Origin: Cyanobacteria bacterium FACHB-63
GTDB taxonomy: Bacteria > Cyanobacteriota > Cyanobacteriia > Leptolyngbyales > Leptolyngbyaceae
Length of the DNA stretch: 64,000 nucleotides
NCBI GenBank assembly: GCA_014695255.1
Contig: JACJNX010000061.1
Location: forward strand, 124,001-188,000
Direction: 5' to 3'
Of the stretch, positions 1 through 64,000 are shown in pieces. The notes beneath the pieces are model-generated. The model ran no database searches and was not told the origin of the DNA. It saw only the letters and a program-made list of their open reading frames with translations. Made by a program: the position numbers and the translations under genes. The stretch's first letter is position 1. Each line of letters opens with the position of its first letter.

Positions 1-2
1 GC

Positions 3-818
3 GCATATCAATCCACGTTTGGCGTGATCAACTTGACCACGAATGAGAAAACGCCCTTACTGACAGAAACCAAACCCTCGGATAACTCAGAAACGATTTT
101 CCGACCGTCTACCAAAATTGATGATGTCGGCACTCCGCAAGACTTCGTCGGAACTCCTGGAAATGCTGTCCCCCAACCAAAAGGGAAGTACACATTCCAG
201 CCAAATAACGATTACGTTTTCTACCTAGAGTCTTCATTTAACGGCAGACCTACAGGTATTCTTTATTCCACCGATCGCTTAAATCCCAACGCCGAACAGC
301 ACGTTCGGTTCACAGGAAATATCACGGAGTTATGCCAAACCGGAGGAATGCAGATTGGATGGGATGATACGGGGTCAAGAATTGTGCGAAATCGTCCAGC
401 CCAAGACCGCGACTATGATGACTTTATCGTAAGGCTACGAGATACTGCCTGTCCCGTTGGAGGGGGTGAACCCCCGCCTGTGGTATCAGGTGCTGAGACA
501 CCTCCCGTAGCTCAAATTCCTACCGTTGCGCCCATCGCTGGCGGCGGTGGCGGCGGTTTCCTGTTGCCGCTCTTGGCGGCAGGGGGGATTGCGGGATTAG
601 CCCTTGGGCTGAGCGGCGATAGCGACAGCGGTGATTCCTCGATTGGCGGTGGCGAAATTGGCGGCGGTGGTGGTACCGGCGGCGGTGGCGGCGGCGGTGG
701 CGGCGGTGGCGGCGGCGAACCAATTCCGGAGCCGATGACGATTCTTGGATCAGGGGCAGCGATCGGATTTGCAACCCTAATGCAGCGTCGCCGCGCTAAG
801 AAAAAGAAAAAAGACTAA
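3..818 (+). CDS. PEP-CTERM protein, DUF4114-like, 5' end outside window
   Basis: The reading frame is open to the left edge, so the real start, and probably a signal peptide, lies outside the window; the GTG at 24 is likely internal. Around 348-443 a segment containing IGWDDTG followed by DRDYDDFIVRLR resembles the acidic end of DUF4114 domains, which is an inference from motif shape. A glycine-rich region follows, with a hydrophobic patch (FLLPLLAAGGIAGLALG) and a second glycine run encoded by GGC/GGT triplets. The C-terminus has the PEP-CTERM layout: PIPEP, a hydrophobic helix, then a basic tail rich in Arg and Lys. Such proteins are exported and processed at the tail by an exosortase; no exosortase gene is in this window. 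A hairpin terminator follows directly. Confidence 0.8.
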   Translation, partial: AYQSTFGVINLTTNEKTPLLTETKPSDNSETIFRPSTKIDDVGTPQDFVGTPGNAVPQPKGKYTFQPNNDYVFYLESSFNGRPTGILYSTDRLNPNAEQHVRFTGNITELCQTGGMQIGWDDTGSRIVRNRPAQDRDYDDFIVRLRDTACPVGGGEPPPVVSGAETPPVAQIPTVAPIAGGGGGGFLLPLLAAGGIAGLALGLSGDSDSGDSSIGGGEIGGGGGTGGGGGGGGGGGGGEPIPEPMTILGSGAAIGFATLMQRRRAKKKKKD

Positions 819-836
819 CAATCAATTCAATGGTAG

Positions 837-864
837 ATGTCCCTTCAATTAGGGACATTTTTTT
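837..864 (+). terminator. Rho-independent terminator after the PEP-CTERM gene
   Basis: ATGTCCCT (837-844) pairs perfectly with AGGGACAT (851-858) across a six-base loop and is followed by a run of T. It lies 18 bases after the stop codon and is a textbook intrinsic terminator. Confidence 0.85.
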
Positions 865-1011
865 GCTTAAATTCAGCCATCGAGAAAACGGCGTATTTCC
901 GTGAATATTCCCATGCACATTTGAAGCTTTCATCAAGAAAGTGGAATCCTACTCGATCGCACGAGCGCACTGTGCTAGAAATTAGCCATGTCCTCAGCTA
1001 GGGAAGGTGCA

Positions 1012-1752
1012 ATGTTTGGCTTAACAAGATTGTGCGCGATCGTTGGTGGAGTGTCCGGAGTTGTTCTAAGTAGTGTCCTGTTTCCGATCGTCACTCAAGC
1101 AAAAGAAGATTGGCTAATCGCTCAAGCACCGCTTCCGGCACCGGAACCCCTTGCTGCACCTAACCCGGTGATTGTGGCTCCGGCGGTTCCTCCTGTCCCG
1201 CTTCCAAGAAGACCTGTCACTCGAACTCCAAGAACTCCGGTTCGCCCAAGTCAGGTTATGCCTGTTGCACCACCTGACGGGACGTTTAGAATTCCTGCTC
1301 GCCCGACTCGACGGATTCCGATTGAGCCATTTCCTATGCCGGGAGATTATCGCCGTCCGCTTCCTGATCTACCTGCGCCGCCCGATATTCGCACCATGCC
1401 GCAATCAAGCGCCACTCTGCTGAGTGGAATTTCTGGCAGAGTTTCTTTCACGCCGATTTGCTCAGTGACAGCTCCCGCAAGCACTTGTGCGACTCGTCCC
1501 TATACAGGAGCATTAAAGATTTCCACAACTTCTCGCGATCGATCCTTCCGCGTCACGCCTGATGCACAAGGCACCTTCCGCGTTCGTCTCGCACCTGGTC
1601 TGTATGTAATTGAACCGGACGCACCGAATTTTCCGATCGGCACCGGACAAACCTTTAATGTGGTTAGCAGTATGGTGCGGCAAATGGAATTCGATTTCCA
1701 GGGTACATTACCCCCGCTAAGGGTTGACAGCTTCAACCAACCAGCCCCCTGA
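1012..1752 (+). CDS. Proline-rich secreted protein with C-terminal beta-sandwich-like domain
   Basis: The start at 1012 is preferred over the in-frame ATG at 988 because GGGAAGG (1001-1007) sits just upstream of it. The N-terminus is a signal peptide (LCAIVGGVSGVVLSSVLFPI, then TQAKE). About 100 residues rich in Pro and Arg follow. The last 100 residues (from GISGRVSFTP) read like a carboxypeptidase-regulatory or SpaA-like beta domain, with two Cys about 10 residues apart (PICSV and STCAT) and an alternating hydrophobic pattern ending in MEFDFQG. It is probably a periplasmic or surface protein; function unknown. Its 3' end overlaps the convergent PPOX gene by 36 bases. Confidence 0.75.
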   Translation: MFGLTRLCAIVGGVSGVVLSSVLFPIVTQAKEDWLIAQAPLPAPEPLAAPNPVIVAPAVPPVPLPRRPVTRTPRTPVRPSQVMPVAPPDGTFRIPARPTRRIPIEPFPMPGDYRRPLPDLPAPPDIRTMPQSSATLLSGISGRVSFTPICSVTAPASTCATRPYTGALKISTTSRDRSFRVTPDAQGTFRVRLAPGLYVIEPDAPNFPIGTGQTFNVVSSMVRQMEFDFQGTLPPLRVDSFNQPAP

Positions 1753-2295
1753 CTTTAAGTGATACTGACAACGATTCTGGGGGTCGCCGCGCAACTCTAG
1801 ATGATCCACATCGGTCGGATCAAGCAAAAGTAGACAAAACTGCTGGAGTGGATCAGTTTGGCTTGGTGCTGGAGGTGAAAACGTTTCATCTCCAGCACGG
1901 GGTTGTCCTGGATGCGCCCAAGCGAACTGAGTTCTAGCGCTATCAGAGAGTTCTTGCCATATCTGTTGCCGTGCTGCTTGTAGTTGCTGATCCGGATTTG
2001 TATGGTCAATCAGACTCAATTTTCCAGCGATCCGAAACTGTTCACGAGTATTTGGAAAGTACCAGCAGACCTCAGCCCAAGGGCAGTATTCAATGTGCTT
2101 CGGCTTTTCGCTGCGATCGTCGCTGACAAATTTAAGCTGATTCGTGTCATCGAGGAAGCCGCGAAAGACGATCGTGCGATTTGCAGGTCTGCCATCGGGT
2201 CGAACTGTTGCGAGTTGAACATACCGAGCATAAGGCAGAGAACGATTGCGATGAAGCGCACCCGCCAGAATAGAACGCCAAGGAGCTAAGGACAT
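1717..2295 (-). CDS. FMN-binding PPOX-type flavoprotein (pyridoxamine-phosphate oxidase-like)
   Basis: A 192-residue protein with the split-barrel pattern of cyanobacterial PPOX-family flavoproteins: N-terminal LPYARYVQLATVRPDGRPANRTIVFRG, then FVSDDRSEKPKHI, CWYFPNTREQFRIAGK and a C-terminal VDHLELRGDPQNRCQY region. Family knowledge gives FMN binding and oxidoreductase chemistry on an unknown substrate. It is too short and divergent to call PdxH. It is divergently arranged with the lipase-like gene at 2353 (57 bases apart) and overlaps the convergent proline-rich gene at its 3' end. Confidence 0.85.
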   Translation of the reverse strand: MSLAPWRSILAGALHRNRSLPYARYVQLATVRPDGRPANRTIVFRGFLDDTNQLKFVSDDRSEKPKHIEYCPWAEVCWYFPNTREQFRIAGKLSLIDHTNPDQQLQAARQQIWQELSDSARTQFAWAHPGQPRAGDETFSPPAPSQTDPLQQFCLLLLDPTDVDHLELRGDPQNRCQYHLKSGGWLVEAVNP

Positions 2296-2352
2296 AGGGG
2301 AGTCAAATAAATGCCTTAAGATCCTACATGAAGCGTTTCTATTGATGAATCT

Positions 2353-3054
2353 ATGGCACTGCCGACTGTGATTTTACCGGGGTATCTTGCAGGTGCAAAC
2401 GATTACCGCGAGATGCAGCAAACATTGATTGACCTGGGAATTTCAGCCGTGACGGTTCCACTGGTCAAGCGCGATTGGCTGCCAACGTTGGGGGGTCGAT
2501 CGGTGCTGCCGATTCTAGAAGCGCTCGATCGTACTGTTCAACAAGTCCGGCAAACTTACGAAACCGAGAAAATCAATCTGGTTGGACATTCAGCAGGGGG
2601 CTGGATCTCGCGCATTTATCTGGGTGAGAACGCCTATGATGTGCATGGAGTGAGCAGCGATCGCACGTATGTCTGGCAGGCGCATCAGTTTGTTTCAACT
2701 CTAGTGACACTCGGTACACCGCAAACTAGCTACGAGCGCTGGACGTTGAAGAATCTGAATTTCGTTAATTTCACTTATCCTGGTGCATTTTACCCGCAGG
2801 TGAAATATGTCTGTGTCGCGGGTAAGTCCATCTTTGGAGCGCGGCGGTTGGGCAGTTGGCTTGCCTATAGCAGCTATCAGTTAACTGGAGGACGGGGCGA
2901 TACTTGGGGCGATGGCATTACCCCGATCGAAGCCGCTCACCTTGAAGGTGCAGAGAATCTGACTTATGAAGGTGTGAGCCATTCACCGCGATCGTCCGGA
3001 CGCTGGTATGGCACTGCGGAAATTGTGAAACAGTGGGCAACGCATCTCGACTGA
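2353..3054 (+). CDS. Alpha/beta hydrolase, lipase-like
   Basis: A 233-residue single-domain alpha/beta hydrolase. The N-terminus has VILPGYLAG, an oxyanion-type loop. The nucleophile elbow is GHSAGG with Ser80; the likely remaining triad members are Asp187 (GDGITP) and His210 (GVSHSP). The layout resembles PGAP1-like or triacylglycerol lipases of cyanobacteria. No signal peptide is visible, so it is probably cytoplasmic. The substrate is not known; esterase or lipase activity is inferred from the motifs. Confidence 0.88.
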   Translation: MALPTVILPGYLAGANDYREMQQTLIDLGISAVTVPLVKRDWLPTLGGRSVLPILEALDRTVQQVRQTYETEKINLVGHSAGGWISRIYLGENAYDVHGVSSDRTYVWQAHQFVSTLVTLGTPQTSYERWTLKNLNFVNFTYPGAFYPQVKYVCVAGKSIFGARRLGSWLAYSSYQLTGGRGDTWGDGITPIEAAHLEGAENLTYEGVSHSPRSSGRWYGTAEIVKQWATHLD

Positions 3055-3056
3055 CG

Positions 3057-3086
3057 CAAAAAAGAGGGATGCGTTGAACATCCCTC
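3057..3086 (-). terminator. Rho-independent terminator of the Ser/Thr-rich protein gene
   Basis: Read on the minus strand, GAGGGATG and CATCCCTC form an 8-bp stem (3064-3071 with 3079-3086) followed by a run of T (A at 3057-3063 on the plus strand). It lies 20 bases past the stop of the minus-strand gene and just after the stop of the lipase-like gene, so it may serve both. Confidence 0.8.
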
Positions 3087-3105
3087 CTTGGAAAATTACC
3101 GCAAT

Positions 3106-3768
3106 CTACCAGAGGGCGCGAACTCCACTAGGGTTGCCGTCATCAGTTGTGCCAGACGGAGTGCTGTTCTCTGGAGTGGTGCTTGGAGTCGTGGTTGCCG
3201 GTGCTGACGAGTCAGGAGTGGTGGGACTCGGTGTGGTTTGAGTTGAGCCAGGAGTGGTGGTAGGAGTCGTTTCCGTCGTGCCGTCGGGAGTGGTTGGCAC
3301 GACCACATCGCCGGATGAACCCGCGGGAGTGCTGCTGGGTGAAGTTGGGCTAGTCGTCTCAGGTGTTAGAGGGGTTTGAGTCGTACCTGAAGGCGAATTT
3401 GGCGCAGTTTGAGCGGCACCGTCCGAAGAAGGGTTACCCGATCCGCTAGGACTAGCTTCGGTTGGAACAGTCGAGGGATTCGATCGTGGCGAAATCTGCT
3501 GCTGCGTTGTCGAACTGCCCGAAGTCGAACCGCCCGTTGTTGAGTTTTGAATCGTTGAATCTTGAGTTGTCGAATTTTGCGTCGTCGAACCGCCACTCGG
3601 AGACATTATGGGAGTTGAAGACTGAGAGGCAGCCCGATTGTACGGGGCTTCGTTAAAGATACTGGGATTTGGATTTAGTGGAGATTGTGCCATTACAGGC
3701 AGCGACATTAACGAACTGAAGCTGGCAATGCCGATCGTACTTGCTAATTTCTTGATCTTTCCGTTCAT
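3106..3768 (-). CDS. Low-complexity Ser/Thr/Pro-rich secreted protein
   Basis: The start at 3768 is chosen because GGGAG lies about nine bases upstream and the resulting N-terminus is a good signal peptide (MNGKIKKLASTIGIASFSSL, then a VMAQS cleavage site). The mature part, about 190 residues, is almost entirely Ser, Thr, Pro, Gly and Asn with short imperfect repeats such as TTQNS/TTQDS/TIQNS and TTP-rich strings. There is no Cys and no folded domain that I recognise. Such sequence suits an extended, possibly glycosylated surface or periplasmic linker. Function unknown. A terminator follows. Confidence 0.75.
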   Translation of the reverse strand: MNGKIKKLASTIGIASFSSLMSLPVMAQSPLNPNPSIFNEAPYNRAASQSSTPIMSPSGGSTTQNSTTQDSTIQNSTTGGSTSGSSTTQQQISPRSNPSTVPTEASPSGSGNPSSDGAAQTAPNSPSGTTQTPLTPETTSPTSPSSTPAGSSGDVVVPTTPDGTTETTPTTTPGSTQTTPSPTTPDSSAPATTTPSTTPENSTPSGTTDDGNPSGVRALW

Positions 3769-3949
3769 CGGTACTCTCCCTTTTGCTTGATGTTGACAAG
3801 TTCGGTTGACTGATTGGAACTCACCGAATGGGCGGAAGCGAGAATCTAGAGTTAGACTCACAACCACAGATTGCAGTTTAGGCACTATGAGGGATCAAGG
3901 CTCTCTGCCTGTGGTTCGATTTGTCCGTAGGCAAGATTTCCTAACCGGC

Positions 3950-4462
3950 TTAGTTTTTGACAACTACTTCTGTCCCCAGGCTGACTTTACCGAAGAGTTC
4001 TTCAACATCGCGGTTGTACATCCGGATGCAGCCGTGAGAAGCCGCAGTGCCGACCGATTCAGGATTGGGAGTCCCGTGAAAGCCAATCCAGTTTTTTCCA
4101 TCTGTCCAGAATCCAATCCAGTAACGCCCTAATGGATTCTCTGAATCGCCTCCCGGAACTCTTGAGCCGTTTAAGGGATGAATCCATTCGGGATTGCGAA
4201 TTTTTTGCTTGATGGTGTAGTTACCGATCGGGGTTTCCCATCCTGGACGACCGACAGCGATCGGATAAGTTTTGACTCGACGATCGCCTTGATAAACATT
4301 CACCCGCCGTTGTTTCAGCCGAATTTCTAATCTTAAAGGTTGCGCGATCGATTGGGATTCTGGAAGGGTTTCAGCGACAGGGCTTGCGAAACTGGGTTGG
4401 GGACAAAATAGCGCTGCACAGGTTAGCAAGATTCCTACACACCAGACTGTTTTTCGCTGCAT
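3950..4462 (-). CDS. L,D-transpeptidase (YkuD domain), exported
   Basis: A 170-residue protein with a signal peptide (ILLTCAALFCPQPSFAS) and a YkuD domain from about residue 43 to the end. The catalytic signature is present: His129 in GFHGTP, then SHGCIRM with His143 and Cys145. YkuD enzymes form 3-3 cross-links in peptidoglycan or attach proteins to it, using the active-site cysteine. The length is that of a minimal single-domain member, with no LysM domain. It lies between other minus-strand envelope genes (Ser/Thr-rich protein and Omp85) without tight coupling. Confidence 0.92.
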   Translation of the reverse strand: MQRKTVWCVGILLTCAALFCPQPSFASPVAETLPESQSIAQPLRLEIRLKQRRVNVYQGDRRVKTYPIAVGRPGWETPIGNYTIKQKIRNPEWIHPLNGSRVPGGDSENPLGRYWIGFWTDGKNWIGFHGTPNPESVGTAASHGCIRMYNRDVEELFGKVSLGTEVVVKN

Positions 4463-4717
4463 CAGTTGTTAGGGCAGAACTACACTCAAGACGAAACCAG
4501 ATTGCGAAACACCGGCTCATCTGTCGCAAGTGAGAAGTTTGAAAATTTCTCAAACCGCAGGATTGGGTCGAATCGTAACAGAGTATTTGAAGAGAACTCC
4601 GATCGTCAGTTTCCCAATCACGAGGTTGATGGCTCCGAGAATCCGTCCACAAGTCTCGCTTTTAGGGCGGGAGTGCAATGAGAGCGAAGAAACTTTCTAT
4701 CCGTTTCAAGCACTCTC

Positions 4718-6766
4718 TTAAAACTTCTCTCCAAAGCCAAACTGAATTCGACTTTCACCCTGATTATTGATTCCGTATCCCGCTCGAATTGTCCCCAGAG
4801 GCGACTTCAGCCGAATCCCAACCCCGAATCCAAATCCCGTTCCCGGCAGTCCCCGCACTTCTCCTGGCGCTCCTAACACCGAATTCGCTGAACCCAAATC
4901 CGACCCAAAATCCGCAAATACCGCCCCGCCAATAATGCTGTAAATCGGAAAACGGTACTCCGCAGAAGCCAACACGAAACTGCGACCAATCCCCAGTTTG
5001 GAAATATCATATCCCCGCACCGAATTCGCGCCCCCCAGCGAAAACGCATTGTACGGCGGCAGATCTCCGATCGTCGTTCCCGCCTGCACATTAAACGCCA
5101 ACACTTCCGGCTGGTTCTGCGTTTTCTCTAAATTAAAGAAGTTCACCGGAATATACTGCGAATAGTTCGCTTGCAGACGATTGGAAAGAATGCTGCCCCG
5201 CCCGATCGGAATCGATTGCTCGGTCGTCAGCGATAAGATCGAACCACTTGAAGGATCGACGGGATTATTTCGCTGATCGCGCACCGCCGTAAAATTCACT
5301 GTGGTCAAATCATCAATTCCCGTGCCACTAAACGACAGTGGCGCACCGTTGCGATCGCGCCTGACCACATTCCCCCCCTGATCTCGCAGACTCACCCGCG
5401 TATAGTTCACGCCTAACGTCCCGTTCCAACCCTCCCCGATCGGACGATTCACCGCCACAGTTCCACCGAAGCGACCTTCCCGGACGCGATCGCCGTTCGC
5501 CAATCGGCTGGTTTCGTCGTCAAACACTCGCGAAATTCCCCGTCGCCGAAACCCACTAACGCTATAGCCTAATTTGTCTGGCTCAGTTGCACGATAAGGA
5601 CTGACAAACCGTCCATCAAACTGAACATCACGAGTTCCAACCGAGACATTGCCGCCGAGTTGCTGTCCGACTCCGTTAAAGTTGTTATCGCTGTAGCTGA
5701 AACTGCCAAATACACCTAAGTCATCGTTAATTCCACCGCTAACGTTCAGGGCACGGCTACGGGCTTCGGTAAGGTTATAGACAACCGTTGTGCGACGGGC
5801 ATCACCTTCAAGAGAAATGCGTCCGTTGGTAAATAATCCAGTTTGAAAAATGCGTTGCAAGTCTTGACGAGCGACAGACTCTTGGAAAATTTGCCCCGGT
5901 TTTAGTTGAATCTGGGTTTGCAAAAAGCTTTCTCTAGTTCTGCCGCGAATCGGTTCGCCTTTGTCGTTGGTTGGTCTGCCTTGTTCATCGGTAAAGCGAA
6001 TTTGAATGTTTGAGACTGTCCCTTCTGCCACTTCTACGGTCAGCACCCCTTCACGATTGGGAACTACACCAATCACTCGCGCTAAGCTATATCCGTTTTG
6101 GCGATACCAGGTGTTGATTTGACGAATGCTTTCGTTGATGGCGGTTGGACTAACGGGTGCGCCAAACTGAGACTGAAAGAATTGATTGGCGATCGTCGGA
6201 GTCAGCGCCTGAGCATTCACCAGATTTAGAGCACGAACGATCGCGGGTTGCACCTGAAATGTGACGCTTAACCCGTTGGGATTGGTGCGAGTGGTAAAGC
6301 TGGCGGTACTAAACAAGCCCGTGCCTAAAATCGTGGCGATGTCTCGCTGAAGTTGGGCAGTGCTGACGTTGCCTCCGGGCTGCGTTTGAATCTGAACGCG
6401 GACAAGTTGCTGAAGTTCGGGAGATGCACCAACAATTTGCACATCGGTTGCAGTCAGCACGACATCCGGTGGGGTTGGGGAGGCAGGATTGGGGGATCGA
6501 GGCGGCGTTTGCTGCGATCGTGGAGTTTGGGCTTGAACGGGCACAATCGGCTGAGCGATTTGGCTCGATTTGACAGAAAATTCTGGAGTCGAGCGAGGGG
6601 CTTCAACGACGACAGAAGGAACCGTTTGAGAAGAGGCGACCGAAGGCTGAGTTGCAATCGGGGTGGTTGCTGCTGGCACAATGACATCTTGAGCTACTGC
6701 TTTTTGTGCCAAATTTGAGGCAGAAATTAACCCGATCGTGCAGGCTGTTAATGTAGAAAAACGCAT
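4718..6766 (-). CDS. Omp85/BamA-type outer membrane assembly protein
   Basis: The start at 6766 gives a signal peptide (MRFSTLTACTIGLISASNLA, then VAQD) in 682 residues; an upstream TTG at 6844 would add a poor leader. A Pro/Gln/Thr-rich stretch (about residues 25-105) precedes POTRA domains (VQIVGASPEL onward, then VRALNLVNAQ and the EVAEGTVSNIQI region), followed by a beta-barrel surface-antigen domain with Gly and aromatic alternation ending in FGFGEKF. Omp85 proteins insert outer membrane proteins; cyanobacterial members are related to chloroplast Toc75. The terminal Phe fits a barrel. No chaperone or lipid A genes are adjacent. Confidence 0.93.
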   Translation of the reverse strand: MRFSTLTACTIGLISASNLAQKAVAQDVIVPAATTPIATQPSVASSQTVPSVVVEAPRSTPEFSVKSSQIAQPIVPVQAQTPRSQQTPPRSPNPASPTPPDVVLTATDVQIVGASPELQQLVRVQIQTQPGGNVSTAQLQRDIATILGTGLFSTASFTTRTNPNGLSVTFQVQPAIVRALNLVNAQALTPTIANQFFQSQFGAPVSPTAINESIRQINTWYRQNGYSLARVIGVVPNREGVLTVEVAEGTVSNIQIRFTDEQGRPTNDKGEPIRGRTRESFLQTQIQLKPGQIFQESVARQDLQRIFQTGLFTNGRISLEGDARRTTVVYNLTEARSRALNVSGGINDDLGVFGSFSYSDNNFNGVGQQLGGNVSVGTRDVQFDGRFVSPYRATEPDKLGYSVSGFRRRGISRVFDDETSRLANGDRVREGRFGGTVAVNRPIGEGWNGTLGVNYTRVSLRDQGGNVVRRDRNGAPLSFSGTGIDDLTTVNFTAVRDQRNNPVDPSSGSILSLTTEQSIPIGRGSILSNRLQANYSQYIPVNFFNLEKTQNQPEVLAFNVQAGTTIGDLPPYNAFSLGGANSVRGYDISKLGIGRSFVLASAEYRFPIYSIIGGAVFADFGSDLGSANSVLGAPGEVRGLPGTGFGFGVGIRLKSPLGTIRAGYGINNQGESRIQFGFGEKF

Positions 6767-6973
6767 TGCTAAATTCACAAAATTAGAGTTTTGATTTAAT
6801 CGAACAAGCCCAAGAATTAAGAATAGTTGTATCAGAAAACTCAACCAATCGAACCTACAACAAACCTACAACAAATGATGTCGCTCTTTAAATTCGTAAT
6901 CTGATAAACAGCCTGATATGAAACTGTTGTAGTACCTATAGAAGAACGATTTGTAATTAGAGTTCCCCGCCTT

Positions 6974-7747
6974 ATGAACCCATCCCTGCACCCACTCGGT
7001 GTCCCTCCAAATGCCTGGTACGTCGATGAATCGATCGCCGATCTGACGCGCCCCCCGCTTCCACCTCAACCGATTACACTTCAAACTGCAACGAAAACAC
7101 TACGGCTTGATCTGACGAAATCAGCATTGATCATTATCGATATGCAGAATGATTTTTGTCACCCAGATGGCTGGCTTTCGCATATTGGAGTCGATGTCAC
7201 TCCGGCTCGATCGCCCATTGCACCGATTCAACAATTGCTTCCAATTTTGCGTCAAGTTGGGGTGTCGATCGTTTGGATTAATTGGGGAAATCGCCCTGAT
7301 TTACTCAACATTAGTCCCGCAACTCGTCATGTGTATAACCCTACTGGAACTGGAGTCGGACTCGGTGATCCCTTGCCAAAAAACCAGGCTCCAGTCTTGG
7401 AAAAGGATAGCTGGGCAGCCGCAATCGTCGATGAACTCAAACCGATCGAAACAGACATCAAAATCGATAAATATCGCATGAGTGGATTTTGGGATACGCC
7501 TCTGGATAGTATTCTGCGAAATTTGGGGAAAACGACACTGTTTTTTGCTGGTGTAAATGCGGATCAGTGTGTGATGGCAACTCTACAAGATGCAAATTTT
7601 CTCGGATATGATTGCATCTTGCTCGAAGACTGCACCGCTACCACTTCTCCAGAATTCTGCCTTCAAGCAACGCTGTATAACGTAAAGCAATGTTTCGGAT
7701 TCGTAAGTGATTCGATCCAGCTTTTGAGCGGGATTAAGACAGCGTAA
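6974..7747 (+). CDS. Isochorismatase-family cysteine hydrolase
   Basis: A 257-residue protein with the full cysteine-hydrolase triad: Asp56 in IIIDMQNDF, Lys166 in DKYRMSGF and Cys199 in NADQCVMAT. The fold is shared by isochorismatases, nicotinamidases, ureidoacrylate and biuret hydrolases; the N-terminal extension before the domain (about 45 residues with WYVDESIADLTRPPLPP) is typical of the amidohydrolase-like branch. The exact substrate cannot be read from the sequence. It is divergent from omp85 across about 200 bases and has no operon partner. Confidence 0.88.
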   Translation: MNPSLHPLGVPPNAWYVDESIADLTRPPLPPQPITLQTATKTLRLDLTKSALIIIDMQNDFCHPDGWLSHIGVDVTPARSPIAPIQQLLPILRQVGVSIVWINWGNRPDLLNISPATRHVYNPTGTGVGLGDPLPKNQAPVLEKDSWAAAIVDELKPIETDIKIDKYRMSGFWDTPLDSILRNLGKTTLFFAGVNADQCVMATLQDANFLGYDCILLEDCTATTSPEFCLQATLYNVKQCFGFVSDSIQLLSGIKTA

Positions 7748-7867
7748 CCTTGGTAACGACAGGTTAATCGCCATAGTGCTATATGCCTATGAAACCACTC
7801 TCTTGTTGCACGAATCTTAGAATGCAGACATATTAAGGTGTCGCAGTTTCCGATAAGAGAATGCAGT

Positions 7868-8875
7868 ATGGCGATTCCTAATACTTTAAATCCTCTAAAA
7901 ATTCCTGATTTTAATGGTGATGGTCGCACAGACCTCTTTAGTTTTAATCCGAATACGGGTGTCGCGCAAATTACATTGAAGGATGGGGTACGATCGCTCG
8001 GCTCAAGCTCTTTGCCGGCGAGTTCTCGTGATTGGCAGCCCTCGAATTTTGGTGATTTTAACGGCGATCGCAAAACAGATTTAGTTTGGCGCAACACAAA
8101 AACTGGAGGCACCGAAATCTGGCTAATCAATGGCACTTCGATTCAAACCAAATCTCGCCCCGAAACCCTACAAGGCAACTGGACAGAAAAGATCGGAGAC
8201 TTTGATGCCGACGGCAAAAGCGATTTTTTTTGGTACAACTCCACGACTGGAGACTACAAAGTTTGGTTAATGAATGGCGTTCAGCGCGTTAAGCAATCTA
8301 GTGGTGAGATTGGTGCAGGTTGGGAAGTCGCGATCGCGGATTTCAATAACGACCAACAAACTGATTTGTTTTTGCGTAATCCTCTAACTGGAGAGAATGC
8401 CGTTGCTACGATTGATTTGGAAACTTTAGCGATTAAAGTCGAAAGCACTCGCTCCAAGTCTCCCACTTCGATCTCAGAAATCATCGATTTCAACGGCGAC
8501 GGGCGCAGCGATGTATTTTGGCGCGATCGTCTGACAGGACAAAATCAGCTTTGGGTTTGGTCAACCGACTTGCAGCCACTGTCGCTTCAGTTCTCGCTTC
8601 CCGGTCGGAGCCGTGATTTTGTTATCAAGACGGCTGATTTTGATGGCAATGGCAAAACTGATTTTCTCGTTCGCAATCCCAGCAGCGGAGTTAATCAGGT
8701 GTGGCTTTCTGGGACAGCCTTGGAGATTTCATCGATCGCCACCCAGCCGCCGGGATTTCAACCGACGATCGGCGACTACAACGGCGATGGTTTCTCTGAT
8801 ATTCGCTGGACGAGTACCGACGCAACCCAGAGTACCGTCTGGTTTAGCAATGGCACCCTTCCTCAAGCGCAGTGA
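7868..8875 (+). CDS. FG-GAP/VCBS repeat protein with calcium-binding-type loops
   Basis: The start at 7868 is preferred over the GTG at 7838 because the encoded start (MAIPNTLNPLK) leads straight into the first repeat. Seven repeats carry DxNxDGxxD-type loops (DFNGDGRTD, DFNGDRKTD, DFDADGKSD, DFNNDQQTD, DFNGDGRSD, DFDGNGKTD, DYNGDGFSD), each followed by an aromatic strand and a second strand of the type VWLMNG. This is a complete seven-bladed beta-propeller of the integrin-alpha/VCBS class, with calcium bound in the blade loops. No signal peptide is seen, although such proteins are often exported by other routes. Ligand unknown. Confidence 0.88.
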   Translation: MAIPNTLNPLKIPDFNGDGRTDLFSFNPNTGVAQITLKDGVRSLGSSSLPASSRDWQPSNFGDFNGDRKTDLVWRNTKTGGTEIWLINGTSIQTKSRPETLQGNWTEKIGDFDADGKSDFFWYNSTTGDYKVWLMNGVQRVKQSSGEIGAGWEVAIADFNNDQQTDLFLRNPLTGENAVATIDLETLAIKVESTRSKSPTSISEIIDFNGDGRSDVFWRDRLTGQNQLWVWSTDLQPLSLQFSLPGRSRDFVIKTADFDGNGKTDFLVRNPSSGVNQVWLSGTALEISSIATQPPGFQPTIGDYNGDGFSDIRWTSTDATQSTVWFSNGTLPQAQ

Positions 8876-8885
8876 AGAGTTATCG

Positions 8886-8945
8886 TTCATGATCCGTAAT
8901 AAATAAACAGAAATTACGAATTGCGAACTATAAATTACGAATGAC
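8886..8945. repeat. Short AT-rich direct repeats between genes
   Basis: The gap between the FG-GAP gene and the cupin gene holds near-copies of AATTACGAA (AATTACGAATTGCGAAC, then AAATTACGAATGACC). Runs of this type recur between genes in many cyanobacteria. It is probably non-coding filler; I see no stem or promoter in it. Confidence 0.4.
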
Positions 8946-8966
8946 CTTCACACTGAGGATGATTCG

Positions 8967-9425
8967 ATGGAAGAGTCTTGTGTTATTCCAGTCGTCAAAT
9001 CTCCGACTGAGTATCAGGCGTATCGGATTAGTCCCAACGATACCAACCGTCTCGCGATCGTGTTCGATCCGGCGATCGCGAATTTTTCTCTAACGCTCTG
9101 TGTTGAAATCTTTGATGTGGGTGGAAAAACCCCACCAAACCGTCATCAACTGGCGGTCGAGATGTTCTTTGTGCTTAAAGGCGAAGGCATCGCAATTTGT
9201 GACGGGAAAGAAGTGCCGATTCGAGCAGGTGATAGTTTGCTTGTGCCTCCGACTGGAATTCACGAAGTTTGCAATACCGGATCTGAGCGACTGTACGCCT
9301 TGTGTATCATGATTCCGAACGAGGATTTTGCAGAACTGATTCGCAGTGGCACCCCTGCTGAACTGGATGAAGAAGATTTCGCGGTGCTGCGGCGATCGCC
9401 TGTTGCTCAATTATCGTATGGGTAA
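8967..9425 (+). CDS. Cupin-domain protein
   Basis: A 152-residue single cupin. Motif 1 is present as RHQLAVEMFFVLKGEG, giving His60 and Glu65 as ligands but Gln61 in place of the usual second His; motif 2 is GDSLLVPPTGIHEV with His99. A metal site with His60, Glu65 and His99 is therefore plausible. Cupins of this size act as small dioxygenases, isomerases or sensors, and the substrate is unknown. The gene ends nine bases before the CocE-type hydrolase gene, so the two are very likely co-transcribed. Confidence 0.85.
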   Translation: MEESCVIPVVKSPTEYQAYRISPNDTNRLAIVFDPAIANFSLTLCVEIFDVGGKTPPNRHQLAVEMFFVLKGEGIAICDGKEVPIRAGDSLLVPPTGIHEVCNTGSERLYALCIMIPNEDFAELIRSGTPAELDEEDFAVLRRSPVAQLSYG

Positions 9426-9434
9426 AGTAAATCG

Positions 9435-11036
9435 ATGAAGGTATTGCCGAAGCAATCCGTTTCGATGTACACCCGCGATCGCATCCGCCTTGATGCTGAT
9501 GTGTACTATCCGGATGCAGAAGGGACATTTCCGGTGTTGTTGATGCGGCAGCCGTATGGACGAGCGATCGCGTCTACAGTTGTCTACGCGCATCCGGTCT
9601 GGTACGCCTCACAAGGGTATATTGTAGTGATTCAAGATGTGCGGGGGCGAGGCACGTCAGAGGGCGAATTTAAGCTATTTGAGAACGAAATTGAGGATGG
9701 TTTCGAGACGGTAAATTGGGCAGCAAGTTTGCCCCGCAGTAATGGCAAGGTTGGAATGTACGGCTTCTCTTATCAGGGAATGACGCAACTCTATGCCGCA
9801 GTAAAGCGCCCGGAAGCACTGAAAGCCATTTGTCCAGCCATGTTAGCGCCAGATGTGTATCAGGACTGGGCGTATGAGAATGGCGCATTTTGCTTGTTTG
9901 CGAACTTAGGTTGGGCGATTCAACTTGCAGCAGAAACAGCGCGATTAAAGGGAGATGAATCTGCATTTTTAGAACTGTCTAGAGCTGCGAAAAATATGCC
10001 ATTGGGCGATCGTATTCCCGCTCGTCCAGACCTGATGCAAAAATTCGCTGATTATGATGCTTACTATCAAACTTGGCTCGATCGTTCTGATCCCACTGAT
10101 TCTTATTGGCAGAAGTTAATGGTTGATGTGAGCGCAATTGATATTCCAATGCTCTACATCGGCGGTTGGTTTGATACTTACATGCGGGGAACCCTGCGAT
10201 CGTATCGATCATCGAAGCAAGCACAGTTGATTGTTGGAGTGTGGGCGCATTTACCTTGGGGTCGCAAAGTTGGAGCGATCGACTATGGCGCAGATGCAGT
10301 GAGTTTTTGCGATCGCGCTCAGATTCGCTGGTTTGATCATTGGCTGAAAGATCAAGAGCTAAACGATCCCCCGGTGCAATTGTTTGAAATGGGCAGCAAT
10401 GAATGGCGATCGTTCTCTGAATTTCCAAAGGGGAAGCAAATAGCGCTACATCTCACTAGCACTGGACTCGCAGGAATGGACGATCGCGACGGACAGTTAA
10501 AGGATCAACCTTCCGAAGCTGCGATCGATGTAATCGTTCATGATCCTTGGCGACCTGTTCCGGCTTTGGGTGGTCATGTGGTTTACCCTTGTGGATCGCT
10601 CGATCGTTCCGGGATTGATGCTCGCAGCGATGTTCTCACCTACACAACTGCGCCTTTAGAAGCTGATTTGCATTTAGTTGGTGAGATTGTTGCCGAAATC
10701 TATGCAAGTTCTGATTCACCGAGCTTTGATCTGTGTGCTGTGTTGTCTGAAGTTAAGCCGAATGGCAGTATAATGAACTTTACGCAAGGATATTTGAGCA
10801 TCGATCGTTCTGAACCATCGATGCACCGCATATCATTGCAACCAACTTGTATTTGCATTCCAAAAGGCAGTGCAATTCGCTTGAGTTTAAGCGGCGCTTG
10901 TTTTCCAGCCTACTCAGTGAATGCGGGAACTGGGACAAAACCAGGGGAAGCAAGTGCGATCGATTTTCAGATTATTACAATCATGATTCACACTGGAAAC
11001 GCTTACCCTTCTAAGCTATCTCTAAACCGACAATAA
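9435..11036 (+). CDS. CocE/NonD-family (X-Pro dipeptidyl-peptidase-like) hydrolase
   Basis: A 533-residue protein. The N-terminal alpha/beta-hydrolase part has DVYYPDAEGTFPVLLMRQPYGR (Tyr41 in the usual oxyanion position) and the nucleophile elbow GFSYQG with Ser112; an Asp in GGWFDTYMRG and a His in VWAHLPWG complete a likely triad. The C-terminal third is a jelly-roll domain (LTYTTAPLEADLHLVGEI, then ending in AIDFQI). Family members cleave esters, amides or X-Pro peptides; cocaine esterase is the model. It is probably co-transcribed with the cupin, and its 3' end overlaps the convergent FAD monooxygenase gene by 15 bases. Confidence 0.92.
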   Translation: MKVLPKQSVSMYTRDRIRLDADVYYPDAEGTFPVLLMRQPYGRAIASTVVYAHPVWYASQGYIVVIQDVRGRGTSEGEFKLFENEIEDGFETVNWAASLPRSNGKVGMYGFSYQGMTQLYAAVKRPEALKAICPAMLAPDVYQDWAYENGAFCLFANLGWAIQLAAETARLKGDESAFLELSRAAKNMPLGDRIPARPDLMQKFADYDAYYQTWLDRSDPTDSYWQKLMVDVSAIDIPMLYIGGWFDTYMRGTLRSYRSSKQAQLIVGVWAHLPWGRKVGAIDYGADAVSFCDRAQIRWFDHWLKDQELNDPPVQLFEMGSNEWRSFSEFPKGKQIALHLTSTGLAGMDDRDGQLKDQPSEAAIDVIVHDPWRPVPALGGHVVYPCGSLDRSGIDARSDVLTYTTAPLEADLHLVGEIVAEIYASSDSPSFDLCAVLSEVKPNGSIMNFTQGYLSIDRSEPSMHRISLQPTCICIPKGSAIRLSLSGACFPAYSVNAGTGTKPGEASAIDFQIITIMIHTGNAYPSKLSLNRQ

Positions 11037-12335
11037 TGCTTTCAGCATCAATCGAGGGTGAAACAATAGACTGGGAGACTTTAACATATGACCGATTTGC
11101 AGAAATTGTAGATGCAGGTCAACATCATTTTGAGCGCGAACAGCGAGACGATCGCCATAAGCTTGAAACAATTTCCCTGCCCAAGTCGGAGGAATCGCGC
11201 CCTTCGTCGTCGGGAACTTAGAATCGGAGCTCGTCGCAATTGACCAAGGAAACGCATTACTCTGAGCAAGTTGTTTCTGAAAGCTCATGCCATTGAACGT
11301 TGAGTTTCGTGACTGTTGAAGCCAACGACGCAACACCAGTGACGACATCGCACTGACAGTCATTCCTTGACCATAGATCGGACAAAGCGCACACACAGCA
11401 TCACCGATTGCAACTAAACCATCCGGTAATTTGATCTTCTCATAGTGATACAGCCGATTGACTGTGGCTCGATGTGCCTGAATTTCAGAAAGTGGCTCTG
11501 CGTGAACGATCGCTTCATAAAACAAAGGATCTGACAAACTTTGAGCAAATTGCAGAAAGTCGCGATCGTCGATCGGGGGATAGTCCCGCCCATAACCACC
11601 CAAGGTGGCAATCCATTGATCCGCTTCTACCTGTGCTAAGTACCCCAAACGCGGCTGATTCGGAGCTTCTTGACTAATCAATACAATCTTTGCATTCGGT
11701 TGAGCCTCAGCAGGAATGCGATAACGACGAGTTGCATAGCCCAATCCAGGATCAACGACGGTCATCGGCGGCGGAGTTAAACCCAGATCTTGCAACCACT
11801 CCGGCAAGTGGGTACTCCGACCGCTCGCATCTACCACTAGCTGAGCCGATAGACTTCCTTGTTGCAGTTTGATGCCCTGAATCGAAGTCGCATTGCCCCA
11901 CAATCCAATCACTCGCTGATTTTGTAAAAACTCAACATTCGGAAGACTGCTGACTCGTTGGCGCACCGTACTTTCAAGCAGGGGACGAGTACAAGTGTAA
12001 GATTTTAGCCCGATCGCTGCTTCGGTTGTGGGTGCCCAGTTGCCCTTTTGAAAGTACAGAAAATCTTTACCCCAATCGAATGCAACTGCGCCACGAGCCG
12101 CAAGCGTTTCTCCAATGCCCGGAAACAATTCTTCTAGAATTTGGTAGCCTTTGCTGAACAGCACATGAGGCTGAACGGACTGCGGAACGCCTCGACGCGG
12201 TTCTGCGGTGAAGGGAAGCTGATCGCGATCGACGATCGTCACCCGCTCAAACTGTTCTGATAAAACACGAGCGGCAAGAAGACCCGCCATGCTGCCCCCG
12301 ATCACGATTGCGTGTTGATGCCGTTGAGTAGACAT
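11022..12335 (-). CDS. FAD-dependent monooxygenase/oxidoreductase
   Basis: The start at 12335 (MSTQRHQH) puts the Rossmann motif VIGGSMAGLLAARVL at residues 10-24; the longer frame from 12392 adds a poor leader. The second FAD motif is GLVAIGDAVCALCPIYGQGM, in which the Asp contacts the FAD ribose. Between them lies RPLLESTVRQRV, common to aromatic and lipid monooxygenases. The C-terminal region lacks a clear membrane anchor. It looks like the cyanobacterial FAD-monooxygenase group near squalene-epoxidase or geranylgeranyl-reductase families. Substrate unknown; the convergent cupin/hydrolase pair may or may not be related. Confidence 0.87.
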   Translation of the reverse strand: MSTQRHQHAIVIGGSMAGLLAARVLSEQFERVTIVDRDQLPFTAEPRRGVPQSVQPHVLFSKGYQILEELFPGIGETLAARGAVAFDWGKDFLYFQKGNWAPTTEAAIGLKSYTCTRPLLESTVRQRVSSLPNVEFLQNQRVIGLWGNATSIQGIKLQQGSLSAQLVVDASGRSTHLPEWLQDLGLTPPPMTVVDPGLGYATRRYRIPAEAQPNAKIVLISQEAPNQPRLGYLAQVEADQWIATLGGYGRDYPPIDDRDFLQFAQSLSDPLFYEAIVHAEPLSEIQAHRATVNRLYHYEKIKLPDGLVAIGDAVCALCPIYGQGMTVSAMSSLVLRRWLQQSRNSTFNGMSFQKQLAQSNAFPWSIATSSDSKFPTTKGAIPPTWAGKLFQAYGDRLAVRAQNDVDLHLQFLQIGHMLKSPSLLFHPRLMLKALLSV

Positions 12336-12449
12336 AAGGTTCACCAAGGACACTCCACCCAGACGATAATCGAACAATGACTTGAATTTCAAGTTTCACT
12401 GATCGCACTTTGATTGTAATCGCTTTACGATTGAATGCTTGTAATCGCC

Positions 12450-13796
12450 TTATGATTGAATGCTTCTTTGCAGCGTTGCGGTGAAGTCAGGATAGGAAAT
12501 TGCTGCCGCTTCTGCTCGATGAATTGTAGTTGTACCCGCAGCATTCAAAGCCGCGATCGCTAAACTCATTGCAATTCGATGATCGGTATAGCTATCCACT
12601 TCGGTTCCTTTAAGTGTGGTTCCTCCAGTGATTTCCATGCCGTCGGGAAGTTCGCGAACTGAGGCACCCATTTGATTCAGTTGGGTTGCCATGACGGTGA
12701 TGCGATCGCTTTCCTTCACCCGTAGTTCTTCGGCATCTTTGACGATCGTGGTTCCTTCCGCAAACACCGCAGCCACCGCAAGAATGGGAATCTCATCGAT
12801 CAATCTTGGAATCACATCGCCAGAGATTTCACAAGCTTTCAATTTGCTGTATCTCACTCGTAAATCTGCAACGGGTTCGCCTGCAACTTCGCGGGAATTC
12901 TCGATCGTAATGTCGGCTCCCATGCGCTCAAGAATTTCCAGAACTCCGGTGCGGGTGGGATTGATGCCTACATTCTCGATCGTCAAATCAGAGCCGGGAA
13001 CGATCGCGCCTGCAACCAGCCAAAATGCAGCCGAACTAATGTCACCCGGAACAATCACGGTTTGTCCGGTGAGCTTTGCTTGTCCGGTCACAGTTACACT
13101 GTTTGTTTCAGGATCAACCGTGAGATCGGCTCCGAATGCCCGTAACATTCGCTCGCTGTGATCCCGCGATAAAGCTGGCTCTGTAACTGTGGTTTGTCTC
13201 TCGGTCATGAGTCCTGCTAGAAGAATGCAGGACTTCACCTGAGCAGATGCGATCGGCGAATGATAGTGAATCGGTTTCAGAGCTTGTCCGCGTACCGCTA
13301 ATGGTGCTAGTGAATCTTGTTTGCGTCCCCAGATTTGTGCGCCCATTTGCTGAAGCGGTTTGACCACGCGGGACATGGGGCGCGATCGTAGTGAACTATC
13401 TCCGGTGACAGTGAAGAAGCGATCGGGATGAGATGCCAGAATTCCGAGCATTAATCGCAACGTTGTCCCAGAATTACCCGCATTCAGAACCTCTACAGGT
13501 TCAATTAAATTCCCCAATCCGATGCCTTTGACTCGGACTTCTTCGGTGTTCAATTCTGAGATTTCCGCTCCCATTGCGCGAAAACATTCGGCTGTACTGC
13601 GCGGATCTTCGCCTAACAACAAGCCTCGAATGACAGTTTCTCCTCCTGCCAATGCTCCCAACATCAATGCACGATGCGAAATTGATTTATCTCCAGGAAT
13701 GCGAATTCGACCTTGCAGCGAGACACCTCCAGCCGGACGCTGGATCACTAAATCATGATGGGCATCAGTGACACGAAGCTCGATCGCAGAAGACAT
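12450..13796 (-). CDS. aroA: 3-phosphoshikimate 1-carboxyvinyltransferase (EPSP synthase)
   Basis: This enzyme joins shikimate 3-phosphate and phosphoenolpyruvate, the sixth step of the shikimate pathway to aromatic amino acids. Signatures are clear from the start at 13796 (448 residues): [15 protein letters not shown] with Lys37, the PEP-binding [15 protein letters not shown] (about 104-118), [16 protein letters not shown], the LIDEIPI active-site Asp-Glu, RVKESDRI and [10 protein letters not shown]. An in-frame upstream ATG at 13835 would add 13 residues rich in Phe and is less likely. It stands alone, in line with scattered aromatic genes in cyanobacteria. Confidence 0.96.
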
Positions 13797-13847
13797 AACA
13801 GCCGCAAAGAAAAAGTACGAGGTTAATCCTACCACTGTGCGAGTCTG

Positions 13848-14984
13848 CTAAAAGAAATCTGGCATCCATGGTGTAGGGCTGGCAAAGATTTGAGTCGCAG
13901 TTTGGATTGCTTCGGGTGTTCCAGTCAGCAGGGATGCGCGGGCTAATTGGTCTGCGGTGAAGAGTCCGGTGTAGAGGGGTGAAAGCGATCGGATCTCAAG
14001 CTGTAGCTCTCCCCGTCCACCCGATGTTACAGTCCCACGACCCTTTTCTACGCTTAGAATGAACTTGCCCTGATTGTTTGGCAGAATCGAATCTTGAATG
14101 TCTAAGTGAAGTTCAGCATTGATGTTTGGATAGTTCCTGAGTTGTAGCGCTTTTTGTAAATGAACAATCCGGAGCATCCAGGGCTTGATCCATTTAATTT
14201 TTGCCGTTTGATCCGGTAAACATAAGTTCAAAGCATCAACCGGAGCGCTTTTCCACTCAATACGATCGATCTGGGATGAATGATTTGATAAGAATGTCCA
14301 GAACTGTCTGACAGCCGCAGCCGTCAATAACACCCAATCTCTAATGACTAAACAATCCTGTTTCTGCTGAAAAATGACATATCCTTCATTCTCAAATTGA
14401 TACGTATACATTGGAGACTCAGAATGCTTAATCATTTCCCAAATGACAGCATTGCGATCGAGAAATCCTTGGTTCAAACAAGCCTGCTGATTGTACAATT
14501 TGGCGAATATCTCAGAGTCTAAACTGAGCGATCGCACCTCTAACGTATGTTTTTTGCTCAGAATACTAGCCGTTGGAACCTCCCATTCACAAAGCGTTCC
14601 GGCTTGCTCATAACCTAGTTTACGATACAGGGGTTGAGCCGCCGAAAATAGGACTGAGATCGGAGTTTCTTTGATGTAGAGTTCTTGCAGGACAGATTGC
14701 AGGAGCGCGATCGCAGTTCCTTTGCCGCGATATTCCGGTGCTATACCAACCGCAGCCACACCCACCATTGGAATGTTCGCACCGTTGTACCACTGTCCCA
14801 GATGCAATAATCCTAAACCACCTCCAATCTGATCATCAATGCGTAAGATGCGGGTGTTCTCGATGCCAATTCGCTTGAGGTAGACTGGTTCAGCGAGTGC
14901 AGGCGCATTAAAACATTGAGTCAGAATCTTGCCTAATTGCTGGATCTCATCATTGTCTTGGGGAGTGTGGTAAGTGAATTGCAT
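13848..14984 (-). CDS. Eis-like GNAT acetyltransferase with sterol-carrier-like C-terminal domain
   Basis: A 378-residue protein. The first 150 residues form a GNAT fold, with the acetyl-CoA loop in VGVAAVGIAPEYRGKGTAIALLQSVL and a second sign in LFSAAQPLYRKLGYEQAG. The rest matches the Eis architecture: a second GNAT-like half and an SCP2-like C-terminus ending with a free terminal Phe pair (PWMPDFF), as in Eis enzymes where the C-terminal carboxylate acts in catalysis. Eis proteins acetylate lysines or aminoglycosides; the native substrate here is unknown. Two bases separate it from the TPR gene upstream, suggesting a three-gene transcript from 17072 leftwards. Confidence 0.9.
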   Translation of the reverse strand: MQFTYHTPQDNDEIQQLGKILTQCFNAPALAEPVYLKRIGIENTRILRIDDQIGGGLGLLHLGQWYNGANIPMVGVAAVGIAPEYRGKGTAIALLQSVLQELYIKETPISVLFSAAQPLYRKLGYEQAGTLCEWEVPTASILSKKHTLEVRSLSLDSEIFAKLYNQQACLNQGFLDRNAVIWEMIKHSESPMYTYQFENEGYVIFQQKQDCLVIRDWVLLTAAAVRQFWTFLSNHSSQIDRIEWKSAPVDALNLCLPDQTAKIKWIKPWMLRIVHLQKALQLRNYPNINAELHLDIQDSILPNNQGKFILSVEKGRGTVTSGGRGELQLEIRSLSPLYTGLFTADQLARASLLTGTPEAIQTATQIFASPTPWMPDFF

Positions 14985-14986
14985 AG

Positions 14987-15739
14987 TTATCTGGCTGCAA
15001 GAAGTTGCTGGGCAGTTTTGATTTGTTCTGAACTAAAACCTGCTCTTGCAAGATAGGTTAGAGAACTACGATCGCCATATCTCGAATCAACATTGAGCGC
15101 TTGCTGAAAAATCTGTTGAGCAGAAACCTTATCGCCCTGACCTTGATAAGCGATCGCGAGTGCAATCCAGGGATGCGGATTGTTCGGCTCTAGTTCTGCT
15201 GCACGTTTTGCACATTCAACCGACCAATCATAGAGCGCTAATCGCTCATAGGATAAGCTCAGATTGTAGTAAGGAATTTCATTGTTTGGATTGAGCATGG
15301 TTGCCCAGGTGTGTGTTGCCACAGCCTGAGAAAGATCACCATTTACCAGATAGGCAATCCCCAGTGCATTAAAGGTTTCAATGTTGAACGGATTGTAGAG
15401 AATTGCGCTTTGTAACATATCAATTGCTTCTGGGCGACGATTCGCTAAATGCAATGTCCAACCTAGACCAATCCGACCTGCAAGGTTTTTGGGATCGAGT
15501 TCGACTGCTTTCTTAAAGGCTGCGATCGCGCTCTCGAATTGTTCTTGATTGCGGTACTGGATTCCGCGTTGGCGATAGTCTGCGGCAGATTGAGCGACTG
15601 AGCTTTGAGCGGTTCCAACTAGAACGGCAAGGGAGAGTAGAGCAGCGCAGAAAGGACTCGCTTCGATGTTGAATCCGGGTAGCCGACTGAAACGAAGCGA
15701 ACAACGTCGAACTAATGTTAAACAACTAAAAATACGCAT
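14987..15739 (-). CDS. Exported tetratricopeptide-repeat protein
   Basis: About 250 residues. The ATG at 15739 is chosen over TTG at 15763 because it lies five bases after the stop of the upstream gene, a coupled arrangement. A hydrophobic segment (FCAALLSLAVLVGTAQSSVAQS) is a likely signal peptide. The rest is a TPR array of at least four units (YRQRGIQYRNQEQFESAIAAFKKAVELDPKN region, then AIDMLQSAILYNPFN, AVATHTWATMLNPNN and CAKRAAELEPNN). TPR proteins bind partners; with the secreted putative transpeptidase upstream this one probably acts in the periplasm. Specific role unknown. Confidence 0.83.
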   Translation of the reverse strand: MRIFSCLTLVRRCSLRFSRLPGFNIEASPFCAALLSLAVLVGTAQSSVAQSAADYRQRGIQYRNQEQFESAIAAFKKAVELDPKNLAGRIGLGWTLHLANRRPEAIDMLQSAILYNPFNIETFNALGIAYLVNGDLSQAVATHTWATMLNPNNEIPYYNLSLSYERLALYDWSVECAKRAAELEPNNPHPWIALAIAYQGQGDKVSAQQIFQQALNVDSRYGDRSSLTYLARAGFSSEQIKTAQQLLAAR

Positions 15740-15743
15740 AAGC

Positions 15744-17072
15744 TCAACGGGAAAGGGCTGCAATTTGAGCAGAAATCGCAGCAGGGGTGTTGGGTGATTC
15801 TACAACGATTAGATAGCCGGTTGGCTTTGTCCCAAGCTTATTTAACAATCCAGGCATATGAGCGGTTCGGACTCGTCCAGTGCTGTCGTAAAGCTCCAAG
15901 GCAGAAAGACAGCCGATCGCAGGATTCCACCCCTGACTTTGCGGATAGCGCTGATTGTTTGTAAAAAAGCCTGGATCTTCGCCGCTCCCGTGAATTCTAA
16001 ACAAGTTGCGTCCGACCATTCCCGCCCAATAACTCGCCTGAATTGGGAAATAGTTGCGCCAGCTTGGAGGCAGTAATGCGTTATATCCATCCAGCTTGCC
16101 AGTGAGAGTTCCTTTGCGTCCGGGAATGAATTCTTTGACTCCAGGTTCAAGCGGTGCAAATAGCTGGACTAAAGAATAAAAGCCATAGGCACGAAAAAAG
16201 TCTGTATCAGGCTGTGGAATGGTTCCTTCGATGCGGTAAATGCCTTGTGGTGTATAGCCGCGTGAGAAATTCCAGGAGAGGTTATGCAGCGATCGCGTCA
16301 ACAACGGCACTGTCCACAGTCGCCCATTTTCCCGCACAAATCGCCCTTGTCGGTCGCGCAAAAAAGCAGAACACAGTTGAGCACGATCACGATTACAAAA
16401 CACATAAAGCTGCTGTTGATTCGGAACGATCGTCCAGGTCAGTAAATCTCGAATTGGTGGTGTGCGGGTCGGTGTTGTGAGTTCTGTAATCGTTGTGTAA
16501 AGGCTTACATTCTCAGACCAGCGTGGAAAGCGTTGTGCAATGGAATTAATCCACTGTTGCTGTTGTGAGACGTTCGCGCCTGATTTTGCCAGTGCAGATA
16601 GCGACATGGCAACCCAACGCGGATTTGGGCTTTGAGCGATCGTTTGAATAAACTGCTGTTGTAAGTTGGGAGTCGGCTTGCTGAGATAAAGCTGTGTCCC
16701 AACCTGTAGAGCCATTTCGACGGTGCGAGCTTGAGCAGGGGTGAGATTTTGTGGCGTGAGCGTGAGAATTTGGGCGATCGTGTCTCGGGTGTAAGCATCT
16801 TGCGGCTCAATTACTGCCGTTGCCCAGAGGAGTTTGCGCCAGTGAGTTTCGTTTGCATCTGCGATCGGGTAGCGACTCAAATCGTAAGCTTCAGGTGAAA
16901 TCAGGCTTAATTGTTCTTGTCGCTGGCGAATTCGCGCTTCGGAGGTGGCAAGCGGAACCGTGAGGCTGTATGCAGGCGCGATCGTAGCTGCGAGAGTGAG
17001 AAGCAGGCTTGCAAGCGGTGCGAAGATGCGACGAGTCATATCGGGTAGAGAAGAATTGCGTTTGGGCGACAT
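15744..17072 (-). CDS. Secreted protein with divergent L,D-transpeptidase-like motif
   Basis: A 442-residue protein with a signal peptide (PLASLLLTLAATIAPAYS). The first half is helical (rich in Gln, Ala and Leu) and shows no known domain. The second half has features of a YkuD-like catalytic region: TPQGIYRIEG (274-283), the usual turn before the active site, RIHGSGEDPGFF with His361, and AIGCLSALELYD with Cys388. The spacing between His and Cys is longer than in standard YkuD enzymes, and the SHGC signature is replaced by IGC. I call it a distant relative, not a proven transpeptidase. It leads a likely operon with the TPR and Eis-like genes. Confidence 0.6.
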   Translation of the reverse strand: MSPKRNSSLPDMTRRIFAPLASLLLTLAATIAPAYSLTVPLATSEARIRQRQEQLSLISPEAYDLSRYPIADANETHWRKLLWATAVIEPQDAYTRDTIAQILTLTPQNLTPAQARTVEMALQVGTQLYLSKPTPNLQQQFIQTIAQSPNPRWVAMSLSALAKSGANVSQQQQWINSIAQRFPRWSENVSLYTTITELTTPTRTPPIRDLLTWTIVPNQQQLYVFCNRDRAQLCSAFLRDRQGRFVRENGRLWTVPLLTRSLHNLSWNFSRGYTPQGIYRIEGTIPQPDTDFFRAYGFYSLVQLFAPLEPGVKEFIPGRKGTLTGKLDGYNALLPPSWRNYFPIQASYWAGMVGRNLFRIHGSGEDPGFFTNNQRYPQSQGWNPAIGCLSALELYDSTGRVRTAHMPGLLNKLGTKPTGYLIVVESPNTPAAISAQIAALSR

Positions 17073-17106
17073 TTAGGTTGCTGTCGCTGCGTTCAGGTTC
17101 TTTCTA

Positions 17107-17212
17107 GCCCCCTAAATCCCCCACTTGTGGGGGACTAAGAGAAACAAGAAATTCCCAAACTGAAGAAATTCTCCGACCTTCAAAGTCCCCCAGAATGGGG
17201 GATTTAGGGGGC
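17107..17212. repeat. Inverted-repeat element (MITE-like), copy 1
   Basis: GCCCCCTAAATCCCCC (17107-17122) and its exact complement GGGGGATTTAGGGGGC (17197-17212) bound a 106-bp element. Each end also folds on itself (CCCCC with GGGGG across ACTTGT or AGAAT). No reading frame lies inside. A shorter relative is at 63806-63884. The structure fits a non-autonomous mobile repeat or an RNA hairpin repeat; it sits between pgm and the upstream end of the 17072 gene. Confidence 0.75.
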
Positions 17213-17233
17213 GAAGATCCATCGGATCAACGA

Positions 17234-18886
<1,653 letters not shown>

Positions 18887-19113
18887 TCACGTCGAAGTTT
18901 TAGCTGGCAAGTTTATTGTCCACTACTTTCGCAACGGTGGAGTAAATCTCTCAGTTCAAACCTTTGCTGATTGTGGATTGGGCAGCTTGCCCGACTACTC
19001 CGACTTAAGAATGATTTAGGGTTTGAACATCAGCTTTTTTTGCTACCGTATCGGCAGTCTGTTCTTGTGAAACTAAGTTTTTATCCGATCGTTACTATTA
19101 CCGTGTCAAATTT

Positions 19114-21654
19114 ATGCAAGCCGAAGATATTCAACTTCCAACCACAGACGAGCTACTTCGCGACGATCGTACTGGACTCGATGTTGAAACGCTCAAACGA
19201 TCGATTCTGAATAACTTGTTTTACGTCCAAGGAAAGTTTCCAGAAATCGCGGCGCTAAATGATTACTACATGGCGTTAGCCTATACGGTACGCGATCGCT
19301 TACTCCGAAGCTGGCTAATCACCACGCAAACCTACACGAAAGTACAGCCGCGCCAAGTGTGCTACCTCTCGGCAGAATTCTTGTTAGGACCGCACTTGGG
19401 CAACAATCTGATCAACTTAGATATCTATGATCAAATGCGGCAAGCCACGCAAGAATTAGGATTGAACTTTGATGAACTGCTAGCGCAAGAAGAAGAACCG
19501 GGATTAGGCAATGGTGGCTTGGGACGATTAGCGGCGTGTTATCTCGATTCGATGGCGACGTTAGAAATTCCTGCGATCGGCTATGGAATTCGATATGAGT
19601 TTGGCATTTTTGATCAAGATATCCACGATGGTTGGCAAGTTGAAATTACCGACAAATGGCTCAAGAACGGCAACCCGTGGGAACTGGCGCGACCAGAATG
19701 GGCAGTCGAAATTCAACTTGGTGGACGGACTGAACGCTACACCGATGAGCAGGGGCGCAACCGTGTCAGATGGATACCCGATCGTGTCTTAAAGGGAGTC
19801 CCCTACGATACCCCGATTCTCGGCTACAAAACGGATACTGCAAACACCTTACGGCTCTGGTCAGCCCAAGCGGTCGAGTCTTTTGATTTCGCAGCGTTTA
19901 ACTCCGGGAACTACTACGGTGCAGTGGGCAGCAAAGTCGTGTCCGAGAATGTATCGAAAGTGCTTTACCCGAACGATGAACAAACTCAAGGCAAGCAATT
20001 GCGGCTAGAGCAGCAGTTCTTTTTCGTGTCTTGTTCGCTGCAAGATGCGATCCGGACTCACTGTGAACACAGGGGAATGCCGATCGCAACGCTGCACGAA
20101 TACTTCACGTTTCAGTTAAACGACACGCATCCAGCGATCGCGGTTGCTGAATTAATGCGATTGTTGATGGATGTGCATGGTGTGGACTGGGATGCTGCTT
20201 GGCACGTGACCTGCAATACGTTTGCCTACACGAATCATACGCTGCTGCCTGAAGCCCTAGAGCGCTGGTCGATCGGTCTATTTGGGTCATTGCTGCCGCG
20301 CCACCTAGAAATTATTTATGACATCAACGCACGATTCTTAGATGAAGTGCGGCAGCAATTCCCGAATGATTCCGATCGTATCCGGCGGATGTCTTTGATT
20401 GATGAATCGGGCGATCGGGCTGTCCGCATGGCGAATTTGGCAACCGTTGGGAGCTATTCGATCAATGGGGTGGCTGAATTGCATACTCAGCTTCTCAAGC
20501 AAGATGTGCTGCGCGATTTTGCTGAGATGTATCCGGAGCGATTCAACAATAAAACGAATGGAGTTACGCCCAGACGATTTATGGTGCTGAGTAATCCCAG
20601 ACTCGCACACTTGATTACCAGTAAAATCGGTGAAAACTGGATTAAGAATCTAGAAGAACTCCGCAAGCTAGAATCGTTTGTTGATGATCCGCAGTTCTGC
20701 GATGAATGGAGGCAAATTAAGCAAGCGATTAAGCAAGACCTTGCAAACTATATTCAACGTGAGAATGGAATTGAAGTCGATGTAAACTCAATTTTTGACA
20801 TTCAATCGAAGCGCTTTCATGAATACAAACGTCAGCATTTGAATGTATTGCACATTATTACTTTGTACAATCGCATCAAAGCCAATCCTGATCTAGAAGT
20901 GACTCCACGCACCTTTATCTTCGCTGGTAAAGCTGCACCCGGTTACAAGATGGCGAAGTTGATTATTAAATTAATTAACTCGATCGCCGATGTCATCAAC
21001 CCCGATCCAGACGTGCGAGGACGAATCAAAGTCATTTTCCTCAAGGATTACAACGTCAAATTTGCTCAACGAGTCTATCCGGCTGCCGATTTGTCTGAAC
21101 AGATTTCAACTGCCGGAAAAGAAGCATCGGGCACCGGAAATATGAAGTTCTCGATGAATGGGGCACTCACGATCGGCACGCTCGACGGTGCAAACATCGA
21201 AATCCGCGAAGAAGTCGGTGCAGAAAATTTCTTTCTATTCGGGCTAACCGCTTCCGAAGTAGCGGCGCTCAAAGCAGAAGGCTATCAACCGATGAAGTAT
21301 TACAACGAGAACCCGGAATTGAAGCAGGCGATCGATCAAATTGCATCGGGCTTTTTCTCGAAGGGCGATTCTACGCTGTTCAAGCCGCTCATTGATTCAC
21401 TCTGGTCACCAGATCCCTTTATGCTTCTGGCAGATTATCAAGCGTATGTCGAAGCGCAAGAGCGGGTTGGCGAAGCCTATCGCGATCAGGAACACTGGGT
21501 ACGAATGTCGATTTTGAACACGGCACGCATGGGCAAATTCTCATCCGATCGATCAATTCGCGAATACACCCAAACGATTTGGAACGTTCCGCCGCTCAAA
21601 GTCTGTCCGCCGGGAGAGCCTTGTTCGATTCATTGCCCCGAATCACTGATGTAA
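19114..21654 (+). CDS. glgP: Glycogen phosphorylase
   Basis: This PLP enzyme releases glucose 1-phosphate from glycogen. The 846-residue length is standard. Visible signatures include YLSAEFLLGPHLGNNL, the glycine loop GNGGLGRLAACYLDS, NDTHPAIA, TNGVTPRRF, the KRFHEYKRQ segment and the PLP site EASGTGNMKFSMNGALTIGT, where the Schiff-base Lys is about residue 678. The C-terminus ends with CPPGEPCSIHCP, a Cys-rich tail seen in some cyanobacterial copies. Its product feeds the divergent pgm gene. Confidence 0.97.
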   Translation: MQAEDIQLPTTDELLRDDRTGLDVETLKRSILNNLFYVQGKFPEIAALNDYYMALAYTVRDRLLRSWLITTQTYTKVQPRQVCYLSAEFLLGPHLGNNLINLDIYDQMRQATQELGLNFDELLAQEEEPGLGNGGLGRLAACYLDSMATLEIPAIGYGIRYEFGIFDQDIHDGWQVEITDKWLKNGNPWELARPEWAVEIQLGGRTERYTDEQGRNRVRWIPDRVLKGVPYDTPILGYKTDTANTLRLWSAQAVESFDFAAFNSGNYYGAVGSKVVSENVSKVLYPNDEQTQGKQLRLEQQFFFVSCSLQDAIRTHCEHRGMPIATLHEYFTFQLNDTHPAIAVAELMRLLMDVHGVDWDAAWHVTCNTFAYTNHTLLPEALERWSIGLFGSLLPRHLEIIYDINARFLDEVRQQFPNDSDRIRRMSLIDESGDRAVRMANLATVGSYSINGVAELHTQLLKQDVLRDFAEMYPERFNNKTNGVTPRRFMVLSNPRLAHLITSKIGENWIKNLEELRKLESFVDDPQFCDEWRQIKQAIKQDLANYIQRENGIEVDVNSIFDIQSKRFHEYKRQHLNVLHIITLYNRIKANPDLEVTPRTFIFAGKAAPGYKMAKLIIKLINSIADVINPDPDVRGRIKVIFLKDYNVKFAQRVYPAADLSEQISTAGKEASGTGNMKFSMNGALTIGTLDGANIEIREEVGAENFFLFGLTASEVAALKAEGYQPMKYYNENPELKQAIDQIASGFFSKGDSTLFKPLIDSLWSPDPFMLLADYQAYVEAQERVGEAYRDQEHWVRMSILNTARMGKFSSDRSIREYTQTIWNVPPLKVCPPGEPCSIHCPESLM

Positions 21655-21677
21655 GTTCTGTTCAATTGTTGCAACCT

Positions 21678-21709
21678 GAAGAAGTTCACCGACTCTCCTG
21701 AACTTCTTC
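21678..21709 (+). other. Hairpin between glgP and the phosphatase gene
   Basis: GAAGAAGTTCA (21678-21688) and TGAACTTCTTC (21699-21709) form an 11-bp perfect stem with a ten-base loop. No T run follows, and the right arm ends seven bases before the next ATG, where a ribosome site would be. It could slow transcription, mark an RNA end or hide the start site. Confidence 0.6.
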
Positions 21710-21716
21710 GATTCCT

Positions 21717-22355
21717 ATGGCTTTAACGCTTTATTTTCTGCGTCACGGCGAAACCATCTACAGTCAAACCGGGGGCTTCTGTGGCTCACTTGATCCTGAT
21801 CTCACCGACGAAGGCTTACAAATGGCGATCGCCTTCGGAAAAGCCTACTCCAAGCTCGATTGGAAAGCCGCCTATGTCAGCCCGATGAGACGCACGATCG
21901 CAACAGCAAAACCCCTGTGTGATGCAATTGGACTAGAAATGCAATTGCGAGATGGATTACGAGAGATTGAATATGGCGAATGGGAAGGAAAGACGCAAGA
22001 TTATGTCAAAGAACACGATGCAGAACACTATATTGACTGGATGACGGAACCTGCCTGGAATGCTCCACCGGGAGGAGAAACCGCCGTTCAAATCGCAAGT
22101 CGTTCTGAATTAGTGATTGCTGAAATTGAAGAAAAATACTCAGATGGCAACGTGCTAGTCGTCTCGCATAAAGCAACGATTCGGATTGTGCTCTGTGGAT
22201 TACTAGGAATTGATTTAGGACGATACCGCGATCGTATTGATACCCCTGCTGCGTCGGTCAGCATCGTCGAGTTTGGCAAGTACGGACCAAAATTGAAGAT
22301 TTTAGGCGATCGGTCATTTATGAATGAAGAACTGCGATCACGTCCCGGCACATAA
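21717..22355 (+). CDS. Histidine phosphatase (phosphoglycerate-mutase superfamily)
   Basis: A 212-residue protein with the RHG signature at residues 9-11 (FLRHGETIYS), the conserved second Arg in SPMRRTIATAK, a REIEYGEWEG loop and the second catalytic His in VVSHKATIR. These features define the phosphoglycerate-mutase-like superfamily, which includes mutases and broad phosphatases. The GEWEG form is common in cofactor-dependent phosphatases, so phosphatase activity is at least as likely as glycolytic mutase. It follows glgP in the same direction, separated by a hairpin. Confidence 0.9.
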   Translation: MALTLYFLRHGETIYSQTGGFCGSLDPDLTDEGLQMAIAFGKAYSKLDWKAAYVSPMRRTIATAKPLCDAIGLEMQLRDGLREIEYGEWEGKTQDYVKEHDAEHYIDWMTEPAWNAPPGGETAVQIASRSELVIAEIEEKYSDGNVLVVSHKATIRIVLCGLLGIDLGRYRDRIDTPAASVSIVEFGKYGPKLKILGDRSFMNEELRSRPGT

Positions 22356-22628
22356 CGTATCAACTGATTCCTTGGGTAGTGAAACCTATCTTTCGGCAGA
22401 TGTTCAGTATGGGTGAACATCACGATCGCAAAGTCGAAAATCTCTAACCCTCTATCCTTCCTCTGACTAGCCTGTATAACCCCTAAAGTCAACAATCCTC
22501 GACCTTAGATAGTTATCTCTACTGTGACAATATGTGACCTTCAGTCTTGACGGATTAAAACTGCTGTTCAGCGATCGTGTTTCTGTACAATCTGAATCAG
22601 GCTTGTTAAGTCTTTAGGAGTAATGTTC
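22356..22628 (+). promoter_or_regulatory. Intergenic region before the APC permease
   Basis: This stretch carries an 8-bp hairpin (GATGTTCA at 22399-22406 with TGAACATC at 22414-22421), which may end the phosphatase transcript although no T run follows. Near its right end AGGAG (22616-22620) sets the permease start at 22629. No RNA gene is recognised and no promoter is clear. Confidence 0.4.
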
Positions 22629-24557
22629 ATGGTCGGACCAATTGTTCCACCAAAACAATATCGACGGCAGTTTGCCGAATGGTTGCTAGATGCTAATCGT
22701 AGCGAAGCAGAAAAGCATCACGTGAGAAAACCTTGGTGGCAAGTGATGTGTCTGACTGGGGTGGATTACTTCTCAACCCTGGGTTATCAGCCAGGAATTG
22801 CAGCACTCGCCGCCGGAGCTTTATCTCCGATCGCAACGCTGATCCTGGTGCTATTAACGCTTTTTGGAGCGCTCCCTATCTATCGTCGCGTTGCTAGCAT
22901 CAGCCCGCATGGAGAAGGCTCGATCGCGATGCTCGAAAAGCTTTTACCGGGATGGCAAGGCAAATTGTTTGTGCTATGTTTGCTTGGCTTTGTTGCCACC
23001 GATTTTATTATTACGATTACCCTTTCTGCTGCGGATGCCACGGCTCACATCATTGAAAATCCGTTTGTTCCAGAATTCCTGCATGGGCAAAGCGTTACGA
23101 TTACGCTGATATTAGTTGCCCTGTTAGGAGCCGTTTTTCTTAGAGGCTTCCAGGAAGCAATCGGCATTGCTGTCTTTTTAGTCAGTGTTTATTTGTTTCT
23201 GAATTTGATCACTATCGGTGTGGGTGGTTATCAAGTATTGAACAATTTATCAGTTGTGGCAAATTGGCGACAAGCATTGTTCGCACAACACTCCAATCCA
23301 TTGCTAATTGTGGGGGTTGCCGCATTACTGTTTCCTAAGTTAGCTCTAGGACTATCTGGATTTGAAACCGGGGTCGCTGTGATGCCGCTCGTGCGAGGAC
23401 AGCGAACGGATACCGAACAAGCCCCCAAAGGACGGATTCGCAATACTCATAAGTTGTTAGCGACCGCTGCAATTATTATGAGCTTTTTCCTCATTACCAG
23501 TAGTCTTGTTACGACATTATTAATCCCAGCCGCAGAATTTCAAGCAGGCGGAAAAGCAAACGGACGCGCACTAGCATATCTAGCACACCTATATCTAGGA
23601 GATGCGTTTGGAACAGTTTATGACTTAAGCACGATCGCGATTCTCTGGTTTGCAGGTGCTTCTGCAATGGCAGGACTGTTGAACATTGTGCCGCGCTATC
23701 TGCCCCGCTATGGGATGGCTCCAAGTTGGACATTGATGATTCGTCCATTAGTGCTAATCTACACCTTTGTTGCCTTTGCCGTAACTATCATTTTCAAGGC
23801 GAATGTTGAGGCACAGGGGGGAGCTTATGCTACAGGTGTTTTAGTTCTAATGAGTTCAGCCGCGATCGCAGTCACGCTCTCAACGCGCAATCGAGGAAAA
23901 CTTTCTAGAACGATCGCGTTCGGCATCATTACCTTAGTGTTTGTCTACACGACGATCGTTAATATTATTGAGCGACCTGAAGGAATTCGGATTGCATCCC
24001 TGTTTATCGGAGCGATCATTGTTACGTCGATGATTTCACGAGTTTGGCGATCGACTGAGCTGCGAGCTGAGCACGTCGAGTTTGATGAAGCTGCACGTGG
24101 ATTTCTTGCTCAAGAAAATCATCATGCCGTGCGATTGATTGCAAATCGGATCAATACAGGCGATGAACGAGAGTATTTCCTCAAAGAACAAGAGGTACGC
24201 GAAGATACTCACATTCCACCGGATGAAACCATTCTGTTTCTAGAAATCCAGATTTCAGATGCGTCGCAATTTGCTCATACGATTCAAGTCCGAGGAGTGC
24301 AAGTTGGGAACTATCGCATCTTGAGAGCAAGAAGCGCTGCTGTACCGAATGCGATCGCAGCGATTGCCCTAGCCATTCGGGATGAAACGGGTCGGCTTCC
24401 TCATGTTTACTTTGGTTGGATCGAAGGCAATCCCATTCAATATTTGATGCGGTTTATCTTACTGGGTGAAGGAGATATCGCAGTTTTGACTCGCGAAGTT
24501 TTGCGAAAAGCTGAAAGAATTCCGCAGCGCCGTCCCCGCATCCATGTGGGTGGATAG
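22629..24557 (+). CDS. APC-superfamily permease with C-terminal soluble domain
   Basis: The start at 22629 is preferred because AGGAG lies eight bases upstream; the ATG at 22623 is only two bases from it. About 642 residues: a long multi-spanning part, roughly 11-12 hydrophobic segments from about residue 60 to 450, and a soluble C-terminal region of about 190 residues ([16 protein letters not shown] onward). The first membrane segment region ([29 protein letters not shown]) matches the unwound helix of amino acid/polyamine/organocation transporters. The substrate is unknown; large APC members with soluble tails include amino acid and potassium importers. Confidence 0.85.
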
Positions 24558-24629
24558 TTCTACCTGGGGATACAGGTTGCGCCTGTAGCAATCTCGCTAT
24601 GTTCAAAGCACAGAATTAGGAACAGTTCA

Positions 24630-25106
24630 TTGAAACCCTGGATGATCATTGCGATCGTAACTTTATTAGTATCGTTTGGAAGCTTCCTGTTTCATCCCAA
24701 AGAAGACATTCGCTGGGTGAAACGGCTGAATCTTCCACGATGGTTAGAGATCGTTGAGCCTCTAATTCCGGTGATTTGGACTGTAATTTTTACCTCTGGC
24801 GCGATTTCGGCGCTGCTTGTGTGGAGAGCTGAGCCAGGCAGCCTTAAAACCTGGTTAATCATGGGCTTTTATCTGCTTGTGGAAGTCGTGACGGTCGCTT
24901 ATATTCCGCTCACGTTAAGACTTCGCAGCTTAGCAATCGGAACGGTAATCGGTGGTTTTGGTGGGGTTTTAGGGTTTGTCTTAGCTTTCGCTGTGCTGCC
25001 GATTTCCCCGCTTGCAGCCCTGTTTCTTGTGCCTTACTTGCTCTGGAGTCCGATCGGAACCTATGCGACTCGTGAGCTAATCGACTTTAATCCCGAAGCA
25101 ATTTAA
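24630..25106 (+). CDS. TspO/MBR-like membrane protein
   Basis: About 158 residues with five hydrophobic segments. A TTG start at 24630 is used because AGGA (24618-24621) is eight bases upstream; an internal ATG at 24642 is the alternative. The family shows in RWLEIVEPLIPVIWTVIF and the terminal LVPYLLWSPIGTYATRELIDFNP, the place of the conserved TspO helix-5 residues. TspO proteins bind tetrapyrroles and related ligands and affect tetrapyrrole traffic and stress responses in bacteria, which would suit a phycobilin-making cell. The Trp content is lower than in classic TspO, so it may be a divergent branch. Confidence 0.75.
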   Translation: MKPWMIIAIVTLLVSFGSFLFHPKEDIRWVKRLNLPRWLEIVEPLIPVIWTVIFTSGAISALLVWRAEPGSLKTWLIMGFYLLVEVVTVAYIPLTLRLRSLAIGTVIGGFGGVLGFVLAFAVLPISPLAALFLVPYLLWSPIGTYATRELIDFNPEAI

Positions 25107-25241
25107 GCAGTAAATTCATTTCGCCCTTCCGACAGTGCGCCTTTGGAGGCTCCCGTTAAAAAGCTTGCGCTCTTAAGTGACTGATGCAGGGCATTCTGAA
25201 ATAGAAATCGCTCGATCGCAAGTCTATCCTCCTCTACGGCT

Positions 25242-25928
25242 ATGTCTCTTTCTCCGATCGCTCAATATCACATTCGTAAACTTCTCAGGCAAAATCTTGA
25301 ATACCTCGATCGATCGTTTGTTTCCACTTCAAATTGCTTTAATCTGAGTGACGATAAGCTCGATCGCATTGTGCAAAAATTGCCACTTGCTTCTCCTGAG
25401 AACCGCAGTCTGAAAATTCAAGAGCTTGAGTTGCTAACGAAGCTTTACCGGCAGCTTGAACAAAACCCAGCCAACGCGACTGCACTCATAGAAATTAAGC
25501 GCCGCATTTTTCAGACTCTTGGCTTTGAGATCAGGAGCACTGCACCTAACCAGTACCCCCCAATTTTGCGGGAATCCGCAATCAACAAATTTTTCTTCTT
25601 TTTCCAAGATCAACTTCGAGAAGGAATGCGGTATGCCGATGCTCTCTATGGTGCAGCTTACCAATTTGATTTGAGATGCCGTCTTCAGGCGTACCAAATG
25701 GCATGGGTGCTGGCTGAAGCAAAAATCCCACTCGTGGTCACTCTGTCTCCGACTCGATTTGTGATTTGGCTCAATCTACAATCCCCCTCGTATAGCGTTT
25801 TGGCTCGACAAGATGTCAGCCTTCTAAAGACCCTATCGTTAGTCAGCCTTGCTTTACGAAAAGGAAAACCGAAGCAGCTTGAGTTGAATCTCCCCAAACA
25901 AAAATTATCACTACATTCGCGCAACTGA
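25242..25928 (+). CDS. Unrecognised soluble protein, 228 residues
   Basis: I do not recognise this protein. It begins MSLSPIAQYHIRKLLRQNLEYLD and is mostly helical, with one hydrophobic strand pair (KIPLVVTLSPTRFVIWLNLQ) near residue 170 and a basic C-terminus (KGKPKQLELNLPKQKL). There is no signal peptide and no Cys pair that would suggest a metal site. Base use matches the neighbours, so recent transfer is not suggested. It stands alone between the TspO-like gene and the TAXI lipoprotein gene. Confidence 0.7.
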   Translation: MSLSPIAQYHIRKLLRQNLEYLDRSFVSTSNCFNLSDDKLDRIVQKLPLASPENRSLKIQELELLTKLYRQLEQNPANATALIEIKRRIFQTLGFEIRSTAPNQYPPILRESAINKFFFFFQDQLREGMRYADALYGAAYQFDLRCRLQAYQMAWVLAEAKIPLVVTLSPTRFVIWLNLQSPSYSVLARQDVSLLKTLSLVSLALRKGKPKQLELNLPKQKLSLHSRN

Positions 25929-25998
25929 CAGTTTCAGGGATGATGAAATCAGACATGATTAAAAGACAGGTCTGAGCGTTCCTTTCTCGATCGAAACA

Positions 25999-27543
25999 AT
26001 GCTAAAACTGCGGTTCTTATCGAAGCTAATGATCGGTTGTGCGGTTGGAGTCACATTATTGACCTCCGGTTGCTCTCGATCGCCTAAACAAGTTGCGCTT
26101 TCGAGTGGAACCAGTCAGGGCTATTACAGTCGATTGGCAGAGCAAATTCGCTCCGTAACCGATAACACCGTACACCTCAAGGTCGAAAACCGCGAATCTC
26201 AAGGCTCGATTGAGAATCTGAAGCGTTTACTCGACGGTCAAGTAGACTTTGCTCTGGTGCAGCTTGATGTCGTCAGCGATGCCATGAGCCGAGGGAAGGT
26301 TCAAGCCGTGGCAATTCTGGCAAACGAACCAATTCACATCATCGCCTCCAAAGATGCCAAAATTCGATCGTTCTCCGACTTGAACAATAAGCGGGTCGGA
26401 GTTGGCTCTTCAGGCAGCGGCATCCGTTACACCTCGGAATATCTCATTCGAGCCTTCAACCTCAAGCTTCAAAAAGACAGTTCTAGCTTTGATGAAACCT
26501 TTCGCAAGCTCAGCATCCGTCAGCTTGATGCTGCATTCTATGTCGGAACGCTAGGTGCAAGCGAACGACTGCGCCAGGAGTTAATCGCAAATTCCTCGCT
26601 TCAACTGGTGTCGATCGAGCCTGAGCGCATCAACTACCTAATCAACCGTGATCCCGGCGCGTATCAGTCCACAACGATTCCGCAGGGTGTGTACAATCCG
26701 CGCCCTGTGATTCCCAGTCGCGATATTTCTACTCTCGCCACTGCAACTGTTCTGGTGACTCGCCCCGATGTTAGGAACGAAACGGTTGGCTTACTCACCT
26801 GGTCGATTTTGTACAATTCCCGCCGGTTTTCGCTCTTTTATCCCGATTTGCAAACCGGGGAAGCGCGATCGCTGCTGCAAAGAAACTTGCTCTACGTCCA
26901 TCCCGGCGCTCAGAATGTTTATGCTGAAAATGCTGATCCGCGCAGTGCATGGCTGCGATATCTAGAAGCCAATAGCGACCTCCAAGCAGGACTTGTGATT
27001 CTGTTTGGCACAAGTGGAATTGGATTAATTATTCAGCGCTGGAGACGCGATCGCAGCAAAAAGTTCCTCATGGCGACCATCACTCGCACCAATGAACTGA
27101 AGCAGTTTCTTCCGCACAACCCCCAGCAAGCTCTAGAGGGCATTGAGGATCTGAGCCAGGAGCACCGCTTGATGTTCATCGATGGCTCGATTACATCGGA
27201 TGCCTATGAGCAAGTACAGCACAAAACGCAGACTTTCGCGGTTCAATGCCGCACTATTCTAGAGCAGCAGCGAAAACAGTTCGTTCTGAATACGCTACTG
27301 GTTTTAGATGACTGGCAAGCCACGCTGCAAACCGATCCGCAAGCCGCTCTACAGAAATTAAGCTACCTCAAGCAGCAATACCGCGAGATGTTGATCACGG
27401 ATCAAGTTGAAGTTCAGGCATACATCGAGCTAATGGAGCTAACCTTACTATCTGTGATGACTTTGAGCGGAACCGCCACTCTGCCTGGAATGGCAAGCCC
27501 GACTTTAGAGGAGCGATCGGAGAGCTCATCAACTCCTGTTTAA
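25999..27543 (+). CDS. TAXI-family solute-binding lipoprotein with membrane and cytoplasmic tail
   Basis: A lipoprotein signal ends in LLTSGC (Cys25). Residues about 32-320 match the TAXI/NMT1-like periplasmic binding fold: LSSGTSQGYY near the start, LLDGQVDFALVQLDV, RVGVGSSGSGIRYT and the LDAAFYVGTLG region. A single membrane helix (LQAGLVILFGTSGIGLII) then leads to a Gln/Leu-rich helical tail of about 165 residues. TAXI proteins normally feed TRAP transporters, but no DctQ/DctM genes are nearby. The extra helix and tail suggest a ligand sensor that signals inward, which is an inference. Confidence 0.85.
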   Translation: MLKLRFLSKLMIGCAVGVTLLTSGCSRSPKQVALSSGTSQGYYSRLAEQIRSVTDNTVHLKVENRESQGSIENLKRLLDGQVDFALVQLDVVSDAMSRGKVQAVAILANEPIHIIASKDAKIRSFSDLNNKRVGVGSSGSGIRYTSEYLIRAFNLKLQKDSSSFDETFRKLSIRQLDAAFYVGTLGASERLRQELIANSSLQLVSIEPERINYLINRDPGAYQSTTIPQGVYNPRPVIPSRDISTLATATVLVTRPDVRNETVGLLTWSILYNSRRFSLFYPDLQTGEARSLLQRNLLYVHPGAQNVYAENADPRSAWLRYLEANSDLQAGLVILFGTSGIGLIIQRWRRDRSKKFLMATITRTNELKQFLPHNPQQALEGIEDLSQEHRLMFIDGSITSDAYEQVQHKTQTFAVQCRTILEQQRKQFVLNTLLVLDDWQATLQTDPQAALQKLSYLKQQYREMLITDQVEVQAYIELMELTLLSVMTLSGTATLPGMASPTLEERSESSSTPV

Positions 27544-27580
27544 TCCCAATTTGAAGAATTGTGGGAGATCACCAATTTTT

Positions 27581-27626
27581 TACGGGGTCGTAGCGACGCG
27601 ATTGAGTGCGTCGCTACGATCCCGTA
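27581..27626. repeat. GTAGNGACGC hairpin repeat, copy 1
   Basis: Two 19-base arms (27581-27599 and 27608-27626) match except for one position that can pair as G with T. The core is GTAGCGACGC with GCGTCGCTAC. It lies between convergent genes and could end transcription from both sides. A shorter copy of the same family is at 41493-41522. Confidence 0.7.
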
Positions 27627-27653
27627 AAGGAAAATCGCTTGTATTCTGAATGC

Positions 27654-28490
27654 TTAGGTTTCCGAAGTGGATGATCGCGCAAAAGATGGAGCTAGGAATG
27701 CAACTAGCGCTCCGATCGCAAATCCTGCCACATTGCGAAACAGAGGGAGCCATTCCGAAGTGCGAGTCACGACCGGGCCAACACCGAACGCCAAAAACAA
27801 AATGCCCCACAGCGGCGAGAAAATCAGCGCCCACTGCCAAGCAAAAATCTGTCCTTCTTTACGAGGCTGTGCCGCAAACCCAAAAACCAATCCACCGACC
27901 GTAGAGGTGATTAACGTCAATACCCACTGCTCACGTGGTAGTCCCGGAACCACGTTGCAGCCGCCCTGCAACAAGCATCCTTTCACCGACTCCAACGCTT
28001 GCAAAATTGCCTGATCCCCGCCGTTATCTCTCACAAAAAACTGATTGCCAAATCGAGTCTGAAGCTCAATCCAGAATGTCCGAGACAGCAGCGGATACAA
28101 CTCATCACCAACGCTGAAATTTAACAAATTACCACCACGGGGATCAGCAACAAGCAAAACGCTTTTATCGTCTAAACCCCAAAATTGTTTTACCGCAGTT
28201 CCGGGCGTGCGATCGCTCTGAGTCAGAACGCGCAGTTTCCAGCCCGTCTTCGCCTCAAAGTTGGTTAAATCTTCGGAGAGCGTCTCTTCCTGGATCGTCG
28301 TTAATTCGTTCGCGAGATCAATTACATTCGTTGGATGATCGGGCAACAGGTCAGGATTGTTATAAGCCTGAGCCGCAGGTGCGATCGTCCATACAGAGAG
28401 AACAACCATCAGCGCCATCAGTCCTTGTAACAGACGGCGAACTCGAAGAGTGTGCATGAGCAGTTTCACAGGTTTATGGCTAAAGAACAT
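27654..28490 (-). CDS. TPM-domain protein, Psb32-like
   Basis: A 278-residue protein with a signal or membrane segment (GLMALMVVLSVWTIAPAAQAYNNPDLLP), a TPM domain (about residues 55-185; VIDLANELTTIQEETLSEDL, KLRVLTQSDRTPGTA, DKSVLLVADPRGG) and two C-terminal membrane helices. In cyanobacteria and chloroplasts TPM proteins of this layout (Psb32, TLP18.3) help repair or protect photosystem II. The start at 28490 is the longest; MHTLRVRRLL at 28457 is an alternative, as neither has a clear ribosome site. The assignment to Psb32 itself rests on layout and is moderate. Confidence 0.8.
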   Translation of the reverse strand: MFFSHKPVKLLMHTLRVRRLLQGLMALMVVLSVWTIAPAAQAYNNPDLLPDHPTNVIDLANELTTIQEETLSEDLTNFEAKTGWKLRVLTQSDRTPGTAVKQFWGLDDKSVLLVADPRGGNLLNFSVGDELYPLLSRTFWIELQTRFGNQFFVRDNGGDQAILQALESVKGCLLQGGCNVVPGLPREQWVLTLITSTVGGLVFGFAAQPRKEGQIFAWQWALIFSPLWGILFLAFGVGPVVTRTSEWLPLFRNVAGFAIGALVAFLAPSFARSSTSET

Positions 28491-28591
28491 AGAAGCGATC
28501 GTAAAATGAGACGTTCAGGGATTAACGTTCATTTTTATTTACATTTGTTTAACTAATTCTAATATAAGAACGCGATCCCTGAGGAATCGCG

Positions 28592-29173
28592 CTAATCTGG
28601 CTCACGTCGAACCGGTTGTCTTGGAGATTCGGTTGGCTGCACGTCCGATCGCTCAGTCGGTAAATCCTCAGTTTGGCGCTCATAATGTGGGTCTGCGCTT
28701 AAAGGATCTTCGTGATGATTGCCGTCAAAAGGGTCGCGATAAGCAGTAGGACGAAAAAACGATCGCGGATCTGAACCTGTCGTTAACCGGGACGATCGCC
28801 GCGATTTATTCGGTTGGGTCAAGGTGCGCCATGCCGCTTTCACACCCACAAACACGCTTCGACTCGTCGTTTGCGCTTTTTGAACCTGCTGCTTTACTCC
28901 AGTAATGCTTTGATCGACTTGCTTCACCACTTGCGTTGCACTCTGAACGCCCTGCGTCACGTCATCGGTGAGGTCGGTGACTTCCAGACCCGTAATTCGC
29001 AATGCCTCTAACGTTGGCGGCAGTTCGCGATTCAGCGTATCAAATAGCTTTTCCGCACTGCGAGCGGCACGTCCCATCTCGTTAAATGCTGGGATTGCAA
29101 CCGTAAGCAGTGCGGTCAAACTGATCGCCACCAATAAAATTGATAAACCTAACCAAAAAATAGGATCAGCCAC
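28592..29173 (-). CDS. DUF948-domain membrane protein
   Basis: A 193-residue protein with one N-terminal membrane helix (FWLGLSILLVAISLTALLTVAIPAF) followed by a coiled-coil DUF948 region (LPPTLEALRITGLEVTDLTDDV, then VKQVDQSITGVKQQVQKA) and a charged disordered tail rich in Asp, Glu and Pro. DUF948 proteins are usually encoded beside YtxH proteins, as here with the 29526-29185 gene just 11 bases upstream. The role is not known; the pair may form an envelope-associated stress or scaffold unit. Confidence 0.85.
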   Translation of the reverse strand: MADPIFWLGLSILLVAISLTALLTVAIPAFNEMGRAARSAEKLFDTLNRELPPTLEALRITGLEVTDLTDDVTQGVQSATQVVKQVDQSITGVKQQVQKAQTTSRSVFVGVKAAWRTLTQPNKSRRSSRLTTGSDPRSFFRPTAYRDPFDGNHHEDPLSADPHYERQTEDLPTERSDVQPTESPRQPVRREPD

Positions 29174-29184
29174 ACTTCACTCGC

Positions 29185-29526
29185 CTATCGCAAACGATCG
29201 CGTACCGGAGGATTTGGGTCATTCCCTGATTCAGTATTAAGGAGCTGATGCTCGCGCTGAGTCGCTTCAAGACCCGCCGAGATCGCTTCTTTCAATCGAG
29301 TCAGGGTACCATCCCAGTTTCGCAAAGCTGTCTCAGAAAATCGATCTGCCTGAAGTTGGACACTAGTGGAAAGATCTTCCGCAAGTTCAGGTAGAGCATC
29401 GGCTGATTTTTTGATCAGTTGTCGGGTTTCTCGCCCAGTGCGCGGTGCCATCAGTAACCCTGCGATCGTTCCCATCGCCGCTCCGATAACCATGCCGCCT
29501 AAAAATGATCCAGACCGATTAGACAT
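29185..29526 (-). CDS. YtxH-domain small membrane protein
   Basis: A 113-residue protein starting with GSFLGGMVIGAAMGTIAGLLMAPRTGRETRQL, the glycine-rich helix and APRTGxExR turn that define YtxH. The remainder is an amphipathic helix region (LPELAEDLSTSVQLQADRFSE). YtxH members are general-stress or gas-vesicle-like small proteins of unclear role. It is 11 bases upstream of the DUF948 gene and probably co-transcribed. Confidence 0.85.
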   Translation of the reverse strand: MSNRSGSFLGGMVIGAAMGTIAGLLMAPRTGRETRQLIKKSADALPELAEDLSTSVQLQADRFSETALRNWDGTLTRLKEAISAGLEATQREHQLLNTESGNDPNPPVRDRLR

Positions 29527-29599
29527 AATACTCGGCTTTTCCCCTTGATAGTATTTCGATCAACACCGTACCCCCATTTTGCCAGACGAAGAGAGCTAT

Positions 29600-29938
29600 C
29601 TAGCGGTTCATTCGTTTTGTAGCAGATTTTCCTAAGCGTTGGGGGAGTCTAGGACTCAAGAACATCGATCGTCCCATGCCGAGAAGCGCCATCGCTTTCT
29701 GGGCTTGCTGGAGTTTTGGCTGGAGTTGTCGGTAGTTTTGCCGAAGCTGCCGGACAGTGAGTTCTCGTCGCTCAATTCCTTCAGGTGCGCCGCTGAGTAG
29801 ATTGTGTGTATTTTGTTCTGCAAGAACCAGGGCATCTGCTGCCTGCGAGAATGTCCGACGCAGGTTCCACATTTGCCAGGTCAGGTAGAACCCGTAAAGT
29901 GCCAGTAGAAGATTCAGAACAATAACGGCGATTAACAT
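29600..29938 (-). CDS. Small single-helix membrane protein, conserved-hypothetical type
   Basis: A 112-residue protein with one N-terminal helix (MLIAVIVLNLLLALYGFYLTWQMW) and a long charged helical tail with RQLRQNYRQLQPKLQQAQKAMALLGMG and a basic end. I recognise the layout from cyanobacterial genomes but no function. It precedes the YtxH-DUF948 pair on the same strand with a gap of about 70 bases, so it may belong to the same envelope cluster. Confidence 0.75.
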   Translation of the reverse strand: MLIAVIVLNLLLALYGFYLTWQMWNLRRTFSQAADALVLAEQNTHNLLSGAPEGIERRELTVRQLRQNYRQLQPKLQQAQKAMALLGMGRSMFLSPRLPQRLGKSATKRMNR

Positions 29939-29976
29939 GGTGCGATCGAGAATTTATCTTAATAATAGCCATGTCT

Positions 29977-31551
29977 TTACAAAATTCCGCGTTTTCCGTT
30001 GGGTCTGACAGTCAGCCAATTCATTTTTGCGGTGGTTAACTGTTCTTCAGTGATTTTTGCACCTGTGAGGTTCGCACCGCAGAGGTTCGCTCCCCGGAGG
30101 TTGGCATTGAGCAGATACGCCTGAGTGAGATCGGCTCCCCGCAAATCTGCCCCTTGTAAATCTGCATTGCTCAGATAAGACTGCGCCATATTGGTATCGC
30201 GTAAATTTGCGCGGTTTAAGTTGGCTCGCCCAAAATCTGCGTTAAATAAGTTTGCGCCTTGTAAATTAATTTGCTTGAGATTTGATTGATGAAAGACGGC
30301 ACCGGATAGATTAATTTTTGGAGCTACGACAGCACCCAGATCTACAGAAGCAAAATCGCGTTTTCCTTTGGCATACAAGTTAGCGAGGGTAATGGCATCC
30401 AGTTTTGTGGTCTGATTGATTTTGCCCTCGGTCATGCCGCCAGTGCGTCCACCCGAATCACGGGGACGAGCTGCCATCAGCCGATTTCGGGCGGCTCCGG
30501 TTTGAGTGTGGGTCGAGTCCGATCGCGTATTCCTAGCGCGAATCGCCATTGCTGCACGGGCGGCGGGGGAGCTGGGCTGGGAATCGGATTCGCGTTTCGG
30601 CAGGGTTGATCGGGCGGTGACGCTATTCATGCTGTTCGCCAAACTGTCAAGATAGGGTTCTAAGTCGAGCGCTCGGAGAATTTCATTAGCCGACTGAAAC
30701 CGATGCCGCACGGACACTTCCAGCATTTTCTTCAAGACACCCGCAAAGTGCTCGCTGACATGGACTTGCTTTTGCCAAAGGAGTTCGCCTGTTGCCGGGT
30801 CGTAGTCTAGATCTTTAGGAGATTTCCCCGATAAGAGATAAATGCAGGTGACTCCGAGTGCATACAAGTCACTGGCATACACTGGACGCATCGCCATTTG
30901 CTCTGGTGGGGCAAACCCTGGTGTCCCAATGGCGTAAGCCGTTAATGCAGTTTGATCCGATAAGCTCGCAGACATCGAACTGACCTGATTCTTCACAGCT
31001 CCAAAGTCGATTAGCACAAGCTTGCAGTCTTGAGATCGGCGGATCAGATTGGCAGGCTTGATGTCCCGGTGAATCACTTGATGGCTATGCACATACTGCA
31101 TGATCGGCAGAATTTCACTGAGAAACTGTTTCACTCCAGCTTCACTAAATGCGCCCGATCGTTTGATTTCCTGTTGCAGCGTTGATCCGCTAATATATTC
31201 TTGGACTAGATAAAATTCCTGATTTGCCTCAAAATAATCAAGCAAGCGTGGCACCTGTGGATGATTGCCAATTCGTCCCAGCGTCTGGGCTTCTCGCTCA
31301 AACAAATCTCGCGCCATCTGCATGACATGAGGAGCCGTTGCGGTGGGGCGGAGTTGTTTAATCACACAATGAGGCTGGCCGGGAAGCGATTCATCCCTAG
31401 CTAGAAATGTTGCACCAAAGCCACCCTGACCCAGCGCGTGAAACACCTGATATCGATCGCGCAACAGTAGAGAAGCGCCACAAGCTTGACACCGCTCAAC
31501 GTTCGCCAGGTTTTCGGGATTGGAACAGACTGGATTTAAGCAATAGCTCAT
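29977..31551 (-). CDS. spkB: Serine/threonine kinase with zinc-ribbon-like N-terminus and pentapeptide repeats (SpkB-like)
   Basis: Residues 4-24 hold four Cys (4, 9, 21, 24) in a ribbon-like pattern. The kinase domain (about 33-290) is intact: glycine loop LGQGGFGATF, Lys65 in CVIKQLRP, HRDIKPANL with Asp163 and IDFGAV with Asp182. After a basic, Ser-rich linker (about 300-380), the C-terminal 110 residues are pentapeptide repeats of the A(D/N)Lxx type (LQGADLRGADL and similar). Order and spacing match SpkB of Synechocystis, a Cys-motif kinase of the oxidative-stress response. The name is given by architecture; orthology is not proven. Confidence 0.88.
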   Translation of the reverse strand: MSYCLNPVCSNPENLANVERCQACGASLLLRDRYQVFHALGQGGFGATFLARDESLPGQPHCVIKQLRPTATAPHVMQMARDLFEREAQTLGRIGNHPQVPRLLDYFEANQEFYLVQEYISGSTLQQEIKRSGAFSEAGVKQFLSEILPIMQYVHSHQVIHRDIKPANLIRRSQDCKLVLIDFGAVKNQVSSMSASLSDQTALTAYAIGTPGFAPPEQMAMRPVYASDLYALGVTCIYLLSGKSPKDLDYDPATGELLWQKQVHVSEHFAGVLKKMLEVSVRHRFQSANEILRALDLEPYLDSLANSMNSVTARSTLPKRESDSQPSSPAARAAMAIRARNTRSDSTHTQTGAARNRLMAARPRDSGGRTGGMTEGKINQTTKLDAITLANLYAKGKRDFASVDLGAVVAPKINLSGAVFHQSNLKQINLQGANLFNADFGRANLNRANLRDTNMAQSYLSNADLQGADLRGADLTQAYLLNANLRGANLCGANLTGAKITEEQLTTAKMNWLTVRPNGKRGIL

Positions 31552-31657
31552 GAGGACATCGATCGCACTACAGAACGTTTGACCCTGAACTGCCCAGAAC
31601 TGTAAGAATCTCTAAGGCAATCAGGTAGAGTATTCCCTAAAAGCCTCTATAAAGTTC

Positions 31658-32158
31658 ATGGTTTCTGGGTATCCAAGCGGGATCAATAGCGTTGACTATT
31701 CCAAGCACTGCGATTGGATGCGGCGATCGCTCGAACTGGCACAGCAAGCCGGAGATGCAGGAGAAGTTCCGGTCGGTGCGATCGTGGTTCGGTCTAACAC
31801 GATTATTGCGGAGGCTGAGAACCGCCGAGAACGCGATCGCGATCCGACGGCTCATGCAGAAGTGTTGGCACTCCGACAAGCGGGGCAAGCTTTACAGTCT
31901 TGGCATTTGAATGACTGTACGCTGTACGTAACGCTGGAACCTTGCCCGATGTGTGCGGGTGCGATCGTGCTGGCGCGATTAGGAATGCTGGTATATGGAG
32001 CCGATGACCCGAAAGCAGGAGCGGTTCGGACAGTGTTGAATCTCCCGGATAGTCCAGCCTCGAATCATCGCTTAACGGTGTTTGGGGGAATTTTGGAAGC
32101 GCCTTGTCGAGAACAATTACAGCAGTGGTTTCGACAGCGACGTGAGCATAAGAACTGA
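31658..32158 (+). CDS. tadA: tRNA-specific adenosine deaminase
   Basis: TadA converts A34 to inosine in tRNA-Arg(ACG), which lets it read several Arg codons. The 166-residue protein has the deaminase signature: HAEV with His66 and the catalytic Glu68, then PCPMCAG with Cys96 and Cys99 as zinc ligands, and an ARLGMLVYGADDPKAGAV segment typical of the tRNA enzyme. The N-terminal 15 residues before the domain are not conserved, so the start could be slightly later. It is set between two kinase genes on the other strand. Confidence 0.95.
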   Translation: MVSGYPSGINSVDYSKHCDWMRRSLELAQQAGDAGEVPVGAIVVRSNTIIAEAENRRERDRDPTAHAEVLALRQAGQALQSWHLNDCTLYVTLEPCPMCAGAIVLARLGMLVYGADDPKAGAVRTVLNLPDSPASNHRLTVFGGILEAPCREQLQQWFRQRREHKN

Positions 32159-32204
32159 CATAGATTCGGCAGACTACGTTTCGATGCTGACTCCAAATCT
32201 TTCT

Positions 32205-34109
32205 CTAATCGTCATCGTCATCGTCAGATGTTTCTGAAGGTCGGTTTGCTTTTGGTTGGTCTTGCTTTGGCGGGTTCCGCTTCTGATTACCGCCTCGGTT
32301 CAGTTTTTGATCGATTTGTCGTCGCAGACTGAGCGCATCTTGATAATCGGGTCGAAGCTGTATGGCTTTGTCGATCGACGCGATCGATTCATCAATCCGC
32401 TCCAAACGCCACAATACAGCACCCCGACTGTTCCAAGCTTCTGCTAGATCTGGTTTGAGGGTGGTTGCTTTATCCAGGGCGGCGATCGCTTCAGGGAAAC
32501 GACCGAACCGGAACAGTAGCGTTCCTTGATTGCTCCACGCCTCGGCAAAATCAGGCTTCAGGGCGATAGCGCGTTGATAAAGCGGCAAGGCTTGCTCGTA
32601 CTGTTGCTGTTGCTCCAGAGCGTACCCTTTACTCCATAGGGCTTCTGGATAATTCGGGCGCAGCGCTAATGCAGCATCACATGCCGTGATCGCATCTTTA
32701 CTGCGCTGTAAATAATTCAAGCTGTAGCACCGTCCCCAATGCGCTTCAGCAGACTTGGCATCGATCGCGAGCATCCGATCGTAGGTGTTTACGGCTTGCT
32801 GATACTGCTTTGCCGTCCGCTGCTGTTCTGCTTCGTCGAGAAGTTTTGCAGCTTGAGTCGCCGGATTCGGGGAAGGAGCAGGTGTGGAAATGCTCAGGTT
32901 TCTTTGAGGGGGACGAGTGGCATTCCAACCGAAAAAAGTAGCGCCCAGTATCGTGAGTCCGATCGCGGGACGCACCATCCGACGGCGAGAAATCTTAGCA
33001 AGCGGTTCGCGCCATCCGACCGTTGCGATTTGCTTAAGTGTGCTGACTCGCATTAAGGATGTCGCCGCTAAGACGGTGGGACGGAACGACGCGAGAAACG
33101 GAAAGATTTTCCGCACCCGCACCCGCATCGCTGCATTGCCTAAATTGCGTGGAGGATTGACGGCTAAGGCTGCTGTGGGTACCGGAACCGCTTCGGTTCC
33201 GGTAGAGTTTGACGCGACAGGTGAATGCGAAGGCAGGGTGATCGGTGCAGCGCCGAGATCTGCGGAAATCGCTTGAATAGCGGTCAAAGCTTGTACAGCA
33301 GTGGCATAGCGATCGTGAAAGTCAGTACAGATCATCTTCTCTAGCACAGCAGCGATCGCAGGGCTAAGATCGAGTAAATGATCGCGCCACTGAAGCTCTC
33401 CGGTATTCGGATTTTGATTGAGGTGGGAAGGCGGAAGTCCGGTGAGAGCTTCGATCGCAATCACACCAACCGCATAAATATCACTACTAAAGCGGGGCAT
33501 TCCTGCCATTTGTTCGATCGCCATATACCCTGGAGTGCCGATCGGGATCGTATGAGTTGGCGCAGTGTGACTGAATCCGGTACTGACTTGCTTCACGGCT
33601 CCAAAATCGATCAGCACGATTTTGCCATCTGATCGACGACGCATCAGATTTGAGGGCTTGATGTCGCGATGAATCACGTTCTGCTGATGCACAAAGCTCA
33701 GTCCGTCAAGCAAGCTGCGGAGCGTCCAGAGGACTTGCGCTTCTGACCAGGGTTTCCCGGCAATCAGTTCTTCGCCCAAAGGGTGTCCGTCAATCCACTC
33801 CTGAACCAGGTAGAATTCTGAATTCTCCTGAAAATGAGCCAGCAGGCGCGGAATTTGATCGTGATGTCCCAAGCGATAAAGCACTTGCGCCTCCGTATCA
33901 AACAGGCGGGCAGCGACCTTTAAGCTCTGGGGATGAGTAGACTGGGGTTTCAGTTGTTTCACAACACAGCGAGGCTGACCGGGAAGGTGCAAATCCGCAG
34001 CAAGAAAAGTTTGACCAAATCCACCCGCGCTCAATTCCTGAATAACTTGATAGCGACCTCCCAATGGGTGATTGGACGAATTAGACTGAAATCGCTGTAA
34101 AACACTCAC
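32205..34109 (-). CDS. Serine/threonine kinase with membrane helix and TPR array
   Basis: A 634-residue protein. The N-terminal kinase domain (about 18-285) has the glycine loop LSAGGFGQTF, Lys51 in VVKQLKP, HRDIKPSNL with Asp149 and IDFGAV with Asp168, so it should be active. A short hydrophobic segment (AIGLTILGATFFGW, about residue 385) is a likely membrane anchor. The C-terminus has four or more TPR units (NTYDRMLAIDAKSAEAHWGR, then ALRPNYPEAL, ALKPDFAEAW, TLKPDLAEAW, QLRPDYQDAL) and an acidic tail of Asp. Kinase, anchor and TPR order is common in cyanobacterial Hanks kinases; targets unknown. Confidence 0.93.
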   Translation of the reverse strand: MSVLQRFQSNSSNHPLGGRYQVIQELSAGGFGQTFLAADLHLPGQPRCVVKQLKPQSTHPQSLKVAARLFDTEAQVLYRLGHHDQIPRLLAHFQENSEFYLVQEWIDGHPLGEELIAGKPWSEAQVLWTLRSLLDGLSFVHQQNVIHRDIKPSNLMRRRSDGKIVLIDFGAVKQVSTGFSHTAPTHTIPIGTPGYMAIEQMAGMPRFSSDIYAVGVIAIEALTGLPPSHLNQNPNTGELQWRDHLLDLSPAIAAVLEKMICTDFHDRYATAVQALTAIQAISADLGAAPITLPSHSPVASNSTGTEAVPVPTAALAVNPPRNLGNAAMRVRVRKIFPFLASFRPTVLAATSLMRVSTLKQIATVGWREPLAKISRRRMVRPAIGLTILGATFFGWNATRPPQRNLSISTPAPSPNPATQAAKLLDEAEQQRTAKQYQQAVNTYDRMLAIDAKSAEAHWGRCYSLNYLQRSKDAITACDAALALRPNYPEALWSKGYALEQQQQYEQALPLYQRAIALKPDFAEAWSNQGTLLFRFGRFPEAIAALDKATTLKPDLAEAWNSRGAVLWRLERIDESIASIDKAIQLRPDYQDALSLRRQIDQKLNRGGNQKRNPPKQDQPKANRPSETSDDDDDD

Positions 34110-34448
34110 GAATTGTTCTCACTCCTGGGGCAATGACGATTTTGGATAGGAGTTCGATCAAGTTTTTTCGCTCTGCTTGAGTCATCAGGCAGTCCCTCCA
34201 TCTTCTACCCGAATCTTTTACACGGGGGCGACTTCAAGCCGGAAATTTAGAATCAAGTAGGCGCTCAAGCCAAAGCAGAGAACCCGATCGAAATTATGTC
34301 TTCTTACCCTACTTTCAGGGATTAAGGCAGGGGTCAGGCAAAGTTTCTGACTTCGGTTCTTGCTCAATTTTTTCAAACAAAGTTTAGGATTATGACCTCC
34401 CAGGGAGAGAAGTCGGCGCTGCGAGTCGATCTCAATCTGCAAAAAACT
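34110..34448 (-). promoter_or_regulatory. Intergenic region upstream of the TPR kinase gene
   Basis: About 340 bases between the kinase start and the gyrA terminator. It contains short open frames on both strands, but none has a ribosome site or family-like sequence. It presumably holds the kinase promoter on the minus strand; I cannot point to convincing -35 and -10 boxes. Confidence 0.35.
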
Positions 34449-34476
34449 AAAAAGGCGGGAGTACTCCCGCCTTTTT
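34449..34476 (-). terminator. Rho-independent terminator of gyrA
   Basis: A perfect 12-bp palindromic stem (34449-34460 with 34465-34476, core GGCGGGA with TCCCGCC) around a GTAC loop begins one base after the gyrA stop codon and is followed on the minus strand by T runs. Confidence 0.92.
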
Positions 34477-34477
34477 G

Positions 34478-37075
34478 TTATTCTGCGTCGTCTTCGAGAT
34501 CCATAATTCCGGCTTCCTCTGCACTCGGAGGAACAAGCGCGACGGCTGCGATCGCGTCATCTTCATCTAATCGCTGCACTCTCACGCCAGTTGCTGCCCG
34601 CGACTGCGATGAAATTGCATCCACCGACTGACGAATAATAATGCCACGATTAGTAATTAGCATCATTTCATCGCCTTCGTTGACAATGTGCAGCGAGGAC
34701 AACGTATCACCTGGCTTGCGGAATTTCGTCACCACAATTCCCATCCCTGCTCGGTTTTGCAGGCGGAATTGTTTGACCGGAACTCGCTTACCATAGCCTC
34801 CGGTCGTGACGACAAGCGCCCACGGACCGGATTGCGGCGGCAGTTCTGTGTTCTCGTCCAAGCTTGCCTCATCTTCAACGCCTGCGGGATCTTCGGCTTG
34901 CGCTTGGGCAACATCTGCCACAATCTGACCCGGTAAGATCGCCATACCAACCAAGCTATCGCCTTCTCTCAAAGACATCGCTCTTACACCACGAGTTGCA
35001 CGACCGAGGGGGCGCAACTGCTCATGGTTGACGCGGAAGTGAATCGATCGACCCAGGCTCGATCCAATGATGATACTGTCATCCACTCGCGACAGTCTTA
35101 CCCATCGCAGTTGATCGCCTTCTTCGAGCGAGATTGCAATCAAGCCGTTGGTGCGAATGTTGCTAAAGGCTGAGAGTGCCGTTTTCTTGATGTAGCCCTT
35201 GTTGGTTAACATCACCAGGTACTCATCATCGGAGAACTCACTCACAGAGATGACTGAAGTAATCTTTTCTTCGTGCGGCACTGTAAGAAGCTGAACGATC
35301 GGCGTTCCTCGCGAGGTTCTTGATCCGATTGGAATTTGATAAGCTCTCAGCGCGTAGACGACTCCACGATCGCTAAAGAACAATACGCTGTCATGGTCGC
35401 AGCAACTAATGAAGTGTTCAACGGCATCGTCTTCCTTCATTCGCGCTCCAGACTTTCCGCGAGTAGCGCGATTTTGGGCTTCAAACGTGCTGATTGGCAT
35501 TCGTTTGATGTAGCCTTGCTCGGTGACAAGCACGATCGACTTTTCATTCGCAATCAGATCAATATCACCGAGATCATCTTCGGATTGTTCGATGATGGTT
35601 CGACGCGGTGTAGCGTGACTCGCTTTAAGCTGCGTCACTTCTTGAGTAATGATGTCTAAAACGCGATCGCGTCTTGCCAAAATATCTAGCAAGTCTTGAA
35701 TTTGAGCTTGCAGATCTTGGTGTTCTTGCTCGATCTTTTCGGCTTCGAGTGCGGTCAACCGTCGAAGCTGCATTTGCAGAATGGCATCGGCTTGCTGTTC
35801 TGAAAGCGAATAGGTTTCAATCAGTTGTTGTTTTGCCGTTGCGGTATCAGCCGCATGACGAATCAGTGCAATAATGCGATCGAGATTCGCCAGCGCAATT
35901 AACAATCCTTGCAGGAGATGATCGCGTTCTTGGGCTTTGCGGAGTTGATACTGAGTCCGGCGGGTGATTGCTTCGACTCGGAACTCTAGGAACACGCTCA
36001 AGAAATGCTTCAAAGTCAGCAACTGCGGTTCGCCGTTCACGAGCGCCAGCATATTCGCGCCAAAGTTCGCCTGAATCGGAGTCTGCTTGTAGAGATTGTT
36101 CAACACGACACGCGGGTAAGCATCACGCCGTAGTTCGATGACGACTCGCATTCCGTCACGATCGCTCTCATCGCGCACATCGGAGATGCCTTCGATCTTA
36201 CGATCGTTCACCAATTCTGCAATGCGTTCGATCAGTGCCGCTTTGTTTGTTTGATAGGGCAGAGCGGTGATGATGATTGCTTCTTTGTCGGGTCGTCCGC
36301 GCTGTTCGATCGTCTCGATCGAAGCCACACCTCGCATCGTGATCGAACCGCGTCCCGTTGTGTAAGCTTCTCGAATTCCAGTCCGTCCTAAAATCTGTGC
36401 GCCTGTAGGGAAGTCAGGACCTGGAATGTACTGCATCAAGTCCAAATCGGTCAGGTCTGGATTTTGAATCAGTGCGACTAAGCCATCGATCAGTTCCCCT
36501 AAATTGTGCGGTGGAATGTTCGTTGCCATCCCGACTGCAATTCCGGCTGAACCATTGAGCAGAAGCTGTGGAATGCGTGCCGGGAGAACGGTCGGTTCTT
36601 GTACCGAACCATCGAAGTTATCGATAAAATCGACGGTTTCTGATTCGATGTCTTGCAGCAGTGCGTTGCCAGTCAATGAAGTTAAACGACACTCGGTATA
36701 TCGCATCGCTGCGGCAGGATCGTTATCGATCGATCCGAAGTTTCCATGCCCATCGATCAAGAGCGATCGCATCGAAAAGTCCTGCGCCATCCGCACCAAG
36801 GCATCGTACACGGCGGTATCTCCGTGCGGATGGTATTTACCCAGCACTTCCCCGACCACACGGGCGCACTTTCTAAAGGGTCGATCGTGCGTCAGTCCTA
36901 ATTCGTGCATGGCATAAAGAATACGGCGATGCACAGGTTTCAGTCCGTCCCGCGCATCGGGCAGCGCCCGCCCTACGATGACGCTCATCGCGTATTCCAG
37001 GTAAGACCGCTGCATTTCGTTGCGTAAATCGGTTGGAATAATCCGATCTTGGGGCGGTTCCTGGGAGAAGGTCAT
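34478..37075 (-). CDS. gyrA: DNA gyrase subunit A
   Basis: An 865-residue type IIA topoisomerase A subunit. It has [20 protein letters not shown], the quinolone-region segment [15 protein letters not shown] and the active-site Tyr126 in [10 protein letters not shown], which forms the DNA-protein bond. The C-terminal beta-pinwheel begins near [19 protein letters not shown], with [11 protein letters not shown] in the place of the GyrA box needed for DNA wrapping. The residue aligned with E. coli Ser83 is Thr87; Asp91 aligns with Asp87. Acidic end (DLEDDAE). Gyrase rather than topoisomerase IV is likely, since cyanobacteria usually name this form gyrA. Confidence 0.95.
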
Positions 37076-37239
37076 AGAAGACTCCGAGATACTTTTGTAC
37101 TATCAGAAAGCGAAAAAATATGAGCGGGAAAAGATGCCTAGAAAGTATAGCTGCTTCGGCTCATATTGGATAAATTTTAGCACAAATTTAGCTTTGGGAT
37201 CAGGGCTGAAATCCTTATGAAATCTAGGGTTTACTGGGA

Positions 37240-38154
37240 TTATTTCAGAATTGCGGCAAGGGCTTGGTTTACGGTTGGATACTCGTACTCAAATCCGGTG
37301 GTCAGGGTACGTTTTGGCAAAACTTGCTGTCCTTCAAGAACGACGATCGCGCCATCGCCCAATAATGCTTCTAGCGCAAATGCCGGAACAGGCAACCAAG
37401 ACGGACGATTCATTACTTGTCCGAGCGTGTCGGTGAGTTCTGCCATTTTCACGGGATTCGGAGCCGTTGCGTTGTAAGTGCCTTCCAGGTTGGAATCGGT
37501 CAGCGCTTTGAGAATCAAATTGACTAAATCCTCGCGATGAATCCAGGAGAACCACTGTTTACCTGAACCGATCGGACCTCCCGCAAACATCCGAAACGGA
37601 GTCAACATTTTGCCTAATGCACCACCGTTTTCGAGCACAATTCCAATTCGCAAAGTCACTAATCGAGTGCCGTTGTCTTTGACTTTGCTGGCTTCTGCTT
37701 CCCAAGCCTGACACACCTCAGCTAAGAAATCTTGTCCTGCTGCACTGGTTTCATCGAATGCTGCCGTTTCACTGGTGCCGTAAAAGCCGATCGCTGAGGC
37801 ATTCACTAAGACAGAAGGTTTTGGATTGGCTTGAGCGATCGCACTCACCACATTTTGAGTGGTCAAAGTCCGGCTTTCTAACAGAGATTTCTTGATCTCA
37901 GGAGTCCAGCGATTTTCCGCGATCGGTTCTCCAGCTAAATTCACCACTGCATCGCAGCCTGAGATTTTTGCTTGCCAGTCTCCTGCTTGTTTGGGATTAT
38001 ATGCAACGATTTCTAAGTTTGAGGAGCGTGGCAGTTTTCGTTCTGCACTAGCACGATCGCGACTGAACGCAACCACCGAATTATCTTCTGCTAACAATCG
38101 TTCCACTAACCGTGATCCGACAAATCCTGTTGCCCCAGTCACCGCGACTTTCAT
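37240..38154 (-). CDS. TIGR01777-family NAD(P)-binding epimerase
   Basis: The start at 38154 (MKVAVTGATGFVGSRL) puts the NAD(P) Rossmann loop GATGFVG at the N-terminus; a TTG three codons earlier is the alternative. Other signs are VVNLAGEPIAENRW, NASAIGFYGTS and LRIGIVLENGGALGKML, typical of the YfcH/TIGR01777 branch of the extended short-chain dehydrogenases. Plant and bacterial members include a protein tied to cell division site choice, but the reaction is unknown. It is single-gene, downstream of gyrA's upstream region on the same strand. Confidence 0.92.
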   Translation of the reverse strand: MKVAVTGATGFVGSRLVERLLAEDNSVVAFSRDRASAERKLPRSSNLEIVAYNPKQAGDWQAKISGCDAVVNLAGEPIAENRWTPEIKKSLLESRTLTTQNVVSAIAQANPKPSVLVNASAIGFYGTSETAAFDETSAAGQDFLAEVCQAWEAEASKVKDNGTRLVTLRIGIVLENGGALGKMLTPFRMFAGGPIGSGKQWFSWIHREDLVNLILKALTDSNLEGTYNATAPNPVKMAELTDTLGQVMNRPSWLPVPAFALEALLGDGAIVVLEGQQVLPKRTLTTGFEYEYPTVNQALAAILK

Positions 38155-38195
38155 AATCTTCAAGACGAAACGCCATCTGCAAGTATAGATCGCGC

Positions 38196-38840
38196 TTAAT
38201 TCGGATTGAGTTCGTCGATCGACTTAAACTGATTCTGCGTGTCAAGTTGTACGACGATCGCTTCACCCTGACTTGGAACAACCCCTGTAATCGCAGTAAT
38301 GTTCACTTGATGCGTCACCATGATCACGACTTGCTTTGCAGCTTTGTTTTTGATCATGAATTGGCGGAGTTGCTCGGTTTGAACAGATTCGGTGGAGCGA
38401 TCGCGAAAAAAAGAATTCAGTGCGGGAAACTGTTCAACTTTTCCCAGATTCATTAGTCGAGCCGTTTCTAAACAGCGACACCATTGACTTGATAGCACTC
38501 GTCCGACTGGAATCTGACGTTGACGAAACACTTGACCAATTCGTTTGGCTTGGTTTCTGCCTTCTTGTGACAAGTTGCGCTGAGTTGAACAATCGTTTAA
38601 GCGAAAGTTGCTCGGATCACCTGTGCCGGGAGCTAGCGCGTGACGCATCAGAATCACTGTGAATGTTTCTACTTGCCGCAATTGTCCCCAAATTGAGCGA
38701 TCGATAGGCAATTGAGGAGCCTGAGAGACAGACTGATTTGAAGCGGGTCGATCGCTCACTATTGATTTGGGAGACAGTGAGCGATCGTACCCGCATCCAA
38801 TCAATAACAATGGCAACAGCCAAACCGCCCACTTCATCAT
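38196..38840 (-). CDS. Lipoprotein histidine phosphatase
   Basis: A 214-residue protein with a lipoprotein signal (WAVWLLPLLLIGCGYD, lipobox Cys16). The phosphatase part has the N-terminal catalytic LMRHALAPGTGDP, the QRNLSQEGRNQAKRIG pattern, SSQWCRCLETA and the C-terminal THQVNITAITG with the second His. Such forms act in the periplasm or on the outer face of the membrane. The start shares one base with the stop of speA (TAATG), so translation is coupled to arginine decarboxylase, although no metabolic link is obvious. Confidence 0.88.
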   Translation of the reverse strand: MMKWAVWLLPLLLIGCGYDRSLSPKSIVSDRPASNQSVSQAPQLPIDRSIWGQLRQVETFTVILMRHALAPGTGDPSNFRLNDCSTQRNLSQEGRNQAKRIGQVFRQRQIPVGRVLSSQWCRCLETARLMNLGKVEQFPALNSFFRDRSTESVQTEQLRQFMIKNKAAKQVVIMVTHQVNITAITGVVPSQGEAIVVQLDTQNQFKSIDELNPN

Positions 38841-40849
38841 TAAGACAGCAAGTAAGTATAGCCGCTTAAGCTGCGCTCATAGTTCTGAAGCAGCAATTGT
38901 GACTCTTGCAGCGTAATGCGATCGTCTTCCAGTGCGTGTTCGGTTTGCAATCGAATGCTTTCGATCATGTCTTCCACGTCATATTGCACATAGCCCAACA
39001 CTTCCTTGATTGTGTCACCCCGAACAACGTGCTGAATCTGATAGCCTTTAGGTGTGAGTTGAATGTGAACCGTATTAGTGTCCCCAAACAAGTTATGCAG
39101 GTTTCCCATGATCTCTTGGTATGCACCACTGAGGAACATTCCCAAATAGTAAGGCTCACCAGGCTTGAGAGAATGTAGTTCTAACACTGATTTCACATCG
39201 CGTAAATCAATGAATTGATCAATCTTGCCATCACTATCACAAGTCAAGTCTGCCAGAGTTGCCCGCCTTGTTGGTTCTTCGTTCAGTCGATGAATGGGCA
39301 TGATCGGGAAGAGTTGATCGATCGCCCAACTATCCGGAGCCGACTGAAACACCGAAAGGTTCATGTAGTACATCGAAGCCATGATCTTTTCAAGGTCTTC
39401 GAGGTCATCAGGAATGTACTCAAGCTGGCGTGAAAATGTAATGATTTTGTTGCAGCAAGACCAATACAATCGCTCTGCTCTGGCTCGTTCAGTCAAACTG
39501 AGATAGCCAAAGCCAAATAGATTCACTGCCTCTTCTTTGAATTGAGTTGCATCGTGATACATCTCTAGAAAATTTTCACTGTTGATCGAGGTGTAAGTTT
39601 CGTAGAGATTTTGGATGATTAGATGTTCCTCTTCCTGAAGAGGTTCGGGTGTTTCAACCGCGACATCACTCGTTCCTAGAATGTCAAACACTAGCACTGA
39701 TTGATGGGATGCGATCGCTCGTCCACTTTCGCTAATTAAGGTTGGAACCGGAAGATTGGCGATCGCGCAAGCATCTCTTACTGCTGCAACTACATCATTC
39801 GCATAGTTCTGAGTGCTGTAGTTTTTCGAGGCGTGAAAGTTCGTTTGCGATCCGTCGTAGTCCACGCCTAAACCGCCACCCACATCGAGGTACTGCATAT
39901 TTGCACCGAGTCTGCATAGTTCAATGTAGATGCGACTGGCTTCGCGCATGGCTTCTTTCAGCACACTGATTGCTGAAATCTGAGAACCAATGTGGAAATG
40001 CAGCAATTGGAGACAGTCCAACATATCGGCTGCTTTCAACTGGTTCACGGTATCAATGATTTCGGGAACTGTTAAACCGAATTTTGCCCGATCGCCTGCC
40101 GAAGTTCCCCAGCGTCCGATGCCTTTCGCGCTCAGTTTTGCTCGAACCCCTAGAATCGGTTGAATGCCGAGTTTTTTGCTGGCTTCGATCGCCAGTCCAA
40201 CTTCTTCGATCTGCTCTAGAACAATGATCGGCGTTTGTCCCAATCGTCTCGCTAACATTGCAGTCTCAATGTATTCGCGATCTTTATATCCGTTGCAAAT
40301 CAGCAAGGCTCCAGGAGTTTTGAGCGATGCGAGAGCGATCATCAATTCCGGTTTTGATCCCGCCTCTAGCCCGAACTGATGCGGTTGACCGAAGCGCACC
40401 AAATCTTCGACCAGATGGCGTTGTTGGTTGCACTTAACGGGAAAGACTCCTTTGTAAACTCCGGGATAGCTGTAACGAGCGATCGCTTTTGCAAAGGCAG
40501 AATTAATCCGCTCGACGCGATCCTCCAAAATATCCGAAAACCGAATCAGCAACGGTAAACCGAGATTTCGGTGCTTTAGTGCACTTACCAAGTCAAACAA
40601 ATCTAATGATCCGCCACGGTTGCCTTTCGGTGAAACGGTGACATGTCCTGCTGCATTAATTGAAAAGTACGGATCGCCCCAGCCCTGAATCCGATAAAGT
40701 TCTTCGCTATCCTCGATCGTCCAGTTTTTCCGAGCGGCTTCGGGTTGAGATTTTCCGTTTAATTTCCCATTAGACTTGCCGTTCGTAACTTCCAAACCTT
40801 CATCTGGCACTTGTTTTTCCGGCTTGGCAGTAGCGGAGCGTCCTCCCAT
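38840..40849 (-). CDS. speA: Biosynthetic arginine decarboxylase
   Basis: SpeA turns arginine into agmatine, the first step from arginine to polyamines. The 669-residue protein has a variable N-terminal tail of about 40 residues, then the alanine-racemase-fold PLP barrel with Lys139 in FPVKCNQQRH, HFHIGSQ, the DVGGGLGVDY loop and SESGRAI, and the C-terminal PLP half with YMNLSVFQS and the FLSGAYQE segment. Mg2+ and PLP are the usual cofactors. It is divergent from ndk and overlaps the lipoprotein phosphatase gene by one base. Confidence 0.95.
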   Translation of the reverse strand: MGGRSATAKPEKQVPDEGLEVTNGKSNGKLNGKSQPEAARKNWTIEDSEELYRIQGWGDPYFSINAAGHVTVSPKGNRGGSLDLFDLVSALKHRNLGLPLLIRFSDILEDRVERINSAFAKAIARYSYPGVYKGVFPVKCNQQRHLVEDLVRFGQPHQFGLEAGSKPELMIALASLKTPGALLICNGYKDREYIETAMLARRLGQTPIIVLEQIEEVGLAIEASKKLGIQPILGVRAKLSAKGIGRWGTSAGDRAKFGLTVPEIIDTVNQLKAADMLDCLQLLHFHIGSQISAISVLKEAMREASRIYIELCRLGANMQYLDVGGGLGVDYDGSQTNFHASKNYSTQNYANDVVAAVRDACAIANLPVPTLISESGRAIASHQSVLVFDILGTSDVAVETPEPLQEEEHLIIQNLYETYTSINSENFLEMYHDATQFKEEAVNLFGFGYLSLTERARAERLYWSCCNKIITFSRQLEYIPDDLEDLEKIMASMYYMNLSVFQSAPDSWAIDQLFPIMPIHRLNEEPTRRATLADLTCDSDGKIDQFIDLRDVKSVLELHSLKPGEPYYLGMFLSGAYQEIMGNLHNLFGDTNTVHIQLTPKGYQIQHVVRGDTIKEVLGYVQYDVEDMIESIRLQTEHALEDDRITLQESQLLLQNYERSLSGYTYLLS

Positions 40850-40992
40850 CGTGGTTTTTCCTCATTGCAACGAATCTTCAAGCATCCAGTCTACCGCGCT
40901 CACCCGAAAACAGAAGTCTTTCACATCACCGGATTAACCGTTCTAAGATAATCTAGGTTTTGTAAATTTCACTTCATTCTTGGGAGTCCAGC

Positions 40993-41442
40993 TTGGAACG
41001 CACATTTTTAGCCATCAAGCCCGATGGCGTACAGCGCAAACTCATCGGTGAAATCATTCGCCGCTTTGAAACGAAGGGCTTTACCCTTGTCGGTTTGAAG
41101 TTCATGAACGTGAGCCGTGAACTAGCAGAAAGCCATTACGGAGTTCACCGGGAACGTCCGTTTTTCAGAAGTTTGGTTGAATTCATCACTTCTGGTCCTG
41201 TTGTTGCAATGGTTTGGGAAGGTGATGGTGTGATTGCAGCCGCGCGGAAAGTGATCGGCGCAACCAATCCACTCACTGCTGAGCCGGGAACGATTCGGGG
41301 TGATTTCGGTGCAAATATTGGACGCAACCTGATCCATGGATCGGATGCGCCGGAAACTGCTCAAAGCGAGATTGCGCTTTGGTTTAAGGACGAAGAATTG
41401 GTGAATTGGCAGCCCACCGTGTTGTCTTGGATTTACGAATAA
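40993..41442 (+). CDS. ndk: Nucleoside diphosphate kinase
   Basis: NDK balances nucleoside triphosphates by a phosphohistidine ping-pong. The 149-residue protein shows [14 protein letters not shown] at the start, the nucleotide-binding [16 protein letters not shown] and the active-site [10 protein letters not shown] with His115. The start is TTG at 40993, with GGGAG (40982-40986) six bases upstream; no in-frame ATG would give a full N-terminus. Divergent from speA across about 140 bases. Confidence 0.97.
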
Positions 41443-41492
41443 TCGCAATTGTTGGATCGGCGGCAAATTGTCGATCGTTAACCCGACGAACC

Positions 41493-41522
41493 CGTAGAGA
41501 CGCAATTAATCGCGTCTCTACG
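41493..41522. repeat. GTAGNGACGC hairpin repeat, copy 2
   Basis: CGTAGAGACGC (41493-41503) and GCGTCTCTACG (41512-41522) are perfect 11-base inverted arms around AATTAATC. It lies between convergent ndk and the TerC gene and belongs to the same family as 27581-27626. Short repeats of this type are frequent in cyanobacterial intergenic DNA. Confidence 0.7.
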
Positions 41523-41532
41523 TCGTTGATCA

Positions 41533-42282
41533 TTAAACCGGGTCTTTTTCCGAAATGGGTTCGATTTCGGGTATGGCTTCGCTTTGGGATTGGGCGATCG
41601 CTTCAATCTCCGCGATATCATTCCGCTTAGAAAATCCCCAGGCAAACACGATCGCAACCAGCGTAATCATCAGCCATTCGGGTGGCACAAGCTGATCGTT
41701 CAGCACCCGCAACAGCAATCGAATTCCCACAAATGAAACAGTAATGTACCCTGCGTCTTCGAGGTGCGTGAATTCTTCTAGCCAATTGATAAATAAACCT
41801 GCCATAAACCGCAGCACCACAATCCCGATCGTGCCACCGAGCAGAATCAGCCAAGTTTCTTGAGAAACTGCGATCGCAGTCGTCACACTATCCAGCGAAA
41901 ACGCCAAATCTGTAAAAGCAATTAACGGAATCGCTTGCCATAGCGAAGAAAACCGGGGGGCGTGATGCGCTCCTTCTTCTTTCTCGGCAGAGGTGAAATA
42001 CTGAAATGCCAGCCACAGCAGATAGAGCGCTCCCGCTAACTCAAATTGCCAGTACCCAATGACCCAAGATGCTGCCAAAATCAGCGATATCCGCAAAATG
42101 TAAGCTACCACCAGGCCAAGATTCAAGGCGCGACGCTCTAGTTCTAGGTCTTGCAAACCCTGAGTAATTGCAGCTAGGGCGATTGCGTTATCTGCCGACA
42201 ACACGCATTCCAAGGCAACTAAAACAATTAGAACTAGGAAGGATTGCGGATTGAGCTGGGCAGGAAAATTCAGATCTATCAT
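41533..42282 (-). CDS. TerC-family integral membrane protein
   Basis: A 249-residue protein with seven or so hydrophobic segments. TerC marks are VALECVLSADNAIALAA near the N-terminus and FTDLAFSLDSVTTAIAVSQE in the middle, the two ADN/LDS segments whose acidic residues line a metal path. TerC relatives in bacteria help manganese efflux and metal loading of exported enzymes, and the thylakoid member of plants assists thylakoid protein insertion. The acidic C-terminal tail (EIEAIAQSQ, EIEPISEKDP) is soluble. It reads away from the origin-like region. Confidence 0.9.
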   Translation of the reverse strand: MIDLNFPAQLNPQSFLVLIVLVALECVLSADNAIALAAITQGLQDLELERRALNLGLVVAYILRISLILAASWVIGYWQFELAGALYLLWLAFQYFTSAEKEEGAHHAPRFSSLWQAIPLIAFTDLAFSLDSVTTAIAVSQETWLILLGGTIGIVVLRFMAGLFINWLEEFTHLEDAGYITVSFVGIRLLLRVLNDQLVPPEWLMITLVAIVFAWGFSKRNDIAEIEAIAQSQSEAIPEIEPISEKDPV

Positions 42283-42947
42283 TCCAGAATATTAAAGGGA
42301 CGAGCAGCAGTAATCAGACATCCTATTATCTCTTCTTATGTCTAGATTGGCGACCACCGACCGGAGTATCAGCGTCGATTTTGCTCATATTCTCGATCGA
42401 TTTGCAGGCGCGAAGATAGAGAATACCCAATTCAGCCGCGGGATTTACAGCATAGACTGGGGAGAGCAGAAATCTTAACAAAACTTTACAAAGAGTCGAG
42501 TTTTCCCCAAACTCTCCACAGCCTCTCCACAGATGATCGATTCCTTTTCCACACCTTTTCCACATCGAATAGAAAGTTTTCCACAGGGGATCGGGCTAGG
42601 ATCGTCATTTTCCGGCAGACTGTGGAAAAGTCGAGTGCAACCCTGCTCACCGCTTGAGAATTGCTTAATTTGTGAAGCGACATTAAGAAAAAACGGCTGA
42701 AATGCCGATTCTACCGTTCAGTAATTTTGATCTAGCGACGGATTGTTACGTTTCTTGATGTTGATCTTCTGGCATCGATCGCGCAGAATGTAGCGACTAA
42801 CCGAAAGCGTTCAGCCGAGCCGCGATACAAGATTTCCACAGCCTTGGAGATTGGAAAGAGCGGCCGGACTGGCGTAGATTTCTGTTGCAGATTTTTGCAG
42901 AAGTCCGAGGATTAGCTCACCTACTGGCGATTCATTATTGAGGTTTG
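42283..42947. other. Candidate chromosomal replication origin (DnaA-box cluster)
   Basis: No gene is seen in this 665-base stretch. Exact TTTTCCACA boxes lie at 42545-42553, 42556-42564 and 42577-42585, and one in reverse at 42621-42629. Near matches are TTTTCCCCA (42501-42509), CTCTCCACA (42512-42520 and 42523-42531) and ATTTCCACA (42832-42840). The same-strand boxes start at 42501, 42512, 42523, 42545, 42556 and 42577, an 11-bp register with two gaps and a final step of 21. TTTTCCACA is the known DnaA-box form in Synechococcus. T/A-rich tracts near 42660-42730 could be an unwinding site. dnaA and dnaN are not in the window, which is common for cyanobacterial origins. Confidence 0.7.
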
Positions 42948-43178
42948 ATGGATATGGATAGCAATATCAGTCTTTTTGTTGAAATTCCCGAAGCACTGCA
43001 TCAATCATTCCAGTCGTTTCTCGATTCCCGTCCAGATTGGGATCAAGATCGAGTGATGTCTGCGGCGTTGTCTTTGTTCCTGCTGCAAAATCGCCCAGCA
43101 AATGAACGCCAAACCGATCGTCAGACAGCGCGGATTTATCTCGATTCCATCTTTAAGCGTCCGGTTGAACAGATTTAA
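42948..43178 (+). CDS. Small DUF2811-like protein
   Basis: Seventy-six residues, beginning MDMDSNISLFVEIPEALHQSFQ at the ATG 42948 with GAGG four bases upstream; the ATG at 42954 is an alternative. The sequence IPEALHQSFQSFLDSRPDWDQD then AALSLFLLQN matches, from memory, the short cyanobacterial DUF2811 family, whose layout recalls ribbon-helix-helix or copy-number proteins. Function unknown. It is the first gene to the right of the DnaA-box cluster. Confidence 0.8.
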   Translation: MDMDSNISLFVEIPEALHQSFQSFLDSRPDWDQDRVMSAALSLFLLQNRPANERQTDRQTARIYLDSIFKRPVEQI

Positions 43179-43312
43179 CTGTTTCGATTGGAACCTAGAA
43201 GCAGTGGACTAGAAGTCCGATGCTCTAGCATTCGGTCGAGCATATTCAAGCCTCATTGATTTCCGAATTGATTTCCGAACGATACGTTCCTCTTAACCTT
43301 GTTTGCCTCATC

Positions 43313-44107
43313 ATGCCTTATCAGATTTCTGCGACAAAACTTCAGGCGTACAGTCGCTGTCCCTATGCGTACTATTTGCGGTACGAGCGGCGGCTTACGA
43401 GCAATGATTTCTTCGGTTCAGCAGCGTTGGGAACGGCACTGCATCAAGCGTTGGCAATGGTTCATCGGGACTGGCACTACCACGATTCTGTCCCCGATTT
43501 AGCCTGGGTGCATCGCTGCTGGGAAGAGCATTCGACCGGCTTGACTCCGAACCAGATCGAAGATGGTCGATCGATTCTTGAGCGTTATTACGAGAAGTTC
43601 ATTGTGAATGCTCCGTCGTTACGCCAGCCGTTAGCAGTTGAAGGAAGAATTCAGGCGTTTTTGCGCGTCGAAAGCCTCGAATTCTGTATTACGGGAAGAT
43701 ACGATCGAATCGACTATCTCAATGATGGGTTAGAGCTAATCGATTACAAGTCGAGCCGCGATCTGAAGGTTCCAGAGTCTGATGAGATGGATTTGCAGAT
43801 CGGATTGTATTACCTGGCGTTGGAGCAGACTTATCACCAAAGTTTGAAGTACCTCACCTTGCTGTTTTTGCGAACGGGCGAGAAGGTTCGGTATCGAGCC
43901 ACTCGCAGACATAAAAAGCAAGTGCAAGCGGTGATTTCAGATTTGGCGGTGCGGTTGCGACATGATGAAACATGGGAACCAATACCAGGGAAACAATGCG
44001 ATCGTTGTGCATATTTCCGGTATTGTTCTGCGGTGAATGTTAACCCGGCTCCGTTACCAATAACAGTTAGTGCAACTCCTGAATTGCAGCTTGCATTGGG
44101 ATTGTAG
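43313..44107 (+). CDS. Stand-alone RecB/AddB-like nuclease with Fe-S cysteine set
   Basis: The start at 43313 (MPYQISATKLQAYSRCPYAYYLRY) is used because the family begins with this ISATKLQxYxxCP block. Nuclease residues are His44, Asp131 in ITGRYDRID, Asp144 and Lys146 in LIDYKSS, and the QIGLYYLAL motif (Gln162, Tyr166). Four Cys, Cys16 plus Cys229, Cys232 and Cys238 (C-x2-C-x5-C), form the staple of AddB/Cas4-type Fe-S nucleases. No helicase part is attached, so it is a lone PD-(D/E)XK exonuclease-like protein. It may act in recombination or repair near the origin candidate. Confidence 0.88.
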   Translation: MPYQISATKLQAYSRCPYAYYLRYERRLTSNDFFGSAALGTALHQALAMVHRDWHYHDSVPDLAWVHRCWEEHSTGLTPNQIEDGRSILERYYEKFIVNAPSLRQPLAVEGRIQAFLRVESLEFCITGRYDRIDYLNDGLELIDYKSSRDLKVPESDEMDLQIGLYYLALEQTYHQSLKYLTLLFLRTGEKVRYRATRRHKKQVQAVISDLAVRLRHDETWEPIPGKQCDRCAYFRYCSAVNVNPAPLPITVSATPELQLALGL

Positions 44108-44239
44108 AGTGTTTGGACTGTAGAGTGTTTTGACTATAGATTGCTGCAATGATTACGCTGTGGGATGGTTGTTTCGACCGTCCGTAGTCTTTGCAGATAT
44201 CAAAATTTTACACAGTTAATTTGATTGTGAGTGTGCAAC
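44108..44239. repeat. Intergenic stretch with short tandem repeat
   Basis: The sequence GTAGAGTGTTTGGACT is followed at once by GTAGAGTGTTTTGACT (from about 44105), an imperfect 16-base tandem copy that starts inside the nuclease stop region. Apart from this, nothing regulatory is recognised. Confidence 0.4.
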
Positions 44240-44428
44240 ATGAATCGCTTTATTGCTTACTCTAGAAAGTCTTCTAGTGTTCCCTTTCTCGTTTCAATTT
44301 ATCGGGATTATCGAACCTTCAGTGGTTACGGTGCAGTTTGTTATTCTGCTCGCGATCGTCGAACCATTCAAAAGTCGCGCCAAGTGACTCAGGAGGTTGT
44401 CTATTCCCCTACCTGGAAGTCGAGCTAG
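44240..44428 (+). CDS. Doubtful small open frame, 62 residues
   Basis: An ATG at 44240 opens a frame with MNRFIAYSRKSS and a Tyr/Arg/Ser-rich body. It has no good ribosome site and its end overlaps the 3' end of the pseudokinase gene by 20 bases. No family is recognised. It may not be a gene. Confidence 0.25.
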   Translation: MNRFIAYSRKSSSVPFLVSIYRDYRTFSGYGAVCYSARDRRTIQKSRQVTQEVVYSPTWKSS

Positions 44429-45896
44429 CGTCGATCGATAGTTCATATTGAGTCGTTTTAGTTGTGTTGGGAACAATCACGATCTCATAGATGCCCGATC
44501 GAGTAACCTTTCCCGTCCAGGTTGATTGATCAAAGTTTTTTAGCAATGTTGTGTTGCTAGTGATGATCCAAACGCTGACTGAATCTGCTTTTAGATTGAG
44601 CTTCAATGTTTGACCTTGTTTGAATTGAGATCGGTAAACTTTTCCGATTCCATTCTCAAGTGTTCCACTTGCACGCGCAGGAAGTGTTTCAAATTTGTTT
44701 TTGGTGATTTGGTCGCGGGCGATCGCATACCAGATCTGACCGAAAGTTCTGGGATTGAGAACTTTTCCTTCCTGTTCTGGGAAGTACGAAACAAATTGAG
44801 CATCGGTGAGCAGTTCGATCGATCGTTCGCTGATCTCTTTGTTGTTCGATAGCCAAGCGTTGTAGTTAACACGTTTGTAGGTTCCGATGCTGCTACGAGC
44901 TTCTTGGCTTAGTGTTTCTAGATGCTCTAGAAGCTTCTCTGGTGTTTGCGCTCCGTTTGAGTCATCAACAATTTGCTGAAGCAGATTATCTCGAAGTCCC
45001 AATCGTTTCGATCTCTGCTGAACCGTTTCTTTTGGAGTTGCGGTTGGTGATGCTGTAGTATCCAATGCGATCGGAGGTGAGGTCTGTAAATTTGGTAGAT
45101 AGGTGATCAATCGATAAGCTGAGATTGTAGCCAGCCCAATCAGTACGAATGTGAAGACGATCGAAGCAAAATCCGGTTGATGTGATGCAGATAAAGCTTG
45201 AATGACTTTCGCAGCCGAGGAATAACGACTTTGCGGATTGGGAGAAAGCATTCGATCGAGAACTTGCGCTAATCGAGGTTGAACAGTAATGCGATCGCGC
45301 CATTTCCAAGATTGTGTGGTTTCGTCGTAAAGTTCTTTCGGTTCGCATCCGGTTAGCAGCACGATCGACATGACAGCTAACATATACAAATCTGTATCAA
45401 ATTCCTGCTCTACAAAACTTGCTTGCGTGAACTCGGCTAGCATTAGCGAGCCATCTAAACGCTGAATAATCGAGTTGAGAGAAAGATTTTGATGTGCAAT
45501 CTCTCGACGTTGCAGAGATCGCAGAATGGCTAGAACTTGCTTAACAAACTGCGTCACTTCCTTTTCTGAAAAGATTCGTTTTTGCTCGAATAACTCACGA
45601 TAGGAGTGACCCTCCGTATAATCACGAACTAAATAAAATCGATCAAAATCTACGATCGCTGCTTGATATTGCGCCACCTGACGGAGCTTTAAAGCTGGCA
45701 ACAATTCAGCATATTGCTCTTGCAAAAGCGGCAACGCGCCTGGATCAATTGCAGAGATCTCTTCTAAGACGCAAAACCCTTTTGTCATTTGATCGATCGC
45801 TAAATAGACCCATCCTGCTGCACTTTGATGCAGAATCTTTAAGACGCAGTAGCGATCGACCAAAATCGTATCAATAGACAATGGAGTTTGCATCAC
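44409..45896 (-). CDS. Membrane-anchored pseudokinase (degenerate Hanks kinase)
   Basis: A 495-residue protein laid out like a serine/threonine kinase but missing its key residues. The glycine loop is LHQSAAGWVY; the ATP-binding Lys is Glu45 (CVLEEI); the catalytic HRDxKxxN reads HQNLSLNS, with Asn137 for Asp and Ser139 for Lys; the DFG reads EFT at 155-157. The fold around these sites is kept, including FYLVRDYTEG and the CEPKELYDE region. A membrane helix (about 246-263) precedes a C-terminal part rich in beta signal (LKLNLKADSVSVWIITS onward), which looks PPC-like. It should not phosphorylate and may act as a scaffold or sensor. Confidence 0.85.
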   Translation of the reverse strand: MMQTPLSIDTILVDRYCVLKILHQSAAGWVYLAIDQMTKGFCVLEEISAIDPGALPLLQEQYAELLPALKLRQVAQYQAAIVDFDRFYLVRDYTEGHSYRELFEQKRIFSEKEVTQFVKQVLAILRSLQRREIAHQNLSLNSIIQRLDGSLMLAEFTQASFVEQEFDTDLYMLAVMSIVLLTGCEPKELYDETTQSWKWRDRITVQPRLAQVLDRMLSPNPQSRYSSAAKVIQALSASHQPDFASIVFTFVLIGLATISAYRLITYLPNLQTSPPIALDTTASPTATPKETVQQRSKRLGLRDNLLQQIVDDSNGAQTPEKLLEHLETLSQEARSSIGTYKRVNYNAWLSNNKEISERSIELLTDAQFVSYFPEQEGKVLNPRTFGQIWYAIARDQITKNKFETLPARASGTLENGIGKVYRSQFKQGQTLKLNLKADSVSVWIITSNTTLLKNFDQSTWTGKVTRSGIYEIVIVPNTTKTTQYELSIDASSTSR

Positions 45897-46144
45897 AAAT
45901 CATTCAGCCAAGATCTAGCACTTGACTAATCATAGTATTTGTGTACTAAGCTAACACGATTCGATCGTAAAAGCGCAACAAACCGAATATGAAAAAAAGG
46001 TAAAGTTTACCTGTTATCAGATAAAAAAAATGAGGCACTCTAGCGATATCAAACTTACGACCCCTCTAATGCTGTTTGGCAGCAGGCAGTATTGCATACT
46101 GCAAGCGGTGGCGTAAGTATGGCTCTTAATCTATAGGTGTTCTC
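45897..46144 (+). promoter_or_regulatory. Intergenic region with weak promoter candidate
   Basis: TTGACT (45922-45927) and TACTAA (45944-45949), 16 bases apart, form a weak sigma-70-like match on the plus strand. Two short hairpins follow (GGTAAAGTTTACC near 46010 and GCAGTATTGCATACTGC near 46086). They may belong to the leader of the 46145 gene. No RNA gene is recognised. Confidence 0.3.
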
Positions 46145-46432
46145 ATGCGTTCTAACCCTTTGACTGACTCGCGCCCCAAAATTAGTACAATGCCCCGTCC
46201 CCAAACGGAAGCAACAGCCTACCTGAATCTGTACAAACTCGCGATCGAGAAAAAGCGTCTTCAAACCGAACTTGACTCGATCGAACAGCGCCGCCATCGT
46301 ATCCAGAAGCGATTATCATTTCTCGAAAGCCAGGTTTCTGAAATGCAAAGGGCATCGACTCCTAAGCTAACTTCCGTCACAAAAAATTCAGCTTCTGACT
46401 CTGCTCTGAATACCTTGTTTTTAGAGTATTAA
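46145..46432 (+). CDS. Small coiled-coil protein
   Basis: A 95-residue protein. After a basic N-terminus (MRSNPLTDSRPKISTMPRPQ) it has a strongly charged coiled coil (YKLAIEKKRLQTELDSIEQ, then RHRIQKRLSFLESQVSEMQ) of about 45 residues. I recall a conserved cyanobacterial group of this shape but no function. Met16 could be an alternative start. A ribosome site AGGTG lies upstream of 46145 and a terminator follows. Confidence 0.75.
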   Translation: MRSNPLTDSRPKISTMPRPQTEATAYLNLYKLAIEKKRLQTELDSIEQRRHRIQKRLSFLESQVSEMQRASTPKLTSVTKNSASDSALNTLFLEY

Positions 46433-46454
46433 ACCAGCTTGAATCATTGGCTAG

Positions 46455-46488
46455 AAAGCGTGATTGTTTCATACGATCGCGCTTTTTT
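46455..46488 (+). terminator. Rho-independent terminator after the coiled-coil gene
   Basis: AAAGCGTGAT (46455-46464) pairs with ATCGCGCTTT (46476-46485), with one G-T pair, followed by a T run. Confidence 0.75.
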
Positions 46489-46713
46489 CGTTTGCATATT
46501 TTGTTTAAACATTTAGAAATATTCTGCTTTTTATCGAATTACCCAGCTAGCCGTATTTCTGAAAACGGTTGCGTGACTCTATCTATAGAGGGAAGAAACA
46601 GACAGTTCAGGAAACCATAGCTCTCATGGCTCAAGTCGTACTGCGAGCGAATTGGCTCTGTTCTACCCATCATTTCTGCAATGGTTGTCCAGATTTTTTA
46701 AGGGTTTCCGGTC

Positions 46714-48957
46714 ATGTCAACGGTTTCGATGTTTGAATTCGATCACGCTACAACAGATGTCGCTGCATGGAGCATTCTCGAAGCAGAATTTAATCCAGCA
46801 AAGCTTCACGCTCAAGAAACAGTGTTTACGATCGGCAATGGTTATCTCGGTACACGCGGCAGCTTTGAAGAAGGTTTTCCAGGAGATCAAGCCGCGACAT
46901 TAATTCACGGAATGTTTGATGATGCACCGATCGTTCAAACAGAGTTGGTCAATTGCCCAAGCTGGTTGTCATTAACGATTAAGTTAGAGGGTGAACGATT
47001 TCGACTCGATCACGGCGAAATTCTGAGGTACGATCGACGACTCGACCTCAAAATTGGACTCCTAACGCGCACTGTTGAATGGCGCAGTCCAAACGGGCAC
47101 AGATTCGAGTTTCGGTTTGAGCGGTTTTGCAGTTTTGCAGACCAGCATTTGATGGCGATTCGGTGTCATATCAAGTCGATCGACTTTACAGGAACCGTTG
47201 AGATCGAAGCAGAAATTGAGCCGCATCCAACCACAGTAACGATTCCACATTGGATGACTTTGAAGTCTGGAAGTTTAGGGAATCTGGTTTGGCTCTCGAA
47301 TGAAACGCTTCACTCTGGATTGGAGTTAGGACTAGCAGTTAAGCTAAATGTCACGAAAGGAAATAGAGCACTTGACGTAAACGGCAACGAGAAACACACA
47401 TCGCTGTTAACGTCAACGCAAATCTATCCAGGTGAATCAATCATCGCTGAAAAGATTACTGCGGTTTATACTTCGCGTGATGCAGAATTCCCACTACAGG
47501 TAGCACTCCGAAGATTAGTCAAAGCTCCAAATTATGCAACCCTATTTGCAGCGCATATTACTGCCTGGGCGATCGCGTGGCAAAACAGCGATATCACGAT
47601 CGAAGGTGATCCCATTGCTCAAGTTAGCGTTCGCTATAACCTGTTTCAACTAATGATCGCGGCTCCGCGACGCGATGATCGAGTAAGCATTCCGGCGAAG
47701 ACACTTTCAGGATTTGCTTATCGCGGTCACGTCTTTTGGGATACCGAGATTTTCATCGTGCCGTTTTTTGCGTTGACACAACCTGCGATCGCAAAGAATT
47801 TACTCACTTATCGCTATCACACTTTATCGGGCGCACGACGCAAAGCAAAAGAAGCAGGTTACGAAGGTGCAATGTACGCTTGGGAAAGTGCAAGTACAGG
47901 CGATGAAGTTACGCCTCGCTGGGTTCCGGGCGCAAAAGGTGAACTGATTCGGATTTGGTGTGGGGATATTGAGTATCACATTACCGCCGATGTTGCTTAT
48001 GGAATTTGGCAATACTGGCGAATTACAGGTGATGACGATTGGATGCGAGATTTTGGTACAGAAATTTTACTAGAAACCGCAAAGTTCTGGGCAAGTCGAA
48101 TCGAACGGAACGGCGATCGCTACGAAATTAATGATGTGATTGGTCCTGATGAAAACCATGAGCACATGAATAACAACGCATTTACAAATGCAATGGCTCA
48201 ATGGAATCTTCGCTCTGCAATTACAGTATGGGATTGGTTAATGAGATCATTTCCAGAAACGGCAAAACGATTGCAGCAGGAATTAGATCTCACTGTCGAT
48301 CGCGTTTCCGATTGGGCAACGATCGCGCAAGGATTAACAATCTCTCTTGATCCTGAGACTAAGTTGATCGAACAATGTGACGGATTCTTCGATTTGATTG
48401 ATGTGAATTTGAATGACTATGAACCGCGATCACGATCGATGCAAGCGCTCTTAGGAATCGAACCCACGAATCAACGCCAAATTCTAAAGCAACCGGATGT
48501 ATTGATGATGCTGTATCTATTGCGGCAACAGTTCGATCATGAGACATTGCGGGCGAATTGGGACTATTATACACCTCGAACTGATCATGTCTACGGATCA
48601 TCATTAGGTCCTGCGGTTCACGCAATTCTAGCCTGTGATCTTCAGCAAACCGAGGAAGCGTATCAGCACTTTATGCGATCGGCGTTAGTGGATCTACAAG
48701 ATGTGCGCGGCAATGCAGCAGAAGGAATTCATGCCGCTTCAGCAGGCGGCGTTTGGCAAGCGATCGTCTTTGGTTTTGCAGGCATTCGGATGACCGAATT
48801 TGGGTTGATTGCTTGTCCAAATTTACCCGCCCATTGGACGCGCTTAAAGTTCCGACTGTGCTGGCAGAATCAATGGGTTGAGTTTGATTTGTCGCAGAAT
48901 CAAGCAGTTTGTGAGACGATCGAACCTTCAATCCAACTAGAATTTGCACTGCTATGA
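46714..48957 (+). CDS. Glycoside hydrolase family 65 (disaccharide phosphorylase-type)
   Basis: A 747-residue GH65 protein. The N-terminal domain has GNGYLGTRGSFEE, the (alpha/alpha)6 barrel has FAYRGHVFWDTEIF, YRYHTLSGARRKAKEAGYEGAMYAWESA and the general acid Glu480 in GPDENHEHMNNNAFTN, and phosphate-binding residues lie in NAAEGIHAASAGG. The family includes maltose, trehalose and kojibiose phosphorylases, which split a disaccharide with phosphate to release beta-glucose 1-phosphate. Specificity is not readable. It overlaps the DUF3598 gene by four bases (ATGA). Confidence 0.93.
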   Translation: MSTVSMFEFDHATTDVAAWSILEAEFNPAKLHAQETVFTIGNGYLGTRGSFEEGFPGDQAATLIHGMFDDAPIVQTELVNCPSWLSLTIKLEGERFRLDHGEILRYDRRLDLKIGLLTRTVEWRSPNGHRFEFRFERFCSFADQHLMAIRCHIKSIDFTGTVEIEAEIEPHPTTVTIPHWMTLKSGSLGNLVWLSNETLHSGLELGLAVKLNVTKGNRALDVNGNEKHTSLLTSTQIYPGESIIAEKITAVYTSRDAEFPLQVALRRLVKAPNYATLFAAHITAWAIAWQNSDITIEGDPIAQVSVRYNLFQLMIAAPRRDDRVSIPAKTLSGFAYRGHVFWDTEIFIVPFFALTQPAIAKNLLTYRYHTLSGARRKAKEAGYEGAMYAWESASTGDEVTPRWVPGAKGELIRIWCGDIEYHITADVAYGIWQYWRITGDDDWMRDFGTEILLETAKFWASRIERNGDRYEINDVIGPDENHEHMNNNAFTNAMAQWNLRSAITVWDWLMRSFPETAKRLQQELDLTVDRVSDWATIAQGLTISLDPETKLIEQCDGFFDLIDVNLNDYEPRSRSMQALLGIEPTNQRQILKQPDVLMMLYLLRQQFDHETLRANWDYYTPRTDHVYGSSLGPAVHAILACDLQQTEEAYQHFMRSALVDLQDVRGNAAEGIHAASAGGVWQAIVFGFAGIRMTEFGLIACPNLPAHWTRLKFRLCWQNQWVEFDLSQNQAVCETIEPSIQLEFALL

Positions 48958-49763
48958 AATCTCAATGGGATTGTTTGCTAGAAAATTTAGGCGCGTGGGA
49001 AGGTTCATTTACAAGGCTTTCACCCGTTGGGGAGGTTTTAGAAGATGTACCTTCGATCGTGTCTTTCACGGGACTTAACAACAATCAAACCATGCGTCAG
49101 ATTGTTCGTCTCGCTCCAGCGAACCAACCCATCAACGAGAAAGTTCTAGAGTACAGTTCTCTCGGTCGCAATATTCTGCTATTTGACAACGGCGCATTTT
49201 CTCAAGGGTCAATTCAGTTTGCGCCGTTCTCAGAGTTTGGTGCGGAGTTGGGATTAATTCATGACGATCGCCGACTCCGCCTAGTTCAACTATTTGACAA
49301 ACAAGGTAAGCTCACCGGACTCACCTTAATTCGAGAAAAATTATCCGGTTCAGAAACGCCAGAACGTCCACCGCTCCAAGTTGAAGATTTGATCGGGGAA
49401 TGGAAGGGAGAAGCAATCACAATTTATCCAGATTGGCGATCTCCCGATTCCTACAGGACAGGATTGAAGATTTGGAAAGACAGCGATCGCTTACACCAAG
49501 AACTGAACTTTGGTAGAACAATCACAACTAGCGCCCGAATTGAAGGATCGAGTTTAAAGTTTGACAGTGGCATTCAGGTTTTGCTGTTGCCGGATGGAGC
49601 CTCTTCAAACTGTCCGGTAGAGATTCAACTTCGTCAGCCTTTTGTTTTGGAAGTCGGCTGGCTTCTACAGCCAAATCTAAGACAGCGCTTAATTCGCAGT
49701 TACAGCGCTAAAGGAGAATGGATCAGTCTGACCTTAGTAACAGAGTATAAAATTGACTCATAA
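48954..49763 (+). CDS. DUF3598-family protein
   Basis: A 269-residue protein with two similar halves: LENLGAWEGSFTRLSPVGE at the start and LIGEWKGEAITIYPDW after residue 145, each followed by beta-rich sequence. This duplicated, calycin-like layout fits cyanobacterial DUF3598. Function unknown. The start lies inside the last codons of the GH65 gene (ATGA overlap), so the two are translationally coupled. Confidence 0.8.
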   Translation: MKSQWDCLLENLGAWEGSFTRLSPVGEVLEDVPSIVSFTGLNNNQTMRQIVRLAPANQPINEKVLEYSSLGRNILLFDNGAFSQGSIQFAPFSEFGAELGLIHDDRRLRLVQLFDKQGKLTGLTLIREKLSGSETPERPPLQVEDLIGEWKGEAITIYPDWRSPDSYRTGLKIWKDSDRLHQELNFGRTITTSARIEGSSLKFDSGIQVLLLPDGASSNCPVEIQLRQPFVLEVGWLLQPNLRQRLIRSYSAKGEWISLTLVTEYKIDS

Positions 49764-49783
49764 TCCAACGGTCTAAGCACTTT

Positions 49784-50326
49784 ATGGCACTTACAGCTAA
49801 GGATTTAGAAATACTTCAAACGCAGTGTCCAGACTACCGGATGGAGCTAGTGAATGGAGAAATTATTGTTATGAGTCCATCAGGGTATGAATCCGATGAA
49901 GTCACAGCAGAAATGATTCGACAGCTGGGAAACTGGGTTAGACCTAGAAGGCTGGGTAGAGTTACCGCTTCTAGCGCTGGTTTCGTCTTGCCGAACTCTG
50001 ACACTCGTGCGCCCGATGTTTCTTTTGTACAAGCAGAACGATTACGTCGCAGTCCCCGTAGCTTTGCCGAACTTGCTCCCGATCTAATGGTTGAAGTCAA
50101 ATCACCCACGGATAGCCTTACCAAGCTTAGAGCTAAAATCGATCAATTTCTTGAGCTTGGAACCAGAGTCGGAATTTTGGTTAATCCAGAAAAAGAATGG
50201 GTCGAGATTCGTCGCACTGGAGCAGAACCGATCGTGCTTCAAAACGGCGACCTCCTTATAGTTCCCGATCTGCTTCCAGGTTGGGAAGTCAAAGTCGAAG
50301 ATCTCTGGTCGCCGCAGTTCGATTAA
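49784..50326 (+). CDS. Uma2-family (DUF820) nuclease-fold protein
   Basis: A 180-residue protein with a PD-(D/E)XK-like core: MELVNGEIIVMSP, then TRAPDVSFV with Asp78 and LMVEVKSPTD with Glu104 and Lys106, the putative metal site. Uma2 proteins are very abundant in cyanobacteria and are annotated as restriction-type endonucleases, but activity is rarely shown. It follows DUF3598 by 20 bases. Whether it is linked in function is unclear. Confidence 0.88.
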   Translation: MALTAKDLEILQTQCPDYRMELVNGEIIVMSPSGYESDEVTAEMIRQLGNWVRPRRLGRVTASSAGFVLPNSDTRAPDVSFVQAERLRRSPRSFAELAPDLMVEVKSPTDSLTKLRAKIDQFLELGTRVGILVNPEKEWVEIRRTGAEPIVLQNGDLLIVPDLLPGWEVKVEDLWSPQFD

Positions 50327-50338
50327 ACGATCGACCCA

Positions 50339-51772
50339 TCAGCGAAGCCGCTTAGCAGAGAGATTTTGTCCAGCTTGATGCAGAATCAATTGAGTGACCT
50401 GTCCTTGCTGATCTTCGATGAACGTAATCTGAGCATCGACTTCTTTGATAAAAAAGCGAGTTTCTGACTCAGGAAAAAGTTCTATGATGGGCTGACCCGT
50501 CGCTTGGGCGAAGAGGCGATCGCCTTCCTTAGTAATCGTCAGAATAAAGTTCGGAGAAAGTTCATAGCGTCCCGCATAACGCTCATACAGCTTAGGATTG
50601 ACAACGATCGCTTTTTGCTCTTTTGGCGGCTCATACTTCATGAGCGGAAACTGTTTCTCCAGAAGATGCAGCCCAATATCATCAATACTGTTGCTGGAAT
50701 TTGACAAAACTACGACTCCCAATCGCTTCTTTTTATCAAAGCCAATAAAGCTGTGATAACCCCCTGTTCCACCGTTATGCCAAACAATTTCTGTGCCGTA
50801 CTTTCGGAAAATATGCCAACCCAAACCAATGTCTAAATCAGGTGTTCCAGTTGGACGCTGAACAACTTGTGACCGGCGCATTGCAGAAGAGAGCTTCGAT
50901 TTGGTTAAGCCTAGATTTGCTGCCAGGAAATTTAAGAGATCCTGAGTTGTAGAGCGTAATGCTCCTGCCCCTGCCAGCGTGGGAAGATCCCAGTTTTTAG
51001 TAGGCTGACCCGTTGAAGTGTGTCCTGTTGCGAGGCGCGATCGCAACTCTGGAGATAACTGGATCCGAGTGCTTTCCATCTTGAGCGGTTGAGCAATTCG
51101 CGTTGTAACGAGCGTTTCGTAATTCTGGCCAGACTCTAAACTAAGGATCTGTCCAAGCAAGCCAAATCCTAAATTCGAGTATTCATACTTCGTCCCGATA
51201 TCTCTGGTTAATTGATACCCGGATAAAAGCTCATACAATTGCTCAACGGTGTAATCTGCGTAGGGATTTTCGGGGTCTTGTGGATTGAGGTTATCAGGCA
51301 GTCGAGGCAATCCAGAGGTGTGTGTAGCGAGATCGATTAGCGTAATTTCCTTTCCGTTCCGACGAGGAATGTCAACAGATTTAGGCAGAAACTTTGAGAT
51401 TGGATCACTCAGCCTGAGTTCCCCCCGCTCTACGCAATCTGCTAACAAGAGCGCGGTAAACACCTTGCTAATCGAGCCAATTTCAAAAACTGTATTTCCA
51501 TCGGGCTTGCGAGGATCTGATTGCCCCAGTCGCCCATGGCTGATAATTTTGCGTCCTTCAGGCGTAATCAGCCCAACGACAATGCCCAGACTTTGCTTTT
51601 CCTGGTCGATCCGGCGTTGCAGAATGGTTTGCACTGCGTCAACGGACAAATCAGGTTGAGGTAGTTTTGCTTGAGCGAGTGATCTCAGTGGCAGCAGTCC
51701 AATCACCACACTTGCTAGAACGATCCAAAGAGCAGAAGATTTGATCATCGATCGTCTACCAATTCGATTCAC
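50339..51772 (-). CDS. Exported serine hydrolase (class C beta-lactamase-like)
   Basis: A 477-residue protein with a signal peptide (SALWIVLASVVIGLLPLRSLAQA) and a class C beta-lactamase or esterase fold. The SxxK motif is Ser100-Ile-Ser-Lys103 (FEIGSISKVF), the YxN motif is Tyr198-Ser-Asn200 and the late HNGGTGGY replaces KTG. A C-terminal beta domain (YERYAGRYELSPNFILTITK) fits DUF3471. Likely activities are esterase, D-aminopeptidase or carboxypeptidase; beta-lactam resistance cannot be claimed from this. Convergent with the Uma2 gene. Confidence 0.9.
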   Translation of the reverse strand: MNRIGRRSMIKSSALWIVLASVVIGLLPLRSLAQAKLPQPDLSVDAVQTILQRRIDQEKQSLGIVVGLITPEGRKIISHGRLGQSDPRKPDGNTVFEIGSISKVFTALLLADCVERGELRLSDPISKFLPKSVDIPRRNGKEITLIDLATHTSGLPRLPDNLNPQDPENPYADYTVEQLYELLSGYQLTRDIGTKYEYSNLGFGLLGQILSLESGQNYETLVTTRIAQPLKMESTRIQLSPELRSRLATGHTSTGQPTKNWDLPTLAGAGALRSTTQDLLNFLAANLGLTKSKLSSAMRRSQVVQRPTGTPDLDIGLGWHIFRKYGTEIVWHNGGTGGYHSFIGFDKKKRLGVVVLSNSSNSIDDIGLHLLEKQFPLMKYEPPKEQKAIVVNPKLYERYAGRYELSPNFILTITKEGDRLFAQATGQPIIELFPESETRFFIKEVDAQITFIEDQQGQVTQLILHQAGQNLSAKRLR

Positions 51773-51836
51773 ATGACCACGATGGCATTAGGGAAAATTC
51801 CAGAGTGTCAGATCAAGCGATCGTGGCATCATCTGA

Positions 51837-52415
51837 TCATAGGATTGAGCAATCCCGCTCCAACGCCTGCCGCAACAAATCTCGATAATTCCGATTGTTG
51901 ATAATATAAGCACCAAACCGCTCTAAGTGCGGATTCATCATCTGAGCATCAAACAAAACGAAATTGCGCGATCGTAAATGTTCTACCAGTTTCACCATCG
52001 CCACTTTCGATCCATCCGGAATCCGAAAAAACATCGATTCCCCAATAAATGCTCCCCGCAGCGACAATCCCAAAATTCCACCTGCAAGCTGATCGCCTTG
52101 CCAAGTTTCAAAACTATGCGCCCAGCCTGCTTGGTGCAGTGCCCAGTAAATCTCTTTCAGGTCATCAGAAATCCAGGTTGATTCACGATCGGCGCAACCC
52201 TCAACCACCGCCTCAAACGCTCGATTAATTGCCACCGTAAATCGATCTTGATTCAACATCCGTCGCAGGGATTTAGGATATCGAAACCGCTCATCTAGCG
52301 GAATCAACGTGCGCTCACGACTCGTATACCAGGCTAAATCCTTGCCTGACTCATTCGACATCAAGAAATAACCTTGAGCGTAACCTTCAAGAATCGAAGG
52401 CACATCAATTTGCAT
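51837..52415 (-). CDS. aat: Leucyl/phenylalanyl-tRNA-protein transferase
   Basis: Aat adds Leu or Phe to proteins that begin with Arg or Lys, marking them for ClpS and ClpAP. The 192-residue protein has [12 protein letters not shown], the [16 protein letters not shown] block, [23 protein letters not shown] with the catalytic region, [19 protein letters not shown] and a C-terminal [14 protein letters not shown]. The length matches the short cyanobacterial form. Its neighbours do not share the pathway. Confidence 0.93.
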
Positions 52416-52492
52416 AACCTAGCTCCGGAGGGCGTTGTAACAGGGATACTGAAACGATATAGTTTGAATAGCCTTGTCTGGGGGAAAGTAGC

Positions 52493-52822
52493 ATGATTGA
52501 ACCCATCCCACCGATTACGTTACCGCCCGCGAAGCATCCGGAGCAAGAAGCGGCTTGGCTTGAACAAAAATTACTGCGATGGCTTGACGAAGAATTCCTC
52601 CCAGAACCCGCCAACCAAAGAATTGCAGAACGGGCAGCCCAAATCTACAAGCGCCACCGCATGGAAGACGAAAACGATTTAGGGTCGCTAGTGATTGCGA
52701 TTATTGCAGAGATGCAAGCGTTCGACTTCTCTGACAGCTTTTATGGAGAATTTGCGATCGCCAATGCTGTGAGCGATTTACTCATGGACAGCTTAGGGGT
52801 CGATCGCTGTTGTGGACAGTAG
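52493..52822 (+). CDS. Conserved-hypothetical protein, 109 residues
   Basis: The ATG at 52493 follows GGGGGAAAG about six bases upstream. The protein starts IEPIPPITLPPAKHPEQEAAWLEQKLLRWLDEEFLPEP and has an acidic, helical body with RMEDENDLGSLVIAIIAEMQ and a C-terminal CC. I recall such proteins as cyanobacterial hypotheticals but no function. It is convergent with rpsN and divergent from aat. Confidence 0.7.
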   Translation: MIEPIPPITLPPAKHPEQEAAWLEQKLLRWLDEEFLPEPANQRIAERAAQIYKRHRMEDENDLGSLVIAIIAEMQAFDFSDSFYGEFAIANAVSDLLMDSLGVDRCCGQ

Positions 52823-52862
52823 GATTTTGGATTTCAGATTGATTTATCCGAAATCCAAAATC
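52823..52862. repeat. Palindromic hairpin between convergent genes
   Basis: GATTTTGGATTTC (52823-52835) and GAAATCCAAAATC (52850-52862) are perfect 13-base arms around a 14-base loop. GGATTTTGGATTT strings recur between genes in cyanobacteria. It fills the gap between the hypothetical gene and rpsN and could end transcripts from both. Confidence 0.65.
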
Positions 52863-52865
52863 TTT

Positions 52866-53168
52866 CTACCAGCTTGATTTCACGACACCAGGCAGCAATC
52901 CGGCGTGTGCCATTTCCCGAATGCAATGGCGTGATAGTCCAAAATCGCGATACACGCCTCTCGGACGACCTGTAGCCCAGCAGCGATTCCGTACTCGCAC
53001 TTTTGCGCTGTTGCGCGGAAGCTGTTGAATTTTGCGGTGGATTTCTAGCTTTTCGGCTTGAGTCGTGGCAGCCGCAAACTGTTCCTTCAGAGCTGTACGC
53101 TTTTCTGCGTACCTCTCGACGGTGCGTTCGCGCTTTTTCTCACGCTCAATCATGCTTTTCTTAGCCAT
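52866..53168 (-). CDS. rpsN: 30S ribosomal protein S14
   Basis: A 100-residue S14 of the zinc-free type: the N-terminal half has [16 protein letters not shown], and the usual Cys pairs of the zinc form are absent. The C-terminal [41 protein letters not shown] region is the universal part that binds 16S rRNA in the 30S head. It is the last of the nth-rpsN group; about 75 bases separate it from nth. The gene order serS, rseP, nth, rpsN on one strand is familiar from cyanobacteria. Confidence 0.96.
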
Positions 53169-53244
53169 GAATGATGTTTGACCTTTTGATAAAAGACACT
53201 ATTTTTGATTCTACTCAAAAATTGCAGCGTTCTACGAAATTCAT

Positions 53245-53919
53245 TCAAGCTTTCTTGACGCGTGGATCAGCGAGATGAGCGGACGGACAGAGATCCGCAA
53301 GCACACACCGATCGCACTGCGGACTCCGAGCGTTACAAACCGCTCGACCGTGATACACCAGCCGAATCGACCAGTTCTCCCAGTCTGGTTGCGGTAAAAG
53401 TTTCATCAAATCGCGCTCAACCTTCACAGGCTCGGTGTTCTTGGTTAACCCTAATCGATACGATAACCGCTTGACGTGCGTATCGACCGTAACACCCAAA
53501 TTCACACCGAACGCATGAGCCGAAACGACATTTGCCGTTTTACGGGCAACACCGGGGAGGCTCGTGAGATCTTCCATTGATCGCGGCACTTCCCCGCCGA
53601 ATTTCTCCATGATGAGGCGACAAGCCGCCTGAATATTTTTGGCTTTGTTACGGTAGAAGCCGGTCGATCGAACTAGTTCTTCAAGCTCAGAAAGATCAGC
53701 GCCCGCCAAAGCCGCCGCATCGGGAAAACGGCGAAACAAGGCAGGCGTTACGGTGTTAACTCGTTCATCGGTGCATTGAGCCGCAAGGATCGTTGCCACC
53801 ATTAATTGAACCGGAGTTTCGTAATCCAACGTGCAAGGAGCTTCTGGATAAAGCTTTTTCAGTCGCACCAAGATCTCTAATGCACGTTGTTTCGTTGCAG
53901 AAAGTCGTCGAGTTGTCAC
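53245..53919 (-). CDS. nth: Endonuclease III (DNA glycosylase/AP lyase)
   Basis: Nth removes oxidised pyrimidines and cuts the abasic site. It has the helix-hairpin-helix LPGVARKTANVV with the catalytic Lys127, the TVDTHVKR block with Asp146, and the Fe-S cluster Cys195, Cys202, Cys205, Cys211 (x6, x2, x5 spacing, as in E. coli). At 224 residues it is standard. The start overlaps the stop of rseP by four bases (ATGA), so the two are coupled. Confidence 0.96.
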   Translation of the reverse strand: MTTRRLSATKQRALEILVRLKKLYPEAPCTLDYETPVQLMVATILAAQCTDERVNTVTPALFRRFPDAAALAGADLSELEELVRSTGFYRNKAKNIQAACRLIMEKFGGEVPRSMEDLTSLPGVARKTANVVSAHAFGVNLGVTVDTHVKRLSYRLGLTKNTEPVKVERDLMKLLPQPDWENWSIRLVYHGRAVCNARSPQCDRCVLADLCPSAHLADPRVKKA

Positions 53920-55004
53920 TGTGGAATGAGATTCACCGTATCACGGATGATCAGAAAAACGCCTAATCCCAGTAATAGCATTAATCCGGTCTGCATCACG
54001 CCGTCTTGAATGCCAGACGGAACAGGTTTACCGCGAAGACCTTCCACTAGGAGGAATGCGAGTTGTCCGCCATCGAGTGCGGGAAGCGGCAGGATGTTGA
54101 TGATCGCTAAGTTGATGCTGATTAATGCTGTGAAGTTGAACAAGCTAGCAAAGTCAGTTTTAGCAATTCTTGCACCGGTCGCCACGATCGCTACAGGTCC
54201 AGCTACTTGATTCGCAGTGTTACCAAAATTGCTAATCAGTTGTCCAAAGCCTTGCACCGTCAACACTACAATTCGCTGAAACTCGTTTGCCGCCATTGTA
54301 AAAACTGCGATCGGGTTACTGGCACGCTTGTAGTAAACGATTTTTCCATTGGGTTGAGTCTTAAAGTGCGGCTGCAATTTGACTCCGATCTTGCCTTTGC
54401 CGTTGTCGTCTTGCGGCGTGACATTGACTGTAACAGGCTGTCCTTTGCGCTCGATCGACAATTGCAACGGTTTCCCAGGACTCGTCTCGATCGTTTGTCT
54501 CAACGTATTCATCGCCGCATCGGATGCACCGAGCGATTTACCGTTAATTCCGACGACAACATCCCCGTTTTGGATGCCTGATTGAGCAGCGACACCTTCA
54601 GCGATCGCTTCTGGCACAATCACACCAGGCTCGTAATCAATCGTGGGCAGCCCGACGAATGCCATCTGTCCGACCAAGACGAAGTAAGCAAAGATCAGAT
54701 TCGCGATTACGCCTGCGCTGATAACGATCGCGCGGTCAAGCACCGGACGATTTTTCAATAAATTTGGGTCATCTGGCGGAATCGTACTTTCTGGGTCATC
54801 GTCAGGAAATCCGACGAAACCCCCAAGCGGCAGGGCGCGAAGGGCATATTCGGTTTGCTCGCCCTGATATTTGAACAAGATTGGACCAAAGCCGATCGAA
54901 AAGCGATTTGCATAAATCCCTTGAAGCCTTGCCGCAAGGAAATGACCGAGTTCATGTACAAAGATTAGAACTGCCAGAAGAAGAATAACCGCCAGTACAG
55001 ACAT
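53916..55004 (-). CDS. rseP: Site-2 intramembrane metalloprotease RseP
   Basis: A 362-residue M50 protease with HELGH (His17, Glu18, His21) in the first membrane helix, a PDZ domain (about 125-205; QSGIQNGDVVVGINGKS) and the third zinc ligand in LPALDGGQ near residue 310. S2P enzymes cut anti-sigma factors and signal remnants inside the membrane. The single PDZ form is usual in cyanobacteria. Overlaps nth by four bases. Upstream, a plus-strand Uma2 gene separates it from serS. Confidence 0.94.
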   Translation of the reverse strand: MSVLAVILLLAVLIFVHELGHFLAARLQGIYANRFSIGFGPILFKYQGEQTEYALRALPLGGFVGFPDDDPESTIPPDDPNLLKNRPVLDRAIVISAGVIANLIFAYFVLVGQMAFVGLPTIDYEPGVIVPEAIAEGVAAQSGIQNGDVVVGINGKSLGASDAAMNTLRQTIETSPGKPLQLSIERKGQPVTVNVTPQDDNGKGKIGVKLQPHFKTQPNGKIVYYKRASNPIAVFTMAANEFQRIVVLTVQGFGQLISNFGNTANQVAGPVAIVATGARIAKTDFASLFNFTALISINLAIINILPLPALDGGQLAFLLVEGLRGKPVPSGIQDGVMQTGLMLLLGLGVFLIIRDTVNLIPQ

Positions 55005-55208
55005 AAGCAGTAAAAGTTAAGGCTCGATGAGGAACGTTTTTCTTATTCTAGAGGTTTCGTTTGGCTGTTACGAATCTTCACGGCACAAATCGGTAGAAAG
55101 GAGTAGGGTGCGATCGCGGCTATGCCTGGATGAATTGAACCCCTGAACTACAATAAAGCCAACTCGCACAAGGAAAAGCCTTATGAGTAGTTAGATACTC
55201 AAGTGCAG

Positions 55209-55844
55209 ATGGAAACTTGGATTCCAATCTCTTGGGAGGAGTTTGTCAAGCTTACAAAAGACTCGGCGCGTGAAAAAATCAAGGCTTACTATTACAACGG
55301 ATGCATGAGATTGGAGGATATGGCAGTTTTAGGCAGTCCGCATTCTCGCGATCATGGTTTTGTAATCGGTGCTGTGACTCTTTTTACAAGCTTGCGCGGT
55401 CTTGATATTGATGGTCATGATAATTGCACCTATCGCAAAACCGGATGCGCTGAGGTTCAGCCTGATGTGTCGTTTTACGTAGGTGAGAATGCAGAAGCTG
55501 TGCCTTGGGAGGCGACGATTATTGATGTGGATCGATATCCTGCTCCAGATGTGGTGATTGAGGTTGCGTATTCTTCTTTGACCGACGATCACGGTGAAAA
55601 ACGCTTACTCTACGAATCGTTCGGCGTAAAGGAATACTGGATTATTGATGTGCAGAATGCCAGTATCTGGACGTTTGCGGTTGCTGATCGCGGAAGTCGG
55701 CGGATTGAACAGTCGATCGTTCTGCCTAATTTGGAGATTGCGGTACTCGAAGAAGCTTTTCGCCGCAGTCGCGAGATGAATCACGGCAAGGTAAGCGCTT
55801 GGTTGATGAGCCAGTTTCAGTCCGCCATGAATGAATATCTTTAA
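55209..55844 (+). CDS. Uma2-family nuclease-fold protein
   Basis: The ATG at 55209 is used; a GTG two codons earlier is possible. About 211 residues with the Uma2 core: MRLEDMAVLGSPHSRDHG, then AEVQPDVSFYVG with the metal-site Asp and PAPDVVIEVAYSSLTDD with Glu, followed by KEYWIIDVQNASIWTF. The Lys of the usual ExK motif is replaced here (IEVAYSS), so nuclease activity is doubtful. It lies on the strand opposite to the serS-rseP-nth-rpsN group and ends four bases before the convergent HNH gene. Confidence 0.85.
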   Translation: METWIPISWEEFVKLTKDSAREKIKAYYYNGCMRLEDMAVLGSPHSRDHGFVIGAVTLFTSLRGLDIDGHDNCTYRKTGCAEVQPDVSFYVGENAEAVPWEATIIDVDRYPAPDVVIEVAYSSLTDDHGEKRLLYESFGVKEYWIIDVQNASIWTFAVADRGSRRIEQSIVLPNLEIAVLEEAFRRSREMNHGKVSAWLMSQFQSAMNEYL

Positions 55845-55848
55845 AAAT

Positions 55849-56295
55849 TTAGGTTTGAATCGGGTCTGTACTCGGTGGATGACGTCCGATCGTTTTATCT
55901 GCTTCTCGAATATTGATGACTCGCGCTCGATTCAGTGTTAAAGCCGCAACAGTAGCGCGTCCAATAGCAGTTAAACTGATGATTATGAGTCCGTCTGCTG
56001 ACCAAATGAAATGATTACTCCATAGATCGTGACGGGGATTAAATAAAGAAACAAGTTGCTCGGTTTGTGGATCAATAGCACTCGTTTGATTGGTTTTCCG
56101 GCGATTGCAGTGGAAACAAGCTAGCGCAAGATTATCTAGCTCATCAGTTCCACCTTGAACAACAGGAAGCAGATGATCGATCGTGAAAGGAACGTATTGC
56201 CATTGCTCAGAAGCATGACAGTATTCACAAAGAAAGTTAGCGCGAGTACGCACTTGCTGCTGAATTTCGGCAGCAAGCTTTCGACGGGAAGACAT
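55849..56295 (-). CDS. HNH endonuclease
   Basis: A 148-residue protein with the HNH/zinc motif: CEYCH with Cys23 and Cys26, IDHLLPVVQGG with Asp40 and His41, DELDNLAL with Asn55 and CFHCNRRK with Cys60 and Cys63. The C-terminal half (LVSLFNPRHDLWSNHFIWS, then TAIGRATVAALTLNRARVI) is typical of cyanobacterial stand-alone HNH proteins. The start codon directly follows the TAA of the small upstream gene, so the pair is co-translated. DNA target unknown. Confidence 0.9.
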   Translation of the reverse strand: MSSRRKLAAEIQQQVRTRANFLCEYCHASEQWQYVPFTIDHLLPVVQGGTDELDNLALACFHCNRRKTNQTSAIDPQTEQLVSLFNPRHDLWSNHFIWSADGLIIISLTAIGRATVAALTLNRARVINIREADKTIGRHPPSTDPIQT

Positions 56296-56565
56296 TTAGG
56301 CGGATTGCTTCAAATAGAGGTTGCGAATCGTGCGATTGACAAAGCTTAAGTAATCGTCGATCGCTTCATAGTGATCAAGTTCCTGATTTTCCTCTAGAGT
56401 AAGGCTCTCGATTTGCTGTTTGTCGAGTAAGGTTTCAATGCGGCTCTGGACGAGACTTGAAGCCTTGAAGATGGGAACGCCTTCGGCTAGCTCGATCTTG
56501 ACAGCTCCTTCGATCGGGAATGTAACCGGAAGATTTTGCAAAGTTGGCAGCAGATTAGAAGTCAT
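56296..56565 (-). CDS. Small partner protein of the HNH endonuclease
   Basis: An 89-residue protein, MTSNLLPTLQNLPVTFPIEG then VQSRIETLLDKQQIESLTLEENQELDHYEAIDDYLSFVNRTIRNL. It is acidic and helical. Its stop is immediately followed by the HNH start (TAA-ATG, no gap). I recall similar small genes before HNH genes in cyanobacteria. An antitoxin-like or targeting role is possible but unproven. Confidence 0.75.
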   Translation of the reverse strand: MTSNLLPTLQNLPVTFPIEGAVKIELAEGVPIFKASSLVQSRIETLLDKQQIESLTLEENQELDHYEAIDDYLSFVNRTIRNLYLKQSA

Positions 56566-56653
56566 AGAGTTCCGAATTATCGCAGTTCTTTTATTCTCAC
56601 GTATCTGTGATTTGCCTTACAAATGATATTGGGATTGCACTAGTCGCCAAGCC

Positions 56654-57925
56654 CTACAGCACTTCTCGTCTCAAATAAGGCTGCAATGCTTCCGGGACTT
56701 TCACCGTTCCATCTGCTTGCTGATAGTTCTCCAAAATCGCTGCCATTGTGCGTCCGACTGCCAATCCCGATCCATTCAGCGTATGCACAAACTGTGTTCC
56801 TTTCTGCCCTGCGCCCTTAAATCGAATATTGCCTCGACGGGCTTGGAAGTCAATAAAGTTCGAGCAGCTTGAGATTTCGCGATACGTTCCCGCAGATGGG
56901 AGCCACACTTCGAGGTCATAACATTTAGCGGCTCCAAATCCTAAGTCCCCAGTGCAAAGCTCGATCGTTCGATACGGCAGTTTCAACGCCTCTAGAATCG
57001 CTTCTGCATTTCGCACCAAGCTTTGATGTTCCTGCTCAGAAGTTTCAGGATGCACTAGCTTCACCAACTCAACTTTATTGAATTGATGCAATCGAATTAA
57101 ACCGCGTGTATCTCTGCCGTAGCTGCCTGCCTCACGACGAAAACAAGGTGTATAGGCACAGTGATGAATTGGTAGTTGTTCAGCTGGAATGATCTCATCA
57201 CGGTATAAATTCGTGACCGGGACTTCCGCAGTCGGAGCTAGCCACAAATCATCGTCAGAGCATTTGAAGCTTTCTTCAGCAAATTTGGGTAATTGTCCGG
57301 TTGCAGTCATCGATCGAGAGTTAATCAACACTGGAGGCAGCACTTCAACATAACCTGCCGCAATCTGCTGATCCAACATAAATTGAATCAATGCTCGCTC
57401 TAATGCCGCTCCCGCACCCATCAGAATTACAAAGCGGCTCTGAGCAATTTTAGTCGCTCGTTCTGTGTTGAAAATTCCAAGCTTCTCAGCAATCTCGTAA
57501 TGTGGCAGAACCTCGATCGACGACTTAAACTCATCGCCCCATCGCTTCACCTCAACATTCTCGGTTTCGTCTTTCCCGATTGGAGTCGTCTCGCTCGGCA
57601 AATTCGGAAACGTCAACAACAGCGTTTCAATCTGGTCGCGAATTTCCTTTTCTCGCGGCTCTAGCTCGCTCAGTTTCGCCTTGAGTGCATTTCCTTCATC
57701 TCGGAGCGGTTGAACTTCTGGATTTTTCGGATCAGCTTTCATCATCTGACCGACCAGTTTCCCAATCTCATTACTTCGGGCTTGGAGTTGCGATCGCTCA
57801 ACCTCTAACTCGCGACGCTGCTGATCGAGCGAAGCGATCGCAGAAATGTCGTAGTTACCCCCGCGCTGATTCAGCTTGGTTTGCACAAGGTCAGGATTTT
57901 CACGAATTAGCTTCAGGTCAAGCAC
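56654..57925 (-). CDS. serS: Seryl-tRNA synthetase
   Basis: A 423-residue class II synthetase that charges tRNA-Ser. The N-terminal coiled-coil arm ([20 protein letters not shown], then [15 protein letters not shown]) binds the tRNA; the class II motifs follow, with [58 protein letters not shown] and the C-terminal [19 protein letters not shown]. It is divergent from the phycocyanin operon, with a 677-base gap. Confidence 0.97.
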
Positions 57926-58602
57926 GATACAACATCCAAAACGATAATTTTTCGGGCAAAAACGCCCAACAACCAGGATACATCGACATTGTAGAGATGA
58001 ATCGAGGAAGCCGGAGCGCGATCGTACCCTTAAGCACTAAATCAGTCTTAACAAAGCGAAACTAATATCTCGATAAATATCTCAATCATTTGTTACAGAC
58101 TTGAGTTTTGCTTCTACCCCTGACAAGTTCTACATATCAATCAGCGAAGCACTTCTAAGAATCTTAAGAAATCATTAACTTAAACAAACTACACACTTGT
58201 TGCTTAAATCTTCTCAGCAAATCGGGTAAATCTTAGCCTTGATCCCGCTAAATCCCTGATTTAGCAACACTTTCACCATATATTTCGTTGAGTGTGATAC
58301 AAATCAATAACTTGTAACAAAATCAGACGCTACAGCATTGTATAAAAGGAAATCGAAGGGGAAAACAACAAAACAAACCCGCTTAAAACGCCATCTGAAA
58401 TAGGGTTCGCACTTTCTCATAGAAATGTGACAGTCTCTCAGATTTCTAATAAAACTCAACATATCGAGTTTTTTGAGAAGCGTCCTTAACTCAGAGCGTG
58501 GGGTTTTCTTCCCTCAAGTCCATCAACCCTCCAAATGGCTTCAGAAACACCTTCCAGTTCTGAACCAAATCGAACTCATACCCAGTTTTTAGGAGAATTC
58601 CA
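57926..58602 (+). promoter_or_regulatory. Phycocyanin promoter and leader region
   Basis: A 677-base gap between divergent serS and cpcB. TATAAA (58342-58347) is a candidate -10 box, though no good -35 lies upstream; it would give a leader of about 250 bases, a length usual for cpc transcripts. Hairpins are at 58247-58265 (GCTAAAT with ATTTAGC) and 58451-58472 (AAAACTC with GAGTTTT, followed by T). The ribosome site AGGAG lies about eight bases before the cpcB ATG. Light or nitrogen control through this leader is likely from what is known of cpc genes. Confidence 0.6.
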
Positions 58603-59121
58603 ATGTTAGATGCATTCGCAAAGGTGGTCTCTCAGGCTGACGCTAAAGGCGAATTCCTGAGCGCTGGTCAACTCGATGCCCTGACCGCAATGGTTCGTGA
58701 CGGCAACAAGCGCTTGGACGTTGTTAACCGCGTCACCAGCAATGCTTCCACCATCGTTGCTAACGCAGCTCGCGCATTGTTTGAAGAGCAACCCCAACTC
58801 ATCGCACCCGGCGGTAACGCTTACACCAACCGTCGCATGGCTGCTTGTCTGCGCGACATGGAAATTATCTTGCGCTATGTAACCTATGCCGCCATCGCTG
58901 GTGATGCTAGTGTTCTCGACGATCGCTGCTTGAACGGTCTGCGTGAAACCTACCAAGCATTGGGCGTTCCCGGTGGCTCCGTTGCTGCTGGTGTTGCCAA
59001 GATGAAAGATGCTGCGATCGCAATTGCGAATGACCCCAACGGTATCACCAAGGGTGACTGCAGCTCGTTGATGTCTGAATTGGCTAGCTACTTTGATCGC
59101 GCTGCTGCTGCAGTTGCGTAA
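58603..59121 (+). CDS. cpcB: C-phycocyanin beta subunit
   Basis: The rod phycobiliprotein beta chain, 172 residues. Phycocyanobilin attaches at Cys82 (MAACLRDME) and Cys153 (GDCSSLM). Asn72 in GGNAYTNRR is the residue usually methylated. The globin-like helices and the N-terminal [12 protein letters not shown] are standard. It pairs with cpcA, stacked in hexamers around linker proteins, and passes light energy to the core. AGGAG lies upstream of the start. Confidence 0.98.
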
Positions 59122-59227
59122 ATTTCTAGCGCAATCTCCTTTGCTATTTGCCGATTGCATCGGGACAATAGCAAAAATCCAAACTTTACTTTTTTCTTAA
59201 CGATAAACCCAAAGGGAGAGACCAACA

Positions 59228-59716
59228 ATGAAGACCCCGATTACTGAAGCGATCGCTGCTGCTGATACCCAAGGACGTTTCCTGAGCAACGCTGAAATGC
59301 ACCAAGTGTATGGACGCTTCGAGCGCGCTGCTGCTGCAATGGAAGCTGCACGTGCCTTGACCAACAACGCTCAAAAGTTGACCGACGGTGCTGCAAATGC
59401 GGTTTACCAAAAGTTTCCTTACACCACCCAAATGCAAGGAAACAACTTCGCAGCAGATGCTCGTGGTAAAGCAAAATGCTCCCGTGACATCGGCTACTAC
59501 CTCCGCATGGTGACCTACTGCTTGGTCGCTGGTGGAACGGGTCCGATGGACGAGTACCTCGTTGCTGGTTTGGCTGAAATCAACAGCACCTTTGATCTGT
59601 CTCCCAGCTGGTACGTTGAAGCTTTGAAGCACATCAAAGCGAACCATGGTTTGGGCGGACAAGCCTCGGTTGAAGCGAACGCTTACATCGACTACGCGAT
59701 CAACGCTCTGAGCTAA
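59228..59716 (+). CDS. cpcA: C-phycocyanin alpha subunit
   Basis: The rod phycobiliprotein alpha chain, 162 residues, with one phycocyanobilin at Cys84 ([13 protein letters not shown]). [19 protein letters not shown] at the start and [10 protein letters not shown], then [17 protein letters not shown] near the end are standard. The single attachment site and the neighbouring cpcE/cpcF lyase genes fit phycocyanin, not phycoerythrocyanin. The start has GGGAGAG upstream, 106 bases after cpcB. Confidence 0.98.
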
Positions 59717-59724
59717 CATCGCCT

Positions 59725-59783
59725 TGCCCGGAAAGGTATGCGGTTCGCTGGCAGATGCTGGCTATTGTTTACTCTTCCGGGCA
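59725..59783 (+). terminator. Hairpin between cpcA and cpcC, probable attenuator
   Basis: TGCCCGGAA (59725-59733) and TTCCGGGCA (59775-59783) form a 9-bp perfect stem with a 41-base loop, followed by TTGTTTT. It begins nine bases after the cpcA stop. It would let most transcripts end after cpcBA or protect their 3' end. Confidence 0.6.
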
Positions 59784-59908
59784 TTGTTTTATCAAAATTC
59801 GGGTTGGCGATCGGCGATCGGGATTGCTCATAAGCCTGATGGCTGGACGCTGACGCAGTTTGAGTCTGTAGAATTACGTTCGCCGTTGACTTTGGAGAAC
59901 TCGATACA

Positions 59909-60772
59909 ATGGCTATTACAGCAGCAGCGGGGCGGCTTGGAACCGCGCCTTTCCAGGAAACTTCCAAGGTGGAACTTCGCCAGCCTTGGTCAGAAGGTGA
60001 TGTAGAAGCAGTGGTTCGTGCGACTTATCGTCAGGTGTTGGGCAACGATTACCTGATGAAGTCTGAGCGATTGACAGGGGCAGAGTCGCTGTTACGCAAC
60101 GGAAAAATCACGGTCAGAGAATTTGTCCGCATCGTCGCAAAATCAGAACTATATAAAGAGAAGTTTTTGTATAACAACTTCCAAACGAGAACGATCGAAC
60201 TGAATCATAAGCATTTGCTCGGTCGTGCTCCGTTTGATGAAGCCGCAGTAATTGAACACTTGGATATTTATCAAAACCAAGGGTTTGATGCTGAGATCGA
60301 TTCTTACATTGACTCGGAAGAATACGAAGCCAACTTTGGCGACAATGTTGTGCCGTACTACCGGGGCTTCCAGTATGAGACTGGCGCAAGAACGATCGGC
60401 TTTACCAACATGTTCAAGCTGTATCGCGGGTACGCGAACAGCGATCGCGCTCAATCTGGTGGCAGCAACACCCGCTTAGCACGTAACCTGGCACGAAACG
60501 AGGCTTCGACGATCACGCAGCCCTCTCAAGCAAGCGGCGGCTGGGCACACTTTAGCGCTTCCAGTGATATCGCACCGAAGAAGGCGCTCGGTGGTTCGTA
60601 TGGCGAAAGTGGTCGGATCTATCGGCTTGAAGTTGCTGGCATTTTAGGCGCTGGCTACCCGAAAGTGCGTCGCTCCAGCACCGCTTATCTGCTTCCTTAC
60701 GAACAACTGTTGCCGAAGATGCAGCAGATTCACCGCACGGGCGGAAGAATCGTGAGCGTTACACCCGCGTAG
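59909..60772 (+). CDS. cpcC: Phycobilisome rod linker, phycocyanin-associated
   Basis: A 287-residue rod linker. The N-terminal phycobilisome linker domain (about residues 20-150; [41 protein letters not shown], then [16 protein letters not shown]) sits inside a phycocyanin hexamer. The C-terminal CpcD-like domain (about 230-286; [18 protein letters not shown] to [11 protein letters not shown]) joins to the next hexamer. It organises rod length and energy flow. GGAG lies 11 bases upstream of the start. Confidence 0.95.
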
Positions 60773-60781
60773 ATTCCGCTG

Positions 60782-60814
60782 AATCGAGGATTAGTTGTCT
60801 AGTCCTCGATTTTT
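60782..60814 (+). terminator. Rho-independent terminator or attenuator between cpcC and cpcD
   Basis: AATCGAGGATTA (60782-60793) pairs with TAGTCCTCGATT (60800-60811), with one G-T pair, around GTTGTC, and is followed by a T run (60810-60814). It lies inside the operon, ten bases after the cpcC stop, so partial read-through is expected. Confidence 0.8.
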
Positions 60815-60841
60815 CACTTGCAATACAAGGAGTTTCAAATC

Positions 60842-61099
60842 ATGCTCGGTCAAACCGCCGTCGGAAGCGCCGCAACTACTCAATCGGGCGCTCGAATGTT
60901 CCGTTATGAAGTCGTCGGCTTGCGTCAGAACGACCAAACCGATCGCAACAACTATCAAATTCGCAACAGCGGCAGTGTGTTCCTTACCGTGCCCTACAAC
61001 CGTATGACCGAAGAGATGCAGCGGATTGCTCGCTTGGGTGGTCGCATCGTCAGCATTACCCCACTGACGCAATCCTCTACAGCCGCAGATAAAGAGTAA
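60842..61099 (+). CDS. cpcD: Phycobilisome rod-capping linker
   Basis: An 85-residue linker made of one CpcD domain (MFRYEVVGLRQNDQTDRNNY, then VPYNRMTEEMQRIARLGGRIVSITPL). CpcD caps the outer end of the rods and limits their length. The start at 60842 is used, with AAGGAG about ten bases upstream; an in-frame ATG at 60818 lies before that site. Confidence 0.95.
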   Translation: MLGQTAVGSAATTQSGARMFRYEVVGLRQNDQTDRNNYQIRNSGSVFLTVPYNRMTEEMQRIARLGGRIVSITPLTQSSTAADKE

Positions 61100-61125
61100 G
61101 CCAACCTTAACCTCATCGAACTATC

Positions 61126-61959
61126 GTGCTGGAATCTACGTCCGACTTTGAATCGTCATCTGAAGCATTAGGAGCCGAACCGTTAACGGTAGAGCAAGCG
61201 ATCGCAAATTTATCCAGTTCCGATACCAGTTTGCGGTACTACGCAGCTTGGTGGCTGGGCAAATTTCAGGTGCAAGATTCGAGCGCGGTAGATGCCTTGA
61301 TTTTGGCGCTAGAAGATGAGGACGATCGCACCGAAATGGGCGGCTACCCGTTGCGGCGCAATGCAGCGCGGGCATTGGGGAAATTAGGCGATCGTCGAGC
61401 GGTTCCTGGGCTGACTCGCTGCCTTGAGTGTGATGACTTTTACGTACGGGAGTCAGCGGCTCAAGCCCTGGGATTGCTCGGTGATTCGTCTTGCGTTCCT
61501 CAATTAATGGCGTTACTGGAAGGTGGCATCGAGGTTGCACAGTTCGTTCCTGATCGTCCGCATTTGGTGCAGCCCGTTGAGGCAGTGCTAGAAGCGTTGG
61601 GCGCATTAGAAGCGACGGAAGCGATCGATCTGGTTCGTCCGTTTCTCGATCATCCGGTGGCGCGAGTTCAATACGCTGCGGCGCGATCAATGTATCAGTT
61701 AACTCGCGATTCGGTTTACGGAGAGCAGTTGGTACAGGCGCTTCAGGGAAATGATGTGCAACTGAGACGATCGGCATTGGCGGATTTAGGCGCGATCGGG
61801 TATGTTCCGGCGGCTGACGCAATTGCCGCCGCTCCGGTAGAAAACAGCTTTAAGCTGCTGTCTTGTAAAGGCTTGCTCGATTACCATCTGCGGGAAACGG
61901 GCGATCCGATGTCTCCAGATGCCATCAAGCTCATGACCCTCATGGATCAATTATTGTGA
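61126..61959 (+). CDS. cpcE: Phycocyanobilin lyase subunit alpha
   Basis: CpcE forms with CpcF the lyase that attaches phycocyanobilin to Cys84 of CpcA. The 277-residue protein is made of HEAT/PBS-lyase repeats (LRYYAAWWLGKFQVQDSSAVDALI, then LRRNAARALGKLGDRRAVPGL, VRESAAQALGLLGDSSCVPQL). The start is GTG at 61126, 26 bases after cpcD, with no good ribosome site. The operon context fixes the call. Confidence 0.95.
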   Translation: MLESTSDFESSSEALGAEPLTVEQAIANLSSSDTSLRYYAAWWLGKFQVQDSSAVDALILALEDEDDRTEMGGYPLRRNAARALGKLGDRRAVPGLTRCLECDDFYVRESAAQALGLLGDSSCVPQLMALLEGGIEVAQFVPDRPHLVQPVEAVLEALGALEATEAIDLVRPFLDHPVARVQYAAARSMYQLTRDSVYGEQLVQALQGNDVQLRRSALADLGAIGYVPAADAIAAAPVENSFKLLSCKGLLDYHLRETGDPMSPDAIKLMTLMDQLL

Positions 61960-62029
61960 ACGGTAAGCGGTGATTCGGGAGCGAAGCCCTCGAACTTGAA
62001 TCGCCAAATTGCCCCCTCACGAGGACTCT

Positions 62030-62662
62030 ATGATTGCAACTGATCCCACAATTCAATCGTTGATTCAAGCGGTCGAAGCCGCAGACTCTCCTGCCAAATT
62101 GGTTGGAGCCGTTCGCGCTTTGGCGCAAGCACGATCGACCGCAACCATACCGACGCTGATCCGCGCTCTTGGGTTTAACAATCCGGGTGCAGCATTAGCG
62201 GCGGTTTCTGGTTTAGTGGCGCTGGGTGAAGAAGCAGTGCCCGACTTGTTAGCGCAAATTGATGGCTATAACTACGGGGCAAGGGCTTATAGTTTACGAG
62301 CATTAGCAGCGATCGCTGACCCACGCGCCTTAGACGTATTGATTAAAGCGGCAGAAGCAGACTTTGCACCCAGCGTCCGGCGAGCAGCCATTAAAGGATT
62401 GGGACAACTCCGCTGGCAACAACTTGAACCCACAGAACGCGAATCAGCTCAGTCTCAAGCTTTGAAAACACTCTTGTTGGTTGCTCAGGATGCAGATTGG
62501 GCAAATCGCTATGCTGCGATCGTCGGTCTCCAAAGTTGGATCACTTCTGCGGATTTAATCAATCGATCTAGTGCGATCGATCAACTCGATCAGCTTGCTC
62601 AAACAGATCCGGATGGTGCGGTTCGAGCTAGAGCCACACTTGCGAAACAACACCTTGCTTAA
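62030..62662 (+). CDS. cpcF: Phycocyanobilin lyase subunit beta
   Basis: The partner of CpcE. The start at 62030 has GAGG five bases upstream (62021-62024); the TTG at 62009 would add seven residues. About 210 residues of HEAT repeats (IPTLIRALGFNNPGAALAAVSGLVALGEEAVPDLL, then VRRAAIKGLGQL). The NHCxGN motif of PecF isomerases is absent, which fits a plain lyase making phycocyanobilin adducts. Confidence 0.95.
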   Translation: MIATDPTIQSLIQAVEAADSPAKLVGAVRALAQARSTATIPTLIRALGFNNPGAALAAVSGLVALGEEAVPDLLAQIDGYNYGARAYSLRALAAIADPRALDVLIKAAEADFAPSVRRAAIKGLGQLRWQQLEPTERESAQSQALKTLLLVAQDADWANRYAAIVGLQSWITSADLINRSSAIDQLDQLAQTDPDGAVRARATLAKQHLA

Positions 62663-62680
62663 ACTTATTGGGTTTCTCTA

Positions 62681-63523
62681 ATGGCAATCCCACTTCTAAA
62701 CATTAATCCAAAAACTCAGAATCAGCGCGTTAATGGTTACGACGTGCTTGATGAAGATGATCCAGTGATTTATCGCCTTGCGGATGCACGATCGGCGGAA
62801 GATCTCGATCGTCTGATTTGGGCAGCCTATCGCCAGATTTTTGCGGAACACCTCATTCTCAAAAGTCACCGTCAGGTCAACCTAGAATCGCAATTACGCA
62901 ACCGTAGGATCAGCGTTGCTGATTTCATGCGCGGGTTGGGTAAGTCGGACGTTTATCGCGAATTGGTTGCTGACGCAAACTCGAACTATCGCTTAGTTGA
63001 TATCACCCTGAAGCGCTTTCTGGGACGGGCTTCTTATGGTCAGGATGAGCAGATCGCAAAATCGATCGTCATCGCCACCAGAGGCTTACATGGCTTCATC
63101 GATGACATTGTGGATAGCGAAGAATACCGCGAGAACTTTGGCGATGACATTGTGCCGTATCAGCGTCGTCGCTTAGAAGGTCGTCCGTTTAACTTGACCA
63201 ATCCACGCTACGGCGACTTCTGGCGCAATCGGCTTTTAGAACGTGAATTGGCGACTCGTTCTTACTATCAAGTTCGCAGCTACAATGCTGGCGACCTGGA
63301 TAAAACAGTGATTCGTCAAGCGATTCCGTTTGCGTTCTTGAACATGGCGCAAGGCATGAGTACGCCGCACCTCGATACGCAACGTCATGTGGCAAGAGCA
63401 ACATCGAGCGCGATTCAAGTGCCCGATTCAAGCCGTGAAGCTGCTGCGGTAACGAAGCCGACCGTGAGCCGCCCGAAGGTTAATTTGCCGTATAGCTATC
63501 TTCCCAGCACTCCGAGAGTTTAG
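62681..63523 (+). CDS. cpcG: Phycobilisome rod-core linker
   Basis: A 280-residue rod-core linker. The start AIPLLNINPKTQNQRVNGYDV is typical of CpcG. The linker domain (about 25-160; IWAAYRQIFAEHLILKSHR, then LRNRRISVADFMRGLGKSDVYRELV, DSEEYRENFGDDIVPYQRR) holds the core-facing phycocyanin hexamer; the rest reaches the allophycocyanin core. A second cpcG begins at 63943. Confidence 0.94.
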   Translation: MAIPLLNINPKTQNQRVNGYDVLDEDDPVIYRLADARSAEDLDRLIWAAYRQIFAEHLILKSHRQVNLESQLRNRRISVADFMRGLGKSDVYRELVADANSNYRLVDITLKRFLGRASYGQDEQIAKSIVIATRGLHGFIDDIVDSEEYRENFGDDIVPYQRRRLEGRPFNLTNPRYGDFWRNRLLERELATRSYYQVRSYNAGDLDKTVIRQAIPFAFLNMAQGMSTPHLDTQRHVARATSSAIQVPDSSREAAAVTKPTVSRPKVNLPYSYLPSTPRV

Positions 63524-63942
63524 GGCGTGTGTTAAAACCTTCTCGTCGATGCGCTGTCCCGCCTTGAAATGAATTTCGGGCTAGTCGGCGAAAGTCTACT
63601 TCAGTAGACTCAGAACTCGTTGCAGCCTCTTAATCCGTTTTAACGGACTTTCTCTCGTTAGCCCGAAATTCTATTTCAGGGCGGGCATGAACGCAGCGAA
63701 GGAGGTTTAAAGCACATCCTAATTTAGAGTTTCGGGAAAGCACGATCGCGAAACGTCTCTAGCTTGAACTCGATGAATCTTTCCGCTTCGGAATAAGCGG
63801 CTTCTGCCCCCTAAATCCCCACGAGTGGGGGACTTTGAAATTAGAGTTTTGGCTCGAAGTTCCCTATTTGGGGGACTTAGGGGCTTCTCCGAATTCAAAA
63901 CCGAAGCGAACCCCGCTATCAATTCTTTACCCTTGATTTACC
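63524..63942. repeat. Gap between cpcG copies with structured repeats
   Basis: This 419-base gap has no gene. At 63558-63685 outer arms CCCGCC...TTTCGGGCTA (63558-63583) and TAGCCCGAAATT...GGGCGGG (63659-63685) enclose two inner hairpins, AGTCTACT with AGTAGACT (63593-63610) and TCCGTT with AACGGA (63634-63647), a cloverleaf-like repeat. At 63806-63884 lies a second copy of the CCCCCTAAATCCCC element found at 17107-17212. No promoter for the second cpcG is clear. Confidence 0.75.
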
Positions 63943-64000
63943 ATGTCGATCCCTCTACTTGAGTACAAGCCCTCCTCGCAGAATCAGCGAGTTGATGGGT
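63943..64000 (+). CDS. cpcG: Second rod-core linker, 3' end outside window
   Basis: The frame MSIPLLEYKPSSQNQRVDG runs to the window edge. It is clearly like the first cpcG (AIPLLNINPKTQNQRVNG), so it is a tandem paralogue cut off after 19 residues. Many cyanobacteria have two to four cpcG copies that build different phycobilisome types. The number of further copies cannot be seen here. Confidence 0.9.
   Translation, partial: MSIPLLEYKPSSQNQRVDG

Follow-up and report, generated by a model that had tools for sequence, protein, structure and literature searches.

A DnaA-box array between HLR1-like sites, conserved upstream of DUF2811 in cyanobacteria, as a candidate regulatory element rather than a chromosomal origin

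The window analysed here, that is the whole stretch of 64,000 nucleotides (C138:124001-188000), belongs to a cyanobacterial genome of 7.23 Mb in 179 contigs. Within it, a cluster of DnaA-type boxes occupies a gene-free setting, as originally described, between a gene for a TerC/YkoY-family membrane protein and a divergently oriented gene for a small protein of the DUF2811 family (Table 1). The next gene on the DUF2811 strand encodes a PD-(D/E)XK nuclease, and further upstream of the array lie ndk, speA and gyrA, whose names are taken from their Pfam domains. A search of Rfam returned no match in 41400-44200 at E values up to 1. A TerC-family gene is also found near DUF2811 and boxes in seven other loci (L050, L058, L062, L063, L075, L078 and L096), and DUF2811 was seen in eight of 71 TerC loci examined with 3-kb flanks.

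Table 1. Genes, boxes and sites in and around the array, in coordinates of the window.
Feature	Position	Strand	Basis or remark
TerC/YkoY-family membrane protein gene, divergent neighbour	41533..42282	-	Pfam domains
Upstream HLR1-like (RpaB-type) site TTAACAAAACTTTACAAA	42475..42492	+	1 mismatch to published consensus; kept in seven genus orthologs
Weak DnaA-type box TTTTCCCCA, first ladder rung	42501..42509	+	one mismatch; conserved in alignment A3
Weak DnaA-type box CTCTCCACA	42512..42520	+	two mismatches; rung -65
Weak DnaA-type box CTCTCCACA	42523..42531	+	two mismatches; rung -54
DnaA box TTTTCCACA	42545..42553	+	exact match
DnaA box TTTTCCACA	42556..42564	+	exact match
DnaA box TTTTCCACA, last forward box, anchor of conserved spacing	42577..42585	+	exact match
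Reverse DnaA box	42621..42629	-	exact here; TTTTCCACA or TTATCCACA in seven aligned genus orthologs
Place of downstream reverse HLR1-like site	42669..42686	-	degenerate here (5 mismatches)
Putative promoter TTGATC-17-CAGAAT, in conserved block	42761..42789	+	inferred from conservation
Box ATTTCCACA, between putative promoter and DUF2811 gene	42832..42840	+	one mismatch; identical in seven genus orthologs
DUF2811 gene, ~74 aa	~42954..43178	+	PF10929, E 5.9e-24; alternative start possible at 42948
PD-(D/E)XK nuclease gene (Cas4/AddB-like), next same-strand gene after DUF2811	43313..44107	+	Pfam domains

The original prediction had described four exact TTTTCCACA boxes, three forward and one reverse, together with four near matches, and all eight were recovered. 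The forward boxes follow one another in steps of 11, 11, 22, 11 and 21 bp, in agreement with the proposed 11-bp ladder and its shortened last step, and TTTTCCACA is indeed the cyanobacterial form of the DnaA box (PMC4674748). Chance was held to be unable to give such a density, and a Poisson estimate bears this out, putting the number of such groupings (four exact boxes in a span of ~85 bp) expected genome-wide at ~2e-8. What is unusual about the boxes of the window is their clustering, their overall number being ordinary: 23 boxes with at most one mismatch were found across the whole window against 21.2 expected, which is no enrichment. Exact boxes number 92 genome-wide, against 56 for the reversed control pattern, and two of them lie within 30 bp of each other at four places, namely on the dnaN side on contig C115, on C117, on C121 and in the array of the window. 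The phase of the boxes is not an accident of one genome either, because the same rungs recur in 40 aligned elements. With the last forward box set to 0, box-like sites occur at -87, -76, -65, -54, -44/-43, -33/-32, -22/-21 and 0, each in at least five of these 40 and chiefly at -76, -65, -54, -43, -32, -21 and 0, and the block from the upstream HLR1-like site to the reverse box is conserved in seven genus orthologs. The 40 anchored elements derive from 46 upstream regions, of which five (L022, L023, L024, L025 and L030) had no exact forward box in range and one (L011) was dropped as a duplicate of L010; in L026 and L027 the second-last box was chosen manually as the anchor.

Neither dnaA nor dnaN lies beside the array, as the original prediction had remarked: dnaN is on C115 and dnaA on C68. 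A chromosomal origin at this place is not supported, since the usual dnaN-side place in the same genome carries five exact boxes; in a 3.5-kb stretch around dnaA there are none. In 55 of 68 cyanobacterial species the predicted oriC adjoins dnaN (PMC4674748), and of the 51 genomes that have box pairs, our own included, 44 have them on the dnaN side. The AT content of the intergenic stretch is 53.8%, against 51.3% for the window, and the richest 50 bp of the array stretch reach 68% AT against 72% at the dnaN cluster, so that no AT-rich stretch clearly stands out. GC skew was sampled 20 kb at a time in four relatives (40 samples for each of G007 and G004 and 20 for each of G020 and G039) and was irregular, with neither a V nor a clear two-arm form; fits of a two-arc model to the four were equalled or beaten by shuffles in 54 of 300, 174 of 300, 327 of 500 and 202 of 500 cases. 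Irregular GC skew has been reported in cyanobacteria (PMC7198777, PMC5987646), and the skew weighs neither for nor against a chromosomal origin here. What stands of the earlier interpretation is that the boxes are of DnaA type, clustered and phased far beyond chance; the chromosomal origin does not find support. In one other genome, G051, a large box cluster (C1:1626-1876) lies near dnaA (C1:382-864) and far from dnaN (C1:3081533), and is likely an oriC separated from dnaN.

The array keeps its position and strand relative to the DUF2811 family. DUF2811 is present in all 58 genomes of a first survey, our own included, and exact box pairs, taken as two exact boxes separated by no more than 30 bp, with pairs within 500 bp merged, are present in 51 of them; the reversed pattern gave none. 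The resulting 154 merged sites in these 51 genomes divide into 57 upstream of DUF2811, 44 upstream of dnaN and 53 elsewhere, a labelling that used 56 of 67 PF02768 rows and left out eleven weaker ones. The DUF2811-upstream sites are spread over 44 genomes at 237-546 bp from the gene, 56 of the 57 in the gene's orientation, and the dnaN-upstream sites fall in 44 genomes, one in each. No exact pair was found at DUF2811 in 14 of the 58 genomes, though some of these have single or weaker boxes; weaker clusters escape this definition of a pair. In seven loci found via TerC (six from Nostocales, one from a MAG), boxes lie 363-469 bp upstream of DUF2811. The element precedes both DUF2811 paralogs, and in seven of nine further DUF2811 loci hemJ is seen downstream of the gene (checked with NCBIfam in one of the seven). 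The second DUF2811 copy of our own genome (L002, C117:113316-113686) is a remnant without its first half, beside which hemJ is intact and four exact boxes are kept. Position, orientation and paralog linkage fit a DUF2811 control region, and the stretch looks like a conserved element that stands upstream of DUF2811 in many relatives, that is, like an old control element.

A third recurring site, with three boxes and few HLR1-like sites, is found among the 53 sites elsewhere, of which ten in other genomes, chosen for their three-box pattern, and the one in our own genome were inspected (L220-L229 and L003:1501-1550, the latter at C121:242571-242620). In seven of the ten loci from other genomes the guaA 3' end is no more than ~400 bp away from it, in L221 the distance is ~1.1 kb, and no guaA was seen in L222 and L223; a guaA profile was applied in L226 and L221 only. 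In L226 the site sits between convergent guaA and DUF3318 genes, and in our own genome beside a DUF3122 gene. It is possible that this third site is datA/DARS-like.

The array upstream of DUF2811 is bracketed by sites that resemble HLR1. They were scored against the Synechocystis consensus (PMC11633204), which some copies match exactly, and are likened to HLR1 by similarity. Such sites with at most one mismatch occur in 22 of the 46 DUF2811 upstream regions against a mean of 0.07 in shuffles, and when up to two mismatches in 750 bp are allowed, 33 of 46 have one against a mean of 2.0, where the shuffles preserved base composition only. Their distances from the last forward box are restricted: a reverse site with at most three mismatches lies at +88 to +94 in 31 of 40 elements (shuffle mean 0.06), 22 of 40 have a forward site with at most three mismatches between -115 and -99 (shuffle mean 0.22), and 18 of the 40 have both. 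The forward sites have two preferred positions, -102 and -113, separated by one turn. Because the 40 sequences are related, these counts, like the P values given below, are not independent tests. In the window itself the forward site is close to the consensus and the reverse site is degenerate (Table 1). At dnaN clusters, sites with at most two mismatches are rarer than at DUF2811 (7 of 29), though shuffles give a still lower mean of 0.97; at third sites they occur in 1 of 11 against a shuffle mean of 0.2.

On the 3' side of the array there is a further conserved block (42690-42820), which includes GCGATCGCGCAGAATGTAGCGACTAACC in most aligned sequences and may be a promoter or leader. TTGATC is kept in nine of ten aligned sequences, and the second hexamer reads CAGAAT in seven, CATTAT in two and CAAGAT in one. 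The TTGATC-17-CAGAAT block may be the DUF2811 promoter; a scan for consensus promoters did not report it.

A wider survey used a DNA profile made from 39 elements, the added copy of the window among them and L230 and L231 left out for poor alignment. The profile matches 137 of 156 genomes of the class. Among the best matches listed, it points to a place upstream of DUF2811, on the same strand and at most 1 kb away, in 104 of 113 genomes, a tally drawn from 150 listed matches, part of the DUF2811 rows and 13 further rows, with DUF2811 rows mostly left out for those genomes in which no profile match was listed. Once 18 training genomes are subtracted, 86 of 95 best listed matches lie upstream of DUF2811, with some of the held-out genomes possibly close to seven named training loci. 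Of the nine exceptions among the 113, six are genomes for which the lists used give no DUF2811 place (among them G060, which has no DUF2811 match), and G098, G042 and G099 have a listed DUF2811 place, yet their best profile match is elsewhere. Since the profile also matches dnaN and third-site clusters, a match alone is no proof of a DUF2811 element; such clusters score at most 43 bits against 111 for the window (25 sources scored).

The 19 genomes without a profile match comprise 15 of the 17 members of one family, f2, the genome G066, and three genomes that have no dnaA (G152, G158 and G164). These last three are genomes of ~3.3-3.8 Mb in which no dnaA match was found. Outside f2, the profile matches 135 of 136 dnaA-bearing genomes and none of the three dnaA-less ones, a comparison that rests on three genomes and whose nominal P of 9e-6 ignores kinship. 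Exact box pairs, present in 128 of the 156 genomes with four hits in all for the reversed control, are likewise absent from all three dnaA-less genomes, and also from 25 of the 153 that bear dnaA. DUF2811 itself is present in 152 of 156 genomes. It is missing from two of the three dnaA-less genomes (G152 and G164) against two of 153 with dnaA (G060 and G159, both drafts), at a nominal P of 0.0015 that again ignores kinship, and the remaining dnaA-less genome, G158, has kept DUF2811 and has no profile match. The 17 sampled members of f2 (1.6-3.0 Mb) all have dnaA and DUF2811, and most keep DUF2811 without a detectable element. Therefore DUF2811 does not always need the element, which speaks against a strict coupling of the two. 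Among 14 control genomes, DUF2811 was found only in S. elongatus.

The partial loss of DUF2811 together with dnaA suggests that the protein is a partner rather than a mere target. As to its fold, a ribbon-helix-helix assignment was considered and found no support: there is no RHH family among the Pfam matches at E values up to 10, and neither a PDB profile search nor Foldseek, queried with a low-confidence helical model (pLDDT 63), backed it. The name DUF2811 was not found in the open literature searched.

How might these features work together? We favour, with a probability of roughly 0.58, the reading that the stretch is a long-range cis-regulatory element of DUF2811, probably bound by DnaA and possibly by RpaB, and not a chromosomal origin. 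What we observe is how the array is built, that it is conserved and linked to DUF2811, and that the three dnaA-less genomes lack it; binding by DnaA and RpaB, the place of the promoter, the direction of regulation and the role of DUF2811 are what we infer. DnaA would bind at the 3' end of the array, where the strong boxes lie, and from there spread along the weak boxes, whose spacing of 11 bp would turn them to the same side of the helix. Such phasing of weak boxes is what cooperative binding of DnaA would call for. The flanking HLR1-like sites, at their fixed distances, would hold RpaB or a relative, and the resulting complex of ~200 bp would signal to a promoter ~180 bp past the last forward box. 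The signal would combine the state of DnaA, and with it replication or the cell cycle, with the light or redox state, and the output would be expression of DUF2811 and a downstream partner, the PD-(D/E)XK nuclease here and hemJ at the second paralog. In S. elongatus, DnaA binding at oriC depends on photosynthesis and drops in the dark at a constant level of DnaA (PMC6478999). HLR1 sites that lie upstream of a core promoter are associated with low-light activation by RpaB (PMC6331805). Given these two effects, it is plausible that DnaA and RpaB would jointly read out light and replication state at such a sequence. Besides the f2 genomes, several points speak against a regulatory reading: the array is far from the putative promoter, at which the scan reports none; the boxes persist beside the decayed DUF2811 copy on C117; two dnaA-bearing drafts are without DUF2811; and HLR1-like sites exceed shuffles at dnaN as well.

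Perhaps the element belongs to a larger, lineage-specific circuit, in which an old element of DnaA boxes between two RpaB-type sites reads light or redox state together with replication state and drives DUF2811, a small core protein that would feed back on DnaA or on initiation. We offer this extension tentatively and consider it rather doubtful. If it were true, loss of dnaA would entail loss of the element, DUF2811 would tend to go too, and the circuit could explain why DnaA is retained in cyanobacteria that replicate without needing it. The role of DnaA in species that keep dnaA without a need for it in replication is a question posed in PMC7198777.

The best of the alternatives, though an unlikely one, is that the stretch is a non-coding DnaA station of the datA/DARS kind, which would titrate, inactivate or reactivate DnaA, DUF2811 being a neighbour or partner and not a simple target. 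Strong and weak boxes flanked by the sites of a second regulator resemble the DnaA sites combined with IHF or Fis sites (PMC4245941, PMC4585315), and what we find is indeed a conserved non-coding box cluster away from the dnaN side with sites for a second protein, as judged by similarity. Such a station would also suit the boxes that persist next to a decayed DUF2811 copy and the third kind of site, with three boxes and few HLR1-like sites, seen 3' of guaA in several genomes. However, the element goes with DUF2811, second paralog included, and the share of the chromosome that separates it from the dnaN cluster ranges between 0.049 and 0.499 (15 loci in nine genomes with a single-contig main chromosome), unlike the distances of datA and DARS from oriC, which are conserved in E. 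coli (PMC4585315).

It is considerably less probable that the array serves as an accessory or alternative replication origin. A DnaA-type array in a gene-free stretch, replication from multiple origins in some cyanobacteria (PMC7198777) and the irregular skew of the four sampled relatives would all accommodate one, but the dnaN-side cluster has more exact boxes and a richer AT stretch (72% against 68% over 50 bp), many genomes have two paralogous copies of the element, and the coupling to a single gene family, DUF2811, is tight. Still less credible is the use of these DnaA-box-like sites by another protein: the HLR1-like sites do suggest a multi-factor regulatory region, but the 9-mer is identical to that at the dnaN cluster, and exact pairs are absent from all three dnaA-less genomes, a point weakened by their absence from 25 of 153 dnaA-bearing ones. 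The main chromosomal origin originally proposed, for all the number and phase of its boxes, is hardly tenable beside a dnaN-side cluster with more exact boxes in the same genome, dnaN-side clusters in 44 of the 51 genomes where box pairs occur, predicted oriCs that mostly adjoin dnaN (55 of 68 species; PMC4674748), the lack of an outstanding AT-rich stretch, the paralogous copies and the coupling to the DUF2811 family.

The regulatory reading bears on how cyanobacteria couple replication to light, and an element that occurs throughout most of the class as sampled offers a defined site and an uncharacterised core gene to test. It also illustrates that box counting alone can mistake such an element for an origin. 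In the open literature, as far as its accessible text goes, we found no report of a DnaA-box/HLR1 arrangement or of a DUF2811 element in work on RpaB together with DnaA, DARS2 in cyanobacteria, DnaA with hemJ, DnaA ChIP-seq in S. elongatus or DnaA boxes at promoters, and in the accessible text of PMC4907049 and PMC4674748 the DnaA boxes concern oriC. Like the oriC beside dnaN in Synechococcus elongatus and Cyanothece ATCC 51142, the array consists of clustered intergenic TTTTCCACA boxes, but it is linked to DUF2811 instead of dnaN in a genome with a separate dnaN-side cluster, and it has flanking HLR1-like sites and weak boxes in an 11-bp ladder. With datA, DARS1 and DARS2 of E. coli it shares the character of a conserved non-coding DnaA-box cluster off oriC that includes sites of a second protein, whereas it is tied to a gene family and not to a chromosomal position, and may have RpaB sites instead of IHF or Fis sites. 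DnaA also binds boxes outside oriC to regulate transcription in other bacteria (PMC7198777). With DnaA-regulated genes of that kind the array shares a box cluster that stands upstream of a gene and is conserved with it; the element described here differs in its length of ~200 bp, its place far upstream of the putative promoter, its pairing with sites of the light-regulator type and its occurrence across much of the sampled cyanobacterial class. The HLR1/RpaB promoters of high-light genes have the same 18-bp motif of two half-sites, of which two inverted copies here bracket a DnaA-box array at fixed spacing. DnaA-box clusters outside oriC were already known; a DUF2811-linked array between HLR1-like sites was not seen in the literature consulted.
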